A DNA stretch of 64,000 nt from Paenibacillus sp. YYML68 (lineage in GTDB: Bacteria > Bacillota > Bacilli > Paenibacillales > NBRC-103111), in contig NZ_BQYI01000001.1 of NCBI RefSeq assembly GCF_027923405.1, positions 1,094,501 through 1,158,500 of the forward strand, given 5' to 3'. Numbering within the stretch: the stretch's first letter is position 1; the number at the start of each line of letters is the position of its first letter. The position numbers were made by a program, and so were the translations under genes. The notes beneath the pieces were generated by a model that saw only the letters and a list, made by a program, of their open reading frames with translations, was not told where the DNA came from and did no database searches. This document shows, one piece after another, positions 1 to 64,000 of the stretch.

Positions 1-177
1 CTGCACAAGTGCAGGGGCTATTTCCAGCTTCAGCGTCGTAAATGTATAGATAGGGCAGGAAATCGGCTGTCCGATAGGGAAGACAATAGGGCGGCCTGTA
101 TAAGAAGCCGGGGAATAGGGATGGATTGGAAGGCTAAAGCTAGAGTCAATACATTTCCCGGGAGGAGGAGACGGTGC

Positions 178-948
178 ATGCTGCCTACGATATTCGTCGC
201 GCATGGACTGCCGACGCTGGCTATGGAGCATAGCCGGTATACGAGCATGCTGCAAACGCTCGGGGCTACGCTTCCGAGGCCCGATGCGATCGTCATCATT
301 AGCGCGCATTGGCAGACGATACGGCCGCATGTTGGAGCGCCGATTCGGTTCCGAGCGATCCACGATTACTTCGGATATCCGGAGGAGCTGTACCGACTGG
401 AATATGAGGCAAGCGGTGATATCGCCCTCGCTCTGCAGATTAATAAGCAGCTCGAGCTGGAAGGGATTCACGCGGAGCTTGATGATGAGCGCGGTCTCGA
501 TCATGGCGCATGGAGCGTGCTCAAGTGGATGTATCCGCGCGGTGACGTGCCGATCGTCAGCATGTCGGTCTGTCCGTCCCGCGTGCCGGAGGAGCATTAT
601 CGGATCGGCAGAGCTATTGCGGCCCTGCGTCAGCGCAATGTATTGGTTATCGGAAGCGGAGGCACGGTACATAATTTGGAGCAGCTCGCTTGGAGCGATG
701 AGACTGTCACCAGCTGGGCGCTCACATTCGATCAGTGGCTGCAGGATCGGCTGGAGACGTGGGACATCGATCGCTTGTTCCATTACCAGGACGAGGCGCC
801 GTGTGCGGCGGAGGCGATGCCAACTCGCGACCATCTTGCACCGCTGTTGATTGCGATGGGAGCCGCTCACGAGGGCAAGAAGGCGAAGCTGCTGCATCGC
901 CAGTACCAGAACGGATGCTTGTCGCTCAGCTGTTGGATGTTCGGTTAG
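178..948 (+). CDS. LigB/DODA-type extradiol ring-cleavage dioxygenase
   Basis: 256-residue protein of the class III extradiol dioxygenase (LigB) family, YgiD/4,5-DOPA dioxygenase type; the family opens catechol-type rings using a metal held by histidines. Seen: N-terminal 'FVAHGLP' (usual SHG-P motif), 'IISAHW' near residue 42, 'GLDHGAW' near 105, 'GSGGTVHNL' near 160 and a C-terminus ending 'GCLSLSCWMFG', close to the family's GTLSM-AF ending. Length is normal. The ATG at 178 is preferred because GGAGGAGGAG lies at 161-170; an upstream in-frame ATG at 121 has no comparable site. The substrate cannot be told from sequence. Nothing adjacent suggests an aromatic degradation pathway, so it is probably a stand-alone cytoplasmic enzyme. 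Confidence 0.85.
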   Translation: MLPTIFVAHGLPTLAMEHSRYTSMLQTLGATLPRPDAIVIISAHWQTIRPHVGAPIRFRAIHDYFGYPEELYRLEYEASGDIALALQINKQLELEGIHAELDDERGLDHGAWSVLKWMYPRGDVPIVSMSVCPSRVPEEHYRIGRAIAALRQRNVLVIGSGGTVHNLEQLAWSDETVTSWALTFDQWLQDRLETWDIDRLFHYQDEAPCAAEAMPTRDHLAPLLIAMGAAHEGKKAKLLHRQYQNGCLSLSCWMFG

Positions 949-1010
949 AGGGTAGTGGGCCAGTTCATTCAGTAGAGGCACGGCTATCATTTCAGGACGA
1001 GGTGATCAGA

Positions 1011-2165
1011 ATGAAGCAAGGATGGAGGCTGTTGTGGCCACACAGAGGCGGTCGTACGAAGTTGCAGGATCGGCGAGGACGATACGTCTGGCTTGGGTGC
1101 GGGTTGGCTGTATTATTGGCGAGCTGCAATAGTGGCGGCACCGACCCCGGCAGCGGCCCGGCCCGTGAGCAGCCTGTCGAGAGCGTCTTCAAGCAGCAGC
1201 CTGCGGATGCGCAAGCGCCGAAGCCGATACAGCCTGCGTATACGGCTCCGTTGACGGGAGCCGCGATGGATGCACCGAATACGTCGCGCCCGTTCATGGT
1301 CGTCGTCAACAATGCGCCGCAGGCGAGGCCCCAGAGCGGGCTGTCACAAGCGGATATCGTGTACGAGGTGCTGGCCGAAGGCGAGATTACGCGGCTGATC
1401 GGCTTGTTCCAGAGCAGCTCATTCGAAGGACCGGTCGGTCCGGTGCGCAGCATACGGCCTTATTTTATAAGCATAGGACAAGGATATAAGGCGATTCATG
1501 TACATGCGGGTGGCAGTCCGGACGGCTACAGCTTGCTTGCCGATGAGCGTCTTGCGCATCTGGACGAAATTACGAATGCGGGGGCGTTGTTCTGGCGGGA
1601 CAAGGCCCGCAAGGCGCCGCATAACCTGTATACGAGCCTTAGCCAGCTGAAGGAAGGCGCAGCTAAGCGAGGTCTAAGTCAGGAAGTGGCGGCTGATCCG
1701 GTCTATACGTTCGTACAGAAGGACAGCGATGCGCAGGAGGCGATGAGTGCTCAGCAGGTGGAGGCGACGAAGCTTGAGGTGACGTTCCTCGTGCAGTCTT
1801 ATCGCGTGTCGTATACGTATGAGGATGCAACGCATCTATACAAGCGGGCGATTAATGAGCAGCCGCACGTCGACTTGAACACAGGCGAGGCGCTGTCCGC
1901 GGCGAACGTCGTCGTCCTCGGTACGAAGCATCGCGTGCTGGATCGTGAAGGGCGGCGAGACGTCACGCTGATCGGCTCTGGTCCAGCCGTACTGTTCCAG
2001 CGGGGGAAGGCAAGAACGGTGGAGTGGAGCCGTCAGCACGAGGACGACCCTGTCCGCTTGTACGAACAGGGTCGCGAGGCTGCGCTTCAGCCGGGACAGA
2101 CTCACGTGCTGATCGTTCCGGATCAGCCGAGCTTCGACTCACATCTGTCTTATGGTGTGAAGTAG
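1011..2165 (+). CDS. DUF3048 domain lipoprotein (YerB-like)
   Basis: 384-residue lipoprotein. After a basic N-terminus there is a hydrophobic segment at about residues 23-36 ending in the lipobox 'LLASC', so the mature protein should be tethered to the outer face of the membrane. A Pro/Gln-rich linker follows, then the DUF3048 region ('RPFMVVVNNAPQARPQSGL', 'GPVGPVRSIRPYFI', 'HVHAGGSPDGY', 'PHNLYTS'). YerB of Bacillus subtilis has this architecture; its biochemical role is not established. Start ATG with AGGTGAT just upstream. The last 16 bases overlap the 3' end of the convergent gene at 2150-3553, so the two mRNAs are complementary at their ends. Confidence 0.88.
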   Translation: MKQGWRLLWPHRGGRTKLQDRRGRYVWLGCGLAVLLASCNSGGTDPGSGPAREQPVESVFKQQPADAQAPKPIQPAYTAPLTGAAMDAPNTSRPFMVVVNNAPQARPQSGLSQADIVYEVLAEGEITRLIGLFQSSSFEGPVGPVRSIRPYFISIGQGYKAIHVHAGGSPDGYSLLADERLAHLDEITNAGALFWRDKARKAPHNLYTSLSQLKEGAAKRGLSQEVAADPVYTFVQKDSDAQEAMSAQQVEATKLEVTFLVQSYRVSYTYEDATHLYKRAINEQPHVDLNTGEALSAANVVVLGTKHRVLDREGRRDVTLIGSGPAVLFQRGKARTVEWSRQHEDDPVRLYEQGREAALQPGQTHVLIVPDQPSFDSHLSYGVK

Positions 2166-3553
2166 TCTGCTAAGCTAGACTTCCACGCTTCAATATATGG
2201 ATCAGTCGCCCAGTGAAGCATAATGATCTGCTCGCCTGGCTGCAGCTGAATGGTGAGCAGAGGGTTCGGCAGCATGACGCTCTGGAGCGGGTATATGACG
2301 AGACTGCTCGCCGTTCGAACGAGCGCGATGTCTTGATTCGGCGAGGTGAAGGCGTCAAGCGCTGCAGGCTGTGTGCTCCGAATATGACTCCACGGGACAG
2401 CCAGCTCGTCGTGGGCTACGATCGATTCCGGCAGCGTGAGCTCAAGCTCCTGCAGCTTGTAGCCTGCTGCGCGGCCGCTTGTTGTGCCCAGCTCGTCGTA
2501 TTGAGCGAGCTGGGCGACCCACTTTCCCTGCTTGCGGGAGACAGTCCAGCTGTCGCCCCATGCAGGCGTCTCCACTCCTGGAGCTGGCTTACCGACTGTC
2601 GTCCGACCCGTGGTCTTCATAAGGTCCGTCTTCGATGTGCTTGCCTCTTGCAGCTGCTTCAAGACGGTATTGTAGTCGTCCCCGAGCGCTTCGCCGAGCT
2701 TGACGTGCGGCTCGCGAGTCGGGTCGAGCGAGGCTGAGCTTGCCCGAGAGCTGCTGCTCAGCTGTGGCAGCTCCTTCACCATTACGTACCGCTGCCCGGA
2801 CGAGACGTCCTTCGAGCGCGCACGGGAAGGTGCGGTCTGCTGCTCCAGTGCGATATAGCGGTTGCCGACGAACAGCAGCTTCTCGCGCACGCCGCTTCCC
2901 GCTCCTGCGCCGCCTGAAGCTTCAGTCTCGCCTATTCGTGCGAACGGCTTCAAGCTCTCGGCTGCTGATTCGGCGCCGGCGCGCTTGTTCTTGGCTAGCG
3001 TCGCCTCGAAGCGAACCGTCTGCGGCGGCGCGTTGTCGGCAGCACCGGCGGCGCGGCTCTCCACTGCGAGCAGCCGCCAGAAGTCGAGCTTATACGGCAT
3101 CACGATGCCGCTGCCCTCTGCGATACGCGTCAGACGGTTGTGCTCCGGCGCGATGAGCAGGGTGCGGTATGTGCTGCGCTCGCCCTCAGGCGAGACGGTG
3201 TCCGTGCGCAGTCCGACCAGCAGGGCGGAGCGGATCGTCGATTCATAATCGGTTGCTGGCGCGGAGGCTGCAGCTTGCCCGTACGGAGCAGGGCTGCTCG
3301 CCTCAGGGCCGGAAGTAGCGAAAGGTAAGCCAGGCAACGGCAAGAGGCCCAGCTTCAGCACGAGGAGTGCCGCCATCGCGACTGCTGCTCCAGAGACAGC
3401 CACACGCCAATAGGTACGCTTGTGCACCTGTCCAGTCGGCTCAGCTTCATCCAGCGACGTCATAATTCGCTTATGTAACGCCTCCGAGTAGCCGTCTTGG
3501 CCCCAAGGAGCTTGTGCTAGTTGTTCTTTCAGTTCTTTATCCATCGGATCCAC
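2150..3553 (-). CDS. Putative membrane anti-sigma factor, partner of the ECF sigma gene
   Basis: 467 residues: a short cytoplasmic N-terminus (about 1-47), one transmembrane segment (about 48-72, Ala/Val/Leu-rich) and a roughly 390-residue extracytoplasmic part rich in Ser/Ala with no motif I recognise. It lies directly downstream of the ECF sigma gene and overlaps it by 17 bases, the usual arrangement for a cognate anti-sigma factor; that role is inferred. No zinc-type HxxxCxxC motif is visible in the cytoplasmic part. The GTG at 3553 is chosen because AGGAG lies about 10 bases upstream; the ATG at 3544 would be too far from it. An alternative is an unrelated membrane protein co-transcribed with the sigma gene. 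Confidence 0.7.
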   Translation of the reverse strand: MDPMDKELKEQLAQAPWGQDGYSEALHKRIMTSLDEAEPTGQVHKRTYWRVAVSGAAVAMAALLVLKLGLLPLPGLPFATSGPEASSPAPYGQAAASAPATDYESTIRSALLVGLRTDTVSPEGERSTYRTLLIAPEHNRLTRIAEGSGIVMPYKLDFWRLLAVESRAAGAADNAPPQTVRFEATLAKNKRAGAESAAESLKPFARIGETEASGGAGAGSGVREKLLFVGNRYIALEQQTAPSRARSKDVSSGQRYVMVKELPQLSSSSRASSASLDPTREPHVKLGEALGDDYNTVLKQLQEASTSKTDLMKTTGRTTVGKPAPGVETPAWGDSWTVSRKQGKWVAQLAQYDELGTTSGRAAGYKLQELELTLPESIVAHDELAVPWSHIRSTQPAALDAFTSPNQDIALVRTASSLVIYPLQSVMLPNPLLTIQLQPGEQIIMLHWATDPYIEAWKSSLADYFTP

Positions 3554-4106
3554 GTAGACGACTCTCCTTCAGCTTCCCCATTTTATTACGCGCGTGATAG
3601 AGTCTTGACTTGACAGTTCCTTCGCTAACCTGCAGCACATCGGCGATCTCCTTCATCGACAATTGATGGTGAGCGAACAATATTAGCACCTCCCGATACT
3701 TGACAGGAAGAGACAGCACCAGCTCCCACATCTCATTCATCGCCGTTCGGTCGATGTACTCCGCCTCAGCAGAAGCGGTCGCCTGCTCCTCGCGTGCCTT
3801 GAACGGATCGACCAGCGTAACCTTGCGCAGGAACGCCGACTTGCGATAGTCCAGCGTCATATTGCGCGTAATGGCGAGCAGCCACGTCTTGATCGAGGAC
3901 TCCGAACGGAACGTATACAGATTGCGATACACCTTGATGAACACTTCCTGCGTAATATCGTCGGCCTGGTCCCACTTGCGCGTTATGCTGTAGGCATAAT
4001 TCCATACATCTTTGCCATATGCTGTCATCAGCTCGTCTAAGATCGTCTTCTTGTCCGTGCTGTCGCTTAAATATTTCAAATAATCGAATTTCATATCCGA
4101 TTCCAA
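3537..4106 (-). CDS. ECF-type RNA polymerase sigma factor
   Basis: About 189 residues with region 2 ('AYGKDVWNYAYSITRKWDQA', 'DDITQEVFIKVYRNLYTF', 'SIKTWLLAITRN') and region 4 ('LPVKYREVLILFAHHQLSMK', 'EIADVLQVSEGTVKSRLYHA'), the two domains of extracytoplasmic-function sigma factors; no region 3. It should direct RNA polymerase to envelope- or stress-type promoters while held by the membrane protein encoded just downstream. The start is uncertain: a TTG at 4106 has AGAGGTG about 6 bases upstream, the ATG at 4094 gives 'MKFDYLKYL', and the reading frame stays open to 4154. Closest in style to SigX/SigW/SigV; the subgroup cannot be fixed without a tree. Confidence 0.92.
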   Translation of the reverse strand: MESDMKFDYLKYLSDSTDKKTILDELMTAYGKDVWNYAYSITRKWDQADDITQEVFIKVYRNLYTFRSESSIKTWLLAITRNMTLDYRKSAFLRKVTLVDPFKAREEQATASAEAEYIDRTAMNEMWELVLSLPVKYREVLILFAHHQLSMKEIADVLQVSEGTVKSRLYHARNKMGKLKESRLRGSDG

Positions 4107-4300
4107 TACGGACACCTCTAATCTATGGACGATCATAAGGAAATGAAAGTTCATTAGGGAATTAGTGGAGAATACTCCAAATTCATAATAATTGTTTCTC
4201 CTATCAGTTTACTTCCATCTCCCTGTGAAATAAAGAGGCAATTTGTGCGTTAAATCGTCAACATTCTGCATTGCGTCTGATTCAATGCGCCTTCGGAACG

Positions 4301-4330
4301 GTTACATAAGAGAAGAAAGTTGTTATAATG
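4301..4330 (+). promoter_or_regulatory. Probable sigma-A promoter for the REC-PP2C gene
   Basis: GTTACA at 4301-4306 and a perfect TATAAT at 4324-4329, 17 bases apart. A start near 4336 would give a leader of about 75 bases before the ATG at 4411. It is probably the entry promoter for the signalling cluster up to 11590. Confidence 0.6.
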
Positions 4331-4410
4331 AGGACGGCGTGGAACAAGAAGGCAGCCTGAAGAGCGCCTTGTGCCCGATGGCAGCCGAACGTGTAAGGAG
4401 CGGCGGAAGT

Positions 4411-5568
4411 ATGCATATTGCAATTGTAGATGATAATCCGGTCAACGTCATCGTCATTGAGAAAATATTAAAGAGCGCCGGCTATCAATCGTTCTGGAAG
4501 GTGTCCTCCGGCGTCGAGCTGCTCGAGCGGCTGACCGAGCAAGCGGATGCGGGCAAGGTGCCGGTCGATCTCATTCTACTGGATATGATGATGCCGGTTA
4601 TCGACGGCATTGAAGCTTGCCGCCGTATTCAGCTCGATGAACGGCTGAGGGACATTCCTATTATCATCGTGACAGCGATCGGGGATTCGAATAAGCTGGC
4701 CGAGGCGCTGGAGGCTGGGGCGATCGATTACGTGATGAAGCCGGTCAATAAGGTCGAGCTGATCGCACGCATTCGAGTGGCGCTGAGGCTGAAGTACGAG
4801 AAGGACTGGCATAAGGAGAATGAGGCGAAAATTCGCAGCGAGCTGGAGCTGGCTAGACAAGTGCAAAGCAGCGTGCTCAGTCCTCCGCTAAGGAAGGAGC
4901 GCCTTGAAATCGGGGCGGCGTATTATCCTTCCTTCGAGCTGGCGGGAGATTTCTACGCCTGGTACCGGATTGACGAGCATCGTCACGGTATCATTATATT
5001 GGATATGATGGGTCACGGCATATCCTCGTCACTCGTATGCATGTTCATGTCCTCGGTGATGCAGGACACGATCACCCGGTACGTGTCGCCGGAGCTCGTC
5101 ATTGCAGAGCTGAACCGATATATGAATCAGCTTAACCAGAAGAGCACGACGGTGAGCTATTATTTCACCGCGATCTATCTGCTTATCGATACGCAGCGCC
5201 AGACGATCGAGTACGTCAATGCCGGGCATCCGCCTGGATTTATGCTGCAGCAGGGGCAGCCTCCGCTTCAGCTCGATCAAGGGAGCTGTGCGGTCGGTTT
5301 TTTTGACCAGATGGATATTGTGAAGAGCACCTACGCGTACGCAAGTCCGCTACGCATCGTGCTGTATACGGACGGACTGCTGGAGGCGCTCCCGATCCCT
5401 GCTGCATACCCGGAGTCGGCGGCGGAGTCGGAGCTGCTGCTGGAGCGTATTGTGGCACGATCCACGGAGAAGGATGATCCGGAGAAGCTGCTGCAGGCCG
5501 TGCTGCCGCAAGAGGCGCTCGAATCGCGCAAGGATGATATATGTCTAGTCATGATTACAGCATCTTAG
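4411..5568 (+). CDS. Response-regulator PP2C phosphatase (RsbU/SpoIIE-type)
   Basis: 385 residues. Residues 1-125 form a receiver domain ('IAIVDDNPVN', phospho-acceptor Asp58 in 'LLLDMMMP', 'VTAIG', 'YVMKPV'). A short helical linker containing 'ELELARQVQSSVLSP' leads into a PP2C/SpoIIE phosphatase domain at about 165-385 ('ELAGDFYAWYRID', 'ILDMMGHGISSSL', 'YVNAGHPPG', 'LYTDGLLEA', 'KDDICLVMI'). Such enzymes dephosphorylate STAS-domain antagonists (RsbV-like), which then release a sigma factor from its RsbW-like kinase. Two antagonist/kinase pairs occur at 14.0 and 20.8 kb. Start chosen at the ATG preceded by AAGGAG; longer in-frame upstream starts lack a site. Confidence 0.92.
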   Translation: MHIAIVDDNPVNVIVIEKILKSAGYQSFWKVSSGVELLERLTEQADAGKVPVDLILLDMMMPVIDGIEACRRIQLDERLRDIPIIIVTAIGDSNKLAEALEAGAIDYVMKPVNKVELIARIRVALRLKYEKDWHKENEAKIRSELELARQVQSSVLSPPLRKERLEIGAAYYPSFELAGDFYAWYRIDEHRHGIIILDMMGHGISSSLVCMFMSSVMQDTITRYVSPELVIAELNRYMNQLNQKSTTVSYYFTAIYLLIDTQRQTIEYVNAGHPPGFMLQQGQPPLQLDQGSCAVGFFDQMDIVKSTYAYASPLRIVLYTDGLLEALPIPAAYPESAAESELLLERIVARSTEKDDPEKLLQAVLPQEALESRKDDICLVMITAS

Positions 5569-5610
5569 CGACTTGGCTGTGGTGTGCCCTAAGAGGCTTG
5601 AAGGAAGAGG

Positions 5611-9318
<3,708 letters not shown>

Positions 9319-9507
9319 TGCGGCATCTGTTATTTCACACAATCGGAATCTGTTATTTAAGAGGGGGCCCCTATGCCGCAAGATGCGGCAATTCGGGGTA
9401 GGAAGCATCGAGGAAGGCCCTCAATTTGGCTGCGCCAAATTCGAGGCTTGCCATAACAGATCCGAGATGACTCGGAACCTGTTATTTAAGAGGGGGAAAC
9501 AACTAGA
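9319..9507 (+). promoter_or_regulatory. Structured leader before cheR with a 25-bp direct repeat
   Basis: A 25-base sequence ending in the purine-rich ribosome-site stretch TTTAAGAGGGGG occurs at 9343-9367 and again at 9472-9496 with one mismatch. CTGTTATTT occurs three times (9327, 9350, 9479). Between the copies lie two hairpins: TGCCGCA/TGCGGCA inside CCCC/GGGG (about 9368-9398) and AATTTGGC/GCCAAATT with a 3-base loop (9423-9441). ATAACAG..TCCGAG at 9453-9466 pairs with CTCGGA..CTGTTAT at 9471-9485, which would partly cover the cheR ribosome site. Confidence 0.6.
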
Positions 9508-10374
9508 ATGAGCGGCTGGAAATACGGGGATGAAGTGCCGCAGAGGTCTAAGGAGGAAGAAGAGCGGGAGCGCATCGAGATCAGCTTGCTGCTGGAGGGG
9601 GTGTACCAGCTGTATGGGCACGATTTCCGCCATTATGCGTTTCCTTCGATACGCAGACGTATTTGGCATCGTGTACATGCAGAGAGACTGTCTACGGTGT
9701 CGGGTCTGCTCGAGCGGGTCATGCACGACCGAAGCTGCTTGGAGCGACTATTGAACGATCTGGTCATCCATGTTACCGAGATGTTCCGTGATCCGACGCT
9801 GTTCGCCGCCTTTCGTGAGAAGATCGTGCCGAGGCTGAAGGAGCTGCCGGTCATTCGCATCTGGCATGCAGGCTGTGCGACTGGCGAGGAAGTATACTCC
9901 ATGGCGATATTGCTGTACGAGGAAGGACTATATAACAGAACCCGCTTGTATGCGACGGACATTAATGAAGATGTGCTGCACATCGCAGAGCGCGGTTCTT
10001 ACCCGCTGAAGAAGATACAGGAATATACGAAGAACTATATGCTGTCCGGCGGCAAGGATACGTTCTCGAGCTACTATACGGCCGTGGAGGATCGAGCGAT
10101 TTTTCACCCATTTTTGAAGGAAAAGATGGTGTTCGCCCAGCATAATCTCGTCACGGACCGCTCCTTCAATGAGTTTCACGTCATCTTATGCCGCAATGTG
10201 TTGATTTATTTCGATGCGTATTTGCAAAATCAGGTGCATGACCTGTTCTACGAGAGTCTGGGAGACCCAGGGATTCTAGTGCTTGGGCAGAAGGAATCAA
10301 TTGCGTTCACGAAGCGTTCAGACCACTATACGGTGCTGGACGGCCAGGAAAAGATGTATGGCAAAGTAAAGTGA
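9508..10374 (+). CDS. CheR-type SAM-dependent protein-glutamate methyltransferase
   Basis: 288 residues with an N-terminal CheR helical domain (about 25-85) and a SAM-binding domain ('IWHAGCATGEEVYSMAILL' near 120, 'YATDINEDVL' near 150, 'CRNVLIYFDAYLQ' near 230). The family methylates glutamates of chemoreceptors or, in stand-alone clusters, signalling kinases. No cheB or mcp gene is nearby; it sits between two hybrid kinases, so it more likely tunes this local pathway, possibly through the kinase coiled coil, than classical chemotaxis (inference). Start ATG follows AGGGGG. It ends one base before a possible GTG start of the next gene. Confidence 0.9.
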   Translation: MSGWKYGDEVPQRSKEEEERERIEISLLLEGVYQLYGHDFRHYAFPSIRRRIWHRVHAERLSTVSGLLERVMHDRSCLERLLNDLVIHVTEMFRDPTLFAAFREKIVPRLKELPVIRIWHAGCATGEEVYSMAILLYEEGLYNRTRLYATDINEDVLHIAERGSYPLKKIQEYTKNYMLSGGKDTFSSYYTAVEDRAIFHPFLKEKMVFAQHNLVTDRSFNEFHVILCRNVLIYFDAYLQNQVHDLFYESLGDPGILVLGQKESIAFTKRSDHYTVLDGQEKMYGKVK

Positions 10375-10384
10375 GGTGACCGGA

Positions 10385-11590
10385 GTGGACGAGGCGATCC
10401 GGATATTGCTGGTCGATGATCAGCCGGAAAATCTGCTTACGCTTGAGGCGGTGCTGGAGGACCAGCATTATGAGCTGGTGAAGGCAAGCTCTGGCGAGGA
10501 GGCGCTGCGGTGTCTGCTTCTGCAGGACTTTGCCGTAATTGTACTGGACGTACAGATGCCGGGTATGGACGGCTTCGAGACCGCACAATGGATCAAGTCC
10601 AGAGATAAGACCAAGACCATTCCGATTCTATTCGTGACCGCTGCCCCTGAGAAGCAGGATCAGTCGTTCACCGCCTATTCGGTAGGCGCGATCGATTATA
10701 TCGTGAAGCCGTTCGTGCCGCGCATCCTGAAGTCGAAGATCGAAGGGTTCGTCGGTCTGTATATGGCGCAGAAGAAGCTGCAGCAGCAGACGGTGCTGCT
10801 TAACGAACGGACGCGTGAGCTGGAGCGCGCCAAGGAGGCGGCCGAGCAGGCGGCACTCGTCAGGAGCCAGTTTCTGGCGATGATGAGCCATGAGATTCGT
10901 ACGCCGTTGAACGGAGTGATCGCGATGGCGGACTTGCTCAGCGAGACCGAGCTCAGCACCGAGCAGCAGGAGTATACAGATACGATCCGTCGCAGCGGGG
11001 CTGCGCTTCTCTCCATTATTAATGATATTCTGGACTTGACCAAGATTGAATCCGGGAAGATGGAGCTGAAGGAGCAGCCGCTCGATCTGCATAGCTGCCT
11101 GCACGAGACGCTCGAGATGTTCCGCGCCGAGTGCAGGTCCAAGTCGCTAGAGCTGACGCACGAGTTCGATCCATTGCTGCCATCCTACGTGACCGGCGAT
11201 GAATCTCGCCTTCGTCAGGTGCTGATCAATCTGATCGGCAATGCGGTCAAGTTCACGGAGACGGGCGGCGTGCATCTGTCGGTGTATACGCTGGAGCAGC
11301 ATGGCGAGGTGCGGGTGCTCGAGTTCGCAGTCAAGGATACGGGGATTGGGATCAAGCCGGAGAAGGAGCCCTTGCTGTTCCAGCCGTTCATGCAGGCGGA
11401 TTCATCCTTGACGCGCAGCTATGGGGGGACTGGACTCGGACTTGCGATATGCAAAAATCTCGTTCAACTCATGGGTGGCACGATCGCTTACGTTCCGAAG
11501 CAGCCTCCGGGAGCGGAGTTTCGGTTTACGATTACGTTGAAGGTGCTGGAAGCGTCAGAAGACTTCGGTCTGGAGCTCGGTGGGTCTTGA
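10385..11590 (+). CDS. REC-HisKA-HATPase sensor kinase (response regulator/histidine kinase hybrid)
   Basis: About 401 residues. The N-terminal receiver (about 1-120: 'ILLVDDQPENLL', Asp in 'VLDVQMPGMDGF', 'DYIVKPF') is joined by a coiled coil (125-155) to HisKA with H-box 'FLAMMSHEIRTPLNGVIAM', then HATPase ('NLIGNAVKFTETGG', 'VKDTGIGIK', '[10 protein letters not shown]'). No transmembrane segment, so it is soluble and takes its input through the receiver, plausibly from the large hybrid kinase upstream (inference). The GTG at 10385 is preferred over the in-frame GTG at 10376 because GAGGTGA lies 5 bases ahead. The stop codon overlaps the -35 element of the next gene's promoter. Confidence 0.9.
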   Translation: MDEAIRILLVDDQPENLLTLEAVLEDQHYELVKASSGEEALRCLLLQDFAVIVLDVQMPGMDGFETAQWIKSRDKTKTIPILFVTAAPEKQDQSFTAYSVGAIDYIVKPFVPRILKSKIEGFVGLYMAQKKLQQQTVLLNERTRELERAKEAAEQAALVRSQFLAMMSHEIRTPLNGVIAMADLLSETELSTEQQEYTDTIRRSGAALLSIINDILDLTKIESGKMELKEQPLDLHSCLHETLEMFRAECRSKSLELTHEFDPLLPSYVTGDESRLRQVLINLIGNAVKFTETGGVHLSVYTLEQHGEVRVLEFAVKDTGIGIKPEKEPLLFQPFMQADSSLTRSYGGTGLGLAICKNLVQLMGGTIAYVPKQPPGAEFRFTITLKVLEASEDFGLELGGS

Positions 11591-11644
11591 CAGAACAGGT
11601 GATGGGAGCTACTATTCAATAGAGTAATAATGAAAATCATTATC
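11587..11644 (+). promoter_or_regulatory. Promoter with overlapping Fur box
   Basis: TTGACA at 11587-11592, a 17-base spacer and TACTAT at 11610-11615. Immediately downstream, 11626-11644 reads AATAATGAAAATCATTATC, matching 17 of 19 bases of the Fur consensus. A Fur-iron complex bound here would block transcription of the ATPase gene when iron is sufficient. Confidence 0.85.
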
Positions 11645-11689
11645 ATCTATTGGACGTGCCGATCACGTGTTGAGAGGAGAGACGATCTC

Positions 11690-12571
11690 TTGGACCGATT
11701 GCATACGCAGCAGCTGGATATCGCCTATGAAGAAAGGCTGATTGTTGAGAATTTGAACCTATCCATTCCAAGCGGGAAAATTACGGCGCTCGTCGGCGCG
11801 AATGGCTCAGGTAAATCGACGATATTGAAGACGATGGCTCGCATCATGAAGCCGAAGGGCGGAAGTGTATTCCTCGACGGACAGGCGATTCATCGCCAGT
11901 CGACTAAGGAGGTGGCGAAGCAGCTCGCCATCCTGCCGCAAAATCCGACCGCACCCGAAGGGTTGACGGTCAGTGAGCTCGTCAGCTATGGCCGCTTCCC
12001 GCATCAGAAAGGGTTCGGCTCGCTGAACAAGCACGACCTGAGTGTCATTCGCTGGGCAGTCGAGGTGACCGGCATGCTCGAATTCATCGACCGTCCGGTG
12101 GACCAGTTGTCCGGAGGTCAGCGGCAGCGTGCCTGGATCGCGATGGCGCTCGCACAGGAGACGGACATCTTGTTCCTGGATGAGCCGACGACGTTCCTCG
12201 ACATGGGCCATCAGCTTGAGGTGCTGAAGCTGCTGCAGAAGCTGAACCGGGAGGAAGGGCGCACGATCATTATGGTCGTGCACGATCTGAACCATGCGAC
12301 GCGGTATGCGCAGCATATGGTCGCGATCAAGTCTGGCCGCGTCGTGAGCGAGGGCAGCCCGGAGCAGGTGGTCACGCAGGAGGTGCTGCAGGAGGTATTC
12401 GGCATCGAGGCGGACATTATTCCAGACCCGCGCACCGGAGTGCCGCTATGCATCCCTTATGAGCTGGCTGGTCAGTCCTACAGCGCGAAGGCAGGACGCG
12501 AAGTGCGTGATTTGCAGCAGCAGGATGCTGTAGAGACGCATGAGCGACGTCAGACGTTGGCGGTTGGGTAA
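11690..12571 (+). CDS. Iron-siderophore ABC transporter ATP-binding protein (FecE/FhuC/YusV type)
   Basis: 293 residues with a complete ABC ATPase: Walker A 'GANGSGKST', Q-loop '[14 protein letters not shown]', signature '[17 protein letters not shown]', Walker B '[12 protein letters not shown]', H-loop '[11 protein letters not shown]'; the C-terminal '[20 protein letters not shown]' is typical of the FecE/FhuC group. It powers import of ferric siderophores through partner permeases, none of which are encoded here, so like B. subtilis YusV it may serve several uptake systems (inference). The TTG at 11690 is the likely start, with AGGAG 10 bases upstream. The ATG at 11630 lies inside the Fur box and is not credible. 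It is transcribed from its own Fur-controlled promoter. Confidence 0.9.
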
Positions 12572-12615
12572 CAGCTGGTTCATTCTTGGTCGGATCATGA
12601 CAATATGGCATTGTG

Positions 12616-12651
12616 AAGCCTTCTCCATGCGCTGGAGGAGGCTTTGTTGTT
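12616..12651 (+). terminator. Rho-independent terminator after the siderophore ATPase gene
   Basis: AAGCCTTCTCC pairs with GGAGGAGGCTT (11 bp, one G-U) around a 7-base loop, followed by TGTTGTTT. Confidence 0.8.
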
Positions 12652-12747
12652 TCACCTGACCTGTGCAGGGGTTAAACATAACTATCAAGAGCTGGACCGT
12701 GCAGCAAGGAATAACTCAATCAACAGGAAAGGCGAAGGTGAGAGAGC

Positions 12748-13908
12748 ATGCAATCGTATTCGTGCGCAGCGGTGCTGCTAGCTAATGGAGAAGGGGAGCG
12801 TCTCGGTGCATTGACCAGCAGCAAGGTGAAGGCGGCGCTGCCGATCGGAGGCGAGCATCGACTGATCGATCTTGCACTGTCACATTGCAGCAGGGCTGGC
12901 ATCGAGCGGGTGGGTGTCATTGCGAATCCGATGGCGTCCTGCTTGACTCGGCATGTCAGCTCGCTGAAGGAATGGGAGGACCGTGTCACGATGCTGCCCT
13001 CCTCGCCTGGCAAGGGGACGGCCGATGCGATATTCCGCAACTATGTGTACCTCAAGCTGCTTGATCCTGAGTATGTGCTGATCGCCTCCGCCGAGCATCT
13101 GTACGAGATCGACTACAATGAGCTGCTCGGGCACCACGTCCAGTCAGGAGCACTAGCTACGGCGGCGGTAGCTTCTGTAGGGGCCGATGGAGCGCCCCGC
13201 GTCGTTCGCACGCATGCTGCTTTGGACCAGAATGGGCGTATTCGCCAGCTTGCGCGCGGACGGAAGGCGGCAGTAGGAACATACGTCCTTGCAGGTGTCT
13301 ATGTGTTCAAGTGGTGTTATCTGAAAAAGCTGCTCGAGAAGGACGCCTGCAGCCTCAGCTCCTCGCACGATCTGGAGGCCGATGTGCTGCCCGCTGTGCT
13401 CGCAGCTGGCGAGCCGCTGCATGCCTATGAGCTCGAGGGCTACTGGAGAGAAGTAGAGACGCCCGAGGATGTATGGAGAGTTAACATGGAGCTGCTAGAC
13501 AGCATGAGGCCACTGGGGGCGGGAGTGTTGCCCTTTCATGAAGATAGGACGGGGAAGCTGTCCACTGACGTATACATAGCTGCTCCAGGCTCTGTGCATC
13601 AATCCCGAATCGTTGGCCGTACTTCGATATTCGGTCGTGTGGAGCATTCGGTCATCTCGGACGGGGTGCTAGTTGGGCAAGGCAGCGTGCTTCGCAATTG
13701 CTTCGTCATGCCGAAGGCGAGAATCGGTAAGAACGTCATGCTGCGCAACGCCATTATTGGCGAGGGCGCTATCGTAGAAAGCGGCGTAGAGGCCGCAAGC
13801 GCCTCGGCGGATTCGATCTATGTCGTTGGCAACGGTGCTCGCATCGCTCCCCGTCAGCCGAAGACGCCGAACCTGTTCATGCCTCCGCTGAGCTGGCTTC
13901 CGAATTAA
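12748..13908 (+). CDS. GlgC/GlgD-like nucleotidyltransferase (glucose-1-phosphate adenylyltransferase family)
   Basis: 386 residues. The N-terminal nucleotidyltransferase half has 'LANGEGERLGALTSSKVKAA' (family GGEG-RL-LT-xxKPA), 'RLIDLALSHC', 'GKGTADAIF' and 'GYWREVETPEDVW'; the C-terminal half is a left-handed beta-helix with hexapeptide repeats ('IVGRTSIFGRVEHSVISDG'). Genuine GlgC enzymes make ADP-glucose for glycogen. Here the first Gly of the loop, the usual KPA Pro and the catalytic 'SGDHIY' motif (here 'SAEHLYEIDY') are changed, resembling the non-catalytic GlgD subunit. No glgB, glgA or second glgC is adjacent. ATG start with GAAGGTGAG upstream. Function is open between a GlgD-like subunit and another sugar-nucleotide enzyme. 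Confidence 0.72.
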   Translation: MQSYSCAAVLLANGEGERLGALTSSKVKAALPIGGEHRLIDLALSHCSRAGIERVGVIANPMASCLTRHVSSLKEWEDRVTMLPSSPGKGTADAIFRNYVYLKLLDPEYVLIASAEHLYEIDYNELLGHHVQSGALATAAVASVGADGAPRVVRTHAALDQNGRIRQLARGRKAAVGTYVLAGVYVFKWCYLKKLLEKDACSLSSSHDLEADVLPAVLAAGEPLHAYELEGYWREVETPEDVWRVNMELLDSMRPLGAGVLPFHEDRTGKLSTDVYIAAPGSVHQSRIVGRTSIFGRVEHSVISDGVLVGQGSVLRNCFVMPKARIGKNVMLRNAIIGEGAIVESGVEAASASADSIYVVGNGARIAPRQPKTPNLFMPPLSWLPN

Positions 13909-14024
13909 GCGGGCGACTGTAGACTGTGCAGCTGGAATGAAAGTGGGAGGCTCGAACATATTTTCCGATGAAAAGAAGTGGAATATTTGGTATTCTAAAC
14001 TATATCGAATGTTAGGGGTGCGGT

Positions 14025-14360
14025 TTGGAGATGGAGGAGGCTAAATTTCAGGTTGAGGCGGAGACCGTCGGCGAAGGCCGGACGTTCAAGCTGTCAGGCG
14101 AGCTTGACCTGGCTTCAGCTCCTATGTTCCGCAGCATAGCCGTGCCCGCGGCTGCGAATGCTGCGGAGATGAGGCTGAATCTGAAGGGGCTGACGTACAT
14201 TGACAGTACCGGTATCGGAATTATAGTTTCGGTGCTGAAGGAGCGGCAGGCGGTCGGCCGAAGTCTTCTTGTGGAGGATATTCCTCCCAAGATACGCCGT
14301 CTGTTTGATATGACAGGACTTACCCAGTTTCTTACGCTTACGGAAGGTGGAGGAGGATGA
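14025..14360 (+). CDS. STAS-domain anti-sigma factor antagonist (RsbV/SpoIIAA-like)
   Basis: About 111 residues, a single STAS domain. The phosphorylation-site motif 'YIDSTGIGIIVSVLKE' holds the Ser normally phosphorylated by an RsbW-type kinase and dephosphorylated by PP2C enzymes such as the one at 4411-5568. 'RRLFDMTGLTQFL' is the usual C-terminal helix. Start: TTG 14025 or ATG 14031, both behind TAGGGGTG. It overlaps the kinase gene by four bases (ATGA), so the pair is translationally coupled. It closely resembles the second antagonist at 20843. Confidence 0.9.
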   Translation: MEMEEAKFQVEAETVGEGRTFKLSGELDLASAPMFRSIAVPAAANAAEMRLNLKGLTYIDSTGIGIIVSVLKERQAVGRSLLVEDIPPKIRRLFDMTGLTQFLTLTEGGGG

Positions 14361-14875
14361 GAGAGCACGAGGAGCGGACAGAGCAGCGTATCGTTCTGAG
14401 GGTGCCCTTCGATGCGGGGGAGCTCGACATTATTCGACTGGCTCTATATGGCGTTGCGGTTCGAATGGGCTTTCCGTTCGATGCGATCGAGGATCTGAAG
14501 ATTGCGGTGACGGAGGCTTGTAACCATATGCTGCTGCAGCGGCAGGAGGAGGCTCTGCTGCCAGGGGCAGAGCTTCATCTTACATTCGTCCTGCGTCCGC
14601 AGGAGCTTATGGTTCAGCTCGAGGGGTACGGCGTACAGGCCGTATTCCCGAAGACGGAGACCGCGCCGCATCTTCCTGACGGCTTCGTGAGCGGCAGTCT
14701 TCACAGTCTGGAGGCGCTGCATAGCCGCGAGCTCGGCCTGTTCCTGATGCAGGCGCTCGTCGATGAGGTGAAGGTGCATGCGGCTGGTGCGCGGACCGAC
14801 TTGCAAGACGGCTCCGAGTCCGAGCTGGCCTCTGTCGAGCGGATTGAGCTGTATAAGCGGTTGAAGACCAGTTGA
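14357..14875 (+). CDS. Divergent RsbW-like anti-sigma factor (GHKL serine kinase fold)
   Basis: 172 residues. The N-terminal half fits the RsbW/SpoIIAB fold: 'DIIRLALYGVAVRMGFPFDA' and the N-box 'IEDLKIAVTEACNHM' with Glu and Asn. In the intact homolog at 21227 the ATP-lid region reads 'HAGGLGIYLMQALMDEV'; here it is 'HSRELGLFLMQALVDEV', losing the Gly-Gly, and the 'DEG' motif is replaced by 'LEGYGVQAVF'. ATP binding and kinase activity are therefore doubtful, though partner binding may remain. No sigma gene follows; a terminator hairpin lies just downstream. It may act as a decoy or accessory partner for the STAS protein (inference). Confidence 0.78.
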   Translation: MREHEERTEQRIVLRVPFDAGELDIIRLALYGVAVRMGFPFDAIEDLKIAVTEACNHMLLQRQEEALLPGAELHLTFVLRPQELMVQLEGYGVQAVFPKTETAPHLPDGFVSGSLHSLEALHSRELGLFLMQALVDEVKVHAAGARTDLQDGSESELASVERIELYKRLKTS

Positions 14876-14907
14876 AGCAGGAGGAGCAATTAAAGCATGA
14901 AGAGAAG

Positions 14908-14953
14908 ACGCCCTTCATCCATGGCTGCTAAGGGCAGCCGGGGTGAAGGGCGT
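14908..14953. terminator. Bidirectional terminator between the STAS/kinase pair and the nup operon
   Basis: ACGCCCTTCATCC pairs with GGGGTGAAGGGCGT, enclosing an inner GGCTGC/GCAGCC stem. On the minus strand it is followed by the pyrimidine-rich TCTTCTCTTC, serving the convergent nup operon. Confidence 0.75.
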
Positions 14954-14960
14954 TGTGCAT

Positions 14961-15923
14961 CTACCGCTTGCCCGGGTCATACGGCTCGCCGAGCGCAGCA
15001 GGCGGGTACGCGCGGCCGACCGCTCCCGCGAGCACGAGGATTGTGAGCACATAGGGGAGCATGTATAGGAACTCCATCGGAATACGCTTGGAGAAGTCGA
15101 ACAGCTGCACGAAGTTGCGGATCGCTTGGGCGAAGCCGAAGAATAGCGCCGCGCCGAGCGCACCGACCGGATGCCACTTGCCGAAGATCATCGCAGCGAG
15201 CGCGATGAAGCCTTGTCCGGATATCGTGTTGTGCGAGAAATTGCTCGTCGTTGTCAGCGTAATCGTGGCGCCGCCGAGCCCGGCGAGCACACCGCTGAGC
15301 AGCACGCCCGTATACCGCAGACGGCTTACCCCTACGCCGAGCGTGTCGGCCGCGCCTGGCTGCTCGCCGACGGAGCGAAGCCGCAGGCCGAGCGGCGTAC
15401 GAAACAGCACGTACCAGACGACCGCCACAAGGATGAGGGCGATATACGTCGTCGGATAGCTGTTGAACACGGCAGGGCCAAGGAGCGGAATGTCCGACAG
15501 CACCGGGATCGCGATTTTGCGGAACACGGCGTTAAGGGTCTGGGTCTGACCGGCTCCGTCGAACAGCACCTTCACGAGGTAGATCGTCAGGCCGACGGAC
15601 AAGAAGTTGATCACGACGCCGCTGACGACCTGATTCGCCTTGAACGTAATCGAGGCGACGGCGTGAATGATCGAGACGAGCATGGCGAATACCATCGCGG
15701 CCACGAGCCCGATCCATGGAGCGGCGCTGCTAAGCCCTGCTTGCTCCGCGTAATAGACCGTGACCGCCGAGGCGAAGGCTCCGCACACCATCAGACCTTC
15801 GAGGCCGATGTTGACGACGCCTGACCGCTCGGAGAAGATGCCGCCGAGCGCGGTCAGTACGAGGGCGGTAGAGAAGACGAGCGTCGTGTTGAGCAGCTCG
15901 CCGAGAATGCGCAGCGTATCCAT
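14961..15923 (-). CDS. nupQ: Nucleoside ABC transporter permease (NupQ-like)
   Basis: 320 residues, about eight to nine hydrophobic segments, of the BPD_transp_2 (branched-chain amino acid/sugar) permease family. 'ALGGIFSERSGVVNIGLEGL' near residue 25 and 'FKANQVVSGVVINFL' near 95 are hallmarks of the second permease of Bmp-type nucleoside transporters (B. subtilis NupQ/YufQ). It forms the channel with the other permease gene ending two bases upstream. Start ATG with AAGGAGGTGA ahead. Last gene of the four-gene operon, followed by a hairpin terminator. Substrate specificity (guanosine in B. subtilis) is assumed by homology. Confidence 0.88.
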   Translation of the reverse strand: MDTLRILGELLNTTLVFSTALVLTALGGIFSERSGVVNIGLEGLMVCGAFASAVTVYYAEQAGLSSAAPWIGLVAAMVFAMLVSIIHAVASITFKANQVVSGVVINFLSVGLTIYLVKVLFDGAGQTQTLNAVFRKIAIPVLSDIPLLGPAVFNSYPTTYIALILVAVVWYVLFRTPLGLRLRSVGEQPGAADTLGVGVSRLRYTGVLLSGVLAGLGGATITLTTTSNFSHNTISGQGFIALAAMIFGKWHPVGALGAALFFGFAQAIRNFVQLFDFSKRIPMEFLYMLPYVLTILVLAGAVGRAYPPAALGEPYDPGKR

Positions 15924-15925
15924 CG

Positions 15926-17006
15926 TCAGCTCACCTCCTTGGATGCTCGACGTCCGGCTGCGAACGGGCGCAGCACGTAGCGCACGATGCCGTGCGAGGC
16001 AACGAAGAAGATGACAAGACCAACGATGACGCGCACGATCTCAGGAGGTACGTCTGCGCCGAAGCTCATGCCTGCCGAGCCGTACGTCAGTGACCCGAAC
16101 AGAATGGCAGCCAGCACGACGCCGAGCGGATGGTTGCCGCCTAGCAGTGCAACGGCGACGCCATCGAAGCCGTAGCCGGGCGACGAGGCGGCGATCGACT
16201 GGTAATGAAACACGCCGAGCACCTCGAAGGCGCCGGCGAGACCAGCGAACACACCGCCGACGAACATCGCCTTGATCATGTTCGTCTTGACGCTCATGCC
16301 GGCGTACTCGGCCGCATCCGGGCTGTGCCCGACGGCGCGCAGCTCGTAGCCTTGGCGTGTTCGCCACAGCAGCACATAGAAGGCGACGGCGGCGAGCACG
16401 GCGATGATCGTCCCGGCATGCAGACGGGCGTTGTCGAACATCTGGCTTAAGCCAGGCAGGCTAATCATCGCCGTCTCACGAATGTTGTGCGAGCGCTGTT
16501 GTCCGGGCTGCAGCAGCAGCGTGCGGATGATGTAATTGGACAGGAACAGCGCGATCCAGTTCAGCATAATCGTCGTGATGACCTCGTTGACGCCTCTCTT
16601 AGCCTTCAGGTAGCCCGCGATGGCGCCCCACAGCCCGGCCAGCACGGCGCCGGTTACGATGGCGAGCGGGGCATGCAGCAGCAGCGGCAGCTGCAGCTTC
16701 ACTCCGATGAACGTAGCTCCGGTCATCCCCATGATGAACTGCCCCTCGGCGCCAATGTTGAATAAGCCGGTGCGGAAGGCGAAGGCGACGGACAGGCCGG
16801 TGAGTAGAAGTGGGGTAATCTCACGCACCGTCTCCCCGATGCTGTACGGATCGCCGACGACCTTCTGTACGAGCGACGTGTAGGCGAGCACCGGATTGTA
16901 GCCGCCGATCAGCATGATGAGCGCCCCTGCGACAAGGCCGAGCGCAATCGCCGTCAGGGGGACGACCGTGGAGTCCTTCACGAACAAGCGGGTCCATTTG
17001 GATGGG

Positions 17007-17014
<8 letters not shown>
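15926..17014 (-). CDS. nupP: Nucleoside ABC transporter permease (NupP-like)
   Basis: About 362 residues, BPD_transp_2 family permease. An N-terminal membrane segment ('TAIALGLVAGALIMLIGGYN') is followed by 'TGLSVAFAFRTGLFNIGAEG', the signature of the first nucleoside permease, and 'AKRGVNEVITTIMLNWIALF'. It pairs with the downstream NupQ-like protein. The ATG at 17014 is preferred (GGAAG about 11 bases ahead); a GTG at 17023 is also possible. It overlaps the end of the ATPase gene by a few bases, indicating co-translation within the operon. Confidence 0.88.
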
Positions 17015-18637
<1,623 letters not shown>

Positions 18638-18641
<4 letters not shown>

Positions 18642-19693
18642 TGCGTCAGAACCTTGATTTCACCAGAGATGATCTTCTGCTTGTACTCCTCGACCTTCTT
18701 CAACACGTCCTCCGGCACGTTCTTCTTGGACGTCTCCGGCAAGCCGACGCCGTTCTCCTTCAAGCCGAGTGTCAATACCTTACCGCCCTGGAAGTTGTTA
18801 TTCACGAGATCGTTCGACACCTGATAGACAGCCGTATCCACCCGCTTCATCATCGACGTGAGCGTCACGTCGTCGCCGAACGTGAGGGACTGATCCTTAT
18901 CTACGCCGATTACCCATACCTTCTTATTGTTCTTCAGACGGTCCTTCGCTTCATTGAACACGCCGTCGCCTGTCGCGCCCGCTGCATGGAAGACGATGTC
19001 GGCGCCATCGTTATAGATCGTAGCGGCCGCTGCCTTGCCGAGGTCCGGCTTGTCGAACGCCCCCGTGTAGTTGATCGTCACCTTCGCATTCGGATTCACC
19101 GCGGCCACGCCAGCCTTGAAGCCAGCCTCGAATCGCTTGATGACCGGAATCTCCATCCCGCCGACGAAGCCGATCTTGTTCGTCTTCGTCATGAGTCCTG
19201 CGACGACGCCTGTCAAGTACGAGCCCTCGTGCTCGGCGAATGTGACAGATACGACATTCGGCGCTTCCACCACATTGTCGATAATGCCCAGCTTCGCGTT
19301 CGGGTTTTGCTGCGCCACGGTCTTCATCGCGTCCCCGATAATGAAGCCGATGCCCCATGTGAGGCTGTAGTTGCTTTTGACCATCTGATTCAAATTCGGA
19401 ATGAATTCCGTATCGTTCTTACTCTGCAAATATTTCACGTTCGCGCCAGTATCCTTATTCAGCTTCTGCAGCGCCTCCCAAGCGCTCTGGTTGAAGGAGT
19501 TGTCGTTGACCCCGCCCACGTCGGTTATCATGCCGATCGTCAGCTTCGAACCTGGCTTGTCGCCACCTGCTGCAGCATCGCCTGGCTTCTCTCCAGCTGG
19601 CGGCGTTGTCGTCTCCGGCTTGCTGCCGCAGCCGCTCAGCGCAAGTGCGAATGTGAGCATCAGTATGAGACTTGCGGACATCCATTTTTTCAT
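18638..19693 (-). CDS. nupN: Bmp-family nucleoside-binding lipoprotein (NupN-like)
   Basis: 351 residues. Signal peptide with lipobox 'LALSGC' (Cys about 22), a Thr/Pro/Gly-rich linker, then the Bmp/Med domain: 'IGMITDVGGVNDNSFNQSAW' near residue 53, 'FAEHEGSYLTGVVAGLMTKT' near 150 and 'VFHAAGATGDGVFNEAKDR' near 235. It captures nucleosides outside the membrane for the NupOPQ-type importer encoded downstream. Very strong ribosome site (AAGGAGGTC) 7 bases before the ATG. First gene of the operon. No purine-riboswitch core could be recognised in its leader by eye. Confidence 0.92.
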
Positions 19694-20046
19694 CGATATG
19701 ACCTCCTTGGTCCTGTATACTTATTGGTTGTAGGTATGTATCCAGTAGTATGTAACAAGGCGAATAGATTTATGTTAGGTAGTGCCAATTGAGGCGAATA
19801 TGGGCTGGCAGTCGGAGGGGCGTAGGTATTGGGTGGAAAAATCCGCCGCAGCCGCACTCGCGCTGCGGCCAAAGTCGCTCCAGCTGCGGGCACGGCGGGC
19901 GGGTGCAGCAGCTCAGTGGGGACAGCACCGTGTACGGCGGGCGGGTCCGGCAGCGTCTATAGCAGCGACTACAGTGGCAAAGCAGCCATGATGATTGCAG
20001 CTTCGAGCTCAGCCATGGACTCCAGCTGCGGCGGGAAGGAGTGCTT
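19694..20046. other. Intergenic region between nupN and dps
   Basis: The 100 bases next to nupN are AT-richer and should hold its promoter, though no convincing -35/-10 pair stands out. From about 19840 the DNA is very GC-rich; on the plus strand it reads as Cys/Gly/Ser/Ala-rich sequence without a ribosome site. I could not identify a gene there; it may be coding remnant or spacer. Confidence 0.4.
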
Positions 20047-20532
20047 CTACGACTGCAGACAGGAGTCCAGCATCCATACTTGCTTCTGCAGCTCGGTGCG
20101 GATACCGTTTAGCATGTCATGTGTGCCCTCGTCGCTCGCGCCTTCTGCAGCCTGCATCGTCTGCTCCAGCTCGCTGATGAGCTGCTTGAAGTCGTCGCGC
20201 ACCGACTTGATCATCGCCTCGGCCGACGTGAGTGGGGCGTGCTCCTTGATCGTGGCAAGCTCTGTGATCTCCTTCAGCGTCGATACCGGCTTGCCGTTCA
20301 AGGCGAGCAGACGCTCCGCCAGTTCGTCCAGCGTTTGGGCTGCTGCCGTATACAGCTCCTCGAACTTCTCATGTAGCGTGATAAATTGCGGTCCCTTAAC
20401 GAACCAGTGATGCTGATGCAGCTTGATGTGCAGAAACGCCCAGTTGGCGACCTGTTGGTTCAACAGCGTCAGCAGATTGCCGCTGACCTGCGCTTGTGTG
20501 CCGGTTCGTTCCTTGTCGAGTACAGTTGCCAT
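20047..20532 (-). CDS. dps: Dps-family DNA-protection/ferritin-like protein
   Basis: 161 residues, the normal length. The ferroxidase signature is clear: 'HIKLHQHHWFVKGPQFITLH' (about residues 35-54) followed by 'EKFEELYTAAAQTLDELAER'. Dps proteins form 12-subunit shells that oxidise and store iron and shield DNA during oxidative or stationary stress. Start ATG with AAGGAGGCG upstream. It is divergent from the rsbV-rsbW-sigB operon; in B. subtilis dps is a sigma-B target, but I see no sigma-B-type promoter on this strand. A 9-bp tandem repeat tract lies 40-110 bases upstream of its start. Confidence 0.92.
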   Translation of the reverse strand: MATVLDKERTGTQAQVSGNLLTLLNQQVANWAFLHIKLHQHHWFVKGPQFITLHEKFEELYTAAAQTLDELAERLLALNGKPVSTLKEITELATIKEHAPLTSAEAMIKSVRDDFKQLISELEQTMQAAEGASDEGTHDMLNGIRTELQKQVWMLDSCLQS

Positions 20533-20568
20533 CGTTGAACGCCTCCTTGAGTGTGGTCATTGCTCCTT

Positions 20569-20643
20569 GTTGACACCAGTGACGCCAGTGACACCATTGA
20601 CGCCAGTAACGCCAGTGACACCATTGACGTCAATAACGCCATG
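20569..20643. repeat. 9-bp tandem repeat tract in the dps upstream region
   Basis: About seven to eight head-to-tail copies of a 9-base unit, GACGCCAGT with variants GACACCAGT, GACACCATT, AACGCCAGT and GACGTCAAT. The order (…CCAGT, CCAGT, CCATT…) also suggests a weak 27-base super-period. It lies between the divergent dps and rsbV genes, in or near the dps promoter. Confidence 0.8.
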
Positions 20644-20733
20644 GAAGCCAGAACAGCCTGGCTCCTTACGCTGAGCGTCTTCTCAAGGTTTTCCCGGTCA
20701 GGTGAAAATCATCCAAGGTTGGCGGGCGTAATT

Positions 20734-20759
20734 GTTTCGCAGCTTGCTAGTAGGGGTAT
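20734..20759 (+). promoter_or_regulatory. Sigma-B-type promoter of the rsbV-rsbW-sigB operon
   Basis: GTTTCG at 20734-20739, 14 bases, then GGGTAT at 20754-20759, very close to the B. subtilis sigma-B consensus GTTTAA-N(12-15)-GGGTAT. A start near 20768 gives a leader of about 75 bases before the GTG at 20843. It implies positive autoregulation of the sigma factor. Confidence 0.75.
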
Positions 20760-20842
20760 TAAATGAATGAATCAGACACCGCGCAGATGATATACATAGA
20801 CATGTATAGACAAGCAGCGGCGAAGGAGGGCAAGATTGGATC

Positions 20843-21175
20843 GTGGAGAAGCGGGACAGCTTTCAGCTAACGACGCTGCGAAGCGAGCAGCGCAATACGG
20901 TTTATATTCAAGGTGAGCTTGATCTGTCGAAGGTTGGGGAGCTCCGCTCGGTGCTCGACTGCCTCATTGCCGATACGGGCCGTGAGCTGGTGCTCAGCCT
21001 CAAGGAGCTTACGTATATTGACAGCACGGGAATCGGTGTCATCGTATCGGTGCTGAAGGCTCGAGATGTGCTGCAGGCGTCGTTCCGGGTGGAGAACGTT
21101 CCGCCTAACATCAAGCGGCTGTTTGATATGACGGGATTGACGAAGTTTTTGCGTATGGACACTGTCGAGGCGTAG
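20843..21175 (+). CDS. rsbV: STAS anti-sigma factor antagonist (RsbV-like) of the sigB operon
   Basis: 110 residues, single STAS domain, phosphorylatable Ser in 'YIDSTGIGVIVSVLKA', C-terminal 'IKRLFDMTGLTKFL'. Unphosphorylated, it should bind the RsbW-like kinase encoded 51 bases downstream and free the sigma factor; phosphorylation inactivates it. GTG start with AAGGAGG upstream. It is strikingly similar to the STAS protein at 14025, especially around the Ser site and C-terminus, suggesting gene duplication. It is the first gene behind a sigma-B-type promoter. Confidence 0.92.
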   Translation: MEKRDSFQLTTLRSEQRNTVYIQGELDLSKVGELRSVLDCLIADTGRELVLSLKELTYIDSTGIGVIVSVLKARDVLQASFRVENVPPNIKRLFDMTGLTKFLRMDTVEA

Positions 21176-21226
21176 TGATGCGAGCTTTTCGACAAATACG
21201 GGTTATGAAAGGATCGAGGCATATTC

Positions 21227-21670
21227 ATGAGTTCAAGCGTTGTGTGTCTAACCGTACCTGCCGAGCCCGAATACATTGACCTGGTTCGACTGACGTTATT
21301 TGGCATCAGCTCGAAGCTCGGCTTTTCGTTCGAGGAGATAGAAGATATGAAGGTCGCCGTTGCCGAGGCCTGCAACAACGCGGTGCTGCACGCGTATGAC
21401 CCTGGGAGTCCGGGCGTGATGGAGATTCGGTTCGAGCGTCTTGCCTCAGGCTTGCGCATTAAGGTGAAGGATGAGGGACCGAGCTTCGATTATACGGCCA
21501 AGGCGCGAGCGGCGGAGTCGCTGCACGATAAGCTGCTCGACGACATTCATGCCGGAGGGCTCGGCATCTACCTGATGCAGGCGCTAATGGATGAGGTCGA
21601 GGTGAATACGGGCTTCGGGACCGAGGTTGTGTTGACGAAGCGGCTTGTGCGAAGTGAGGAAATGGTATGA
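21227..21670 (+). CDS. rsbW: RsbW-like anti-sigma serine kinase
   Basis: 147 residues, GHKL ATPase fold. N-box 'IEDMKVAVAEACNNAVLHAY', 'IKVKDEGPSFD' (D-box) and 'HAGGLGIYLMQALMDEVEV' (G-box) are all intact, so it should both bind the sigma factor and phosphorylate the STAS antagonist. Its stop overlaps the start of the sigma gene by four bases (ATGA), ensuring balanced synthesis. It is the active-looking counterpart of the degenerate homolog at 14357. ATG start with AAAGGA upstream. Confidence 0.93.
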   Translation: MSSSVVCLTVPAEPEYIDLVRLTLFGISSKLGFSFEEIEDMKVAVAEACNNAVLHAYDPGSPGVMEIRFERLASGLRIKVKDEGPSFDYTAKARAAESLHDKLLDDIHAGGLGIYLMQALMDEVEVNTGFGTEVVLTKRLVRSEEMV

Positions 21671-22446
21671 GTGGAATTCCGGAGCGAATGGTGCAGGTAA
21701 GCACGGAGGAGCTCATTCAGAGCTACCAGTCTACGGGCTGCAACGATACTGCGACGCTTTTGCTCCAGCGCTACGAGTCGATGGTAAGAATGGCGGCTGC
21801 GAAGATGTCGCGCAATCGTCCCGATCTGTTCGAGGACTTGTACCAGGTCGGTCAGATGTCGGTGCTGAAGCTGCTGAAGCAGTTCAAGCCGAGCATGGGC
21901 GTCCAGTTCGAGGCATATATGATGAAGAGCGTCATCGGTCATATGAAAAATTACTTGCGCGACAAGTCCTGGTACGTGCAAGTGCCGCGACGCATTAAGG
22001 AAAAAGGAAGCCGTATCCAGCATGTCGTCGACCAGCTGACGGTCCAGCTCGAACGCTCGCCGAACGTGGAGGAGATCGCTGCCGTCATGGAGCTGTCGGT
22101 CGAGGAGACGATCGAGATATTGGCCGGACGGGACTATTACCATTACATATCGCTCGATACTCCGCTGTCGTCCGATGAGAGCGGCTCGACGATCGGCGAT
22201 GTCATCGGCAGTCCGGGCGATGCGTACTCGCACGTGGAGAACCGGCTCGCGATGGAGCAGGCGATGACACATTTGAAGCCCGAGGAGCAGAAGGTGCTGA
22301 AGCTCATCTTCGAGGAGGGCCACTCGCAGCGGCTGATCGCCCAGCAGCTTGGCGTATCGCAGATGAGCGTCTCCCGCATCCAGAAGCGCGCCCTCGACAA
22401 GCTGAAGCTGCACCTGCAAGAGCCTGACGGCGAGGCGGATCATTAA
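21667..22446 (+). CDS. sigB: Sigma-B/F-family RNA polymerase sigma factor
   Basis: 259 residues with regions 2 ('DLFEDLYQVGQMSVLKLLKQ', 'FEAYMMKSVIGHMKNYLRD'), 3 ('VPRRIKEKGSRIQHVVDQLT', 'NVEEIAAVMELSVEE') and 4 ('LKPEEQKVLKLIFEEGHSQR', 'IAQQLGVSQMSVSRIQKRAL'), matching the general-stress/sporulation SigB/F/G group. Kept inactive by the RsbW-like protein encoded immediately upstream. The operon order V-W-sigma and the upstream sigma-B-type promoter favour a general stress sigma factor over SigF; no spoIIA-type genes are nearby. Last gene before the palindromic repeat array. Confidence 0.9.
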   Translation: MSGIPERMVQVSTEELIQSYQSTGCNDTATLLLQRYESMVRMAAAKMSRNRPDLFEDLYQVGQMSVLKLLKQFKPSMGVQFEAYMMKSVIGHMKNYLRDKSWYVQVPRRIKEKGSRIQHVVDQLTVQLERSPNVEEIAAVMELSVEETIEILAGRDYYHYISLDTPLSSDESGSTIGDVIGSPGDAYSHVENRLAMEQAMTHLKPEEQKVLKLIFEEGHSQRLIAQQLGVSQMSVSRIQKRALDKLKLHLQEPDGEADH

Positions 22447-22448
22447 GC

Positions 22449-22491
22449 AAACGCGTTCCTTGTTCATTGAGGGCGCGTTTTGTTATGTTGG
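22449..22491 (+). terminator. Probable terminator of the sigB operon
   Basis: AAACGCG pairs with CGCGTTT across a loop that can pair a little further (TTC/GGG), followed by TGTTATGTT. The repeat array starts directly afterwards. Confidence 0.5.
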
Positions 22492-22495
22492 GGCG

Positions 22496-23729
22496 CGTTT
22501 GGGTGGCGCAGGCGGGATAGCGCACGAACCGTGCGCTAACATCGCCGCGCGGTGGGCACGCGGGCGTGGCGCAGGCGGGATAGCGCACGAACCGTGCGCT
22601 AACATCGCCGCGCGTTGGGCGCGCCAGGGTGGCGCAGGCGGTATAGCGCACGAACCGTGCGCTAACGTCGCCGCGCGGGTGGCGCGCCAGGGAGGCGCAG
22701 GCGGTATAGCGCACGAAAGGTGCGCTAACATCGCCGCGCGGGTGGCGCGCCAGCGTGGCGCAGGCGGTATAGCGCACGAAAGGTGCGCTAACATCGCCGC
22801 GCGGGTGGCGCGCCAGCGTGGCGCAGGCGGTATAGCGCACGAACCGTGCGCTAACGTCGCCGCGCGGTGGGCACGCCAGCGTGGCGCAGGCGGGATAGCG
22901 CACGAACCGTGCGCTATCCGCGCCGCGCAGGTGGCGCGCCAGCGTGACGCAGGCGGTATAGCGCACGAACCGTGCGCTAATGAGGCCACGCGATGGGCGC
23001 GCCAGCGTGACGCAGGCGGTATAGCGCACGAACCGTGCGCTAATGAGGCCACGCGATGGGCGCGCCAGCGTGACGCAGGCGGTATAGCGCACGAACCGTG
23101 CGCTAACATCGCCGCGCGGTGGGCACGCCATCGTGGCGCAGGCGTTATAGCGCACGAACCGTGCGCTAACGATGCCGCGCGGGTGGTGCGCGCCATCGTG
23201 GCGCAGGCGTTATAGCGCACGAACCGTGCGCTAACGACGCTGCGCGGTGCGCGTGCCAGCGTGGCGCAGGCGTTATAGCGCACGAACCGTGCGCTATCCG
23301 CGCCGCGCGGGTGGGCACGCCATCGTGGCGCAGGCGGTATAGCGCACGAACCGTGCGCTAACGTCGCCGCGCAGGTGGCGCGCCAGCGTGACGCAGGCGG
23401 TATAGCGCACGAACCGTGCGCTAATGAGGCCACGCGATGGGCGCGCCAGCATGACGCAGGCGGGATAGCGCACGAACCGTGCGCTATCCGCGCCGCGCGG
23501 GTGGGCACGCCATCGTGGCGCAGGCGGTATAGCGCACGAACCGTGCGCTAACGTCGCCGCGCAGGTGGCGCGCCAGCGTGACGCAGGCGGTATAGCGCAC
23601 GAACCGTGCGCTAATGAGGCCACGCGATGGGCGCGCCAGCATGACGCAGGCGGTATAGCGCACGAACCGTGCGCTAACATCGCCGCGTAGGTGGCACGCC
23701 AGCATGACGCAGGCGGTATAGTTGTTTTT
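22496..23729 (+). repeat. Palindromic tandem array 1: 63-bp units, 19 full copies plus a partial
   Basis: Cores start at 22518, 22581, 22644, 22707, 22770, 22833, 22896, 22959, 23022, 23085, 23148, 23213, 23276, 23340, 23403, 23466, 23530, 23593 and 23656; a truncated unit stops at about 23720. The period is 63 bp with a few 64-65 steps. Each unit has stem TAGCGCAC, loop GAACC (GAAAG in units 4 and 5) and stem GTGCGCTA, then a CGCCA/TGGCG mini-hairpin, weakened in units with TGACG. The intervening sequence is also repeated, mainly in a CGCCGCGC form and a TGAGGCCACG form. A block of about 190 bp from 23311 recurs at 23501. Very GC-rich; long open frames here are by-products of a period divisible by three. 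Confidence 0.95.
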
Positions 23730-23775
23730 AATAGAATACGTCACGCCTTGAGTGGTGGCCTTGTGAAATGAGAAC

Positions 23776-23804
23776 TTGTAGCATATAGACTGTTGAGTTA
23801 TAAT
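23776..23804 (+). promoter_or_regulatory. Promoter upstream of the nuclease-like gene
   Basis: TTGTAG at 23776-23781, a 17-base spacer and a perfect TATAAT at 23799-23804. Expected start near 23811. The transcript would meet the strong terminator at 23843-23885 before reaching the gene at 23926. Confidence 0.6.
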
Positions 23805-23842
23805 TTAGTGAAATAAATTCATACTTATCGGACGTGAAGCAC

Positions 23843-23885
23843 ACGCCGCTCATTCTTAAATAGAATGGAGCGGCGTTTTTGTTTT
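23843..23885 (+). terminator. Strong terminator in the leader of the nuclease-like gene
   Basis: ACGCCGCTC plus ATTCT pairs with AGAAT plus GAGCGGCGT around a 5-base TAAAT loop, followed by TTTTTGTTTT. It lies between the promoter at 23776 and the gene at 23926, so it could be an attenuator or end a small RNA of about 75 nt. Confidence 0.85.
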
Positions 23886-23925
23886 GACCAGCTTAAGCTG
23901 TAGTTAATCGTAAGTGAGGGTGATA

Positions 23926-24606
23926 ATGAAGATGCGATTGGCAGAGGATGTATACGAAGCTTTCATGAAAGAACAGGTCCTCAAAGCAACGGGTGACCGA
24001 AAAAGGAGGTTAGCCGATGGACTAGGTCATGCCGAAAGGTTGTTTCTTGAGCAGGTATGGTGGCCGGCTGTTGGACATTTTGATTATCTTCATGCGGAGT
24101 ATGAAGTGAGGGATTTTAAGGATGGACGAAGGTATGTGGATTTTGCTTATCTGCGACCACCGTATAAGGTCTGTATAGAACTTGATGGTTATGGGCCACA
24201 TTGCCGTGAAATTACCCGAGCTCAGTTCGCAGATCAACTCATCAGGCAAAATCATCTCGTGTTAGATCAATGGATCGTGTTTCGCTTCGCTTACGATGAA
24301 ATTAAAGAGAAGCCGCGACAGTGTCAGCAAACGATCTTGCAGCTCATGGGTAACTGGTATGGTGATTTCAAGCATGTGGAGTGCGACATAAATTACAAGG
24401 AACGAGAAGTGCTGCGCTTCGCAGCACAGAAGCTAGGAGTCGTATCTCCCGTTGAGCTTAGTAAGCATATGGGTGTTAGTACGCGTGTTGTTCGGGAGTT
24501 GCTGCATGCTCTATGTAAAAAGGAACTGCTTGTTCCGTTATCCGGAGTGTCGAGGATACGCTCGTATGGTCTCCATCCAAGGTGGAAAGGATGGGCTATG
24601 CTGTGA
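23926..24606 (+). CDS. Restriction-endonuclease-fold protein (DUF559/Vsr-like) with C-terminal winged helix
   Basis: 226 residues. The middle section reads like a PD-(D/E)XK nuclease core: 'RYVDFAYLRP' (Asp72), 'KVCIELDGYGPH' (Glu85, Asp87), 'DQLIRQNHLVLDQWIVFRFA' and 'YDEIKEKPRQCQQTILQL', as in DUF559/Vsr-like endonuclease domains, with no obvious catalytic Lys after ExD. The C-terminus (about 155-220: 'VVSPVELSKHMGVSTRVVRE') is a winged-helix-like DNA-binding segment. Similar proteins are, to my knowledge, common in Paenibacillus without known function. Its DNA is AT-richer than its neighbours and it is the only gene between the two palindromic arrays. ATG 23926 follows GAGGG; an in-frame GTG at 23914 is an alternative. 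Confidence 0.75.
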   Translation: MKMRLAEDVYEAFMKEQVLKATGDRKRRLADGLGHAERLFLEQVWWPAVGHFDYLHAEYEVRDFKDGRRYVDFAYLRPPYKVCIELDGYGPHCREITRAQFADQLIRQNHLVLDQWIVFRFAYDEIKEKPRQCQQTILQLMGNWYGDFKHVECDINYKEREVLRFAAQKLGVVSPVELSKHMGVSTRVVRELLHALCKKELLVPLSGVSRIRSYGLHPRWKGWAML

Positions 24607-24649
24607 TTGTGGTGTAAGGAGTGGCGTGTGTAATAACTTCGTTAGGTAG

Positions 24650-25735
24650 CGCTCAGCCAGCGCCATAGCGCACGAACCGTGCGCTATCGCCGTCGCGCGC
24701 CGCGCGCCCAAGCGCTCTGCCAGCGCAATAGCGCACGAAGCGTGCGCTATTGCCGTCGCGTGTGCCGCACGCCCCAGCGCTCAGCCAGCGCAATAGCGCA
24801 CGAACCGTGCGCTATCGCCGCCGCACGCCCCACGCGCCAGCGCCTCGCAGGCGCAATAGCGCACGAACCGTGCGCTATTGCCGCCGCGCGCCGCGCGCCC
24901 GAGCGCTCAGCCAGCGCAATAGCGCACGAACCGTGCGTTATCGCCGTCGCACGCCCCACGCGCCAGCGCCTCGCAGGCGCAATAGCGCACGAACCGTGCG
25001 CTATCGCCGTCGCGCGCCGCGCGCCCAAGCGCTCAGCCAGCGCAATAGCGCACGAAACGTGCGCTATTGCCGTCGCGCGCCGCGCGCCCAAGCGCTCAGC
25101 CAGCGCAATAGCGCATGAACCGTGCGCTATCGCCGTCGCACGCCCCACGCGCCAGCGCCTCGCAGGCGCAATAGCGCACGAACCGTGCGCTATCGCCGCC
25201 GCGCGCCGCGCGCCCGAGCGCTCAGCCAGCGCAATAGCGCACGAAACGTGCGCTACCGCCGCGGCGCGCCTCCCGCGCCAGCGCCTCGCAGGCGCCATAG
25301 CGCACGAATGGTGCGCTATTGCCGTCGCGCGCCTCCCGCGCCAGCGCCTCGCAGGCGCCATAGCGCACGAATGGTGCGCTATTGCCGTCGCGCGCCCCGC
25401 GCGCCAGCGCCTCGCAGGCGCAATAGCGCACGAACCGTGCGCTATCGCCGCCGCGCCCCGCGTGCCTGCGCTCTGCCAGCGCAATAGCGCACGAAGCATG
25501 CGCTATGGCCGTCGCGCGCCCCGCGTGCTAGCGCTCAGCCAGCGCCATAGCGCACGAACCGTGCGCTATCGCCGTCGCGCGCCCCCCGCGCCAGCGCCTC
25601 GCAGGCGCAATAGCGCACGAACCGTGCGCTATCGCCGTCGCGCGCCCCCCGCGCCAGCGCCTCGCAGGCGCTATAGCGCACGAACCGTGCGCTATCGCCG
25701 CCGCGCGCCCCCCGCGCCAGCGCCTCGCTAAGCCT
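24650..25735 (+). repeat. Palindromic tandem array 2: 63-bp units, 17 copies
   Basis: Cores start at 24666, 24729, 24794, 24857, 24920, 24983, 25046, 25109, 25172, 25235, 25298, 25361, 25424, 25485, 25548, 25611 and 25674. Same orientation and same core as array 1 (stem ATAGCGCAC / GTGCGCTAT), with loops GAACC, GAAGC, GAAAC and GAATG. Each unit has a second hairpin of one of two kinds: GCGCT-CAGCC-AGCGC or GCGCCT-CGC-AGGCGC. In the first half the two kinds often alternate. The last unit runs into the stop codon of the minus-strand araC-type gene (25728-25730). Confidence 0.95.
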
Positions 25736-26651
25736 CGCCCTGCATGCGCTGCTTGAACGTTCTCGGCGAGCATTGGTTGTGGCGCTTGAACAGCTTGTAG
25801 AACTGCGCCATGTTCGGAATGCCGACGCGCTCGCCGATCTCCGCGATGCTGAGGTCTTGCGTCAGTAGGAGGCGTTCGGCCGTCTTGATGCGCTTATAGT
25901 TGACATAATCCACGAACGACAGGCCGATCACCTTATGGAACCGCTTGATGAAATAGTGGTAGCTCAGATGCACCAGCTCGCACACGTCCTCCACCGTCAG
26001 CTTCTCCGTCAGATGGCGGTCGATATAATCGAGCGCGGGCTGCAGCCGCACCAGCTCCGCGTCCTGTGCGCCATAGCCGAGCAGCGAGCGGGTATCGCTG
26101 CGTATGAACAGCAGGAGCAGCTGCTTGATCGCTGCGCTGACGGCCAGCTCGTAGCCGCGCCCGCGCGCCTGCGCCTCCCGGAAGATCGTCATAACGAGGG
26201 CGAAGGCGTCTTGCCGGGCGCGAGCATTTTCGACCCAGATGTAATTCAGACGACTCAGTGGCTCGGTCAGCTCCGAGAATGCGCTCAAGTACGGCAGTGT
26301 GCTCTGGTCTATATGCCTCGTCAGATCGACCTGGAACACGACATAACGGAGTTCCTCGGCCGAGGCACGCTGCGTGCGATGAAGCTGGGACGAGCCTAAC
26401 GTGTACACATCCCCCGGCCCGAGCACGGTGTAATCGTCCTGCGTCTGCACGCCGAGCCGTCCCTCCAGCATGACGAGCAGCTCGACCTCCTTATGGTAAT
26501 GCCACTTCATCGGCGCAGGCGGCTGCTCCATTGATAGGGAGTCGGATGGCTCCGAGCGAATCTCCCATATTTTCAGGAAGAGAAGCGGGTTCTGGTAGAC
26601 GACGTCCTCGATGATGACATCAGTTGCGGCGGCGTTCGGCAGGCTGGTCAT
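25728..26651 (-). CDS. AraC-family transcriptional regulator with cupin sensor domain
   Basis: About 307 residues. The N-terminal cupin-like ligand domain (about 45-130: 'MKWHYHKEVELLVMLEGRLG', 'LGPGDVYTLGSSQLHRTQ') is followed by two helix-turn-helix motifs at about 210-305 ('LTVEDVCELVHLSYHYFIKR', 'LSIAEIGERVGIPNMAQFYK'). Such proteins usually activate sugar-utilisation genes. It is divergent from the ThuA-like gene, its most likely target (inference). ATG 26651 is chosen with AGGAGG about 12 bases upstream; the frame stays open further upstream without a site. Its stop codon abuts palindromic array 2. Confidence 0.9.
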   Translation of the reverse strand: MTSLPNAAATDVIIEDVVYQNPLLFLKIWEIRSEPSDSLSMEQPPAPMKWHYHKEVELLVMLEGRLGVQTQDDYTVLGPGDVYTLGSSQLHRTQRASAEELRYVVFQVDLTRHIDQSTLPYLSAFSELTEPLSRLNYIWVENARARQDAFALVMTIFREAQARGRGYELAVSAAIKQLLLLFIRSDTRSLLGYGAQDAELVRLQPALDYIDRHLTEKLTVEDVCELVHLSYHYFIKRFHKVIGLSFVDYVNYKRIKTAERLLLTQDLSIAEIGERVGIPNMAQFYKLFKRHNQCSPRTFKQRMQGEA

Positions 26652-26856
26652 GGCGTGGGGGCCTCCTATCTGTAGGGCGATATTGCATATATGCGTACGA
26701 TCATAATTCTCAGACTCTATGAACGTTATCATAGCACAGACGCTCGGCCGAGAACACAATCGAATATAGATCGGGCACAATTCAGCATATCTTTGGGCCT
26801 GTTGATTCAATATACTGGTAGTAATACGAATGATGAAGCCGAAGGGGATGGATGCG

Positions 26857-27585
26857 ATGAGCAGCAAGCTGCGAGTTACGATCTGGAACGAATTCCGTCA
26901 TGAGAAAGAAAACGAGAAGGTGCGTTCGGTGTATCCGAACGGCATCCATACGGCGATCGGCGAAGGCCTCGCCCATGAGGTCGAGGTGACGTACGCGACG
27001 CTGGACGAGCCTGAGCATGGGCTGAGTGAGCAGCGCTTGAATGAGACGGATGTGCTCATCTGGTGGGGGCACAAGGCGCATGGGGATGTGCAGGATTACA
27101 TCGTGGAGCGCGTGCAGCAGCGGGTATGGCAAGGGATGGGCTTGATCGTGCTGCATTCTGGACATTTCTCCAAGGTGTTCAAGCGGCTGATGGGCACGTC
27201 CTGCGACTTGAAGTGGCGCGAGGCCGACGAGAAGGAGCGCATCTGGGTCGTCGCCCCGAACCATCCGATCGCAGAGGGCATCGGGGAATACATCGAGCTG
27301 CCTGCGGAGGAGATGTATGGCGAGCACTTCGACATTCCGGCGCCGGACGAGCTCATTATGGTGAGCTGGTTCGAGGGCGGCGAGGTGTTCCGATCCGGCT
27401 GCACGTTCTCAAGAGGCCAAGGGAAGATCTTCTACTTCCGTCCCGGCCACGAGACGTACCCGACGTACTACAACGAGCAGGTGCGCCGCGTCATCCGCAA
27501 CGCCGTCCATTGGGCCGCGCCGACGACGCGCGAGTATCCGAAGTATGGCAATCATCAGCCGCTGGAGTCGATTAAGGGCAAGTAG
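26857..27585 (+). CDS. ThuA-like domain protein (trehalose utilisation family)
   Basis: About 242 residues of the ThuA family (class I glutamine-amidotransferase-like fold): '[20 protein letters not shown]' near the N-terminus, '[18 protein letters not shown]' near 70, '[20 protein letters not shown]' near 100, '[15 protein letters not shown]' near 200. ThuA proteins are linked to trehalose and related sugar metabolism; the exact reaction is not settled. Start taken at the ATG with AAGGGG 9 bases upstream; an in-frame ATG at 26830 is less likely. Divergent from the AraC-type regulator. A terminator follows. Confidence 0.88.
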
Positions 27586-27630
27586 TGTCGACTTTAAGTA
27601 AGTGAATATGTAGGATGTGTTATTTAATCA

Positions 27631-27673
27631 GAGCTTCTGTTGCCCCCCGATAAGGAGGGGTCAGGAGCTTTTT
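27631..27673 (+). terminator. Terminator after the ThuA-like gene
   Basis: AGCTTCTG pairs with CAGGAGCT and the inner CCCC with GGGG, ending in TTTTT. Confidence 0.75.
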
Positions 27674-27795
27674 AGTTATCATAAGTGTTGTGATAAGGAT
27701 AATCACTGTGCGCTATCAGGTTATATATTAATTACTAAACGGTACATGCTATTAGAGATGAGGTTGGTGGACATATTGCCTGCATGAGTTCTTCT

Positions 27796-28089
27796 TCAAG
27801 GACCGAGGAGAATCGTACCAGCTACCATATACATTGGAAAGGCAAGTAGACATATTAAATTAAGTAGTATTAACATTACGTCGATTTTATTTTCAAACAA
27901 TTTGAATGAGCGGCCAGCGACTAATATGCCAACTGGAGGTAAGATCCATGTACTAGCTACTCCGAATCCATCTATCCACATCGTGTTAGATGTGTTCGCC
28001 AAATCAATGAAAAATAACACACTTGCAATGGACACTGTTGCAGCTGCTATTAGACGATAGGTATTAACATTAGATGTAATTGTGATCAT
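27796..28089 (-). CDS. Small membrane protein, promoter region split by an IS
   Basis: About 97 residues with three hydrophobic segments ('AAATVSIASVLFFIDLA', 'ILPPVGILVAGRSF', 'VMLILLNLICLLAFPMYMVA'). No family recognised. The start is uncertain: ATG 28089 directly abuts AAGGAG; ATG 28098 lies upstream of that. The IS4-like element at 28109-29580 is inserted just ahead of the gene, separating it from the AT-rich DNA (29590-29679) that would have carried its promoter, so it may now be silent or driven from the IS end. Confidence 0.5.
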   Translation of the reverse strand: MITITSNVNTYRLIAAATVSIASVLFFIDLANTSNTMWIDGFGVASTWILPPVGILVAGRSFKLFENKIDVMLILLNLICLLAFPMYMVAGTILLGP

Positions 28090-28099
28090 CTCCTTCATT

Positions 28100-28108
28100 A
28101 TGTGAGAA
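28100..28108 (+). repeat. 9-bp target-site duplication, left copy
   Basis: ATGTGAGAA flanks the left inverted repeat of the IS4-like element; the identical right copy is at 29581-29589. Confidence 0.9.
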
Positions 28109-29580
28109 CAGTAGCGTTGCATAAATCATGACATCTAAAATGGTGGAATATTCAGAAATTAGTTTTCAAATTCCAAGGGCCAAAAACTTACGGGGTACCC
28201 CTGAAACAGGCAGTTGCTGTCCATTTGTAATATTCATCCTTTTCAAGTTGATGATTGGTTTTTTCGACTTAGGCGACTTACTGGTCTTTCTGTTTCTTCT
28301 GTCGCCCTCTCGAAGTTCGACTTGGTTTTCGCTCTACTGCTGCGACCATCCTCAGCCACGGTTGCCACATGAGTTCTTTCAAAGCCTCAATGAGTTCCGT
28401 TAACGTTCGACTCGTTCCCAGTTCTAGCTTCATAAGCAGCAGCAAGCAGTATGCAATTAAACAGATCCAAATCTGATTCATCACTGCGTTCTCGCTGTCA
28501 CCGTAAAAACAGGTTAGCTTCAGGTTCTGCTTGACCCACCGGAAGAACATCTCGATCTGCCAGCGGCTACGATACAGGTCACCAAGCTCTTCTGCCGTCA
28601 GGTCGAACCGATTCGTAATGATACGGACCTCATTACCGCGACCGTCTGTGGTGACGATCATACGAAGGGGTGCTGCATGCGCTTGTGAGCTTTGCCTAGC
28701 ACGACTTTGACATCGCGGATGATGTCTGAATCTGTGTTCACCGAAAGTTCTTCCACTTCTTCGACAACAGCATTGTCCTTTAATCGTGATACGAATCGAA
28801 TGCCACGCTCGCAGTAACTGTCGTATTTGCCGTAGTCCAGATACCCGCGGTCCATCAGATACGTGACGTCCGACTCATCGATCAGGACGTCCTTTTGGCT
28901 GCGGTCTGCGGGCCTTGCAGGCGTAACCACTGCCTTATCCGGATAAACATGGTCGGGGTCAGCAAATGCCACTCGCAGGTGCAGTTTCACGCCTGCTTTC
29001 GTTTTTCGGAAAGTCGCCCATTTATACCGCTGTAGGCAAACGCTGATCGTAGAAGAGTCTATAATCTTGACCGTTCCGATGCGCCCTGATACCGGCCTAG
29101 CATCTCGATGCAACTGTGTAATGAGATTACAAAGGATGGCTTGAAGTACTTCTGGGTCCAGTTGATTATTTTTACGGGACAACTGGGATGCGCTGATCGA
29201 AGCAATGCCGAGTTGCTTTTGAAATTCCTCGTCGTGCTCCAGCTTTCGCATGATGGAACGAAGACCCTTTCGCTTCTCTAACTGTGCTTCGATGAAGATG
29301 TACAGAAAGACTAAGGTGTCGAGCTTTTTCACATAACGGTCGAGCGTAGTCGTGCTTTGCCAATTCGGGATGATGTTTGGATTTATTGGTGCAACCCATT
29401 TACCAAATGCAGAAAATAGTGTATCCTTGTCCATGCGTATCTCCTAAGTTAGGGATTTGGACAGGGCTACCTGTTACCCTAATTTTAGGAGTTTTTTGTT
29501 GCAGAGGACGACCTATTTATTACAATAATAGCACAATTTGTCCAAGCTGTTCGCGTGTTAGTTTTTATGCAACGCTACTG
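28109..29580 (-). mobile_element. IS4-family-like insertion sequence, 1472 bp
   Basis: Terminal inverted repeats CAGTAGCGTTGCATAAA at both ends (28109 onward and, reversed, ending 29580), with 9-bp duplications ATGTGAGAA outside. It carries one minus-strand DDE transposase gene broken by a single-base frameshift. Intact ends plus perfect duplications indicate a fairly recent insertion, upstream of the small membrane-protein gene. Confidence 0.92.
28278..29434 (-). pseudogene. IS4-like DDE transposase, frameshifted
   Basis: The first frame (29434 down to 28658) has 'TVKIIDSSTISVC' (first Asp) and 'YLMDRGYLDYGKYD' (second Asp), ending in 'HKRMQHPFV'. The second frame (28661-28278) resumes at 'MIVTTDGRGNEVRIITNR' and holds the YREK-type motif 'LYRSRWQIEMFFRWVKQ' (catalytic Glu). 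Adding one C to the CCCC run near 28663 would restore 'HPLRMIVTTD' and one protein of roughly 385 residues. The catalytic triad is split between frames, so the copy is probably inactive unless frameshifting occurs. Confidence 0.85.
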
Positions 29581-29747
29581 ATGTGAGAAGTGTTTTTTTA
29601 ATCGATCAAGTTATTTTAACATTAGAGTGTATAAGATGTCGGTACTGGGCTATAAAAAATAAAAACCGACCGCCCCCTGTGTCACAATAGTTGTCGTACC
29701 CCTCGATAAAAAGTATAGTAGAACCAGAGAGGCAGAGGTGACGGACG

Positions 29748-30245
29748 ATGGCTAGATACAGTGAGGAATTGAAACGCAACATACAACTACGAATGATCCC
29801 CCCGCATAATGAATCCGTGAGTCAGATTGCAAGAGACAGCGGCCTGTCCGAAGGGACGCTGTACAAGTGGCAAAAAGAAGCCCGAGCGAACGGCGCTGTC
29901 GTTCCAGGTGGCGGAGCAGAGCCCGAGAAATGGAGTAGTCGGGATAAGTTTTCGATTGTGCTGGAAACCGCTACGTTGAGCGAAGTCGAACTGGCCGAAT
30001 ACTGTCGTGCCAAAGGACTCTACGCAGAACAGATTGAAGCTTGGCGGGATGCTTGTATGCAAGCCAATGGTGGACTCGCCCAACAGGCATCCCAGCTGCA
30101 AAAAGAACTCCGAACTAAAGAGCGAGAAATGAAAACGCTCACTCGGGAGTTAAAACGAAAGGAAGCTGCTCTAGCCGAAACGGCAGCGCTTCTCGTGCTG
30201 CGAAAAAAGGCACAGTCGATCTGGGGGGACCAAGAGGACGCATGA
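29748..30245 (+). CDS. IS3-like transposase OrfA (helix-turn-helix protein)
   Basis: 165 residues. An N-terminal HTH ('ESVSQIARDSGLSEGTLYKW', about 25-45), a second HTH-like part ('TATLSEVELAEYCRAKGLYA') and a C-terminal Lys/Glu-rich coiled coil ('LRTKEREMKTLTRELKRKEA'). It binds the element's ends and works with the integrase encoded in the overlapping downstream frame. ATG start after AGAGGTGA. Confidence 0.88.
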   Translation: MARYSEELKRNIQLRMIPPHNESVSQIARDSGLSEGTLYKWQKEARANGAVVPGGGAEPEKWSSRDKFSIVLETATLSEVELAEYCRAKGLYAEQIEAWRDACMQANGGLAQQASQLQKELRTKEREMKTLTRELKRKEAALAETAALLVLRKKAQSIWGDQEDA

Positions 30246-31312
30246 TCAGTGCCTCAGATCGACGAATGGCCATGGAACTGATCCAAGAAGCAGTAGATGC
30301 TGGAGCCAAAGAAGAGGCGGCCTGCCAAGAGATCGGATTAACGCAGCGGACCTTGCAGCGGTGGCGCAAAGAGGGCGCACCGCAAGAGGATCAACGGCCG
30401 CATGCGGTAAGGCCTGCCCCATCCCACAAGCTAAGTGAAGTGGAACGTCAACAGATCATCGAGGTCGTGAACCAGCCGGCATACAAGAGCCTTCCACCTA
30501 GCCAAATCGTACCACGACTGGCTGATGAGGGTGTCTACATGGCGTCCGAATCGACATTCTATCGCGTAATGCATGCTCATGGACAGCAGCACCATCGAGG
30601 TCGCAGTAAGAAGCCTGTTTCGAAGCCGTTAACGAGCCATTGTGCTGTGGCGGCCAACCAAGTGTGGATGTGGGACATCACCTGGCTGCCTGGTCCTGTG
30701 AAGGGTTTATTCTACTACCTCTATCTCATCCTTGATCTATTCAGCCGAAAAATCGTAGGCTGGGAGGTATGGAATGAAGAATCCGCGGAGCATGCGAGCA
30801 CATTGGTTCGTCGAACGGTCCTGAGCGAACAGTGCGTTGTGCGCAAGGAGCCGCTGGTCCTGCATTCGGATAACGGGAGTCCGATGAAGGGTGCCACTCT
30901 ACTTGAAACGTTATACAGCCTAGGAATCACGCCCTCCAAAAGCAGGCCGCGTGTCAGCAACGATAACCCTTACGCCGAGTCGGTGTTTCGCACCTGCAAA
31001 TACCGCCCCAGCTACCCGTTACATGGATTTAAGTCGACGACAGAAGCCCGTGAATGGGTACGGAAGTTCGTCCATTGGTATAACACTGAGCATCACCACA
31101 GCGGGCTTAATTTCCTGACCCCTAACCAAAGGCATAAGGGGCTTGCTGAACAGATTTTTGAGAAGAGAAAGCGAGTGTACGAACAAGCTAGACAGGACAA
31201 CCCGAGGCGGTGGTCCGGGAAGATAAGGAACTGGAGTCTAGACGAACGAGTGTATCTTAACCCCGAGAAAGTCCAGCACTCCATAGCTACAACAACGGCG
31301 ACACAAGCCTGA
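30242..31312 (+). CDS. IS3-like transposase OrfB (rve integrase, DDE)
   Basis: 356 residues. An N-terminal HTH ('EAACQEIGLTQRTLQRWRKE'), then the retroviral-integrase core with all three acidic residues: 'MWDITWLPG' (Asp about 140), 'LHSDNGSPM' (Asp about 216) and 'NPYAESVFRTCKY' (Glu about 246). 'FVHWYNTEHHHSGLNFLTP' is the usual C-terminal signature. Start overlaps OrfA by four bases. Appears full length and potentially active. Confidence 0.92.
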   Translation: MISASDRRMAMELIQEAVDAGAKEEAACQEIGLTQRTLQRWRKEGAPQEDQRPHAVRPAPSHKLSEVERQQIIEVVNQPAYKSLPPSQIVPRLADEGVYMASESTFYRVMHAHGQQHHRGRSKKPVSKPLTSHCAVAANQVWMWDITWLPGPVKGLFYYLYLILDLFSRKIVGWEVWNEESAEHASTLVRRTVLSEQCVVRKEPLVLHSDNGSPMKGATLLETLYSLGITPSKSRPRVSNDNPYAESVFRTCKYRPSYPLHGFKSTTEAREWVRKFVHWYNTEHHHSGLNFLTPNQRHKGLAEQIFEKRKRVYEQARQDNPRRWSGKIRNWSLDERVYLNPEKVQHSIATTTATQA

Positions 31313-31363
31313 TTGACTCTATTTAAATTTTCAAAGATTCACGACAACTATATTGACAAACAC

Positions 31364-31405
31364 CGACCGTTATCCCCTTCTATCGCTGGAGGGTGAGACG
31401 GTCGA
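31364..31405. terminator. Hairpin between the IS3-like element and namA
   Basis: CGACCGT pairs with ACGGTCG, and inner TATCCC with GGGTGA. On the plus strand it is followed by ATGTTGTTTGTT. It may terminate the convergent namA transcript and read-through from the IS. Confidence 0.5.
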
Positions 31406-31461
31406 TGTTGTTTGTTAAGCGATTCGGGTGTGTCTCAATTGCGATACAGATCTGGATGCCC

Positions 31462-32472
31462 TTACCAGCCGCGGTTGTACGACTTCGGCGGCTCGAGCGT
31501 GACGCCAAGCTGCTTAGCAGCTGTGCGGGGCCAGTACGGATCACGGAGCAGCTCCCGCCCGAGGAGGACGAGGTCGGCCTGCCCGCTGGCGAGGATGCTC
31601 TCGGCCAGCTCGGGCTGTGTAATGATGCCGACTGCACCTGTAGCCACCTCTGCTTCCTTGCGAAGCTGTGCGGCGTATGCGGCCTGGAAGCCGGGATAGA
31701 TGTTCGGCGGCACAGCCGGAAGGACGGCGCCTGAGCTGACGTCGATGAGGTCGACGCCTTGCGCCTTCATTCTTCTGGCGTAGTCTACATAATCGTCAGG
31801 GGTTAGCCCTTCCGGATGGTAGTCATGCGCCGAGATGCGGACGAACAGCGGGCCGCTCCATTGCTGCTTGACCGCATCGATGACGTCATTCAGCAGCTGG
31901 TAGCGTCTGTCCTTATCACCGCCATAGGCGTCGGTACGCTTGTTCGTGAGCGGGGACAGGAACTCGTTGATTAAGTACCCGTGCGCGGCATGAAGCTCGA
32001 TGACGTCGAAGCCGGCTTCCTTGGCCCGACGGGCCGCTTCGGCGAACGCTGTAATCGTCTCGGCGATATGCTGCTCGGTCATCGCTTCGGGTGTCCGGTG
32101 CTTCTCATCGAACGGGATTGCGGATGGCGCGAGGATCGGTCCTTCGACGAGCGCCTTGCGCCCGGCATGAGCGAGCTGGATGCCGATGTGAGCTCCTTGG
32201 CTATGAACGAGGGAGGTGAGCTCCTTCAAGCCTTCGACGTGCTCATCGCTCCAGATGCCGAGATCTTGCGCCGATATGCGTCCCTGCGGCGTCACCGCTG
32301 TTGCCTCGACGATGATGAGGCCGACCTGCCCGACCGCGCGGGATGGGTAGTGCACCTTGTGCCAGTTGTTGACCCGACCAGATTCATCGTCGCAGGCGTA
32401 CATGCACATGGGCGACATGACGATGCGGTTCTTGAGCGTGAGCTCCTTCATGGTGTAAGACGTAAACAGCAT
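31462..32472 (-). CDS. namA: NADPH dehydrogenase NamA (old yellow enzyme family, YqjM-like)
   Basis: 336 residues, FMN-dependent TIM-barrel ene-reductase. Features match YqjM: '[18 protein letters not shown]' (the redox-tuning Cys at about 24), '[10 protein letters not shown]' (about 105), '[20 protein letters not shown]' (substrate-binding His pair about 167/170), 'FVRISAHDY', '[15 protein letters not shown]' and the C-terminal 'YNRGW', which in this family reaches into the neighbouring subunit's active site. The family reduces activated C=C bonds and nitro compounds and is associated with detoxification. ATG start, AAGGATGTG upstream. Preceded by a promoter with a direct-repeat operator candidate. 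Confidence 0.95.
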
Positions 32473-32527
32473 TACAGATTCACATCCTTAACTATGTATT
32501 GGGGAAAGCTTATCTATCCTTAATTGT

Positions 32528-32596
32528 AAAATGTAAGTAAGTGACAAAATGTATGTAATTAGTATAGCACATAGGTGTGAATCGGTGCAAAGTGGG
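32528..32596 (-). promoter_or_regulatory. namA promoter with direct-repeat operator candidate
   Basis: Read on the minus strand: TTGCAC (plus 32585-32590), an 18-base spacer, TATACT (plus 32561-32566). Downstream of the -10, two copies of AAAATGTA(A/T)GTAA (plus 32528-32540 and 32546-32558) lie 18 bases apart, well placed for a repressor covering the transcription start. Confidence 0.6.
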
Positions 32597-32714
32597 AGGG
32601 GATTGTCCCGACCTCGCCAAACCTTCGGACCTTTATCCTTACGCCATCGGAAGAAGGAGTGCGGATATGATGGGGAGGACAAGTGAGGGGTTGTTTGTTT
32701 GGTGTAGTATGTGC

Positions 32715-32746
32715 AAAAGGCCAGCAATCCCTAGAGGACTGCCGGC
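32715..32746 (-). terminator. Terminator of the YqfQ-like gene
   Basis: On the minus strand GCCGGCAGTCC pairs with GGGATTGCTGGC (11 bp with G-U pairs), followed by CTTTTG. Confidence 0.75.
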
Positions 32747-32825
32747 TCTCAGTTGTGGCATTAGGCTCTTGCAATGGCATCTGGCTATAACTGCGCCCGC
32801 CGCTCGCTCTTCGGCTGCGTCCGCG

Positions 32826-33479
32826 TTAACGCCGCGCCTTCGTGCTGCGGCGACGGCCGCGCACGACGCCCTTACGCTTGCGGCGCTTACGCTTGCGACG
32901 CGGCACGTAGGCGTAGTCGTCGTCTGCTGCTGCGGCGTTCTTCTTGCCGAAGGAGCCGAGCAGCAGCTTCACCATCGGCGCCATCTGCTGGACGCTGCCG
33001 ATGACGCGCTGCATTTTACCGAAGGTGTCGACGATGCCCTCAATGCCGCCCATGCGGTCGATGAACTGCTTCACCTGCCCTATATTGAAGCCGCTGCCGC
33101 TGCCACCACTGCCCCCGCCGAACAGAGACGCTAGACCGCCGCCCGTGCTACCGCCGGAGCTGCCGCCCCCGCCGAACAATGAGCCCAGACCGCCACCGCC
33201 CGAGGACGGAGCCTGCTGAGTCGGGACCAAGGCTTGCTGCTGCACAGGCAGCTGCCCGCCCTGCAAGCCCGGATAGCCGCCCAATGGACTGCCTCCGCCA
33301 AGACCTGGATACCCCTCAGTTGGCGTCACGCTGCGTGTATACGTATGCTGACGATATGGCTGGCGGTACTGCTGTGGGTACGACGAGTGCGACTGCGCTT
33401 GCGGTCGTCTTGCCGAGCCCGGTGCGGCCTGACGCGAATAGGCGCCTTGATTGCCGATCGTTTGCTTCGATCTATTCAT
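32826..33479 (-). CDS. YqfQ/VrrA-like Gly-rich, Arg-tailed protein
   Basis: 217 residues: a Gln/Tyr/Ser-rich N-terminus, a Gly-rich middle with repeated 'GLGSLFGGG' and 'GLASLFGGG', a conserved-looking helical segment ('FNIGQVKQFIDRMGGIEGIV' near 125, 'MAPMVKLLLGSFGKK' near 165) and a strongly basic tail ending in Arg/Lys runs. The layout resembles Bacillus YqfQ/VrrA (variable-repeat) proteins, whose role is not established; the basic tail suggests nucleic-acid or cell-surface polymer binding (inference). ATG start with AAGGGAAGGA upstream. The repeats could vary in number between strains. Confidence 0.7.
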   Translation of the reverse strand: MNRSKQTIGNQGAYSRQAAPGSARRPQAQSHSSYPQQYRQPYRQHTYTRSVTPTEGYPGLGGGSPLGGYPGLQGGQLPVQQQALVPTQQAPSSGGGGLGSLFGGGGSSGGSTGGGLASLFGGGSGGSGSGFNIGQVKQFIDRMGGIEGIVDTFGKMQRVIGSVQQMAPMVKLLLGSFGKKNAAAADDDYAYVPRRKRKRRKRKGVVRGRRRSTKARR

Positions 33480-33877
33480 AATCGTTCATCCTTCCCTTCG
33501 TTGTGTAATGATTCATGGAGCTAAGCCGAACATGTGCGAAAATCATCCATCCTCATGCATACGTGCGCCATCGTCGGCATAGTCTCGCATCAAGATGGCC
33601 AGCGGGTGCGGGCTTTCATCCATCATCGGTTTCCTTGTATACTGTATGTGGTAGGCGAATGGATGGTATGGACTCCTGTCACGGTTTTATAGATTTTGGC
33701 CTATTCGCAGTTTAGTCCTGTAACGCATAAAAATAGTAACGTTTTGCTAACCTAAAGGGAGGATTTCACAGCCCGGATGTCGAATAAGATGGTGAGATTG
33801 TAAATGTGGTAAAAGATTATGTTAACAAAGCGCGCGGATATTGGCGTGCAGATCGATCATCGAGGGGTTGAACGGCC
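33480..33877. other. Divergent intergenic region between the YqfQ-like gene and yerC
   Basis: 398 bases that should hold both promoters. The part from 33715 to 33830 is AT-richer and contains AAAGGGAGG at 33758-33766, which could be a ribosome site for a very short peptide, but no supported reading frame follows. No convincing promoter pair was assigned. Confidence 0.4.
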
Positions 33878-34168
33878 ATGCAATTGAAGAAGCTGAACGA
33901 TAAGGCGATTGACCAGTTATTTGAGGCGATATTGACGCTCAAGGATATAGAGGAATGCTACGTGTTTTTTGACGACCTGTGCACCGTGAACGAGATTCAG
34001 TCGCTGTCCCAGCGGCTCGAGGTGGCGCGCATGCTGCGCAAGGGCAACACGTACAACCAGATCGAGGCGGAGACGGGTGCGAGCACGGCGACGATCTCGC
34101 GGGTGAAGCGCTGCTTGAACTACGGCAACGACGGGTACAAGATGACGCTGGAGCGTCTCGGCCGCTAG
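33878..34168 (+). CDS. yerC: YerC/TrpR-like DNA-binding regulator
   Basis: 96 residues of the YerC/YecD branch of the TrpR fold: 'EECYVFFDDLCTVNEIQSLS', 'QRLEVARMLRKGNTYNQIEA' and the recognition helix 'TGASTATISRVKRCLNYG'. The family is widespread in Firmicutes; its regulon is not well defined and Trp-binding residues are not obvious. ATG start after GAGGGG. The 3' end, including the stop codon, is duplicated 45 bases downstream. Confidence 0.92.
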   Translation: MQLKKLNDKAIDQLFEAILTLKDIEECYVFFDDLCTVNEIQSLSQRLEVARMLRKGNTYNQIEAETGASTATISRVKRCLNYGNDGYKMTLERLGR

Positions 34169-34240
34169 CAGGCGGCTTACGAGGAGCGCGCGGTGGAGCG
34201 TCTCGGCCGCTAGCAGGGCTCTTGCGAGGAGCGCGCGGTG
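34149..34240 (+). repeat. 45-bp tandem duplication spanning the yerC stop codon
   Basis: GGAGCGTCTCGGCCGCTAGC recurs 45 bases downstream, and both copies continue to GAGGAGCGCGCGG, so the last codons and stop of yerC are present twice. A few substitutions (CGGCTTA versus GCTCTTG) separate the copies. Confidence 0.85.
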
Positions 34241-34557
34241 GAGCTTGTGCTTGTGTGGAGCTCGCGAGGAGCTGCGAGGAGCCTGCACGTGGGGCTCCAG
34301 AGGCTGCAGCGCTCAGCGCTCCGTGGGCCCCCGAGGTGGCAGCGCTCACTCGCGTGGCAGCGTGACAGGCACATCCTACATACACGCGGCACAATGGTAG
34401 CAGTAGCTGTATAACGGAGCAGGCTTCGGACAATTCCGTGCGAGGCGACAGCGACAATCCTTCTTGGCCTGGGGCTGAGCGGGATTTTTGCTATTGGAGC
34501 GGGAAGAGGGATTAATGGACATGTCAGCGGATGCTTGTGGTGAGGAGGCATGCAATT
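34169..34557. other. Intergenic region between yerC and the chelatase gene
   Basis: 389 bases. Besides the 45-bp duplication there are further short GAGGAGC-type repeats to about 34300. Nothing else is recognisable; no convincing promoter or terminator. Confidence 0.4.
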
Positions 34558-35355
34558 ATGGTAAAATACGGGGTATTAGTCATCAGCCACGGCTCCCGAA
34601 GCGCGGAGTGGGTGCGTCTAGTCGATGAAGCGGTGAGCAGCGTCAAGGTGCCATATGGTGTGCCTGTCTATTCGTCGTTCCTTGAGATCGTCGAGGGGCG
34701 GCTTATCCAGGACGGCATTACGCAGCTCGAATCGATCGGCGTGACGGACATTATCGTTGTGCCGTTGTTCGTCTCCTCAGGCAGCACTCACATCGACGAG
34801 ATCGAATATGCGCTCGGGCTGAAGGACGAGCCGCTGCTGCCGACGGACATGGAGCGCTTCGCCGTGCAGGCTCGTCTTCATATGACGCCGCCGATCGACG
34901 ACGATCCGATCATCGCGGACATCTTGTACGAGAAGCTGATGCCGCTGTCGGACAATCCGGAGCAGGAGCTCGTTCTGCTGGTCGGGCACGGGAGCATTGA
35001 GAAGGGGTTCCACCTGCGCTGGCGTCAGGGACTGGAGCTGCTCGCAGACCGATTGAAGTCGCGGGGCGGCTTCGCGGAGGCCGATGGAGTCATGCTGCTG
35101 CCGAATCAGGTGAAGTGGAAGCTGAAGCTGTGGAACCGCCGCAGACCGGACTGTACGGTGCTGGTGGCGCCGCTTTTCTTAAGCGAAGGGTACTTCACGA
35201 GTGAGGTCATCCCGGATCGGTTCCGAGACTACGAGTATCGCTATAACGGAGCTACGCTGCTGCCGCACCCCGGCATATCCAGATGGATGGAGCGGCAGAT
35301 CGAGGCGGCTATCCAGTGCATGGAAGAAGAAGGAACACGTGACATCAGGTCATGA
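34558..35355 (+). CDS. CbiX/SirB-type sirohydrochlorin chelatase
   Basis: 265 residues containing two CbiX modules: 'VLVISHGSRSAEWVRLVDEA' at the N-terminus with the metal-site His, 'VVPLFVSSGSTHIDEIEYAL' near 70, and a second 'LVLLVGHGSIEKGFHLRW' near 140 with 'VLVAPLFLSEGYFTSEVIPD' near 200. The family inserts Fe2+ (siroheme) or Co2+ (cobalamin) into sirohydrochlorin. No other siroheme or cobalamin gene is adjacent, so the metal cannot be assigned. ATG start with GAGGAGG upstream. It is followed after 24 bases by dagK on the same strand. Confidence 0.85.
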   Translation: MVKYGVLVISHGSRSAEWVRLVDEAVSSVKVPYGVPVYSSFLEIVEGRLIQDGITQLESIGVTDIIVVPLFVSSGSTHIDEIEYALGLKDEPLLPTDMERFAVQARLHMTPPIDDDPIIADILYEKLMPLSDNPEQELVLLVGHGSIEKGFHLRWRQGLELLADRLKSRGGFAEADGVMLLPNQVKWKLKLWNRRRPDCTVLVAPLFLSEGYFTSEVIPDRFRDYEYRYNGATLLPHPGISRWMERQIEAAIQCMEEEGTRDIRS

Positions 35356-35379
35356 TGAAAGGTAGACAGGTGAGACGAC

Positions 35380-36375
35380 ATGACGGAACGGGCCAAGCGT
35401 GCCAGGTTGATCTATAACCCAAGCTCAGGACGTGAGGAAATGAAGAAGCGGCTGCCGGAGATTCTCCAGCGGCTGGAGCGCGGCGGACTCGAGACGAGCA
35501 CCCATGCGACGATCGGGGAGGGCGATGCGACGCTCGCGGCGGCCGAGGCGGTCGAGCGCGGGTTCGATATCGTGATCGCGGCAGGCGGCGACGGTACGCT
35601 GTACGAGGTCATCAACGGGATGGCGGAAAAAAGTCACCGTCCCCCGCTCGGCATATTGCCGCTGGGGACGACGAATGATTTTGCCCGGGCGCTGAACATT
35701 CCCCGCAACTGGGAGGGCGCTGTCGATGTGATCATCCGCCAGCATGCGCGCGCGATCGACGTCGGCAAGGTGAACCAGCGTTACTTCATTAATATTGCAG
35801 GCGGCGGCTCGATGACCGAGCTGACGTACGAGGTGCCGAGCAAGCTGAAGACGATGATCGGCCAGATGGCCTATTATATGAAGGGCATCGAGAAGCTGCC
35901 GCGGCTGCGCCCGATCGAGCTGTACATTCGCACGCCGGAGGGCGAGCTGCACGAGGAGGTCATGCTGTTCCTCATCTCGAACAGTAACTCGGTCGGCGGC
36001 TTCGAGCGTCTAGCGCCCGATGCGTCGTTGAACGACGGCCTGTTCGACGTGCTGATTCTGCGTAAGTGTACACTTCCTGAGTTCATCCGTGTCGTCTCGC
36101 TTGCGCTGCGCGGAGAGCATTTGACCGATCCGAACATTATATATTTGAAGACGAAGCACATTCAGGTGACGTCCCCGGACTATGTGCAGCTGAACCTGGA
36201 CGGCGAATTCGGCGGCACGCTACCGTGCGTATTCACGAATCTGCCCCAGCATCTGCATATCTTCGTGGATGAGAGCGGGCAGACGACCTACAAGACGGCG
36301 AGCCCGCTGAACCACCTGAAGCTTCCTTGGAAAACGAAAGTCGAGGACGAGACCGAAGATGACGAACAGAAATAG
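35380..36375 (+). CDS. dagK: Diacylglycerol kinase DagK (YerQ-like)
   Basis: 331 residues of the soluble DAGK_cat family: '[16 protein letters not shown]' near the N-terminus, nucleotide-binding '[17 protein letters not shown]' at about 66, '[19 protein letters not shown]' at about 90, '[20 protein letters not shown]' at about 137, and 'NLDGEFGG' near 270. It phosphorylates diacylglycerol to phosphatidate so the lipid returns to phospholipid synthesis; essential in B. subtilis. The dagK-rlmCD order matches yerQ-yefA of B. subtilis. Its end overlaps the next gene by 17 bases. Confidence 0.93.
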
Positions 36376-38104
36376 ACAGCGACCAGGCGGCGGAGCACGT
36401 AAGCGAAGCGGTGCGGGTGGAGCTAGTGTAGGTGCGGCGAGTAGAGTCGGTGATGCAGGTGCCGCGAGCCGCAGGCCGCGCTCCGCTGCCGACGCGCCCG
36501 ATGTGCCGGTAGCGAAGAATGAAGAATATGTGGCCGAGATCGTCGGCCTTGGACATGACGGAGAAGGGGTAGGCCGTGTGAACGGCTTTACCCTTTTCGT
36601 TCAGGGGGCGCTGCCGGGCGAGAAGGTACGGGTCAAGGTGCTGAAGGTGAAGAAGCAGTACGGCTACGCCAAGCTGCTCGACATCGTGCAGCCAAGCCCT
36701 GATCGGATCGACGCGCCCTGCCCGATCTACAAGCAATGCGGCGGCTGCCAGCTGCAACATATGAGCTACGACGCGCAGCTGCGCTGGAAGCGGCAGCTCG
36801 TGGTGGACAACCTCGAGCGGATCGGCAAGCTGCGCGTGGCGGATGGTGGCACGGCTGTAGGTGGGAGCGGAGGTACGAGCGAAGGCGCGAGTGACGGCGC
36901 ACGGGATGGCACGGCTGCTCGTGGAGAGGCTGTCGCTGCGGATGGTGAGCGTGTAGCGGGGGCAGCGAACTCTGTTAGGGGTGCTGGATATAAGGGGCAA
37001 GGCGGAGAGCCTCTTGCGGCTAGTGAGCGCTCGGGACAGGCTGGAGTGGACGACGCTTACCGAGGTATCGTCGTACGGCCGACGCTCGGGATGAGCGATC
37101 CGTGGCGCTACCGCAACAAGGCACAGGTGCCAGTCGGACACGGTGGCCCCGACATGGAGGGCGGCCTCGTCGCGGGCTTCTACGCGCAGGGCAGTCACCG
37201 AATTATCGACATGGATGCCTGTCTTATCCAGCATGAGCAGAACGACGAGGTCGTTCGCGTCGTGAAGAAGCTCGCAGGCGAGCTCGGCATCCGCGCGTAC
37301 GACGAGGCGACGGGCCGAGGCCTGCTGCGCCATGTGATCGCTCGGTATGGCTTCCATACCGGCGAGATCATGGTCGTGCTCGTCACGAACGGCGAGTCGA
37401 TCCCGCACCGCGACGAGCTGATCGGCATGATCCGCGAGGAGCTTCCTCGCGTCACGAGCATCTGCCAGAACGTCAACACGAAGGCGACGAACGTCATCTT
37501 CGGTGACCGGACGAACGTGCTCTGGGGCCGCGACGTCATCTACGACACGATCGGCGACGTGCGCTTCGCGATCTCGGCCCGCTCGTTCTACCAGGTCAAC
37601 CCGGTCCAGACCGAGGTGCTGTACGGTAAGGCGCTCGACTTCGCCGAGCTGACCGGCGAGGAGACCGTCATCGATGCCTACTGCGGCATCGGTACGATCT
37701 CGCTGTTCCTTGCGCAGCGTGCGCGCAAGGTGTACGGCGTCGAGATCGTCCCCGAGGCGATCGAGGATGCGAAGTCGAATGCTGTGCTGAACGGCATTCG
37801 CAATGTCGACTTCGCCGTCGGCGCGGCCGAGGCGATCATCCCCGCCTGGCGCGAGCAGGGCATCGCCCCCGACGTCATCGTCGTCGACCCGCCGCGCAAG
37901 GGCTGCGACACCGCGCTGCTCGAGACGATCATCGCGATGCAGCCGAAGCGTGTCGTGTATGTGTCGTGTAATCCCTCGACACTGGCGAGGGATCTACGGG
38001 TGCTGGAGGATGGCGGGTTCTGGACGGTGGAGGTACAGCCGGTGGATATGTTTCCGTGGACGGTGCATGTGGAGACGGTGGCGGTGATGGAAATTTGTAA
38101 ATAG
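36359..38104 (+). CDS. rlmCD: 23S rRNA uracil-C5 methyltransferase RlmCD (YefA/TrmA family)
   Basis: 581 residues, longer than the usual 450-460. Order: basic Gly/Arg/Ala-rich N-terminus, TRAM domain (about 55-115, '[20 protein letters not shown]'), Fe-S cysteines in '[15 protein letters not shown]' (about 121-130), a Gly/Ala/Ser-rich insertion (about 160-235), then the SAM methyltransferase domain ('[19 protein letters not shown]', '[16 protein letters not shown]', '[16 protein letters not shown]', catalytic Cys in '[15 protein letters not shown]'). It makes m5U in 23S rRNA. The insertion and the extended N-terminus are unusual. The low-GC dnd island begins within about 200 bases after its stop. 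Confidence 0.92.
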
Positions 38105-38318
38105 TAATCAAAGTCATCACAATCTTTAATTAATTACCTACGAGCCGAACGGAATTCAGGTGTCCAGACCTGTTTCTCCGCGGCTTTTTCTTTTCCAATT
38201 TGCTGATCTTCTTTGGGCAACACCTAGATTAATAAGATGGTTCATTATCGAGAGGACTGTTTTAATTTTTTCAAGTAATAATTTGCTTGGAAAACTTAAT
38301 GACTACAATTGACTAGAC

Positions 38319-38356
38319 TACGAATAATATAATATTATTTGTGTATTACGTACGTA
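38319..38356 (+). promoter_or_regulatory. dnd promoter region with two palindromes
   Basis: TTGACT at 38309-38314 is a candidate -35, but no cleanly spaced -10 can be picked among the overlapping TAATAT/ATATTA sequences. The perfect palindrome AATAATATAATATTATT occupies 38323-38339, and TACGTACGTA occupies 38345-38354. TACG/CGTA half-sites recall those reported for DndB of Salmonella, but the spacing differs. Confidence 0.5.
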
Positions 38357-38367
38357 GTGAGAGGTGT

Positions 38368-39474
38368 GTGGTAGAATTGGAGGCTACATTTTCTTATAGC
38401 TTTCCGGCTCTTCGTGGTATACAGGCTGGGAATGAATTTTATGTTGTTATGTGCCCCTTGAAACTAATACCGAAAATATTCGTTTTTGATGAAGAAGAAA
38501 TCCCGCCTGAATATAGGGCACAGAGAACATTGAATCGTTCGAGGGTGCCTGAAATAGCAAATTACATTATAGATAACCCAAGTGATTACGTTTTTAGTTC
38601 ATTAACTGCTTCAGTTGATGGTCAAATGTTATTCCAGTCCTATACGAACGATCCGGATTTTAATAACCTGGGTCGTTTGTCGATCTCTATGGATGCTAGG
38701 CTTTTGATAAATGACGGTCAACACCGCCGCGCGGCTATTGAAGAAGCTCTAAAAGTTCTACCAGAGTTGGGTCAAGAAAATATATCTGTTGTTTTTTTGA
38801 AAGATGATGGTTTAACTAGATGCCAACAAATATTTGCAGATTTAAATCGGCATGCAATAAATACGACTTCTTCATTGGGCATTCTCTATGAACACAGAGA
38901 CCAATTAGCCAATATTACAAAGGATATAGTAAAACAAATACCTTTGCTGGAGCGCTACACGGATAAAGAAAGACCTTCGCTGTCAAAATTATCACCTAAG
39001 ATATTTGTTTTAAGTAATATATTTAATGCAAATGGTAGAATTCTTAATAAGAAGAAAGGTGACTATGTTTCTGAACTTGAAAGGGAGTTTTTATCAAGCT
39101 TTTGGACAGAACTTTGTGATTCGGTTGTTGAGTGGCAAACTGTTCTAAAAAGGGAGATGTCGCCAACTGAGCTTCGTTCTAATTACATTAATGCTCATGG
39201 CATATTTCTTGAAGCAATAGGAGTAGTGGGAAGTTATTTATATATTAATCATCCCACTAACTGGTCCACATATATCAAGAAGATTGCAACAATAGACTGG
39301 AGTAGAAGTAATTCTGAATGGCTTGGACGAGCTTTTGGACATACGGGACGAATTAGTAAGAATAATGACACGATTAATTTGACCGCTAACTTGATCAAGC
39401 TAAAAATAGGTATCCCTTTAACAGAAGGTGAGATGCGACAAGAAGAAAAGCTAAAGGGGAATGAGGTCAAATGA
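38368..39474 (+). CDS. dndB: DndB, DGQHR-domain regulator of the phosphorothioation system
   Basis: About 368 residues. 'FPALRGIQAGNEFYVVMCPL', 'PPEYRAQRTLNRSRVPEIAN' and the family hallmark 'LLINDGQHRRAAIEEAL' identify DndB; 'DLNRHAINTTSSLGILYEHR' follows. DndB is not needed for DNA sulfur modification but represses dnd transcription in the systems studied. The start is unclear: GTG 38368 or TTG 38377 (10 bases after GAGGTG); the frame is open from 38341. First gene of dndBCDE-A, overlapping dndC by four bases. Codon use is markedly AT-rich compared with rlmCD. Confidence 0.93.
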   Translation: MVELEATFSYSFPALRGIQAGNEFYVVMCPLKLIPKIFVFDEEEIPPEYRAQRTLNRSRVPEIANYIIDNPSDYVFSSLTASVDGQMLFQSYTNDPDFNNLGRLSISMDARLLINDGQHRRAAIEEALKVLPELGQENISVVFLKDDGLTRCQQIFADLNRHAINTTSSLGILYEHRDQLANITKDIVKQIPLLERYTDKERPSLSKLSPKIFVLSNIFNANGRILNKKKGDYVSELEREFLSSFWTELCDSVVEWQTVLKREMSPTELRSNYINAHGIFLEAIGVVGSYLYINHPTNWSTYIKKIATIDWSRSNSEWLGRAFGHTGRISKNNDTINLTANLIKLKIGIPLTEGEMRQEEKLKGNEVK

Positions 39475-40859
39475 TACTAGGCTTGAATAATAACAAGTTA
39501 ATAGAAGAGACGATTGAAAAAATTCAACAAGTTTATCTAATGGACAAACTGCCGTGGGTGGTCGGCTTTTCAGGCGGTAAGGATTCAACAGCTTTAACTC
39601 AACTTATATTTCAAGCTGTGGTACGTTTACCGTTAGACAGACGGCATAAAAAGGTTTATGTCATCTCATCTGATACTTTGGTAGAAACTCCACTTATAAT
39701 TTCATCTATTAACAAAGCGCTAATGAATATACAAGTAAAGGCGCTAGAACTGGGTCTTCCAGTTGAGACACATAAGGTTAAGCCGCAGATCGAAAATAGT
39801 TTTTGGTCATCAATTATCGGAAAGGGTTATCCATCACCTCGTCAAAAATTTCGTTGGTGTACTGATCGAATGAAGATTGATCCGGCCAACCGATTTATAC
39901 GAGATAAAGTTGATCAATTTGGTGAAGTAGTTATGGTGTTGGGGGTGCGTGAAGATGAAAGTGCTACTCGAACTCAAGTCATAAATTCACATACAATTGA
40001 GGGCAAAGTGTTGATGAGGCATTCTACGTTATCTAACGCTTTCGTTTATGCCCCAATCAAACATTTTACGACGGACGATGTGTGGAAATATCTAAGAAAC
40101 GAAGAATCGCCTTGGGGCAGTGATAACCATGCACTTTACGCGCTGTATCAGAACTCTTCCGGTGGAGAATGTCCACTGATTGTAGATAAAGATATCAAGG
40201 AAAGTGCTGGTTCCTGTGGGAACAGCCGATTTGGTTGTTGGACATGTACAGTAGTAAGTGAAGATAAAGCCCTACGTGGCTTTATCGAAACAGGAGAAGC
40301 TTGGCTTCGTCCACTTCTTGAATTTCGTGACTGGCTTTCTTTCATTCGAGATCAGAGGGATCTTCGGGAAAAGCAGCGTATGGATGGGGGAGTATATTTT
40401 GTCGGTCAAGGTGATGAACGTGAATTGGGCCTTGGGCCGTTTACTCTAGCGGCCCGTTATGAAATTTTAAGAAAGTTACTGAAAACACAATTAAGTGTGA
40501 AAAACCCTTATGACTCTGATTATAAATTAATACTCGATGAAGAACTAAAACACATACGTAGACTTTGGATTGAAGATGGGGATTGGTCAGATACACTGCC
40601 CAAGATTTATAAAGAAGTAACTGGTGAAGATTTAGATTGGGAATATGATGATCGTGCGATGTTCGAAGAGGACCAAATTACAGATTTAGAGCTATTGTGT
40701 GACAAGAACAACATAAGTATGAAGTTGTTGAAGAAGCTAATCACTACTGAAAAGAAATTCAGTGGCTATAAGGTTAGACGAGGTATTATTCAAGAGTTTA
40801 ATAAAATTCTCAATCAAGACTGGCTACATTATGGGAAAGTAGAAGGTTACAAGGAATGA
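39471..40859 (+). CDS. dndC: DndC, PAPS-reductase-like sulfurtransferase
   Basis: 462 residues. PP-loop 'VVGFSGGKDSTALTQLIFQA' near residue 25 (ATP pyrophosphatase), 'PSPRQKFRWCTDRMKIDPAN' near 125 and a cysteine cluster 'SCGNSRFGCWTCTVV' near 250 that would hold an Fe-S cluster. DndC activates the DNA backbone or sulfur carrier so that a non-bridging oxygen is replaced by sulfur, working with DndA, DndD and DndE. Overlaps dndB and dndD by ATGA at both ends, so the operon is tightly coupled. Confidence 0.96.
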   Translation: MILGLNNNKLIEETIEKIQQVYLMDKLPWVVGFSGGKDSTALTQLIFQAVVRLPLDRRHKKVYVISSDTLVETPLIISSINKALMNIQVKALELGLPVETHKVKPQIENSFWSSIIGKGYPSPRQKFRWCTDRMKIDPANRFIRDKVDQFGEVVMVLGVREDESATRTQVINSHTIEGKVLMRHSTLSNAFVYAPIKHFTTDDVWKYLRNEESPWGSDNHALYALYQNSSGGECPLIVDKDIKESAGSCGNSRFGCWTCTVVSEDKALRGFIETGEAWLRPLLEFRDWLSFIRDQRDLREKQRMDGGVYFVGQGDERELGLGPFTLAARYEILRKLLKTQLSVKNPYDSDYKLILDEELKHIRRLWIEDGDWSDTLPKIYKEVTGEDLDWEYDDRAMFEEDQITDLELLCDKNNISMKLLKKLITTEKKFSGYKVRRGIIQEFNKILNQDWLHYGKVEGYKE

Positions 40860-42829
40860 AATTTAATCGACTTGTACTAAAGAACATTGGTGCTTTTTAC
40901 GGAAATAACGAGTTCATCTTATCTACGGAGGATAGGAAGCGTAATGTAATACTGTTCGGTGGAAAGAATGGTTCAGGCAAGACAACTATTCTGGAGTCAT
41001 TGAGAATTGCTTTATTTGGATCATTTGCCTATGGACTGAGAACTGATTCATCGGTATATTTAGAGATTATCGAATCGAAACTAAACACAAGAGCCAAAAA
41101 AGAGTACCAGGGACTATTTCAAATCATTCTTGATTTGGAGTTGGTTGAAAATTTAAAGAGAAATAAGTATACGTTGAATAGAGGTTGGACAAAGCATAAG
41201 AGTACTTTGAAGGAAACACTATCAGTTTTTAAGAATGGACATCCTCTGTCTGATAAGGATCTTGAATTGTTTCAAACTAAATTGCGAGATGAAACTCCTC
41301 CACAATTACATGAATTTTGCTTGTTTGATGGTGAAAGGGTGTCACAAGTTGTCTCTAAAGAAACACTTTCTATCTATTTAAGTCAATCAGCAAGAGTAAT
41401 GTTTAATTTGGACTTATTTGAAAGCCTCGAGGCAGATCTAGAAACGTATCTAAAACAAGAGAAAATATATTCCAGTTTATCACAAGAAGAACAAAAACTG
41501 TTCGAGGTCGAACAAGAGAAAATTAGACTTATTGATAAAAAACAGGAGACTGTTAAGGAGCTAGAATTATTAGAAGGACTATTGGACGAAAAAAAAGCTA
41601 TTTACAGTGAGTTAACAAGACAATTCCATGTTAATGGCGGTCTGGAAAAAAAAGAAAGAGACTCTCTTGTTAAAACAATTAGTGACATTGAAAACCAACG
41701 CTTGAATATGGTTGAGAAGACTAGAGAATATCTATCCTCTTTGTTCCCCTTTGTTTTAGCAAGGGATTTAATTAATGCCGCGGCAGAACAGATGGAAAAA
41801 GAGGCGAAAGCAGACCTTAGAAATGAATTTACTAATATTATTACGCTAGATATGTTTAGACAAATTGTTGCTCCAACTTCTAATCGTGTGGAAGAGATGT
41901 ATAACTCGCTTAACGATATGTTGTTTAATGAAGATATTGAACAAATCCATAAAGCATCAGCGCTTCAAAGGTCTGAAGTACGAGCATTCTATAAGCTGCT
42001 TGCTGAGTTTGACCCAAAAAGCATTCTGGATCATTTTAGGAAGAATACAGATTTAATTAAGCAGGTGCAAACACTAAGAAAACAACTAGATGTAAATGAT
42101 GCCTCTAGTGATTTGAAGAACCTACTCACTCAAATGCATGCTATCCAAAATGAGATTTCGACAACAAATTTTATGAAAGAGCAGTTATTAGTGCTATTGA
42201 ATGAGTTATCAGAGCATATTGATCAAAAAGAGCAGCAATATCAAACATTAAAATTCAAAGTTGTGTCATCAAAGAAATCTGGACATATTTTTGAAATTGC
42301 TAATAAAATATCTGAAGTGAGTAAGCAATTCCGAAGCCTTCAATTAAAAAAGAAGCTGCAGCAAGTAGAAATAGAAGCAGCACGGATGCTCCAAATTCTA
42401 TACCGAAAAGAACTCTTCATTACTAGATTGAAAATTAATCCTGATAATTTTCAGTTGTCTGTATTTGATGCAAATCAAGAAGAAGTCAATGTAGATACAC
42501 TTTCAGCTGGGGAAAAGCAGATATTACTTTTATCGACTGTATGGGCAATGGCTATGTGTTCAAAAAGAAGACTTCCTTTTGTTTTTGACACTCTTTTAGG
42601 TAGGCTTGATCAAACTCACAAAAAAGCTCTTCTTGAACAATTTATCCCTAGATGTGGCGAGCAAGTTATTATACTCTCTACCGATTCGGAAATAAGCAAG
42701 GAGCAATTTGCTGATATTAAACAAAACGTTGCTCACGCATACACTATAGATTTTGATACGGAAAACGAAAGAATTAATAAATCAACCAATTTTTTTGGCA
42801 TGGAGAATAAATATGAACTTTCGTCTTAA
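40856..42829 (+). CDS. dndD: DndD, SMC/RecN-like ATPase
   Basis: 657 residues with the split ABC/SMC arrangement: N-terminal Walker A 'LFGGKNGSGKTTILESLRIA' near 35, a 'FDGERVSQVV' motif near 155, long coiled coils at about 200-290 and 370-530, then C-terminal signature 'VDTLSAGEKQILLLSTVWAM' near 547 and Walker B 'LPFVFDTLLGRLDQTHK' near 578. DndD ATPase activity is needed for phosphorothioation, probably to open or nick DNA. Intact despite many A-runs. Starts four bases inside dndC and ends 17 bases into dndE. Confidence 0.95.
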   Translation: MKFNRLVLKNIGAFYGNNEFILSTEDRKRNVILFGGKNGSGKTTILESLRIALFGSFAYGLRTDSSVYLEIIESKLNTRAKKEYQGLFQIILDLELVENLKRNKYTLNRGWTKHKSTLKETLSVFKNGHPLSDKDLELFQTKLRDETPPQLHEFCLFDGERVSQVVSKETLSIYLSQSARVMFNLDLFESLEADLETYLKQEKIYSSLSQEEQKLFEVEQEKIRLIDKKQETVKELELLEGLLDEKKAIYSELTRQFHVNGGLEKKERDSLVKTISDIENQRLNMVEKTREYLSSLFPFVLARDLINAAAEQMEKEAKADLRNEFTNIITLDMFRQIVAPTSNRVEEMYNSLNDMLFNEDIEQIHKASALQRSEVRAFYKLLAEFDPKSILDHFRKNTDLIKQVQTLRKQLDVNDASSDLKNLLTQMHAIQNEISTTNFMKEQLLVLLNELSEHIDQKEQQYQTLKFKVVSSKKSGHIFEIANKISEVSKQFRSLQLKKKLQQVEIEAARMLQILYRKELFITRLKINPDNFQLSVFDANQEEVNVDTLSAGEKQILLLSTVWAMAMCSKRRLPFVFDTLLGRLDQTHKKALLEQFIPRCGEQVIILSTDSEISKEQFADIKQNVAHAYTIDFDTENERINKSTNFFGMENKYELSS

Positions 42830-43214
42830 AACATCAAAGGCTACTGCCGAAAGATTGAAAACCTTACAGGATTCAACTAGACTTACTCCAAACGTCTTAG
42901 CGCGTTATGCAATAATTCTTTCATTGAAAGAACAAATACCGATTAAAAAAAATGCAAAAGATGTTGGTGGCATTGAATTTTTGCGTAATGTGTTAACTGG
43001 TCCCTATGACTTTATATTTAAAGTGTTAATTGCACAGCATGAGAAAAGAGAAATTACCGATGAAGAGTACTTCCCAGGCTTACTCAATAATCATTTAGAA
43101 AGAGGTTCTATATTACTTCTAAATGAATATAACTACGCAGGTAATTATGAGAAGATGATCACAAACTTACTTTTTAAAGTTCCAGAGGTGAAGAACCATG
43201 ATTTATCTGGATAA
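42813..43214 (+). CDS. dndE: DndE, small DNA-binding subunit of the phosphorothioation complex
   Basis: 133 residues, the expected size. 'MNFRLKTSKATAERLKTLQD', 'LTPNVLARYAIILSLKEQIP' and 'FLRNVLTGPYDFIFKVLIAQ' fit DndE, a protein that assembles as a multimer and binds nicked DNA with DndC and DndD. The ATG at 42813 gives the usual N-terminus; the frame is open from 42753 inside dndD. It overlaps dndD by 17 bases and dndA by 17 bases. Confidence 0.9.
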   Translation: MNFRLKTSKATAERLKTLQDSTRLTPNVLARYAIILSLKEQIPIKKNAKDVGGIEFLRNVLTGPYDFIFKVLIAQHEKREITDEEYFPGLLNNHLERGSILLLNEYNYAGNYEKMITNLLFKVPEVKNHDLSG

Positions 43215-44331
43215 TAGTGCAACTACTAAGGTTCATCCTGATGTGCTCGAAGCAATGATGCCTTATCTTCAAGAGGAATATGGGAATGCATCCAGTAAAC
43301 ATTATACTTTGGCTGAAAATTCTAGGAACGCAATAGAAGATGCAAGGGAACATGTGGCCAAATTAATCGGGTGCAAGCATGATGAAGTTGTTTTTACCAG
43401 CGGTTCAACTGAAAGTAATAATATGATTCTTAAAGGTGTTATGGATTATTATCAGTACCGAGGTAAACAATTGGTAGTCTCAAAGGTTGAACACAGCTCG
43501 ATCTTAGAGACTGCTGAATATCTAAAGTCTAAAGGTAATGATGTAGTATTCTTAGATGTGGATCAGTACGGTAGAGTAAAGATTGATGATTTAGAGAAAC
43601 TTTTTACTACGGATGGAAACCCGCTTCTAGTAAGCATTATATGGGGAAATAATGAAACGGGATCTCTTAACCCAATTGATTCTATTGCTACATTATGCTG
43701 CAAGCACAATGTATTTTTCCATACAGATGCAACGCAAGTGCTGGGAAAGTATGATGTGCGGAATGTTGCAGATGGGCTAGGCTTTTTGTCCTGTTCAGCT
43801 CACAAATTACATGGCCCTAAAGGGATTGGTGCATGCATAGTAAAGAAAGACCATCAAGGAATAAAGACAAGAATGACCCCTCTTATTCATGGTGGGGGGC
43901 AAGAGTTTGATTATCGAAGTGGTACACTAAGTACTCATAATATTGTGGGGTTTGGTAAAGCGGCGGAAATAGCTCTCCACGAAATTAATGAGACCAGACA
44001 GATTTTAGAACAACTTGAATTACAATTAAGAATGCGACTAAACGAATATTTTAGTGAAATACTTTCATTTAATAGTGACGATAGTAATAAGATACCCGGA
44101 GTAATAAATGTAAGATTTAAAGATGTAGATAATGAGTTTCTTGTGAAGGAGTTAGGAGACCGGGTTGCCCTTTCAAGTGGTTCTGCATGCAGCTCAACCA
44201 AACCGTCGCATGTATTAAGGGGTATGGGGTTAAATCTTGAACAGATCCGATCTTCTATTCGTATTTCATTGTCAAGGTTTAATACTACAGAGGAAATAAA
44301 TGAGTTCTGTAGAATGTTAGCTGGATACTAA
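43198..44331 (+). CDS. dndA: DndA, cysteine desulfurase (IscS/NifS family)
   Basis: 377 residues, PLP-dependent. 'MIYLDNSATTKVHPDVLEAM' at the N-terminus, PLP-lysine motif 'FLSCSAHKLHGPKGIGACIV' near 200 and the catalytic Cys loop 'LSSGSACSSTKPSHVLRGMG' near 325. It supplies sulfur from cysteine for DNA modification and Fe-S assembly of DndC. In many dnd clusters dndA is first, divergent or missing; here it is the last gene of the modification operon, after dndE. A terminator follows. Confidence 0.94.
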   Translation: MIYLDNSATTKVHPDVLEAMMPYLQEEYGNASSKHYTLAENSRNAIEDAREHVAKLIGCKHDEVVFTSGSTESNNMILKGVMDYYQYRGKQLVVSKVEHSSILETAEYLKSKGNDVVFLDVDQYGRVKIDDLEKLFTTDGNPLLVSIIWGNNETGSLNPIDSIATLCCKHNVFFHTDATQVLGKYDVRNVADGLGFLSCSAHKLHGPKGIGACIVKKDHQGIKTRMTPLIHGGGQEFDYRSGTLSTHNIVGFGKAAEIALHEINETRQILEQLELQLRMRLNEYFSEILSFNSDDSNKIPGVINVRFKDVDNEFLVKELGDRVALSSGSACSSTKPSHVLRGMGLNLEQIRSSIRISLSRFNTTEEINEFCRMLAGY

Positions 44332-44380
44332 TATATGAGGGGAATTTACTCTCGTCGCTTATTCTCAAGTTTTGTGTCTG

Positions 44381-44405
44381 ACCCATCAGATTGATGGGTT
44401 TTTTT
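44381..44405 (+). terminator. Terminator between dndA and dptF
   Basis: ACCCATCA pairs perfectly with TGATGGGT around a 3-base loop, followed by six T. It separates the modification and restriction operons. Confidence 0.9.
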
Positions 44406-44566
44406 ATGTTTCTTTTATAAAAAAACATTCCCAATTGTGCCCATACAAAGTACAATAAAGTGAACATACAAAATTCTGTCGGACTATGTCATTATTGTAT
44501 TGATAGTTCTTTAGGTCCAATTCGTGTTATTCATGAAAATAGATTAGGATCCATGGAGGCAAAAAA

Positions 44567-46372
44567 ATGAATACGAGCGAAACCCAACACTTCATAAGCG
44601 TCCTAAATAAATGCAAGCAATCATCTAAAGAAGCTGTAGAAAATTTAGAGAGTTTTAATGAATTTAAGCAGTACATGCATATTCATCGTCCTGTGGAAGT
44701 TGAGCTTGAGCAACTTATTATTGAAGCAAGTACCTCATCGGAAGCCCGTTTAATTATGGTATGTGGTGGAGTTGGGGATGGGAAGTCACATATCCTATCT
44801 TACTTAAAAAGTAAGCATACTTTTCTGAACGATGAATCAAGGTTTTATCTTCATAACGATGCAACAGAAAGCTTCTCACCTACAAAGACCTCTATTGAGA
44901 CTTTGTCTAGGGTGCTCGAACCATTTTCAGATGAAGGGTTAAAGACAAAAGGGAACCTAAATATAGTGCTTGCTATTAATTTAGGCGCGTTGAACAACTT
45001 TATAGAATCAGAGGAAGGTAGAGGTTACTCTAGATTAAAAGCATATGTTACTCAGAAAAAGATTCTTGAATCCGTAATCGCCAATGAAGAAAGTTCAGAT
45101 GATCACATTTTTAAGTATGTTAACTTCAGTGATTATCATATGTATGAGCTTACGGAAGATGGTCCAAAGTCTGATTATATTAAGGGTGTTTTCCAAAAAG
45201 TTACAAAGAAGACGGATGATAATCCCTTCTATCAAGCATATTTGAAAGATTATGAAGAAGATCCCGATAACTCAGTTATGAATCCAATTCTTCAGAACTA
45301 CGAGTTATTGCAGTGTGAAAAAATTCAAGAAAAGATTATTTCACTTCTAATCCAAGTAATGGTGAAAGAAAAATTAATTCTCTCTACGCGGGCTTTGTTG
45401 GACTTTATTTATAACTTACTGGTCCCTACTGTCTTGGAAAACATGAGTCATCAGCGTATTTGTGAATATCTAAAAGATCAAGAATTTATGGATTATGTGG
45501 CTTGCCTTCTTCCGTTTCAAATTTTCGAAAAAGTAGATGCATCTGCCATTCATCAAGCGATGGACCGAATAAAGCCAACTCGAACTCGAACCGAGAAGCT
45601 AGATCAGTATCTAATTGAGTTCAAATCAATTGAGGATGGGGCCGATTTATTTAATAAATATATTAATCTCGATCAGATTCCTTTCTTATCTAAAGTACTA
45701 TCACAAAATTCACCGTGGAAAAATAAGGTTGAAAAGGACCGGGCTCAAATAAGACGGCTGACTAAGCTGTTTATCTACCTATATTACTTTATTCCTAAAG
45801 AAGAACATAACTCATTTGAGGATGAGACGTATAAGCAGTTTATGAATGACCTCTATCATTGGAATAAACGAGATATCAATAAATTAGCGAAACTGTACAA
45901 AGAAGATGTTAGAGATGCAATATATAAATGGAATGGTGAGGCAACCGGTGATCTTATCTATGTACAAGTAGGTCAGCCGCAGACACAATATTATGCCCTA
46001 CAGAAGCTAGAGATTGAACCTCATATTAGTCGAAGTAAACCTCTACCTGATGTGCAATTATTCAAGTTTTTAACGATGATGACAATTCAATTCAAAGTAA
46101 AAAACTCAACCTATAGTAGCGATGATGTAATCCCAGAAGTTGATATTGACTTCTCTTTGTATGCTCTGTTAATTCGTATTAAGAACGGATATCGGCCAAA
46201 TAAGAAAGACAAGTTTCAATTTATTAAGTTTGTCGAATTCATCGAGAAGTTGAACAGCTCAGGTAGTTCCAATAATGAGCTGTACTTTGAGACTAAGCAG
46301 TTTGGCAAATCCACTCGTTACCGATTGCAATATGATGATACTTTTGATCAATACTCGTTTATGGAGATGTGA
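44567..46372 (+). CDS. dptF: DptF (DndF), restriction component
   Basis: 601 residues. A P-loop lies near residue 65 ('LIMVCGGVGDGKSHILSYLK'), followed by 'FYLHNDATESFSPTKTSIET' and 'NIVLAINLGALNNF', as in DptF of the phosphorothioation-dependent restriction systems. Together with DptG and DptH it damages DNA lacking the sulfur mark. Start ATG with GGAGG upstream, behind its own intergenic region after the dndA terminator, so expression can be separate from modification. Four bases separate it from dptG. Confidence 0.92.
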   Translation: MNTSETQHFISVLNKCKQSSKEAVENLESFNEFKQYMHIHRPVEVELEQLIIEASTSSEARLIMVCGGVGDGKSHILSYLKSKHTFLNDESRFYLHNDATESFSPTKTSIETLSRVLEPFSDEGLKTKGNLNIVLAINLGALNNFIESEEGRGYSRLKAYVTQKKILESVIANEESSDDHIFKYVNFSDYHMYELTEDGPKSDYIKGVFQKVTKKTDDNPFYQAYLKDYEEDPDNSVMNPILQNYELLQCEKIQEKIISLLIQVMVKEKLILSTRALLDFIYNLLVPTVLENMSHQRICEYLKDQEFMDYVACLLPFQIFEKVDASAIHQAMDRIKPTRTRTEKLDQYLIEFKSIEDGADLFNKYINLDQIPFLSKVLSQNSPWKNKVEKDRAQIRRLTKLFIYLYYFIPKEEHNSFEDETYKQFMNDLYHWNKRDINKLAKLYKEDVRDAIYKWNGEATGDLIYVQVGQPQTQYYALQKLEIEPHISRSKPLPDVQLFKFLTMMTIQFKVKNSTYSSDDVIPEVDIDFSLYALLIRIKNGYRPNKKDKFQFIKFVEFIEKLNSSGSSNNELYFETKQFGKSTRYRLQYDDTFDQYSFMEM

Positions 46373-46376
46373 ACTC

Positions 46377-47777
46377 ATGAGTTACTTTATAAATTTGGAA
46401 TTAATACGCGAACAATTTAAGTTTGAAACGTCAATAAAGCATAATCCGAAAACAGAGTTAGAATTTTTACCTTTTACAACAAAGTATAAAGACGTGAATT
46501 ATAGTTTCAGAGAAGTGGTTGGTGAATTTTTAAGGCTCATTGGAAGGAAAAAACTTCCTGAGTCTGTAAATGCAGAAAAGCTGTTAAATAACGTAATTGA
46601 TTCTATATCTTTCGAACATCCAAATCAGCGTGGGGAATTCAAACAAATGGTGAAGACCTTGTTCTTGGATGAGAATGATCAACTATATCTGTTTCATCCC
46701 CAGACTCTATACTTCATAAACACGATGGAAAATGAAAATAAAAAACTTGCCCTTTTCTTATGCAATATCCTCTGGGGGGTAAAGGATGCTTGGTCAGTAG
46801 ATTCTGCAGAACTAAGTGAATCTGATTTAATGAGTACATTGCTCTTTCGTTCATTACCTGAATTAATAAATATCGATAGCAGTAAGACAAGTTATGCTGC
46901 CATGCTACCTGAGATTTCGGATTTATTTGTTCAAGATTTTCAATGGTTAGCTACAAAAAGTGATTTGTTCACACAGCAGGTTGAGAAACTCATTTCCTAC
47001 TACTATTTTTTCTATGTAACACAGTTTGCTGTCCGAAATGAAGCCATGTTCATGCCGGTTAAACAAGCAATTCGGCCTATTTATTTCACATTTGAAGATG
47101 AGGAGCGTTTGTCTAAGACGCGGGTAAGTTACGAATATGGTTGGAAGAGTCTTGAGAAGTCTATTGGACGGATGTTTTCTCATGTTAACTTTTTGAAAAT
47201 GTTAAATTTTTCAATTGTAGATCATAGGGATAATATTACCCATTTGTCTTACCAAGATATTTTGTCTTATGTAAGACAGATGACAGAAGACGAACAAAAA
47301 ATTCTAGAACAACAGTTTAACCAATTGATAGATGAGTATCAGCAGAAGTTGTCTGGAGACAGTAAGTGGATGTTGCTTGGTACTATATCGGATGTTTACG
47401 ATCTCCCTATATTGAATAAGATGAACCATTTATTTCGTATGATCGATCATCAATTTAATCAGACTTCTAGATCGAAGCCCTACAATGATTATAAACAGTG
47501 GTTCATGCATTTTTGTCAAAATACCTTTTTGAAGTCCCGCGGCAGATCCGGTAAAATGCTAATTCTTGATACGGATTATTTGCTATTTATGACAAAACTA
47601 ATGATAAAAAATGAAAGTAAGATCCGTCTAATTAACCTATTCAAAGAGTTTGAAGCTCGTGGGATGATATTCGATAGGGATACGCAAACAGCGATCGTGA
47701 ACTACTTTGAGAAATTGAACTTACTTGAGAAAAAAAGTGATAGTGGGGATGCTATATATGTCAAAGCATTTTTATAA
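46377..47777 (+). CDS. dptG: DptG (DndG), restriction component
   Basis: 466 residues, helical, no catalytic motif that I recognise; identity rests on position between dptF and dptH, length and general resemblance ('LPFTTKYKDVNYSFREVVGE', 'LLFRSLPELINIDSSKTSYA', 'FLKSRGRSGKMLILDTDYLL'). DptG is required with DptF and DptH for restriction of unmodified DNA. ATG 46377 follows GGAG; the frame is open into dptF. It overlaps dptH by 20 bases. Confidence 0.85.
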   Translation: MSYFINLELIREQFKFETSIKHNPKTELEFLPFTTKYKDVNYSFREVVGEFLRLIGRKKLPESVNAEKLLNNVIDSISFEHPNQRGEFKQMVKTLFLDENDQLYLFHPQTLYFINTMENENKKLALFLCNILWGVKDAWSVDSAELSESDLMSTLLFRSLPELINIDSSKTSYAAMLPEISDLFVQDFQWLATKSDLFTQQVEKLISYYYFFYVTQFAVRNEAMFMPVKQAIRPIYFTFEDEERLSKTRVSYEYGWKSLEKSIGRMFSHVNFLKMLNFSIVDHRDNITHLSYQDILSYVRQMTEDEQKILEQQFNQLIDEYQQKLSGDSKWMLLGTISDVYDLPILNKMNHLFRMIDHQFNQTSRSKPYNDYKQWFMHFCQNTFLKSRGRSGKMLILDTDYLLFMTKLMIKNESKIRLINLFKEFEARGMIFDRDTQTAIVNYFEKLNLLEKKSDSGDAIYVKAFL

Positions 47778-50700
47778 ATATTTAGCTGAGCGTATTGCCG
47801 AATTCTTTGTTGACACTAACGCACAACCTGGTGATAAATACCATATTCAATTTGAACGGGCAGAACAAGTAGAGTTCTTGCTTGGAACCATCAAGGAGCT
47901 ACCTTTAGTAGAGTACTTTAATATGCAGACAGAAGATGGCCTATATCAATCCGTTTGCTTGGACATTGGACAGAACACAAAAGTTTTGATTGCATCGAAT
48001 ACTAACAACGTAACGCCGGATTTTTTAACAACACTTAGAAATAAAGTAGGAACTAAGGAACCACTTTTTAATGATAAGGCTATGTTGCTAATTCATAACT
48101 CAAATTTAGATAGTCTGATTCAGGGTATGACATCCTTTAAAAAAGAAGGAATGCCATTTCACATCCATTCAATCGAAGCAAATCTTCATCACTTGATGAG
48201 TAGTTCGCTGCTCTCTAAACAGGAAAAACAAATATTGCTTTTCAGTATGGCTTCCAATAAGGCTCAGCAAGGTATTCATGAGCAAGTGACCTTGTTTGAC
48301 TATGAAAAAATTTTGACTGTGCTCAATAATCAAAAGCTTGATAGAAGCGACTATAAGGACCTAGGTCTATTTTACGACTCTGAGATTATCAATACTTCTA
48401 TGGACAATAAGCTAATTCAGATACGGTTGAATGAAAACCAAACTCTTTTTAACCATGTTGAGATGGCTCACCAGTATGGTCCAGTTGACATTAGCTTAGA
48501 ACGACATTTCGATGAACAAGGAACTAAGATACTTTCTGAGTTAGACTGGTATAGTACTGATTTTGGTCAAGTAAAACGGTCTAATGAGAAGAAGCTTGAA
48601 GGGAGGGGGTTAGAATACATAGAACCCACAAAAAAGTTAACATCGGAAGGGCTTCTTTATTGGGAAAGAGCTGAAGGAGAATCAAAAAGCCAGCAACGCA
48701 AACGAAATATTATCATTTTTAATCCTCAGAAACTTGATAAAATCACTCTAGAGTTTCCTTTTAACGATTTTATCAAGAAACAACACATAACTGATAATCC
48801 AATTAAATATAGAATTAACTCTGAACCATCTGGAAAAAAGATCAGAGTAGAGGTTACTCATGCACCAGGGGAAACAACCTTTTATGGAGTTAAATATAAG
48901 ACTGAAGTTTCTCCAACTTATGAGTTTAAGATAGCAATCGTTGAGACAACAGAGAAGTTGATTCAAGCAGTACAGACTTCGTATACAATCAATCTGGTTA
49001 AGGCGAAAAGTAAACATTCAAGCATACTAATCAATTCGGATAATGAGCAATGGGTCTTCAATAAGGATCAACCCGAAGTGGTAAGGGTAGAACTTTCAGA
49101 CGAATCGATGCAAAACCAGTTTGAGATTACAGATTCAGAAGAATTAGTGCTCATTAAGAATGTGGAAAGTACAAGTGACGAAGAACTAATCCACTTTACG
49201 ATAAAGCTATCGACAACGAGTATTCCTTTTTCTGTACAAGACGTGATTGAACGGCCTGTCCCAATAGGTGGTTTTAACGTGTGGAAGTTAAAGCGAGAGA
49301 AACAAGAACACTTTTTCTACAGAATAGAAAATGACAAGATGAAAATTATTCAAGGTACACGTGAAACTTATGCACAGGGTGAGTTTAAGAAAAGTCTCGA
49401 ACGGGAGCTTTATCTCATTGAAGCCAATCACCTTTATTTTATTGAAGAAGCTGGTTGTCTAACCCCTGAGCCTATTAATATACCTGATACTGTGAAAGAG
49501 GCGTATATTAATTTGCTTCGGTATTTTCGTAACAACCATCTGATTCCTAGTTTAGCTTATATGGATGAGGATTATGAAATTTTAGCAAGAGCTTATGTAA
49601 AAGCATATATTAATGAAATAGAACAACTTCAAAATGGCCAATCACTTGTTCAAACACAGAGGGACTTGGTCTTGTTAGGGACAATACGTAAAGGACTAAA
49701 AGAGCCAGAGTGGCTGTATACACCACTTCATCCGCTAAATTTGGCTTATCAACTGCAGCTAAATGATTTAATTGGTAGAGAAGCTATTAATGAGGAATTA
49801 CTGCGTACCCTTAGGCCCACTTATTTGCTACCGTATGTGTCTTTTAATAACAGTTTGTACAAAGCCATTGAACTAACCGATTCTTTTGAATGGACAGCTT
49901 ACATTGATCAGAGTTTGCCAAGGTTTGAGTCTTCTAAGCCTTTTGTGCATAAATTAGTTCAGGAGAAAATTGAAGAATTCACAGAACATTTTTCATATTT
50001 ATTTGATTTGGATTGCCGTGCACCATTAAAAATTAATGCTATCAATATGGGAGACTGTCTTGAAATCTTACAAGGGCTAATTGAATATTATAAGAGACAA
50101 CTTAAAAAAGACATTGAGAAGAGTGAGTTACTTCCAATTGAACTACACATATATGCCGATAAAGGAATTAGTAACGTATTTGAAGAAATGTCACAATATA
50201 CGGTTGCTGAGGAGATTGCTAAGAAGTTTAACTTAAAGTTAGAGTTAGACGGCTCACATCCGGAAGAATTACTCAATATTTTTAGGGACCAAGTGAAATT
50301 CTACACTTGTGACCTAACTGATGCTAAGTACGAATACTGCCATGTATCTTTCTATCAAATGAGTAAAATAGAGCAGGTAGCTACAAGTAATGCTGCTGAA
50401 ATCATCACCGGAACATCTCTGTACGGCTTAATATCCGGAATCCCATCTGTATTCATTAATGAAGATTATAAAACTGGTTTTGGTACTAAGTTCTACAGAA
50501 TGACGGATGCACCTTTATTATCGCTTGTGCCTAAAATGAATTCATTACTTCGTGTAGCTCGCACGCTTGATAATTATCAAGATAATATGAACATTGTAAC
50601 TGCCATTTCCGCGGAGCATAAGCTTAAACTGGATTCTGTGTATGATTCTTCTCATTGGGTGACTTTTATTGAACCCAAAGTCGACTTGAGTTTCTTTAAG

Positions 50701-52974
50701 AATAATGACTCACAAAAAGATCTGCTAGTTATTCATTATAGTGATCAGTATACATCTTCGAGTGGATTTGATGCGATTACAGTAACTAGGCGTTCCAAGC
50801 AATATCAGCGCTTAATACAAGAATTTCTTAACGCTCAGCAAATCACAACTGCTGATGAAATGTTACCACCCATCATTAATTTATTTAATGCCATTAACGG
50901 AAACTGGTTGCTCAGATTATTGGCTCAGAAAAATCATTTTCCAAAAGAAAAAATTAGCATCTTGTCAGCCATAAAAGTTGCTCTTGCTGCATTAGCTCAT
51001 CAAGATATTATTTGGATCCCCATCTCGATGGAGGAGGTTCTGCGTATTTCAGGTGGAACAGGGCTACGGCAATCTGAAGGTCTCTTCTCTGCAAAAAATC
51101 TTGGTAAATTCGGCTCTTATAGTGATGACCTCTTGCTAGTTGGTATAGAGCGTGAACAAGAGGAGTTGAGGGTTCATTTCTACCCTATCGAAGTTAAAAT
51201 TGGGAATAACTCTTCGAATATTCACGAAAAAGCAGTCATGCAGGTTCAGGAAACGAAGAAGTTGTTATTAAATTTTCTGACTGAGTCGGAAGATACTCTG
51301 TTCAAGGCAAAGTTGTATCGGAATTTCTTCATGCAATTAGCTATTGCAAGTGCAGAAAAAATGGAGCTTTATGAGATCTGGCCTGAACAATGTTGGGCTA
51401 AGATTACGAACTGCGATTTGAGGGAAAGGCTACTTAATGATGACTACATAATTTCCAATGACCTTCAGGAATTTATTGGGTCTGGCGGAGTGATTTCCTT
51501 TAAAAAAGATTGTGTATTTACTGAAATTAAAAGAACAGAAGATGTACTTGTCTTTGAATATCCAGTAAAGAGCGGCTATGATTTCATCGTGAAGGACATT
51601 GAAAAAATTAAAAATCATATTCAAAGCGAAAATGGAGACATTTCATCCGATAAATTGCTTTCTAAAGTGTACAGAACAGAGGATACTGTTAACTACAGTC
51701 ATAAGGGACAGCGTGAGTTGAATTCGACTATAGTTACGGAACAAAATACTGTTAGCTATGGAGTGCGACAGAATATTAACGAATCATACCCTGATCGGAC
51801 TCACAACGAACAGCTAGTGCAAATTATTGAGCCGGTTAAGCCACTTGAAGTTCTTTTTGGTCATAATGCACAAAATAAGGAAGAAATCAAGTGGTATCCA
51901 ACAACTACAGATAAGGTAATGCACACGAATACTGGTATTATCGGAACAATGGGCACCGGAAAAACACAGTTCACTAAATCATTAATAGCCCAGCTTAATC
52001 GCAATAGTAAAGATAACGTCAATGGAACCCCGATTGGAATATTGATCTTTGACTATAAAGGGGATTACATCAAGCAGGATTTTACACATGTGACAGGTGC
52101 TAAAGTGTTTAAACTATTTCACTTACCGTATAATCCTCTGTCTCTATATGTTACTGAGCCAATTCGTCCGTTACTGCCGGTACATACGAGTGCTTCATTA
52201 ACTGATACGATTGCGAAAGCATACAACTTAGGGCCGGTTCAGATTAGTACACTCAAGAGTGTCATTATGGAGGCCTATCAGCAAAAAGGAATTATAAAAA
52301 ATGACGCTACAACCTGGGAGAAGCCAGCTCCAACAATTAGCGATGTTTATGACATCTATACTGGGCGTGACGATGTGAAAATCGATAGTTTGAATGCAGC
52401 TCTACAAGAGCTGTATGAGCTAGAGGTTTTTGAGCCAGATGGAGCGAAGACGTTGCCATTATTTGATATGATCGAAGGAATTACTGTAATTGACTTGTCT
52501 GGTTATAACCCAAGTCTTCAGAATCTAGTGGTGTCTATTACCCTCGATGTATTTTACAATCAAATGCAAATACAAGGACACAGTAAGATTCATGGTAACT
52601 ATCGTGAAATAACGAAGATGATCTTGGTTGACGAAGCAGATAACTTCTTGAGTAAAGATTTTACTTCGATTAAAAAGATTCTCAAAGAGGGACGGGAATT
52701 TGGCGTAGGAACTATTCTCTCTACACAGTTTTTAAGTCACTTCTCAACTTCGGATAACGAGTATGCTAATTATATCTTGACATGGATCGTGCATAATATC
52801 TCTGAAATGTCTGCTAAAGAAATTCGTATGATATTCAACACACAAAGCAAGGCAGAAGAAGAAAATATCATGAACCGTATTAAGTCATTGCAAAAACATT
52901 ATAGTATTGTGAAGGCTGGAACAGGTCAACCAATTTGGATGAGAGATCGCGCCTTTTGGGAGTTGGAGCTGTAG
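47758..52974 (+). CDS. dptH: DptH (DndH), large HerA/FtsK-like ATPase of the restriction module
   Basis: 1738 residues, uninterrupted. The first 1350 residues are a large scaffold with no clear motif. The C-terminus is a HerA/FtsK-like ATPase: Walker A 'GTMGTGKTQFTKSLIAQL' (about 1396), 'ILIFDYKGDYIKQDFT' near 1425, Walker B 'KMILVDEADNFLSKD' (Asp1625, Glu1626) and 'FGVGTILSTQFLSHFS' near 1645. It is thought to drive DNA translocation in phosphorothioate-sensitive restriction. ATG 47758 after GTGGGGA. The last gene of the island core, followed by a hairpin. Confidence 0.93.
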   Translation: MSKHFYKYLAERIAEFFVDTNAQPGDKYHIQFERAEQVEFLLGTIKELPLVEYFNMQTEDGLYQSVCLDIGQNTKVLIASNTNNVTPDFLTTLRNKVGTKEPLFNDKAMLLIHNSNLDSLIQGMTSFKKEGMPFHIHSIEANLHHLMSSSLLSKQEKQILLFSMASNKAQQGIHEQVTLFDYEKILTVLNNQKLDRSDYKDLGLFYDSEIINTSMDNKLIQIRLNENQTLFNHVEMAHQYGPVDISLERHFDEQGTKILSELDWYSTDFGQVKRSNEKKLEGRGLEYIEPTKKLTSEGLLYWERAEGESKSQQRKRNIIIFNPQKLDKITLEFPFNDFIKKQHITDNPIKYRINSEPSGKKIRVEVTHAPGETTFYGVKYKTEVSPTYEFKIAIVETTEKLIQAVQTSYTINLVKAKSKHSSILINSDNEQWVFNKDQPEVVRVELSDESMQNQFEITDSEELVLIKNVESTSDEELIHFTIKLSTTSIPFSVQDVIERPVPIGGFNVWKLKREKQEHFFYRIENDKMKIIQGTRETYAQGEFKKSLERELYLIEANHLYFIEEAGCLTPEPINIPDTVKEAYINLLRYFRNNHLIPSLAYMDEDYEILARAYVKAYINEIEQLQNGQSLVQTQRDLVLLGTIRKGLKEPEWLYTPLHPLNLAYQLQLNDLIGREAINEELLRTLRPTYLLPYVSFNNSLYKAIELTDSFEWTAYIDQSLPRFESSKPFVHKLVQEKIEEFTEHFSYLFDLDCRAPLKINAINMGDCLEILQGLIEYYKRQLKKDIEKSELLPIELHIYADKGISNVFEEMSQYTVAEEIAKKFNLKLELDGSHPEELLNIFRDQVKFYTCDLTDAKYEYCHVSFYQMSKIEQVATSNAAEIITGTSLYGLISGIPSVFINEDYKTGFGTKFYRMTDAPLLSLVPKMNSLLRVARTLDNYQDNMNIVTAISAEHKLKLDSVYDSSHWVTFIEPKVDLSFFKNNDSQKDLLVIHYSDQYTSSSGFDAITVTRRSKQYQRLIQEFLNAQQITTADEMLPPIINLFNAINGNWLLRLLAQKNHFPKEKISILSAIKVALAALAHQDIIWIPISMEEVLRISGGTGLRQSEGLFSAKNLGKFGSYSDDLLLVGIEREQEELRVHFYPIEVKIGNNSSNIHEKAVMQVQETKKLLLNFLTESEDTLFKAKLYRNFFMQLAIASAEKMELYEIWPEQCWAKITNCDLRERLLNDDYIISNDLQEFIGSGGVISFKKDCVFTEIKRTEDVLVFEYPVKSGYDFIVKDIEKIKNHIQSENGDISSDKLLSKVYRTEDTVNYSHKGQRELNSTIVTEQNTVSYGVRQNINESYPDRTHNEQLVQIIEPVKPLEVLFGHNAQNKEEIKWYPTTTDKVMHTNTGIIGTMGTGKTQFTKSLIAQLNRNSKDNVNGTPIGILIFDYKGDYIKQDFTHVTGAKVFKLFHLPYNPLSLYVTEPIRPLLPVHTSASLTDTIAKAYNLGPVQISTLKSVIMEAYQQKGIIKNDATTWEKPAPTISDVYDIYTGRDDVKIDSLNAALQELYELEVFEPDGAKTLPLFDMIEGITVIDLSGYNPSLQNLVVSITLDVFYNQMQIQGHSKIHGNYREITKMILVDEADNFLSKDFTSIKKILKEGREFGVGTILSTQFLSHFSTSDNEYANYILTWIVHNISEMSAKEIRMIFNTQSKAEEENIMNRIKSLQKHYSIVKAGTGQPIWMRDRAFWELEL

Positions 52975-53038
52975 AAGTGCTCTAAATGAATAATCGTATT
53001 CGGCTATATATTGTAAACTAGTTTTAACTCAACTGATG

Positions 53039-53068
53039 TTGGCAGGGAGGGAATTCCCTCCTTGCCAT
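53039..53068 (+). terminator. Hairpin terminator after dptH
   Basis: TGGCAGGGAGG pairs with CCTCCTTGCCA around GAATTC. The tail is only moderately T-rich. Confidence 0.65.
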
Positions 53069-53127
53069 TAGGGATTATTATTGTTAACGTTTGAGGTGAC
53101 TCATGCTTTATTATTTTTTGCTTAGCA

Positions 53128-53209
53128 CCATCACCCCTAGCCTGTAAGGGAAGACTCGTTTTCCTTGGCTCCTTTGCAGGCTAGGCCTACATCCAAGGGA
53201 CGTGATGGT
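53128..53209 (+). promoter_or_regulatory. Long inverted repeat in the leader of the small Cys-rich gene
   Basis: CACCATCAC (53128-53136) pairs with GTGATGGT (53202-53209) and CCTAGCCTG pairs with CAGGCTAGG, with CCTTG/CAAGG-type pairs possible inside. The outer stem covers the region between the ribosome site AAGGGA and the TTG start. Confidence 0.6.
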
Positions 53210-53452
53210 TTGAGTAACAAGAAGAAAAATCGTAGTCGTGCCTATTACCGGCACCAGCGAGACCGTGTGATTCGTCGTAAAAAAAGGATCGCTAACCGAC
53301 TGGGTTGGCATGAGAAGTACCTCGGAATGCTCGCCAAAGGTAAGATCCATTGCTCGTGCTATTATTGCAGGGAAAAGACGAGGGAGATAGGTTTTCCGAA
53401 AACTGAGATTGTAAAAATGACACGGATCGATGACCTGGATGTTATGGACTAG
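53210..53452 (+). CDS. Small basic Cys-containing protein
   Basis: About 80 residues: a very basic N-terminus ('KKKNRSRAYYRHQRDRVIRR') followed by 'LAKGKIHCSCYYCREKT', a C-x-C-x-x-C cluster that could bind zinc. It resembles a widespread family of small Firmicute/plasmid proteins with a 'KGKIHCSCxxC' signature and unknown role. The TTG at 53210 is chosen because AAGGGA lies 9 bases upstream; the frame is open from 53165. Downstream is a terminator with a T-run. It sits between the dpt genes and the decayed region. Confidence 0.65.
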   Translation: MSNKKKNRSRAYYRHQRDRVIRRKKRIANRLGWHEKYLGMLAKGKIHCSCYYCREKTREIGFPKTEIVKMTRIDDLDVMD

Positions 53453-53503
53453 TGGATTCCGGATGAAGGATGGTTCTTGAGGAGAATAGAGTATCTGTCT
53501 TAG

Positions 53504-53543
53504 AGCGGTCAACCTATATGGCAGTGGGTTGAACGCTTTTTTT
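53504..53543 (+). terminator. Terminator after the small Cys-rich gene
   Basis: AGCG plus TCAACC pairs with GGTTGA plus CGCT (one internal mismatch), then seven T. Confidence 0.85.
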
Positions 53544-53622
53544 CATATGTTATTCTCCAAGCCCAAATTCAGTCTGTATGCCACACGGAGCATTTAAAGT
53601 ATGTGATTGGAGAGCTGATACA

Positions 53623-54551
53623 ATGAAGATCGAAATAGGCGAATCATTACTATTATCATGGCTGAGGCATATGAAGGAGTGCCAGCTTGTTCAGTTGAAT
53701 TGGAAGCCTTTAAATCGGTCGATCAGCTTCTCGGTCAAGCGGAGATTGATGTCGTTGGGATTAGCTACGGAGACCAGACTCCCCATGTATACGGTATAGA
53801 TGTCGCTTTGCACGAGGCGGGACTTCAATATGGATCGAAGGACGAGACGGTCGCAAGGGTCATCAAAAAGCTTCTTAGAACGGCGATGTGCCTCCATGGG
53901 TACTTTGGATTTGAATCGGGAACGGTTATCTTCACATCACCGAAAATTAATTCTGCAGTATATGTAGATCTGATGAGATGCATGGATGATATGAGGCACG
54001 TACTTGCTAGATCGGGCATGCCGTATGAGGTTCGCGTAATAGGGAATGAAGATTTTGCGGATATCGTACTCGATCCGGTCATGAGCGTTCTTGATGAAGT
54101 GGCGGATACCTCTGAGCTGTTTATGCGCAGCATGCAAATGTACAATCTGTTCTCTGCAAGGGAATCTCGTCATGCCGCGGCGCCAAGGACAAGAATGATT
54201 AGAGCAATTCTAGAATCAGCGCTCAATGAGCCGGCCAACATAGACGTTCTCAAGGAAATGAAAATCGGGGCCATCGTTAGAACCATACTGAGAAGAATGC
54301 TAGAAGAAGGTAAAGTACCTAAAGAAGAGATTGAGAGATTGCAGAGTAAGCAGTATTCAAGGGAGACGTTCCATATTCAATATCCGCTCCTTCTCAAGAG
54401 AACTCTGACTGATGGAAGAAGTCCGCTAAGGTACTATTCGGCACCATTGCGGATATATGGAGAAGAGTATTATTTCTGCTCGGAGTGGTATGAAGTACCA
54501 GCAAATAATGATCGGCCCTATTTAATGAAGTGGCTGGGATTACACATGTGA
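53623..54551 (+). pseudogene. Hypothetical protein gene broken by a -1 frame change
   Basis: ATG 53623 begins 'MKIEIGESLLLSWLRHMKEC', which I recall as the conserved N-terminus of a bacterial family of unknown function; this frame runs to 'VQLNWKP' (about 53709) and then loses sense. The conserved remainder ('QAEIDVVGISYGDQTPHVYG', 'HEAGLQYGSKDETVARVIKK', 'DTSELFMRSMQMYNLFSARE') is in the next frame, open from 53658 to 54551. One missing base near 53705 (or a deletion of 3n+1; homologs seem to have extra residues here) explains the break. A shorter protein from ATG 53658 could still be made. Confidence 0.65.
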
Positions 54552-54562
54552 TATGGATCAAT

Positions 54563-54572
54563 GGGGGGGGGG
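54563..54572 (+). repeat. G10 homopolymer tract
   Basis: Ten consecutive G directly after an ATG-like AAT, in the space between the broken gene and the small minus-strand gene. Confidence 0.9.
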
Positions 54573-54598
54573 CAGTAAATATCCGGAGTGGTTGTGGA

Positions 54599-54832
54599 TC
54601 ACTTTCCCCAGCCCTCCCGTGACTCCTGAATATGGTCTAACAATTCTTGTGCTTCCCCGGGCTTCAGAATTCCAGCCACACTTAAAATGTCATCGACTGA
54701 GTAATCATCAAAGCCCTCGATAGTTTCCGCTTCAAGATCTATGACAAGCTTCTTGGTGGAAATATTGTTCTCAGATAAAAACTTCCTCAGGTCTTGTGCG
54801 ATATGAGGATGGAGTTTGCGTACCATTGACAT
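54599..54832 (-). CDS. Small hypothetical protein
   Basis: 77 residues, acidic, no family recognised ('HPHIAQDLRKFLSENNISTK', 'VIDLEAETIEGFDDYSVDDI'). Start ATG 54832 has AAAGGAG 9 bases upstream, and the frame remains open to 54868. It might be an orphan antitoxin-like or regulatory protein, but no partner gene is seen and this is speculation. Confidence 0.5.
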   Translation of the reverse strand: MSMVRKLHPHIAQDLRKFLSENNISTKKLVIDLEAETIEGFDDYSVDDILSVAGILKPGEAQELLDHIQESREGWGK

Positions 54833-54963
54833 GGAGAACAGCTCCTTTATCACTTTACTTATAATCAATTATACCCGATAGAGGCAGGAATGGATACGGA
54901 CACGGCACACAGAACGAGCTATGTTGAAGACTTTCACCCACACCTAACAAGGAGCTGACCTCA

Positions 54964-55955
54964 TTGAACAAAGCATTCCTTCTAATCGTATTCACCATCT
55001 GCCTATTCGCATTCACTAACGGAACAACGTACGCCGAGGAAGCAAGTATCCATGACCCCGTCACGAATCCGGATGCGGCCTTGGAATTAGCAAGCTCGTG
55101 AACTTAAGGACGTTAAGTATCCAGCATTCCCAGATCGATGATCTGGAATTTATTCGACCGCTAGATCAGCTTAGAGAGCTGATGCTGACCCATACTGAGA
55201 TCCAGGACATCCGTCCGATCTCGCATAAGCCGCATCTATTCTTAGTGCTGTTAAATAACAACCAAGTTAAGGACATCTCACCCTTGTCGACGTTGAAGCA
55301 GCTGACCTATCTACTCCTGGATCATAACAAGGTCCAAGATTTGCAGCCATTATCTTCACTGTATCAACTCAGTCAACTGGAGGTCGCCTTCAATCAGATC
55401 GAGACGCTTAAGCCGATACAGCATCTACAAGAGCTGTCTGTACTGAATGTGAATGATAACCGAATCCGCGATATGTCGGTTCTACGTCAATTACCAGATT
55501 TGAGCACAATTACGGTTCGCAATAATCCGTTAGACCAAGCCTCCATCGATATCATCGCTTCATTGAAGAAAACAACATCGATCAGAGTGGATGCGGATGC
55601 AATCTCTGTTCATATGAACGGTCAGTATCGCTACTTCCCAGTATCGCCGCTAATCATGAACGGGAGCACGGTTGTTCCGATGAGGACGATCTTTGAGGAG
55701 CTGGGCGCACGTATTGAATGGAACGAAGAGACGAGAACGGTAACTGCTACCGACGGGGACAGGGAGATTCAGATCGTGATCGGGACGAAGCAGGCCTTCA
55801 TCGATGGGGAGGAAGTCGCCCTGCCGACGGAGGCTGTAATCATCAACGATACGACGATGGTGCCGGTCCGATTCGTGAGCGAAGCATTAGGGGCGAAGGT
55901 CGTATGGGAAGAGGCTGTGAAGACGATTCACATTACGAAATATTCATCACATTAG
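54964..55955 (+). pseudogene. Secreted LRR plus copper-amine-oxidase-N domain protein, frame-broken
   Basis: TTG 54964 (AAGGAG upstream) starts a clear signal peptide ('FLLIVFTICLFAFTNGTTYA') but this frame stops at 55101. The remainder is in the next frame, open from 55098: six or so leucine-rich repeats ('LTYLLLDHNKVQDLQPLSSL') to about residue 165, then a copper-amine-oxidase N-terminal-type domain ('VVPMRTIFEELGARIEWNEE', 'MVPVRFVSEALGAKVVWEEA'), a combination common in Paenibacillus. Adding one C in 'GCGGCCTTGG' would restore 'DAALGISKLVNLRTL'. Without its signal peptide the product would not be exported. Its stop codon lies inside the IS target duplication. Confidence 0.75.
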
Positions 55956-55960
55956 AATAA
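55954..55960 (+). repeat. 7-bp target-site duplication, left copy
   Basis: AGAATAA, repeated at 57569-57575 on the other side of the IS. Confidence 0.88.
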
Positions 55961-57568
55961 CTTGACAGTGAAAAGTTCTCGATAGAAAAATAACCCAACC
56001 TAGCGATTTTACGGTATCCTTAAGGTCTCACTCTAAAAGGATAGAATCGCTGGATGGGTTATAGACACCAGTCTAACCCATTTGCGGGCGATTGACCAGA
56101 CCTATGCTCCCATACATCGATAAAATCATAAATGAATTTCGTTCCTGCTTCTCCAGGCAAGCCGCCTTTCACTGGTTTGTCATTACGGTGATCGGCCTGA
56201 TGGTGCGCTCCGACCAGTTAGGGGTGACCTCCATTGTACGAGACCTTACGCTGCATCCGCGCTGCTACGAGACGCTGATCCATTTCTTTCGTTCTTCGGC
56301 CTGGTCGCTGGAATCCCTTCGATTAACTTGGCTCCAAGTCGTCCGCAAGGCGGCTCCTTTGATGACCGTTGGTGATCGCGTAGTCCTGGTGGGCGATGGC
56401 ATGAAGCAGTCCAAGGAAGGCCGTCGAATGCCCGGCGTGAAGAAAATGCATCAGGAATCAGAAAATTCGTCCAAAGGTGAATATATCTTTGGCCATCTCT
56501 TTGGAGCCGTCGGTGTGTTGGTCGGAGCGTCGGCCAAATGGTTCTGCTTGCCCCTCTTTATGAATTTGCAAGACGGCGTGAAAACGATTTGGAACTGGGG
56601 AGCGTCCGCTCCAGCCGAGCCGAAATCAGATTCCCATGTGGTGCAAATGATCGGGCAGGGCTTTGCCGCCGCGAAGGTGCTTGGTGACGCCTTGTTCCTG
56701 CTGGATCGCTATTTTCTGTCCGTTCCGGCGCTGATCCGGTGGAAGCAGGAGCAGGCTGCGAGCGGAGTCCGACTGGACCTCATCACGAAGGCCAAAGTCA
56801 ACACCACAGCCTATGAATTCCCCGCTGCCAAAAACCAGGCCGGGGCCGTCCGCCGAAGAAAGGTGCGAAAGTCAAGCTCAAGGAGCTTTTTCAAACCCGG
56901 GCAGCATCGTTTCAAACGGCCGAGGTGATGCTGTATGGCAAGGAAGAAACGGTTTCCTTTTGTGCCTGGACCTGTTGTGGGGGCAAAAGCTGTATCAGCC
57001 TTTGCGATTTGTCCTGGTGCTGCGTGGAGACCAGACCTCTATTTTGGTGAGTACGGACCTGACGCTTGCCGGCCCCGAGATCATTTCCTTGTACGGATAC
57101 CGGTTCAAGATCGAATGTACGTTTCGGGAAATGAAACAAGTCATCGGCGCCTTCGGCTATCGCTTCTGGAGCAAATCCATGCCGAAGCTCAAGCGGTATC
57201 TACGCAAGACCGAGAGCCATCCACTGGAACAAGTAAAGAACGAACAGGATCAAAAGCGAATACGACAAACACTTGAAGCCATCGAAGGATTCGTCATGTG
57301 CAGTTGCATCGCAACCGGCTTAATTCAGATGGTCGCGTTGACGTTTTCGGCGCGTACGCCGGGCTTGTTCTCGCGCTATTTGCGAACACCATCGAAAGCC
57401 ATCGTCTCTGAGGCTACCGTGGCGGTTTATTTGCGCAGATCCATTTTTCGCATGGTTGCCCAGCACCCGGATTTACCCATAACCGAAATAATTCGTTCCA
57501 AGCAGGAAAAAAACACGAACAACGTGGATTTGCTGGCTTCTTAAGCGTTAGAACTTTTCACTGTCCAG
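55961..57568 (+). mobile_element. IS4-like insertion sequence with 7-bp target duplications, 1608 bp
   Basis: Terminal inverted repeats CTTGACAGTGAAAAGTTCT and, reversed from the right end, CTGGACAGTGAAAAGTTCT (18 of 19 identical), flanked by AGAATAA on both sides. It contains one plus-strand transposase gene with two frame breaks. A 7-bp duplication would suit the ISPepr1-like branch of the IS4 group; this assignment is tentative. Different from the element at 28109. Confidence 0.9.
56092..57544 (+). pseudogene. DDE transposase with two -1 frameshifts
   Basis: The first part (frame of 56092, likely start ATG 56104 'MLPYIDKIINEFRSCF') runs through 'VVLVGDGMKQSKEGRRMPGV' and 'DALFLLDRYFLSVPALIRWK' to about 56855. 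The next about 100 bases make sense only in another frame ('KVKLKELFQTRAASFQTAEV'), and from about 56955 in the third ('LCLDLLWGQKLYQPLRFVLV', 'YGYRFKIECTFREMKQVIGA' with the catalytic Glu). One missing A near 56860 and one missing T near 56955 explain both. Probably inactive. Confidence 0.85.
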
Positions 57569-57610
57569 AGAATAAGATGGTATACTGATGGTAATAAGGA
57601 ATGGAGTGAG

Positions 57611-57960
57611 ATGCACATGTTCGAGCTGCTGGATCCGCGAGTTGATGTGATCTTTAAGAGGTGCTGACGATGAAGGAGCCAATGCTGAAAAAGGCGATGG
57701 ATACGCTCGAGTTTCTGAGTCAGAATGAGGCAGCCCGAATGGCATATGATGCCCGAATGAAGGCGCTCAGTGATGAGAAGTCGCGGATCGAAGGAGCGAT
57801 GGAGGCTGGGAGAGCTGCTGGAATAGCTGCTGGAATAGCTGCTGGAAAAGCTGAAGGAAAAGCTGAAACAGCGGTCAAAATGCTGGAGCTCGGCATCGAT
57901 GTCGAAACGATCTCAAAGGCCACTGGATTTTCCGTCGAGGAGATCAAGGCTATGCGTCCT
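57611..57960 (+). pseudogene. Rpn/PD-(D/E)XK transposase-nuclease remnant with internal deletion
   Basis: ATG 57611 encodes 'MHMFELLDPRVDVIFKR', the N-terminus of Rpn-type PD-(D/E)XK transposase-like proteins, then stops at 57667. About 10 bases earlier the sequence already matches, in another frame, the C-terminal part of the same family ('MLKKAMDTLEFLSQNEAARM' and a Gly/Ala/Lys repeat 'GIAAGIAAGKAEGKAE', then 'GIDVETISKATGFSVEEIKA'). The central nuclease domain, well over 100 residues, is missing. The Ala/Gly stretch comes from a 12-bp tandem repeat. Confidence 0.7.
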
Positions 57961-58182
57961 CGTAATCCGAACATCTATCCAGATCGTGTGTTCAAGCACA
58001 TGGCCGGAGAGGTGATGCTGTTCGACCGAATTACGGTACTGTATGGCAATCCGAAGTGCGCCCCTCCCGTGCCAGTCTACTGACCGGCATGCATGCGTGG
58101 CAGCTGGAGGAGGCCTGCAATCACTTCGGACTATTCTCCAGTCGATTCGCGGTGTACCCGGACCTGCTCGAGCAAGCAGGCT
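57961..58182 (+). pseudogene. Sulfatase fragment fused to the Rpn remnant, frame-broken
   Basis: After the Rpn remnant the same frame reads 'HMAGEVMLFDRITVLYGNPK' then 'CAP', and the next frame continues 'SRASLLTGMHAWQLEEACNH' to 'YPDLLEQAG' before a stop at 58182. Joined, this is the active-site region of a sulfatase (C-x-P-S-R, whose Cys is converted to formylglycine, then LLTG). One missing C in the run near 58060 separates the halves. Only about 70 residues survive of an enzyme of usually more than 400. Confidence 0.65.
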
Positions 58183-58183
58183 G

Positions 58184-58235
58184 AAAAAAGGTATCTTCAC
58201 AGTCGTCAATTGATGACCGTGAAGATACCTTTTTT
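58184..58235. terminator. Bidirectional terminator
   Basis: AAAAAAGGTATCTTCAC and GTGAAGATACCTTTTTT form a perfect 17-bp stem (including the A/T runs) around an 18-base loop. It serves the convergent MFS gene on the minus strand and the remnants on the plus strand. Confidence 0.92.
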
Positions 58236-58277
58236 ACATCTGGGTGAGCGTCAACGAGCTGACATGGCCTCCATTCG

Positions 58278-59738
58278 TTACAGAATTTCTCGTTGAGTAG
58301 CCTCGTAACCGAGAGCTTGCTCCTGCTCGGGCGCCTTACCCTTGCGGAGGAACAGACCGAGGAACAGCGCAACCGATGCAGCGATCACACCGAACCAGAA
58401 CGCATCGTTAATGCCGGCGGCCAGAGCCTTTGTCATTTCGATCGCCGATTGTGGATCACTCACTGTACTCAAGTATTGCTTCTGCCCGCGTGACATTATA
58501 CTAATATAGAGGGCAATTCCGATTGCGCCAGATACTTGCTGCAATGTATTCAAGATCGCTGTCCCGTGTGGATGCAGATGACGAGGCAGCTCGTTAAGCC
58601 CTGCGGTCTGTATAGGCATCATCACAAGTGCGATACCTACCATGAGTGTGATGTGCGCCGCAATGAGAAGGCCGGTCGAGGTCGTTTCGCCGAATCGGGT
58701 AAATAGCCACAAGGAGATGACAGCTAGGGTCAGACCGGGGATGACTAGCACGCGAGGTCCGAATTGATCAAAGAGCTTGCCTGAAATGGGAGCCATAAGT
58801 CCGTTCAAGATTCCTCCAGGCAGCAGCACCAAGCCTGACTTGAAGGCTGTCATCATCAGCACACCCTGCATAAACATCGGAAGCATGATCGCCGATGAGA
58901 AGAACGTCATCAGCAGTACGAACATCAATACGGATGCGAGTGCAAAGGTGGGATAGCGGAACGCGCGCATATCCATGACAGGCTCCTCAAGCACCAACTG
59001 CCGCCATATAAATAACACGAGAGCAACACCACCTGCGACGATCATCCAGATGACGAACGGCTCCGCCCAGCCCTTCTCCCCAGCACTGCTGAAGCCATAG
59101 ACGATTCCGCCAAAGCCGATAGTTGACATAAGGATGGACAGAATGTCTACTCGCGGTCTGGTTACTTCCGACACGTTCCTCAGAACAGCGGCCCCTACCA
59201 CAATGGAGAGCAGGGCAAGGGGCAGTACGAGATAGAACAACCAGCGCCAGGACAGCGCATCCACAATCAAGCCTGACAGCGTAGGACCGATCGCCGGCGC
59301 GAACATGACAACGAGGCCTAGCATCCCCATTGCACCTCCCCTTTTGTCTGGCGGGTAGATGGTCATAATAATGTTCATGATGAGCGGAAGCAGCATCCCG
59401 GTGCCAGCCGCTTGTAGAATCCGTCCTGCTAGCAGCAGCCCGAATACCGGCGATACCGCTGAAATAAGCGTGCCGACGAAAAACAGACTCATAGCTGTCA
59501 GAAACATTTGCCGGGTCGTGAACCATTGCTGTAAGACAGCCGTCACGGGAACAAGCACGCCAACGACAAGTAAATAGGCGGTTGTGAGCCACTGAACCTT
59601 CGTGGCAGATGCGCCGAAGGCTTCCATTAATGCAGGGAAGGCATTTCCCATTAACGTTTCGTTCAAAGCGGCAACAAACATGCCGACGATGAGTGCGACC
59701 ATAATGGGGCCGCGTTTTAAGCTGGTTAAATCGATCAT
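58278..59738 (-). CDS. MFS multidrug transporter, DHA2 (EmrB/QacA) family
   Basis: 486 residues, about 14 transmembrane segments. 'LNETLMGNAFPALMEAFGAS' (DHA2 motif D1 region), 'WLTTAYLLVVGVLVPVTAVL', 'GRILQAAGTGMLLPLIMNII' and 'GPTLSGLIVDALSWRWLFYL' (motif C) place it with proton-driven drug exporters. Start at the ATG preceded by GGAGGAG; a TTG at 59753 overlaps that site and is unlikely. It follows an Rrf2-type regulator gene on the same strand and has its own promoter gap with an operator-like palindrome shared with the regulator's promoter. Substrate unknown. Confidence 0.92.
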   Translation of the reverse strand: MIDLTSLKRGPIMVALIVGMFVAALNETLMGNAFPALMEAFGASATKVQWLTTAYLLVVGVLVPVTAVLQQWFTTRQMFLTAMSLFFVGTLISAVSPVFGLLLAGRILQAAGTGMLLPLIMNIIMTIYPPDKRGGAMGMLGLVVMFAPAIGPTLSGLIVDALSWRWLFYLVLPLALLSIVVGAAVLRNVSEVTRPRVDILSILMSTIGFGGIVYGFSSAGEKGWAEPFVIWMIVAGGVALVLFIWRQLVLEEPVMDMRAFRYPTFALASVLMFVLLMTFFSSAIMLPMFMQGVLMMTAFKSGLVLLPGGILNGLMAPISGKLFDQFGPRVLVIPGLTLAVISLWLFTRFGETTSTGLLIAAHITLMVGIALVMMPIQTAGLNELPRHLHPHGTAILNTLQQVSGAIGIALYISIMSRGQKQYLSTVSDPQSAIEMTKALAAGINDAFWFGVIAASVALFLGLFLRKGKAPEQEQALGYEATQREIL

Positions 59739-59775
59739 ATCGTTCTCCTCCAATAGTAAGTGTCTAATATAATAA

Positions 59776-59800
59776 ATATAGATCTATTATATCCACAATT
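59776..59800 (-). promoter_or_regulatory. Operator-like site upstream of the MFS gene
   Basis: TATAGATCTATTATATCCACAAT-type sequence (read in short pieces: TATAGATCT, TTA, TATCCA, AAT), partly palindromic (AATAGATCTATT-like). A near copy lies ahead of the rrf2-type gene at 60365-60390. Confidence 0.6.
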
Positions 59801-59817
59801 AGAGCGCAAGAAGTGCA

Positions 59818-60330
59818 TTACTTCTTGTCTGTCTCACTGTCTTCTGCCTCACGGTCTGTCTCACGACTGCAGCGCTTGAAGGTCTCATCCAGTACAGACT
59901 GGAGCGTGTGCTCTCGTAAATATTGATGCAGCTGCTGCTCCGCACCGAACATGACCTTCTCAACGAGACAATCCTTCTTGTCCGAACGCTTCTGTTCTTG
60001 CGGCTCAGCTGCCTGACCGGCCAATAGCTGATGCTGCTGCGAGCTCGAATTCGAGCATTCGAACAGCTGTTGTCTTCCTTCAATCACTTGAATCACATCC
60101 AGAAACGAAATCTCGTCAGCGGGTCTGGCAAGCTCATAGCCGCCATTCACTCCTGGCACAGCACGCACAAGTCCGTCCTGTCTGAGCTTAGACATGATTT
60201 TGGACAAATAGCTTTCGGATACACCAAGCGCTCCGGACAATTCCTTGATCCCGACATTGTGGCAGCGCTGTGAAAGTCCTAAATGAATTAATGCGTGCAG
60301 AGCGTAATCGGTGCTTTTGGAGAACTGCAC
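59818..60330 (-). CDS. Rrf2-family transcriptional regulator
   Basis: 170 residues. Winged helix at the N-terminus ('QFSKSTDYALHALIHLGLSQ', 'IKELSGALGVSESYLSKIMS', 'VPGVNGGYELARPADEISFL') typical of Rrf2/IscR/NsrR proteins. The usual Cys cluster is partial: Cys in 'FECSNSS' and 'KKDCLVEKV', separated by a Gln/Ser-rich loop longer than normal, so a standard Fe-S cluster is uncertain. GTG 60330 follows GGAGG. It lies upstream of the MFS gene and probably represses it and itself through a shared operator (inference). Confidence 0.9.
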   Translation of the reverse strand: MQFSKSTDYALHALIHLGLSQRCHNVGIKELSGALGVSESYLSKIMSKLRQDGLVRAVPGVNGGYELARPADEISFLDVIQVIEGRQQLFECSNSSSQQHQLLAGQAAEPQEQKRSDKKDCLVEKVMFGAEQQLHQYLREHTLQSVLDETFKRCSRETDREAEDSETDKK

Positions 60331-60364
60331 AGGGCCTCCTCCCTTCAATGAATAAAAAATATTA

Positions 60365-60390
60365 TTATAGATCTTTAATATCCATAATAG
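60365..60390 (-). promoter_or_regulatory. Operator-like site upstream of the Rrf2-type gene
   Basis: TATAGATCT-TTAATATCCATAAT, matching the site at 59776-59800 in TATAGATCT, in the TATCCA hexamer and in the spacing between them. Confidence 0.6.
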
Positions 60391-60519
60391 ATGATCCAGT
60401 AACAAAATGCAAGGATGATCTTCAATGAACTCCACCTTATGCTAGCGGACATTCAGTGAGTGGGCTATATGCACTCGCCGATAGGGCGAAAGCAGGGAGG
60501 AGGCATGAGTTCGTCCACC

Positions 60520-61377
60520 CTACGAGGACAACTCCGCCTCCTCCTTCACCACCCCATATCGCTCCAGTGCCTTCCCCGACGTCTCCAGCATGCGCCGCTT
60601 CAAGAAGTCACCTTCGACCACCCGCACCCTCATCCCAAGAAAACGAAGCTTGGACAGCAGATACTCCCGCTCACTCTCCTGCATAACGACGCGGACGCGA
60701 TACAGGTCCGTCTCCTCCTCGTATTCCACCGTCTTCTCAAAGCTCGAGAAGGCGTACAGGATGCGCGACAGCTCCGCGTTATAAGCGCGAACAATCTCAA
60801 TGACCGCCTCGCTTCGCTGCGAGTGCAGCAGCTGTTCGATCTCCTGCCTCACACGCTCGGCCTTAGAGGGCTCAATCGATTCAGGCGTGACCGTACGAAT
60901 CATACTTAGCCTGGTGCTCATGAAGGCGTGCGCAGGACGCTGACGACTCGAGTGCTGATCATCGCCATCCATGCGATACCACAGCAGGTACCACTCCCGC
61001 TTCACCATCGAATACTCCAGCTTATACGGCAAGCCCGCATGCTCGCTGTTCACTCGTCCGCTCTTCGTTTCGTATGTGATACGGATGCCTGTGTTATTCA
61101 TCAAGTGCCTGCGCAATGAGCGCAGGAGCGGGTGGTACACCTGCTTCTCCTGCGAGCGGGCTTTCTCCGTCAAGTGACCGGACAGGTCCATGACCTCATC
61201 CGTCTCGAGCAGCGAGCGCAGCTTCGCTAGCGTATCCGTCGTGAACGCCTCGTCCGCCGCGGGATGCGCGAGCATCGTCTTCAGCCACGCCCGCTCGTGA
61301 GAGGTGACCATGAAGGTGCCGGAGTCGCCCAGCCGGGAGAGGATCTGGTAGTTGAATATTTTCTCAAATAAATTCAT
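60520..61377 (-). CDS. WYL-domain protein without a clear N-terminal HTH
   Basis: 285 residues. The WYL-like core spans about residues 85-175 ('IRITYETKSGRVNSEHAGLP', 'YKLEYSMVKREWYLLWYRMD'); the C-terminal part ('YRVRVVMQESEREYLLSKLR') is the usual WYL extension. I see no convincing helix-turn-helix at the N-terminus, unlike its upstream neighbour, which it overlaps by 14 bases. The pair may function as a heteromeric regulator, with DNA contact made by the partner (inference). ATG 61377; a longer frame to 61407 is open. Confidence 0.78.
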   Translation of the reverse strand: MNLFEKIFNYQILSRLGDSGTFMVTSHERAWLKTMLAHPAADEAFTTDTLAKLRSLLETDEVMDLSGHLTEKARSQEKQVYHPLLRSLRRHLMNNTGIRITYETKSGRVNSEHAGLPYKLEYSMVKREWYLLWYRMDGDDQHSSRQRPAHAFMSTRLSMIRTVTPESIEPSKAERVRQEIEQLLHSQRSEAVIEIVRAYNAELSRILYAFSSFEKTVEYEEETDLYRVRVVMQESEREYLLSKLRFLGMRVRVVEGDFLKRRMLETSGKALERYGVVKEEAELSS

Positions 61378-62680
61378 AGTACGACTGCAGCTCCTTCCAT
61401 TCCGCAATGAATTCGTCGCGTAGCTGCACCGGCTCCAGCACCTCGCAGCTCGATCCGAAGCTCCGCAGCCACGGCTTGATCTCCGTCGTCCCGTTCACGG
61501 TAATCTCGAATACGAACGAGACCTCATCCTCCTGTACAATATTGCCCCATTGCCCCTGCTGCAGGACGCGTTCTCGGATGAAGCTCGGCTCTGGGCCTTC
61601 CGGATGATAGAAGCGGGCACGCACCGTCACCGATCGTCCGGTATCGACCAGCCAGCTGAATCGGATATGGTCAGCGAGCTTGCTCCGCTTCTGCTCCAGC
61701 CACGCCATATCTACCGCTTCATCCTCATCGATCTCGAGCTGCGTCATGCCCTCCATGCGGTACTTCCGAATGCCCTCCCGACCATGCGACAGCAAGTACC
61801 ATCGGCCATATTGATGATCGTACACGATCTGAAGCGGAAGCGTCGTGTGGGCTTTTCCCCCCGGCTCGCGCTCGAACAATGGATTCGTATTCTGGGACGA
61901 GTAGCTTCGGTCGGACTTCGGGGAGAAGTAGAGGAAGCGTACCTTCCTGCCGCAGCGGATCGCATGGAGGAGTGTGAATAGATGAGCCTCATCGAGAATC
62001 CGTGAATGATAATGATATTTATATAGCATAGCCTCCAGCGACTGCGGCTCGACTCCCTTGCGCAGCAGCAGCTTCTTCAGGCCGTCGCGCAGCAGGTAGC
62101 CTTGTACGGAAGGAACCTGCGTGTTCGCCATTACATCGACATAGTCATACAGATCGAGCAGTTCCTCCTGGGATAAGTCTCGAACCAGATCGTCCTGGAT
62201 GCGATACCGATATGGGCGAGGTCCCGCTTCCCGCTGAATGACGCCGACCTGCTCCAAGTACTTCAGATCCGAGCGGATCGTCTTCTCATCAGGCAGAGGA
62301 AGCTCGGGAGGCAGACTGCCGCAGCATCGGTCGAGCAGCTCCATCACCGTCGAGGGCTGTTCATGCATCGCCGCTAGCAGCAGCGAGATGCGCTGGCTCT
62401 CGGATTCCTTCACAGACTTCGCGCGATACAGGAACAGCAAGAGCGGGTCGGTGGAGTCGTAATACCGATAGCGGATCGTCTCGGATAGCTCCTTGCTACG
62501 CTCCTCGGGCAGCTGCTGGTGGATGGAGCTCACGATGTCCTTGAGCCGACGGATCGTCTTGTCGAAGGTATGGACGGAGATGCCGAGACGCTCTGCGAAC
62601 TGCTGTCGATTGAAGGCACCGCTCGTCAGCGCTAGCATACGCAGGAATTGAATTTCTTTATCGAAGCTTTCCTTAGCCAA
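61364..62680 (-). CDS. HTH-WYL transcriptional regulator
   Basis: About 438 residues. An HTH region at the N-terminus ('FNRQQFAERLGISVHTFDKT', about 20-40), a second wing-like segment ('PDEKTIRSDLKYLEQVGVIQ' near 130) and a WYL domain ('LPLQIVYDHQYGRWYLLSHG' near 285) followed by a C-terminal sensor part. WYL proteins sense nucleic-acid or nucleotide ligands and regulate diverse genes including defence loci. TTG 62680 is preferred over ATG 62707 because GGGGG lies 7 bases ahead and a TACAAT -10-like element (plus 62713-62718) would start transcription close to 62705. Confidence 0.83.
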   Translation of the reverse strand: MAKESFDKEIQFLRMLALTSGAFNRQQFAERLGISVHTFDKTIRRLKDIVSSIHQQLPEERSKELSETIRYRYYDSTDPLLLFLYRAKSVKESESQRISLLLAAMHEQPSTVMELLDRCCGSLPPELPLPDEKTIRSDLKYLEQVGVIQREAGPRPYRYRIQDDLVRDLSQEELLDLYDYVDVMANTQVPSVQGYLLRDGLKKLLLRKGVEPQSLEAMLYKYHYHSRILDEAHLFTLLHAIRCGRKVRFLYFSPKSDRSYSSQNTNPLFEREPGGKAHTTLPLQIVYDHQYGRWYLLSHGREGIRKYRMEGMTQLEIDEDEAVDMAWLEQKRSKLADHIRFSWLVDTGRSVTVRARFYHPEGPEPSFIRERVLQQGQWGNIVQEDEVSFVFEITVNGTTEIKPWLRSFGSSCEVLEPVQLRDEFIAEWKELQSYYEFI

Positions 62681-62707
62681 TACGTATCCCCCGTTCAGAG
62701 TAAGCAT

Positions 62708-63281
62708 CTTCTACCATTGTAGCAGGGCGCGGAATTGGATGAAATGGAAAAGTTTCGTACGTGTCGCCATACTTCCGCCATGTTCGAATACGCCATCATG
62801 AGCGATGATAGACCCTGTAACACATTGGTTCTTAGGCGGACGGTCGTAGCGAGGCGTGGATATCGGTGATCCCGCAGTGCCGCATCGATTCGATGACGGT
62901 ATCCTGTACGCTCGGACCGATAAGAATCCTCCATAGGGGTTCAATTCCCCGATCGCCTGCTAAGCGAAATTGGTCATATGCTCGAGCGTAAGCTCGAACA
63001 AGAGAGTAAGAGTATGTAAAGGGCCAACGAATCTCAGAATCCCGGGCGGCTAGTGTGAGCGCACTGCAGTCTGGCTATGCAATCCGTGGATACCGATCGA
63101 GCGCATGCTTCAGGAGTCGTCCAGGATCGAAGAGGAGGAGGGCTGGCCGCAGTCGGGTCAGCTTCATCCGAATCGGATGTCTTGGCGCAGCTCCAGCAGC
63201 ACGCAGGTCTTAAGCGCGATTCCGCCAAGGCTGCAGCTGGGCTTCTCAGATGATGGTCGAACAATGAAAGGGGTACACCAT
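62708..63281. other. Intergenic region between the WYL gene and the slipin gene
   Basis: About 570 bases. The end near 62713 probably holds the WYL promoter. From 63105 a plus-strand frame is open into the slipin gene but has no ribosome site and unremarkable composition. No RNA gene or repeat is evident. Confidence 0.45.
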
Positions 63282-64000
63282 ATGTTTACTACAGTAACGA
63301 TCCAAGCCGACCAACGCGGCCTGCTCTTCCATAAAGGAAGCTATGTGAGAACGCTTCAACCCGGAGCTTACCGCTATATCAAATGGTCCCAGCACACCGT
63401 AGTCGTGATGAATGTGACGAAGCCGTTCGTCGTCGAAGGCAAGGACGTGCAGCTGTTCCTGCACGATGTAGACCTGAGGCGCGAGCTCGACCTCGTCCGG
63501 GTAGCGGACCACGAGTACGTGCTGCACTACGAGGACGGCCAATTCGTACAGCTATTGAAGCCAGGTGTCTACGCGTACTGGAACGTGCTGAGGAAGCATA
63601 CGTTCGTGCATCTCGACATCCGTAAGCCGGAGCTGCCTCCCGAGGTTGACCGTTCGATCGTACCGAAGCTGGCGGTCTATGTGCAGAGCTGTGAGATTGC
63701 GAGTCACGAGACGGGCTTCCTGTTCTACGATCATGTGCTGCAGCGCGAGCTGTCTCCGGGCAAGTACTATTATTGGAAGAGCTCGGTCTCGATTATGGTC
63801 AAGACGATCGATCTCAGACAGCAGCAGATGGACCTGATCGGTCAGGAGATGATGACGGAGGACAAGGTGACGCTGCGACTGAATTTTGTATGCCAATACA
63901 AGATCGTCGAGCCGCTGCGGGTGCTGGAGCGCAAGTCGTTCGATGAGCAGATCCATATTCAGCTGCAGCTTATGCTTCGGGAATATGTGGGCACGCTGAA
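63282..64000 (+). CDS. Slipin/SPFH-domain protein, partial (runs off the window)
   Basis: The first 239 residues are visible and the gene continues beyond 64000. The N-terminal 160 residues contain three related modules, each ending in Pro-Gly-x-Tyr plus an aromatic strand: 'LQPGAYRYIKWSQHTVVV', 'LLKPGVYAYWNVLRKHTFVH' and 'ELSPGKYYYWKSSVSIMV'. An SPFH-like segment follows ('TIDLRQQQMDLIGQEMMTED', 'KVTLRLNFVCQYKIVEPLRV'). Slipins are membrane-associated scaffold proteins of the stomatin/flotillin superfamily; here no transmembrane segment is seen in the N-terminal part. ATG with AAAGGGG upstream. Confidence 0.8.
   Translation, partial: MFTTVTIQADQRGLLFHKGSYVRTLQPGAYRYIKWSQHTVVVMNVTKPFVVEGKDVQLFLHDVDLRRELDLVRVADHEYVLHYEDGQFVQLLKPGVYAYWNVLRKHTFVHLDIRKPELPPEVDRSIVPKLAVYVQSCEIASHETGFLFYDHVLQRELSPGKYYYWKSSVSIMVKTIDLRQQQMDLIGQEMMTEDKVTLRLNFVCQYKIVEPLRVLERKSFDEQIHIQLQLMLREYVGTL

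Follow-up and report, generated by a model that had tools for sequence, protein, structure and literature searches.

REP sequences and their RAYT enzymes are, to our knowledge, the only well-studied pairing of dispersed palindromes with an enzyme in bacteria. REP and BIME sequences are, like the repeats described here, dispersed intergenic palindromes that occur in tandem and as paired mosaic elements, and the gene for TnpA-REP (RAYT) likewise lies near its own palindrome class and behaves as a chromosomal gene; how repeats of this type spread is still open according to PMC8266576. The CGTC-tagged repeats, including the neisserial dRS3 (stem 8-9, loop 4-5, large clusters in the Neisseriae), share with the present palindromes a stem-loop build, clustering and the lack of a transposase association in the portion of PMC3733652 that treats them, and the word Paenibacill- is absent from the main text of that paper. 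Here we analyse a 64-kb stretch of the Paenibacillus sp. YYML68 genome, referred to as the window, in which two palindrome arrays flank a lone gene for a putative nuclease.

Palindrome arrays and a nuclease-like gene in Paenibacillus sp. YYML68

The features of the block are collected in Table 1. TRF agrees with the first-pass annotation on two tandem arrays of 63-bp period, in 19 and 17 copies, and the window holds 36 palindromes where shuffles predict 0.45. The element common to both arrays is, however, the 21-bp palindrome and not the whole 63-bp unit as had been read, the 42-bp consensus spacers of the two arrays being 71% identical. A second GC-rich hairpin, credited to most units, is by eye not general, and the spacer of an array at 4435 kb is by eye C/T-rich, with the other strand G/A-rich. 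The araC-type neighbour was borne out by Pfam; of 24 other genomes of the genus, 21 carry a gene closely homologous to the sigma-factor gene. The window block does occupy a convergent gap, but this does not extend to several of the other arrays, which sit between co-directional genes.

Table 1. Features of the block within the window.
Feature	Position	Strand	Description	Evidence
Sigma-factor gene (sigB in the first-pass annotation)	21667..22446	+	upstream of array 1	
Array 1	22503..23721	+	19 palindromes TAGCGCACGAANNGTGCGCTA, 63-65 bp spacing; GAA strand is +	TRF (63 bp x 19.3), palindrome lists
First 21-bp palindrome of array 1	22518..22538	+	sigma-factor stop codon 72 bp before	
AT-richer stretch, 39% GC	23722..23925	.	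from truncated last unit of array 1 to the gene	
DUF559/MTES_1575-type nuclease + MarR-like winged helix gene	23926..24606	+	226 aa from ATG	
Array 2	24659..25733	+	17 palindromes, 21-bp core of array 1, other spacer, 61-65 bp spacing	TRF (63 bp x 17.0)
AraC-family regulator	25728..26666	-	converges on array 2	Pfam HTH_18 + HTH_AraC

The protein encoded between the arrays, for which an alternative GTG start is possible at 23914, comprises a DUF559/MTES_1575-type nuclease domain, spanning roughly residues 30-145, followed by a winged helix of MarR-like type (148-226). Its match to DUF559 (PF04480) is weak (E 0.003, 17.7 bits, curated cut-off 20.6), as are its winged-helix-type matches; of the 54 homologs that were aligned, 39 match DUF559 with E values no higher than 0.01. 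The earlier reading was of a DUF559/Vsr-type endonuclease with a DNA-binding tail. The nuclease assignment rests on Pfam and residue conservation, the matches listed by the fold searches having all come from the winged-helix half; NCBIfam gave matches far below cut-off and none better, and PADLOC gave none. Residues E37, D72, E85, D87, H92, Q108 and N109 are invariant across the 54 aligned homologs. Among the 28 proteins that could be assigned a palindrome, the present one included, D72 and H92 are found in all and E85 in 26, and Q108 and N109 vary; the conserved acidic and histidine residues we take, by family type, to be the catalytic ones.

The feature is not the local block that had been annotated, since 10 arrays were located at 9 places in the genome. 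Copies of the TAGCGCACGAANNGTGCGCTA-type palindrome number 149 genome-wide (free loop, at most one mismatch), and as the located arrays hold only 128 of these, and 76 of 94 adjacent palindrome pairs, the genome probably has one array more, or several; a search for it did not place it. Spacers are 80-90% identical within each located array and differ from array to array: pairs other than the window pair share 24-52% identity, and the median of all 45 pairs is 36%. Aligned in register, nine spacers (array 2 left out) gave an identity of 0.374 against 0.339 for circular shifts, a value reached by 9 of 2000 shifts; this weak signal is residual or compositional and may reflect a common origin. A DUF559 gene was not found at 8 of the 9 places, the closest trace to a gene-less array being a remnant (E 0.1) 5.6 kb from the array at 4546 kb, and no such array lies beside the DUF559 paralogs of this genome at 1,375,710 and 1,822,684 or the fragment at 2,680,272. 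Pfam-matched genes flanking the located arrays are of kinds other than cas.

Palindromes of one build beside DUF559-type genes

Searched by its letters, no TAGCGCACGAANNGTGCGCTA array was found in 103 other genomes of the family, relatives carrying the protein included; four of these have a single 1-mismatch copy each, and 59 other genomes gave one 2-mismatch match. The genome_contigs collection gave 1 single match (own or very near records were possibly left out) and viral_contigs 0. The first-pass annotation had proposed to dismiss the link between gene and arrays if the two did not occur together. By letters they seem not to, 8 of the 9 places in the genome itself being without a DUF559 gene, but a letter-blind comparison shows them to be associated, and we have set aside the refutation by letters alone; run in that way, the proposed test is misleading.

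The letter-blind criteria were palindrome length, TA ends and spacing, with DNA within 1 kb of a DUF559-type gene taken as near and DNA further out as far. Around 40 homologs, from which the motif was itself partly derived, 42 TAR palindromes were counted in 107.5 kb near and 27 in 646.5 kb far, and a hold-out of 60 further homologs gave 29 in 153 kb near and 13 in 457 kb far. For all 100 homologs the enrichment is strong: the near set holds 65 TA-palindromes of 21 bp and 15 of 22 bp, the far set, with 4.3 times more DNA, 14 and 2. Other end dinucleotides gave no 21-22 bp peak near the 100 homologs, and 21 sigB control loci held no such palindromes in 57.8 kb. Counted by locus and arm, the near palindromes make up 34 distinct pairs, spread over 28 of the 100 loci; at the other 72 no TA palindrome in the near DNA is both perfect and 21-22 bp long. 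The 7-base arms are of 21 different kinds; TAGTCGGA at locus L188 and TAGCGGAA at locus L121 are examples from relatives.

Spacing was counted for every pair no more than 130 bp apart, and a spacing that recurred at a locus was entered a single time. Distances of 50-52 bp (19), 61-64 bp (10), 111-116 bp (19) and 39-40 bp (3) recur, and none fall at 45-49, 53-60 or 65-73 bp; the Rayleigh R at 10.5 bp is 0.68, reached by 0 of 5000 uniform sets. Because spacings lie at about 40, 51, 62 and 113 bp and rarely between, the sites look helically phased. Some arrays that follow this spacing rule, L148 and L141, have no DUF559 gene beside them. Covariation with the palindrome was weak and not significant (n=26) for the winged helix (Mantel r 0.17, 356/5000 permutations), the recognition helix (r 0.18, 389/5000) or the nuclease (r 0.11, 707/5000). 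The nuclease gene family is mostly chromosomal: none of 50,697 phage records contains it, and it was found in a single plasmid record out of 72,556 and at 1 locus in viral contigs. At both the plasmid and the viral-contig locus, a TA palindrome of 22 bp lies no further than 350 bp from the gene.

In several genomes the palindrome type at a DUF559 gene recurs elsewhere, as in Paenibacillus sp. YYML68: TARCGGA occurs at such a gene and at other places in G029, G031, G041, G020 and G040, and in G048 one type is found at the gene locus L180 and in the gene-less array L148. Alignment of 11 copies from G029 revealed a dispersed, sharp-ended element of ~187 bp with four palindromes at 52-62-52 or 52-73-52 bp; the copies end in common at the outer TA, and by eye their flanks are unrelated and nothing longer than TA is duplicated at the target site. 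Low-copy genomes, 22 in number, hold 50 TARCGGA copies, 3 of them no more than 200 bp from a DUF559 gene, where a hand estimate expects ~0.02; about half of the 50 are background, the reversed pattern giving 22. TARCGGA is expanded in 7 of 41 genomes with DUF559 and 0 of 19 without (p about 0.06, by hand), a relation over 60 genomes that is only suggestive.

A proposed partnership and its alternatives

The data suggest an undescribed partnership of enzyme and repeat that spreads repeats through bacterial genomes; no description of a nuclease-palindrome link was found in open-licence PMC papers. With moderate confidence we read it as a REP/RAYT-like (REPtron-like) palindrome partnership of the Paenibacillales, built on a DUF559/Vsr-like nuclease with a MarR-like winged helix. 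Many relatives of the gene in soil bacteria adjoin palindromes that are built alike and differ in their letters; we infer that the protein binds and mobilises them and probably cuts them. The earlier suggestion of a protein able to recognise or cleave the palindrome, or to amplify it, is thus upheld at the level of association and not of biochemistry. The protein would act on its cognate 21-bp TA-ended palindrome, the winged helix binding half-sites on double-stranded DNA as a dimer and phased neighbouring sites allowing dimers to assemble on one face of the DNA. The nuclease would nick or cut at the terminal TA or close to it. Repair templated by other copies, or re-insertion next to them, would then lengthen arrays (in 63-bp units here) and also seed new intergenic sites, from which it would follow that gene-less arrays are non-autonomous copies, comparable to REPs for RAYT. 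More tentatively, a widespread and undescribed class of mobile palindromic DNA may exist in the Paenibacillales in which a PD-(D/E)XK/Vsr-type nuclease replaces the HUH transposase, each protein having its own 21-bp TA-ended dyad, moved as the ~187-bp four-site element (52-62-52) and in some genomes amplified into phased satellite arrays.

First among the alternatives, although we consider it unlikely, the palindromes could be sites of architecture or regulation, the winged helix coating phased arrays for autoregulation or insulation of gene 3' ends, with a minor role for the nuclease and array growth by slippage or unequal crossing-over. Phasing and the fixed 21-bp dyads would suit such a role, as would the alternating unit types within the genome's own arrays, which by eye resemble unequal crossing-over, and the orientation of the located arrays, whose GAA strand is the sense strand of the nearest-ending gene and none of which lies between divergent genes (two flanking genes are unsure); yet nuclease core residues are kept even in divergent members, and sharp-ended dispersed elements require a mechanism that moves them. 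Distinctly unlikely is a homing-type parasite, a nuclease gene that cuts arrays lacking it and is copied in by repair, with the palindromes moved otherwise. It would explain why the gene stands between two arrays of the same type and orientation in the window and at L165, and the EDxHD homing endonucleases, named in PMC6083498, are a recognised family, but palindromes at 31 loci are mostly one-sided, lying just downstream of the gene at 21, just upstream at 7 and on both sides at 3, and some low-copy genomes have their few palindromes at the gene (both of two in G033, the only one in G012, 1.1 kb away). Less probable again is an RNA-level function, in which sense-strand hairpins at gene 3' ends would serve termination, mRNA protection or as guide RNA, DUF559 adjacency being a consequence. 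The located arrays of the genome fit it, in that the GAA loop is again in the sense orientation and no array lies between divergent genes, as do arm letters that vary with pairing maintained; a free hairpin, however, needs neither a fixed 21-22 bp length nor phased spacing, which also disfavour the structured-RNA reading of the first-pass annotation, Rfam gave no match within 20000-28000 of the window, and by eye a T-run after the hairpins is absent and one-sided arm changes are not clearly wobble-preserving. That the elements owe their movement to a different enzyme, whether an IS200-type Y1 or an unlisted transposase, with DUF559 genes as passengers in the same intergenic niches, is scarcely credible. 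The Paenibacillus sp. YYML68 genome does have two Y1 genes, >100 kb from the located arrays, and three other genomes have Y1 fragments or one copy, but a search of 12 genomes that carry the palindromes found no Y1 (PF01797) in 8, G041 with its 179 TARCGGA copies included, and DUF559 adjacency is seen in low-copy genomes too.

If the nuclease-palindrome partnership is real, it would add to RAYT an enzyme class that is unrelated and has a palindrome code of its own, meaning that the arrangement arose more than once. It would also offer ~20 natural candidate protein-site pairs for studies of site recognition and a bacterial model of satellite DNA with a constant short box and a drifting spacer.

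Comparison with known systems

As with RAYT, a nuclease gene is physically associated with a palindrome class that has dispersed copies elsewhere, but the enzyme is of the DUF559/Vsr-like type with a winged helix and not a Y1 HUH protein. That the block is not REP/RAYT stands, although the ground first given for it, the lack of a Y1 transposase, does not hold for the genome. The conserved GTAG tag of REPs is missing: no tetranucleotide of this type precedes the palindromes, whose flanks differ between arrays of the genome and between G029 elements, with only TA at the ends in common. The fixed 21-bp dyad and phased spacing, by which they also differ from REPs, suggest double-stranded recognition. 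The CGTC-tagged repeats carry another tag, and a nuclease partner is not mentioned for them in the portion of PMC3733652 cited above. A short palindromic repeat at constant period with differing spacers recalls CRISPR, but spacers here repeat within an array and the partner is a lone DUF559 gene, in agreement with the earlier exclusion of CRISPR. MITEs and REPINs are likewise short, non-coding, dispersed elements with defined ends, whereas the present element has four palindromes and no known parent transposase. The EDxHD homing endonucleases, which are Vsr-like, possibly belong to the same broad nuclease class as the window protein, which differs from them in its fused winged helix and in adjoining palindrome arrays.

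Palindrome arrays in the window and in the genome of Paenibacillus sp. YYML68

The gene for a protein with a DUF559-type nuclease-like domain and a MarR-like winged helix (the DUF559 gene) stands alone between two 63-bp tandem arrays, and the 19 and 17 copies counted in the first-pass annotation agree with those given by TRF. Allowing up to 3 mismatches, 36 palindromes fitting TAGCGCACNNNNNGTGCGCTA were found in the window, against 0.45 expected from shuffles. A sigma-factor gene is followed after 72 bp by array 1, the ~205 bp upstream of the DUF559 gene are 39% GC, and an AraC-family gene is convergent with array 2.

Features of the window, with positions, description and basis
Feature	Position	Description	Basis
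Tandem repeat TGACGCCAG	20570-20641	27-bp/9-bp; lies a little upstream of a minus-strand ORF that looks Dps-like (by eye)	TRF
Array 1	22503-23721	63-bp period, 19.3 copies	TRF
Lone gene between the arrays (+)	23926-24606	226 aa; 230 aa if the start is GTG at 23914	
Array 2	24659-25733	63-bp period, 17.0 copies	TRF
Two adjacent minus-strand ORFs	28278-29434	Read like a split IS transposase	By eye
Possible IS3-type orfA	29748-30245		By eye, ORF list

Across the whole genome (5,091,020 bp, one contig), 10 palindrome arrays were placed at 9 sites, and these contain 128 of the 149 palindrome copies (loop free, up to 1 mismatch) and 76 of the 94 adjacent palindrome pairs. The ~18 pairs outside them imply at least one further array; the list order of adjacent pairs places it beyond 4.18 Mb, and searching twice with patterns of different loop types did not find it. 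The located arrays share the consensus TAGCGCACGAANNGTGCGCTA, except that one has C in place of A7. Each has a modal period of 63 bp (others are 61-65 bp, 70 twice and 45 once at an array end), and all 117 perfect TA-palindromes (running TA to TA) with 7-bp arms are 21 bp long in a scan of lengths 18-26. The array unit is a palindrome plus a spacer specific to each array: spacers are 80-90% identical within an array and 24-52% between arrays in every pair other than that of the window, and, of the one unit initially assigned to both arrays of the window, the palindrome is common but the spacers are only 71% alike.

The GAA strand of the located arrays is the sense strand of the nearest-ending gene, and no array has a divergent setting. 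Settings are co-directional at five arrays with good gene calls and at 4182 kb, where the small upstream ORF is unsure, and convergent at the remainder, the left gene at 1013 kb being without a Pfam match; the agreement is suggestive only. In another genome of the genus, a 36-bp tandem array of 13 copies with unrelated letters lies downstream of a sigB homolog (L081:2279-2740).

Palindromes beside homologs of the DUF559 gene

Arrays with the YYML68 palindrome letters were absent from the 59 other genomes and from the 103 other family genomes searched, and a named species collection gave 1 single match; as far as searched, these letters are private to this genome. The protein is common, with 242 homologs and matches in 40 of the 59 other genomes. 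The link between palindrome and protein proposed in the first-pass annotation, namely recognition, cleavage or amplification, therefore fails by the genome's own letters but is borne out as enrichment near the gene when the letters are left free.

TRF on 29 homolog loci revealed repeats of palindromes of like form and different letters at several of them. Around a first set of 40 homologs, the counts of perfect palindromes starting TAR (TA plus a purine; loop 3-9) were 42 at up to 1 kb from the gene (107.5 kb in all) and 27 further out (646.5 kb). Since the motif had already been seen in some of these loci, 60 further homologs served as a hold-out, with 29 in 153 kb near and 13 in 457 kb far. 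Groups of at least two palindromes with the same arm (one mismatch allowed) were present at 31 of 100 genes versus 9 of 110 control windows on the same contigs; the nine include a palindrome shared by three close species as well as two true arrays of the class (L148, L141). Of the 31, a few resemble noise (e.g. L166, L183 and part of L179). No significant covariation of protein with palindrome letters was detected. We infer that the DUF559-type protein may bind, cut and mobilise the palindromes.

Further features were noted at individual loci. The gene-less 52-bp array TAACCGGAGAAACTCCGGTTA of L148 (2482-2936) is ~7 kb from one DUF559 homolog, and its palindrome also adjoins a second DUF559 gene on the same contig (L180). 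Locus L141 has a DUF559 gene with a TAGCAAC array of its own and, ~8.5 kb from the gene, a small TAGCACCA array with 52-53 bp spacing (L141:1075-1216). By eye, L165:4500-6300 is window-like, with direct copies of one palindrome block ~1.1 kb apart on both sides of the gene. Directly past the stop of a DUF559 paralog in YYML68 is a single perfect palindrome, GTTACGATG-GGAAT-CATCGTAAC, which is not TA-ended (L045:3142-3164). In genome G048, TRF also detected a perfect run of the GA dinucleotide, 695 bp long, in the vicinity of a DUF559 homolog (L148:16096-16790).

Palindrome length and spacing

Palindrome length and spacing provide the strongest evidence for the link between gene and palindrome. 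Total lengths of 16-34 were scanned at 100 loci, with 4.3 times as much far as near DNA. TA-palindromes of 21 bp numbered 65 near the gene (22 distinct locus/arm pairs) and 14 far, and those of 22 bp 15 near (12 distinct pairs) and 2 far; eight 22-bp palindromes resemble one orthologous locus in close species. Near-gene examples of 21-22 bp, some perhaps due to chance, occur at 28 of the 100 loci with 21 different 7-base arms, and perfect ones are absent within 1 kb of the gene at 72. Palindromes with other end dinucleotides have no peak at this length, and 21 control sigB loci (57.8 kb) contain no 21-22 bp TA-palindromes.

Spacings were taken from every pair no more than 130 bp apart, counting each spacing once per locus. 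Near the gene they fall at 50-52 bp (19 times), 111-116 (19, mostly 51 + 62), 61-64 (10) and 39-40 (3), with zero at 45-49, 53-60 and 65-73 bp. Far pairs are few, mostly from two arrays, and obey the identical rule, and palindromes starting AG or AT echo it more weakly, as a shifted reading of the TA-palindrome sites would produce. The spacings fit a period of 10.3-10.5 bp (R about 0.7, reached by 0 of 5000 uniform sets). In helical turns, 21 bp corresponds to two, and the spacings of 40, 51, 62-63 and 113 bp to approximately 4, 5, 6 and 11. A dimer reading a double-stranded 21-bp site, with neighbouring sites on one face of the helix, would explain both the length and the phased spacing.

Dispersed elements and comparison with REP/RAYT

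Copies of one arm type, TARCGGA, number 9 or more in seven relatives (G029, 239; G041, 179; G031, 145; G020, 59; G032, 28; G040, 12; G048, 9), with no more than 5 in any of the remaining 53 among 60 genomes and 0 in YYML68; the reversed control never exceeded 3 per genome across the 60. At least 9 copies were present in 7 of 41 genomes with a DUF559 match (YYML68 included), whereas the 19 without a match all had 3 or fewer (hand-calculated p of about 0.06). Of the 50 copies in 22 low-copy genomes, three lie at 21, 48 and 189 bp, and a fourth at 1.1 kb, from a DUF559 gene; the reversed pattern gives 22 copies in these genomes, which makes about half of the 50 background. Outside that count, both copies in G033 are beside the DUF559 gene.

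An alignment of 11 G029 elements, drawn from 10 stretches, shows four palindromes with outer spacings of ~52 and a middle spacing of ~62 in seven and ~73 in four (total ~187-198 bp); the elements end at the outer TA, and their flanks are unrelated by eye. This layout adjoins the DUF559 gene with different letters in L144 (52, 63, 52) and with TARCGGA in L154 (52, 62, 52), and is found away from any tested gene in L222 (51, 62, 52).

The initial verdict that the system is not REP/RAYT stands, but YYML68 does have two Y1 transposase copies, each >100 kb from the located arrays; in 8 of 12 palindrome-bearing genomes no Y1 transposase was detected. According to PMC8266576, REPs have a conserved tetranucleotide in front of them and REPtrons are based on tnpA-REP; the DUF559-palindrome system differs in both respects. 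By apparent mode of working, REP/RAYT is the nearest known system, as in both a gene lies beside its own palindrome and dispersed copies occur elsewhere.
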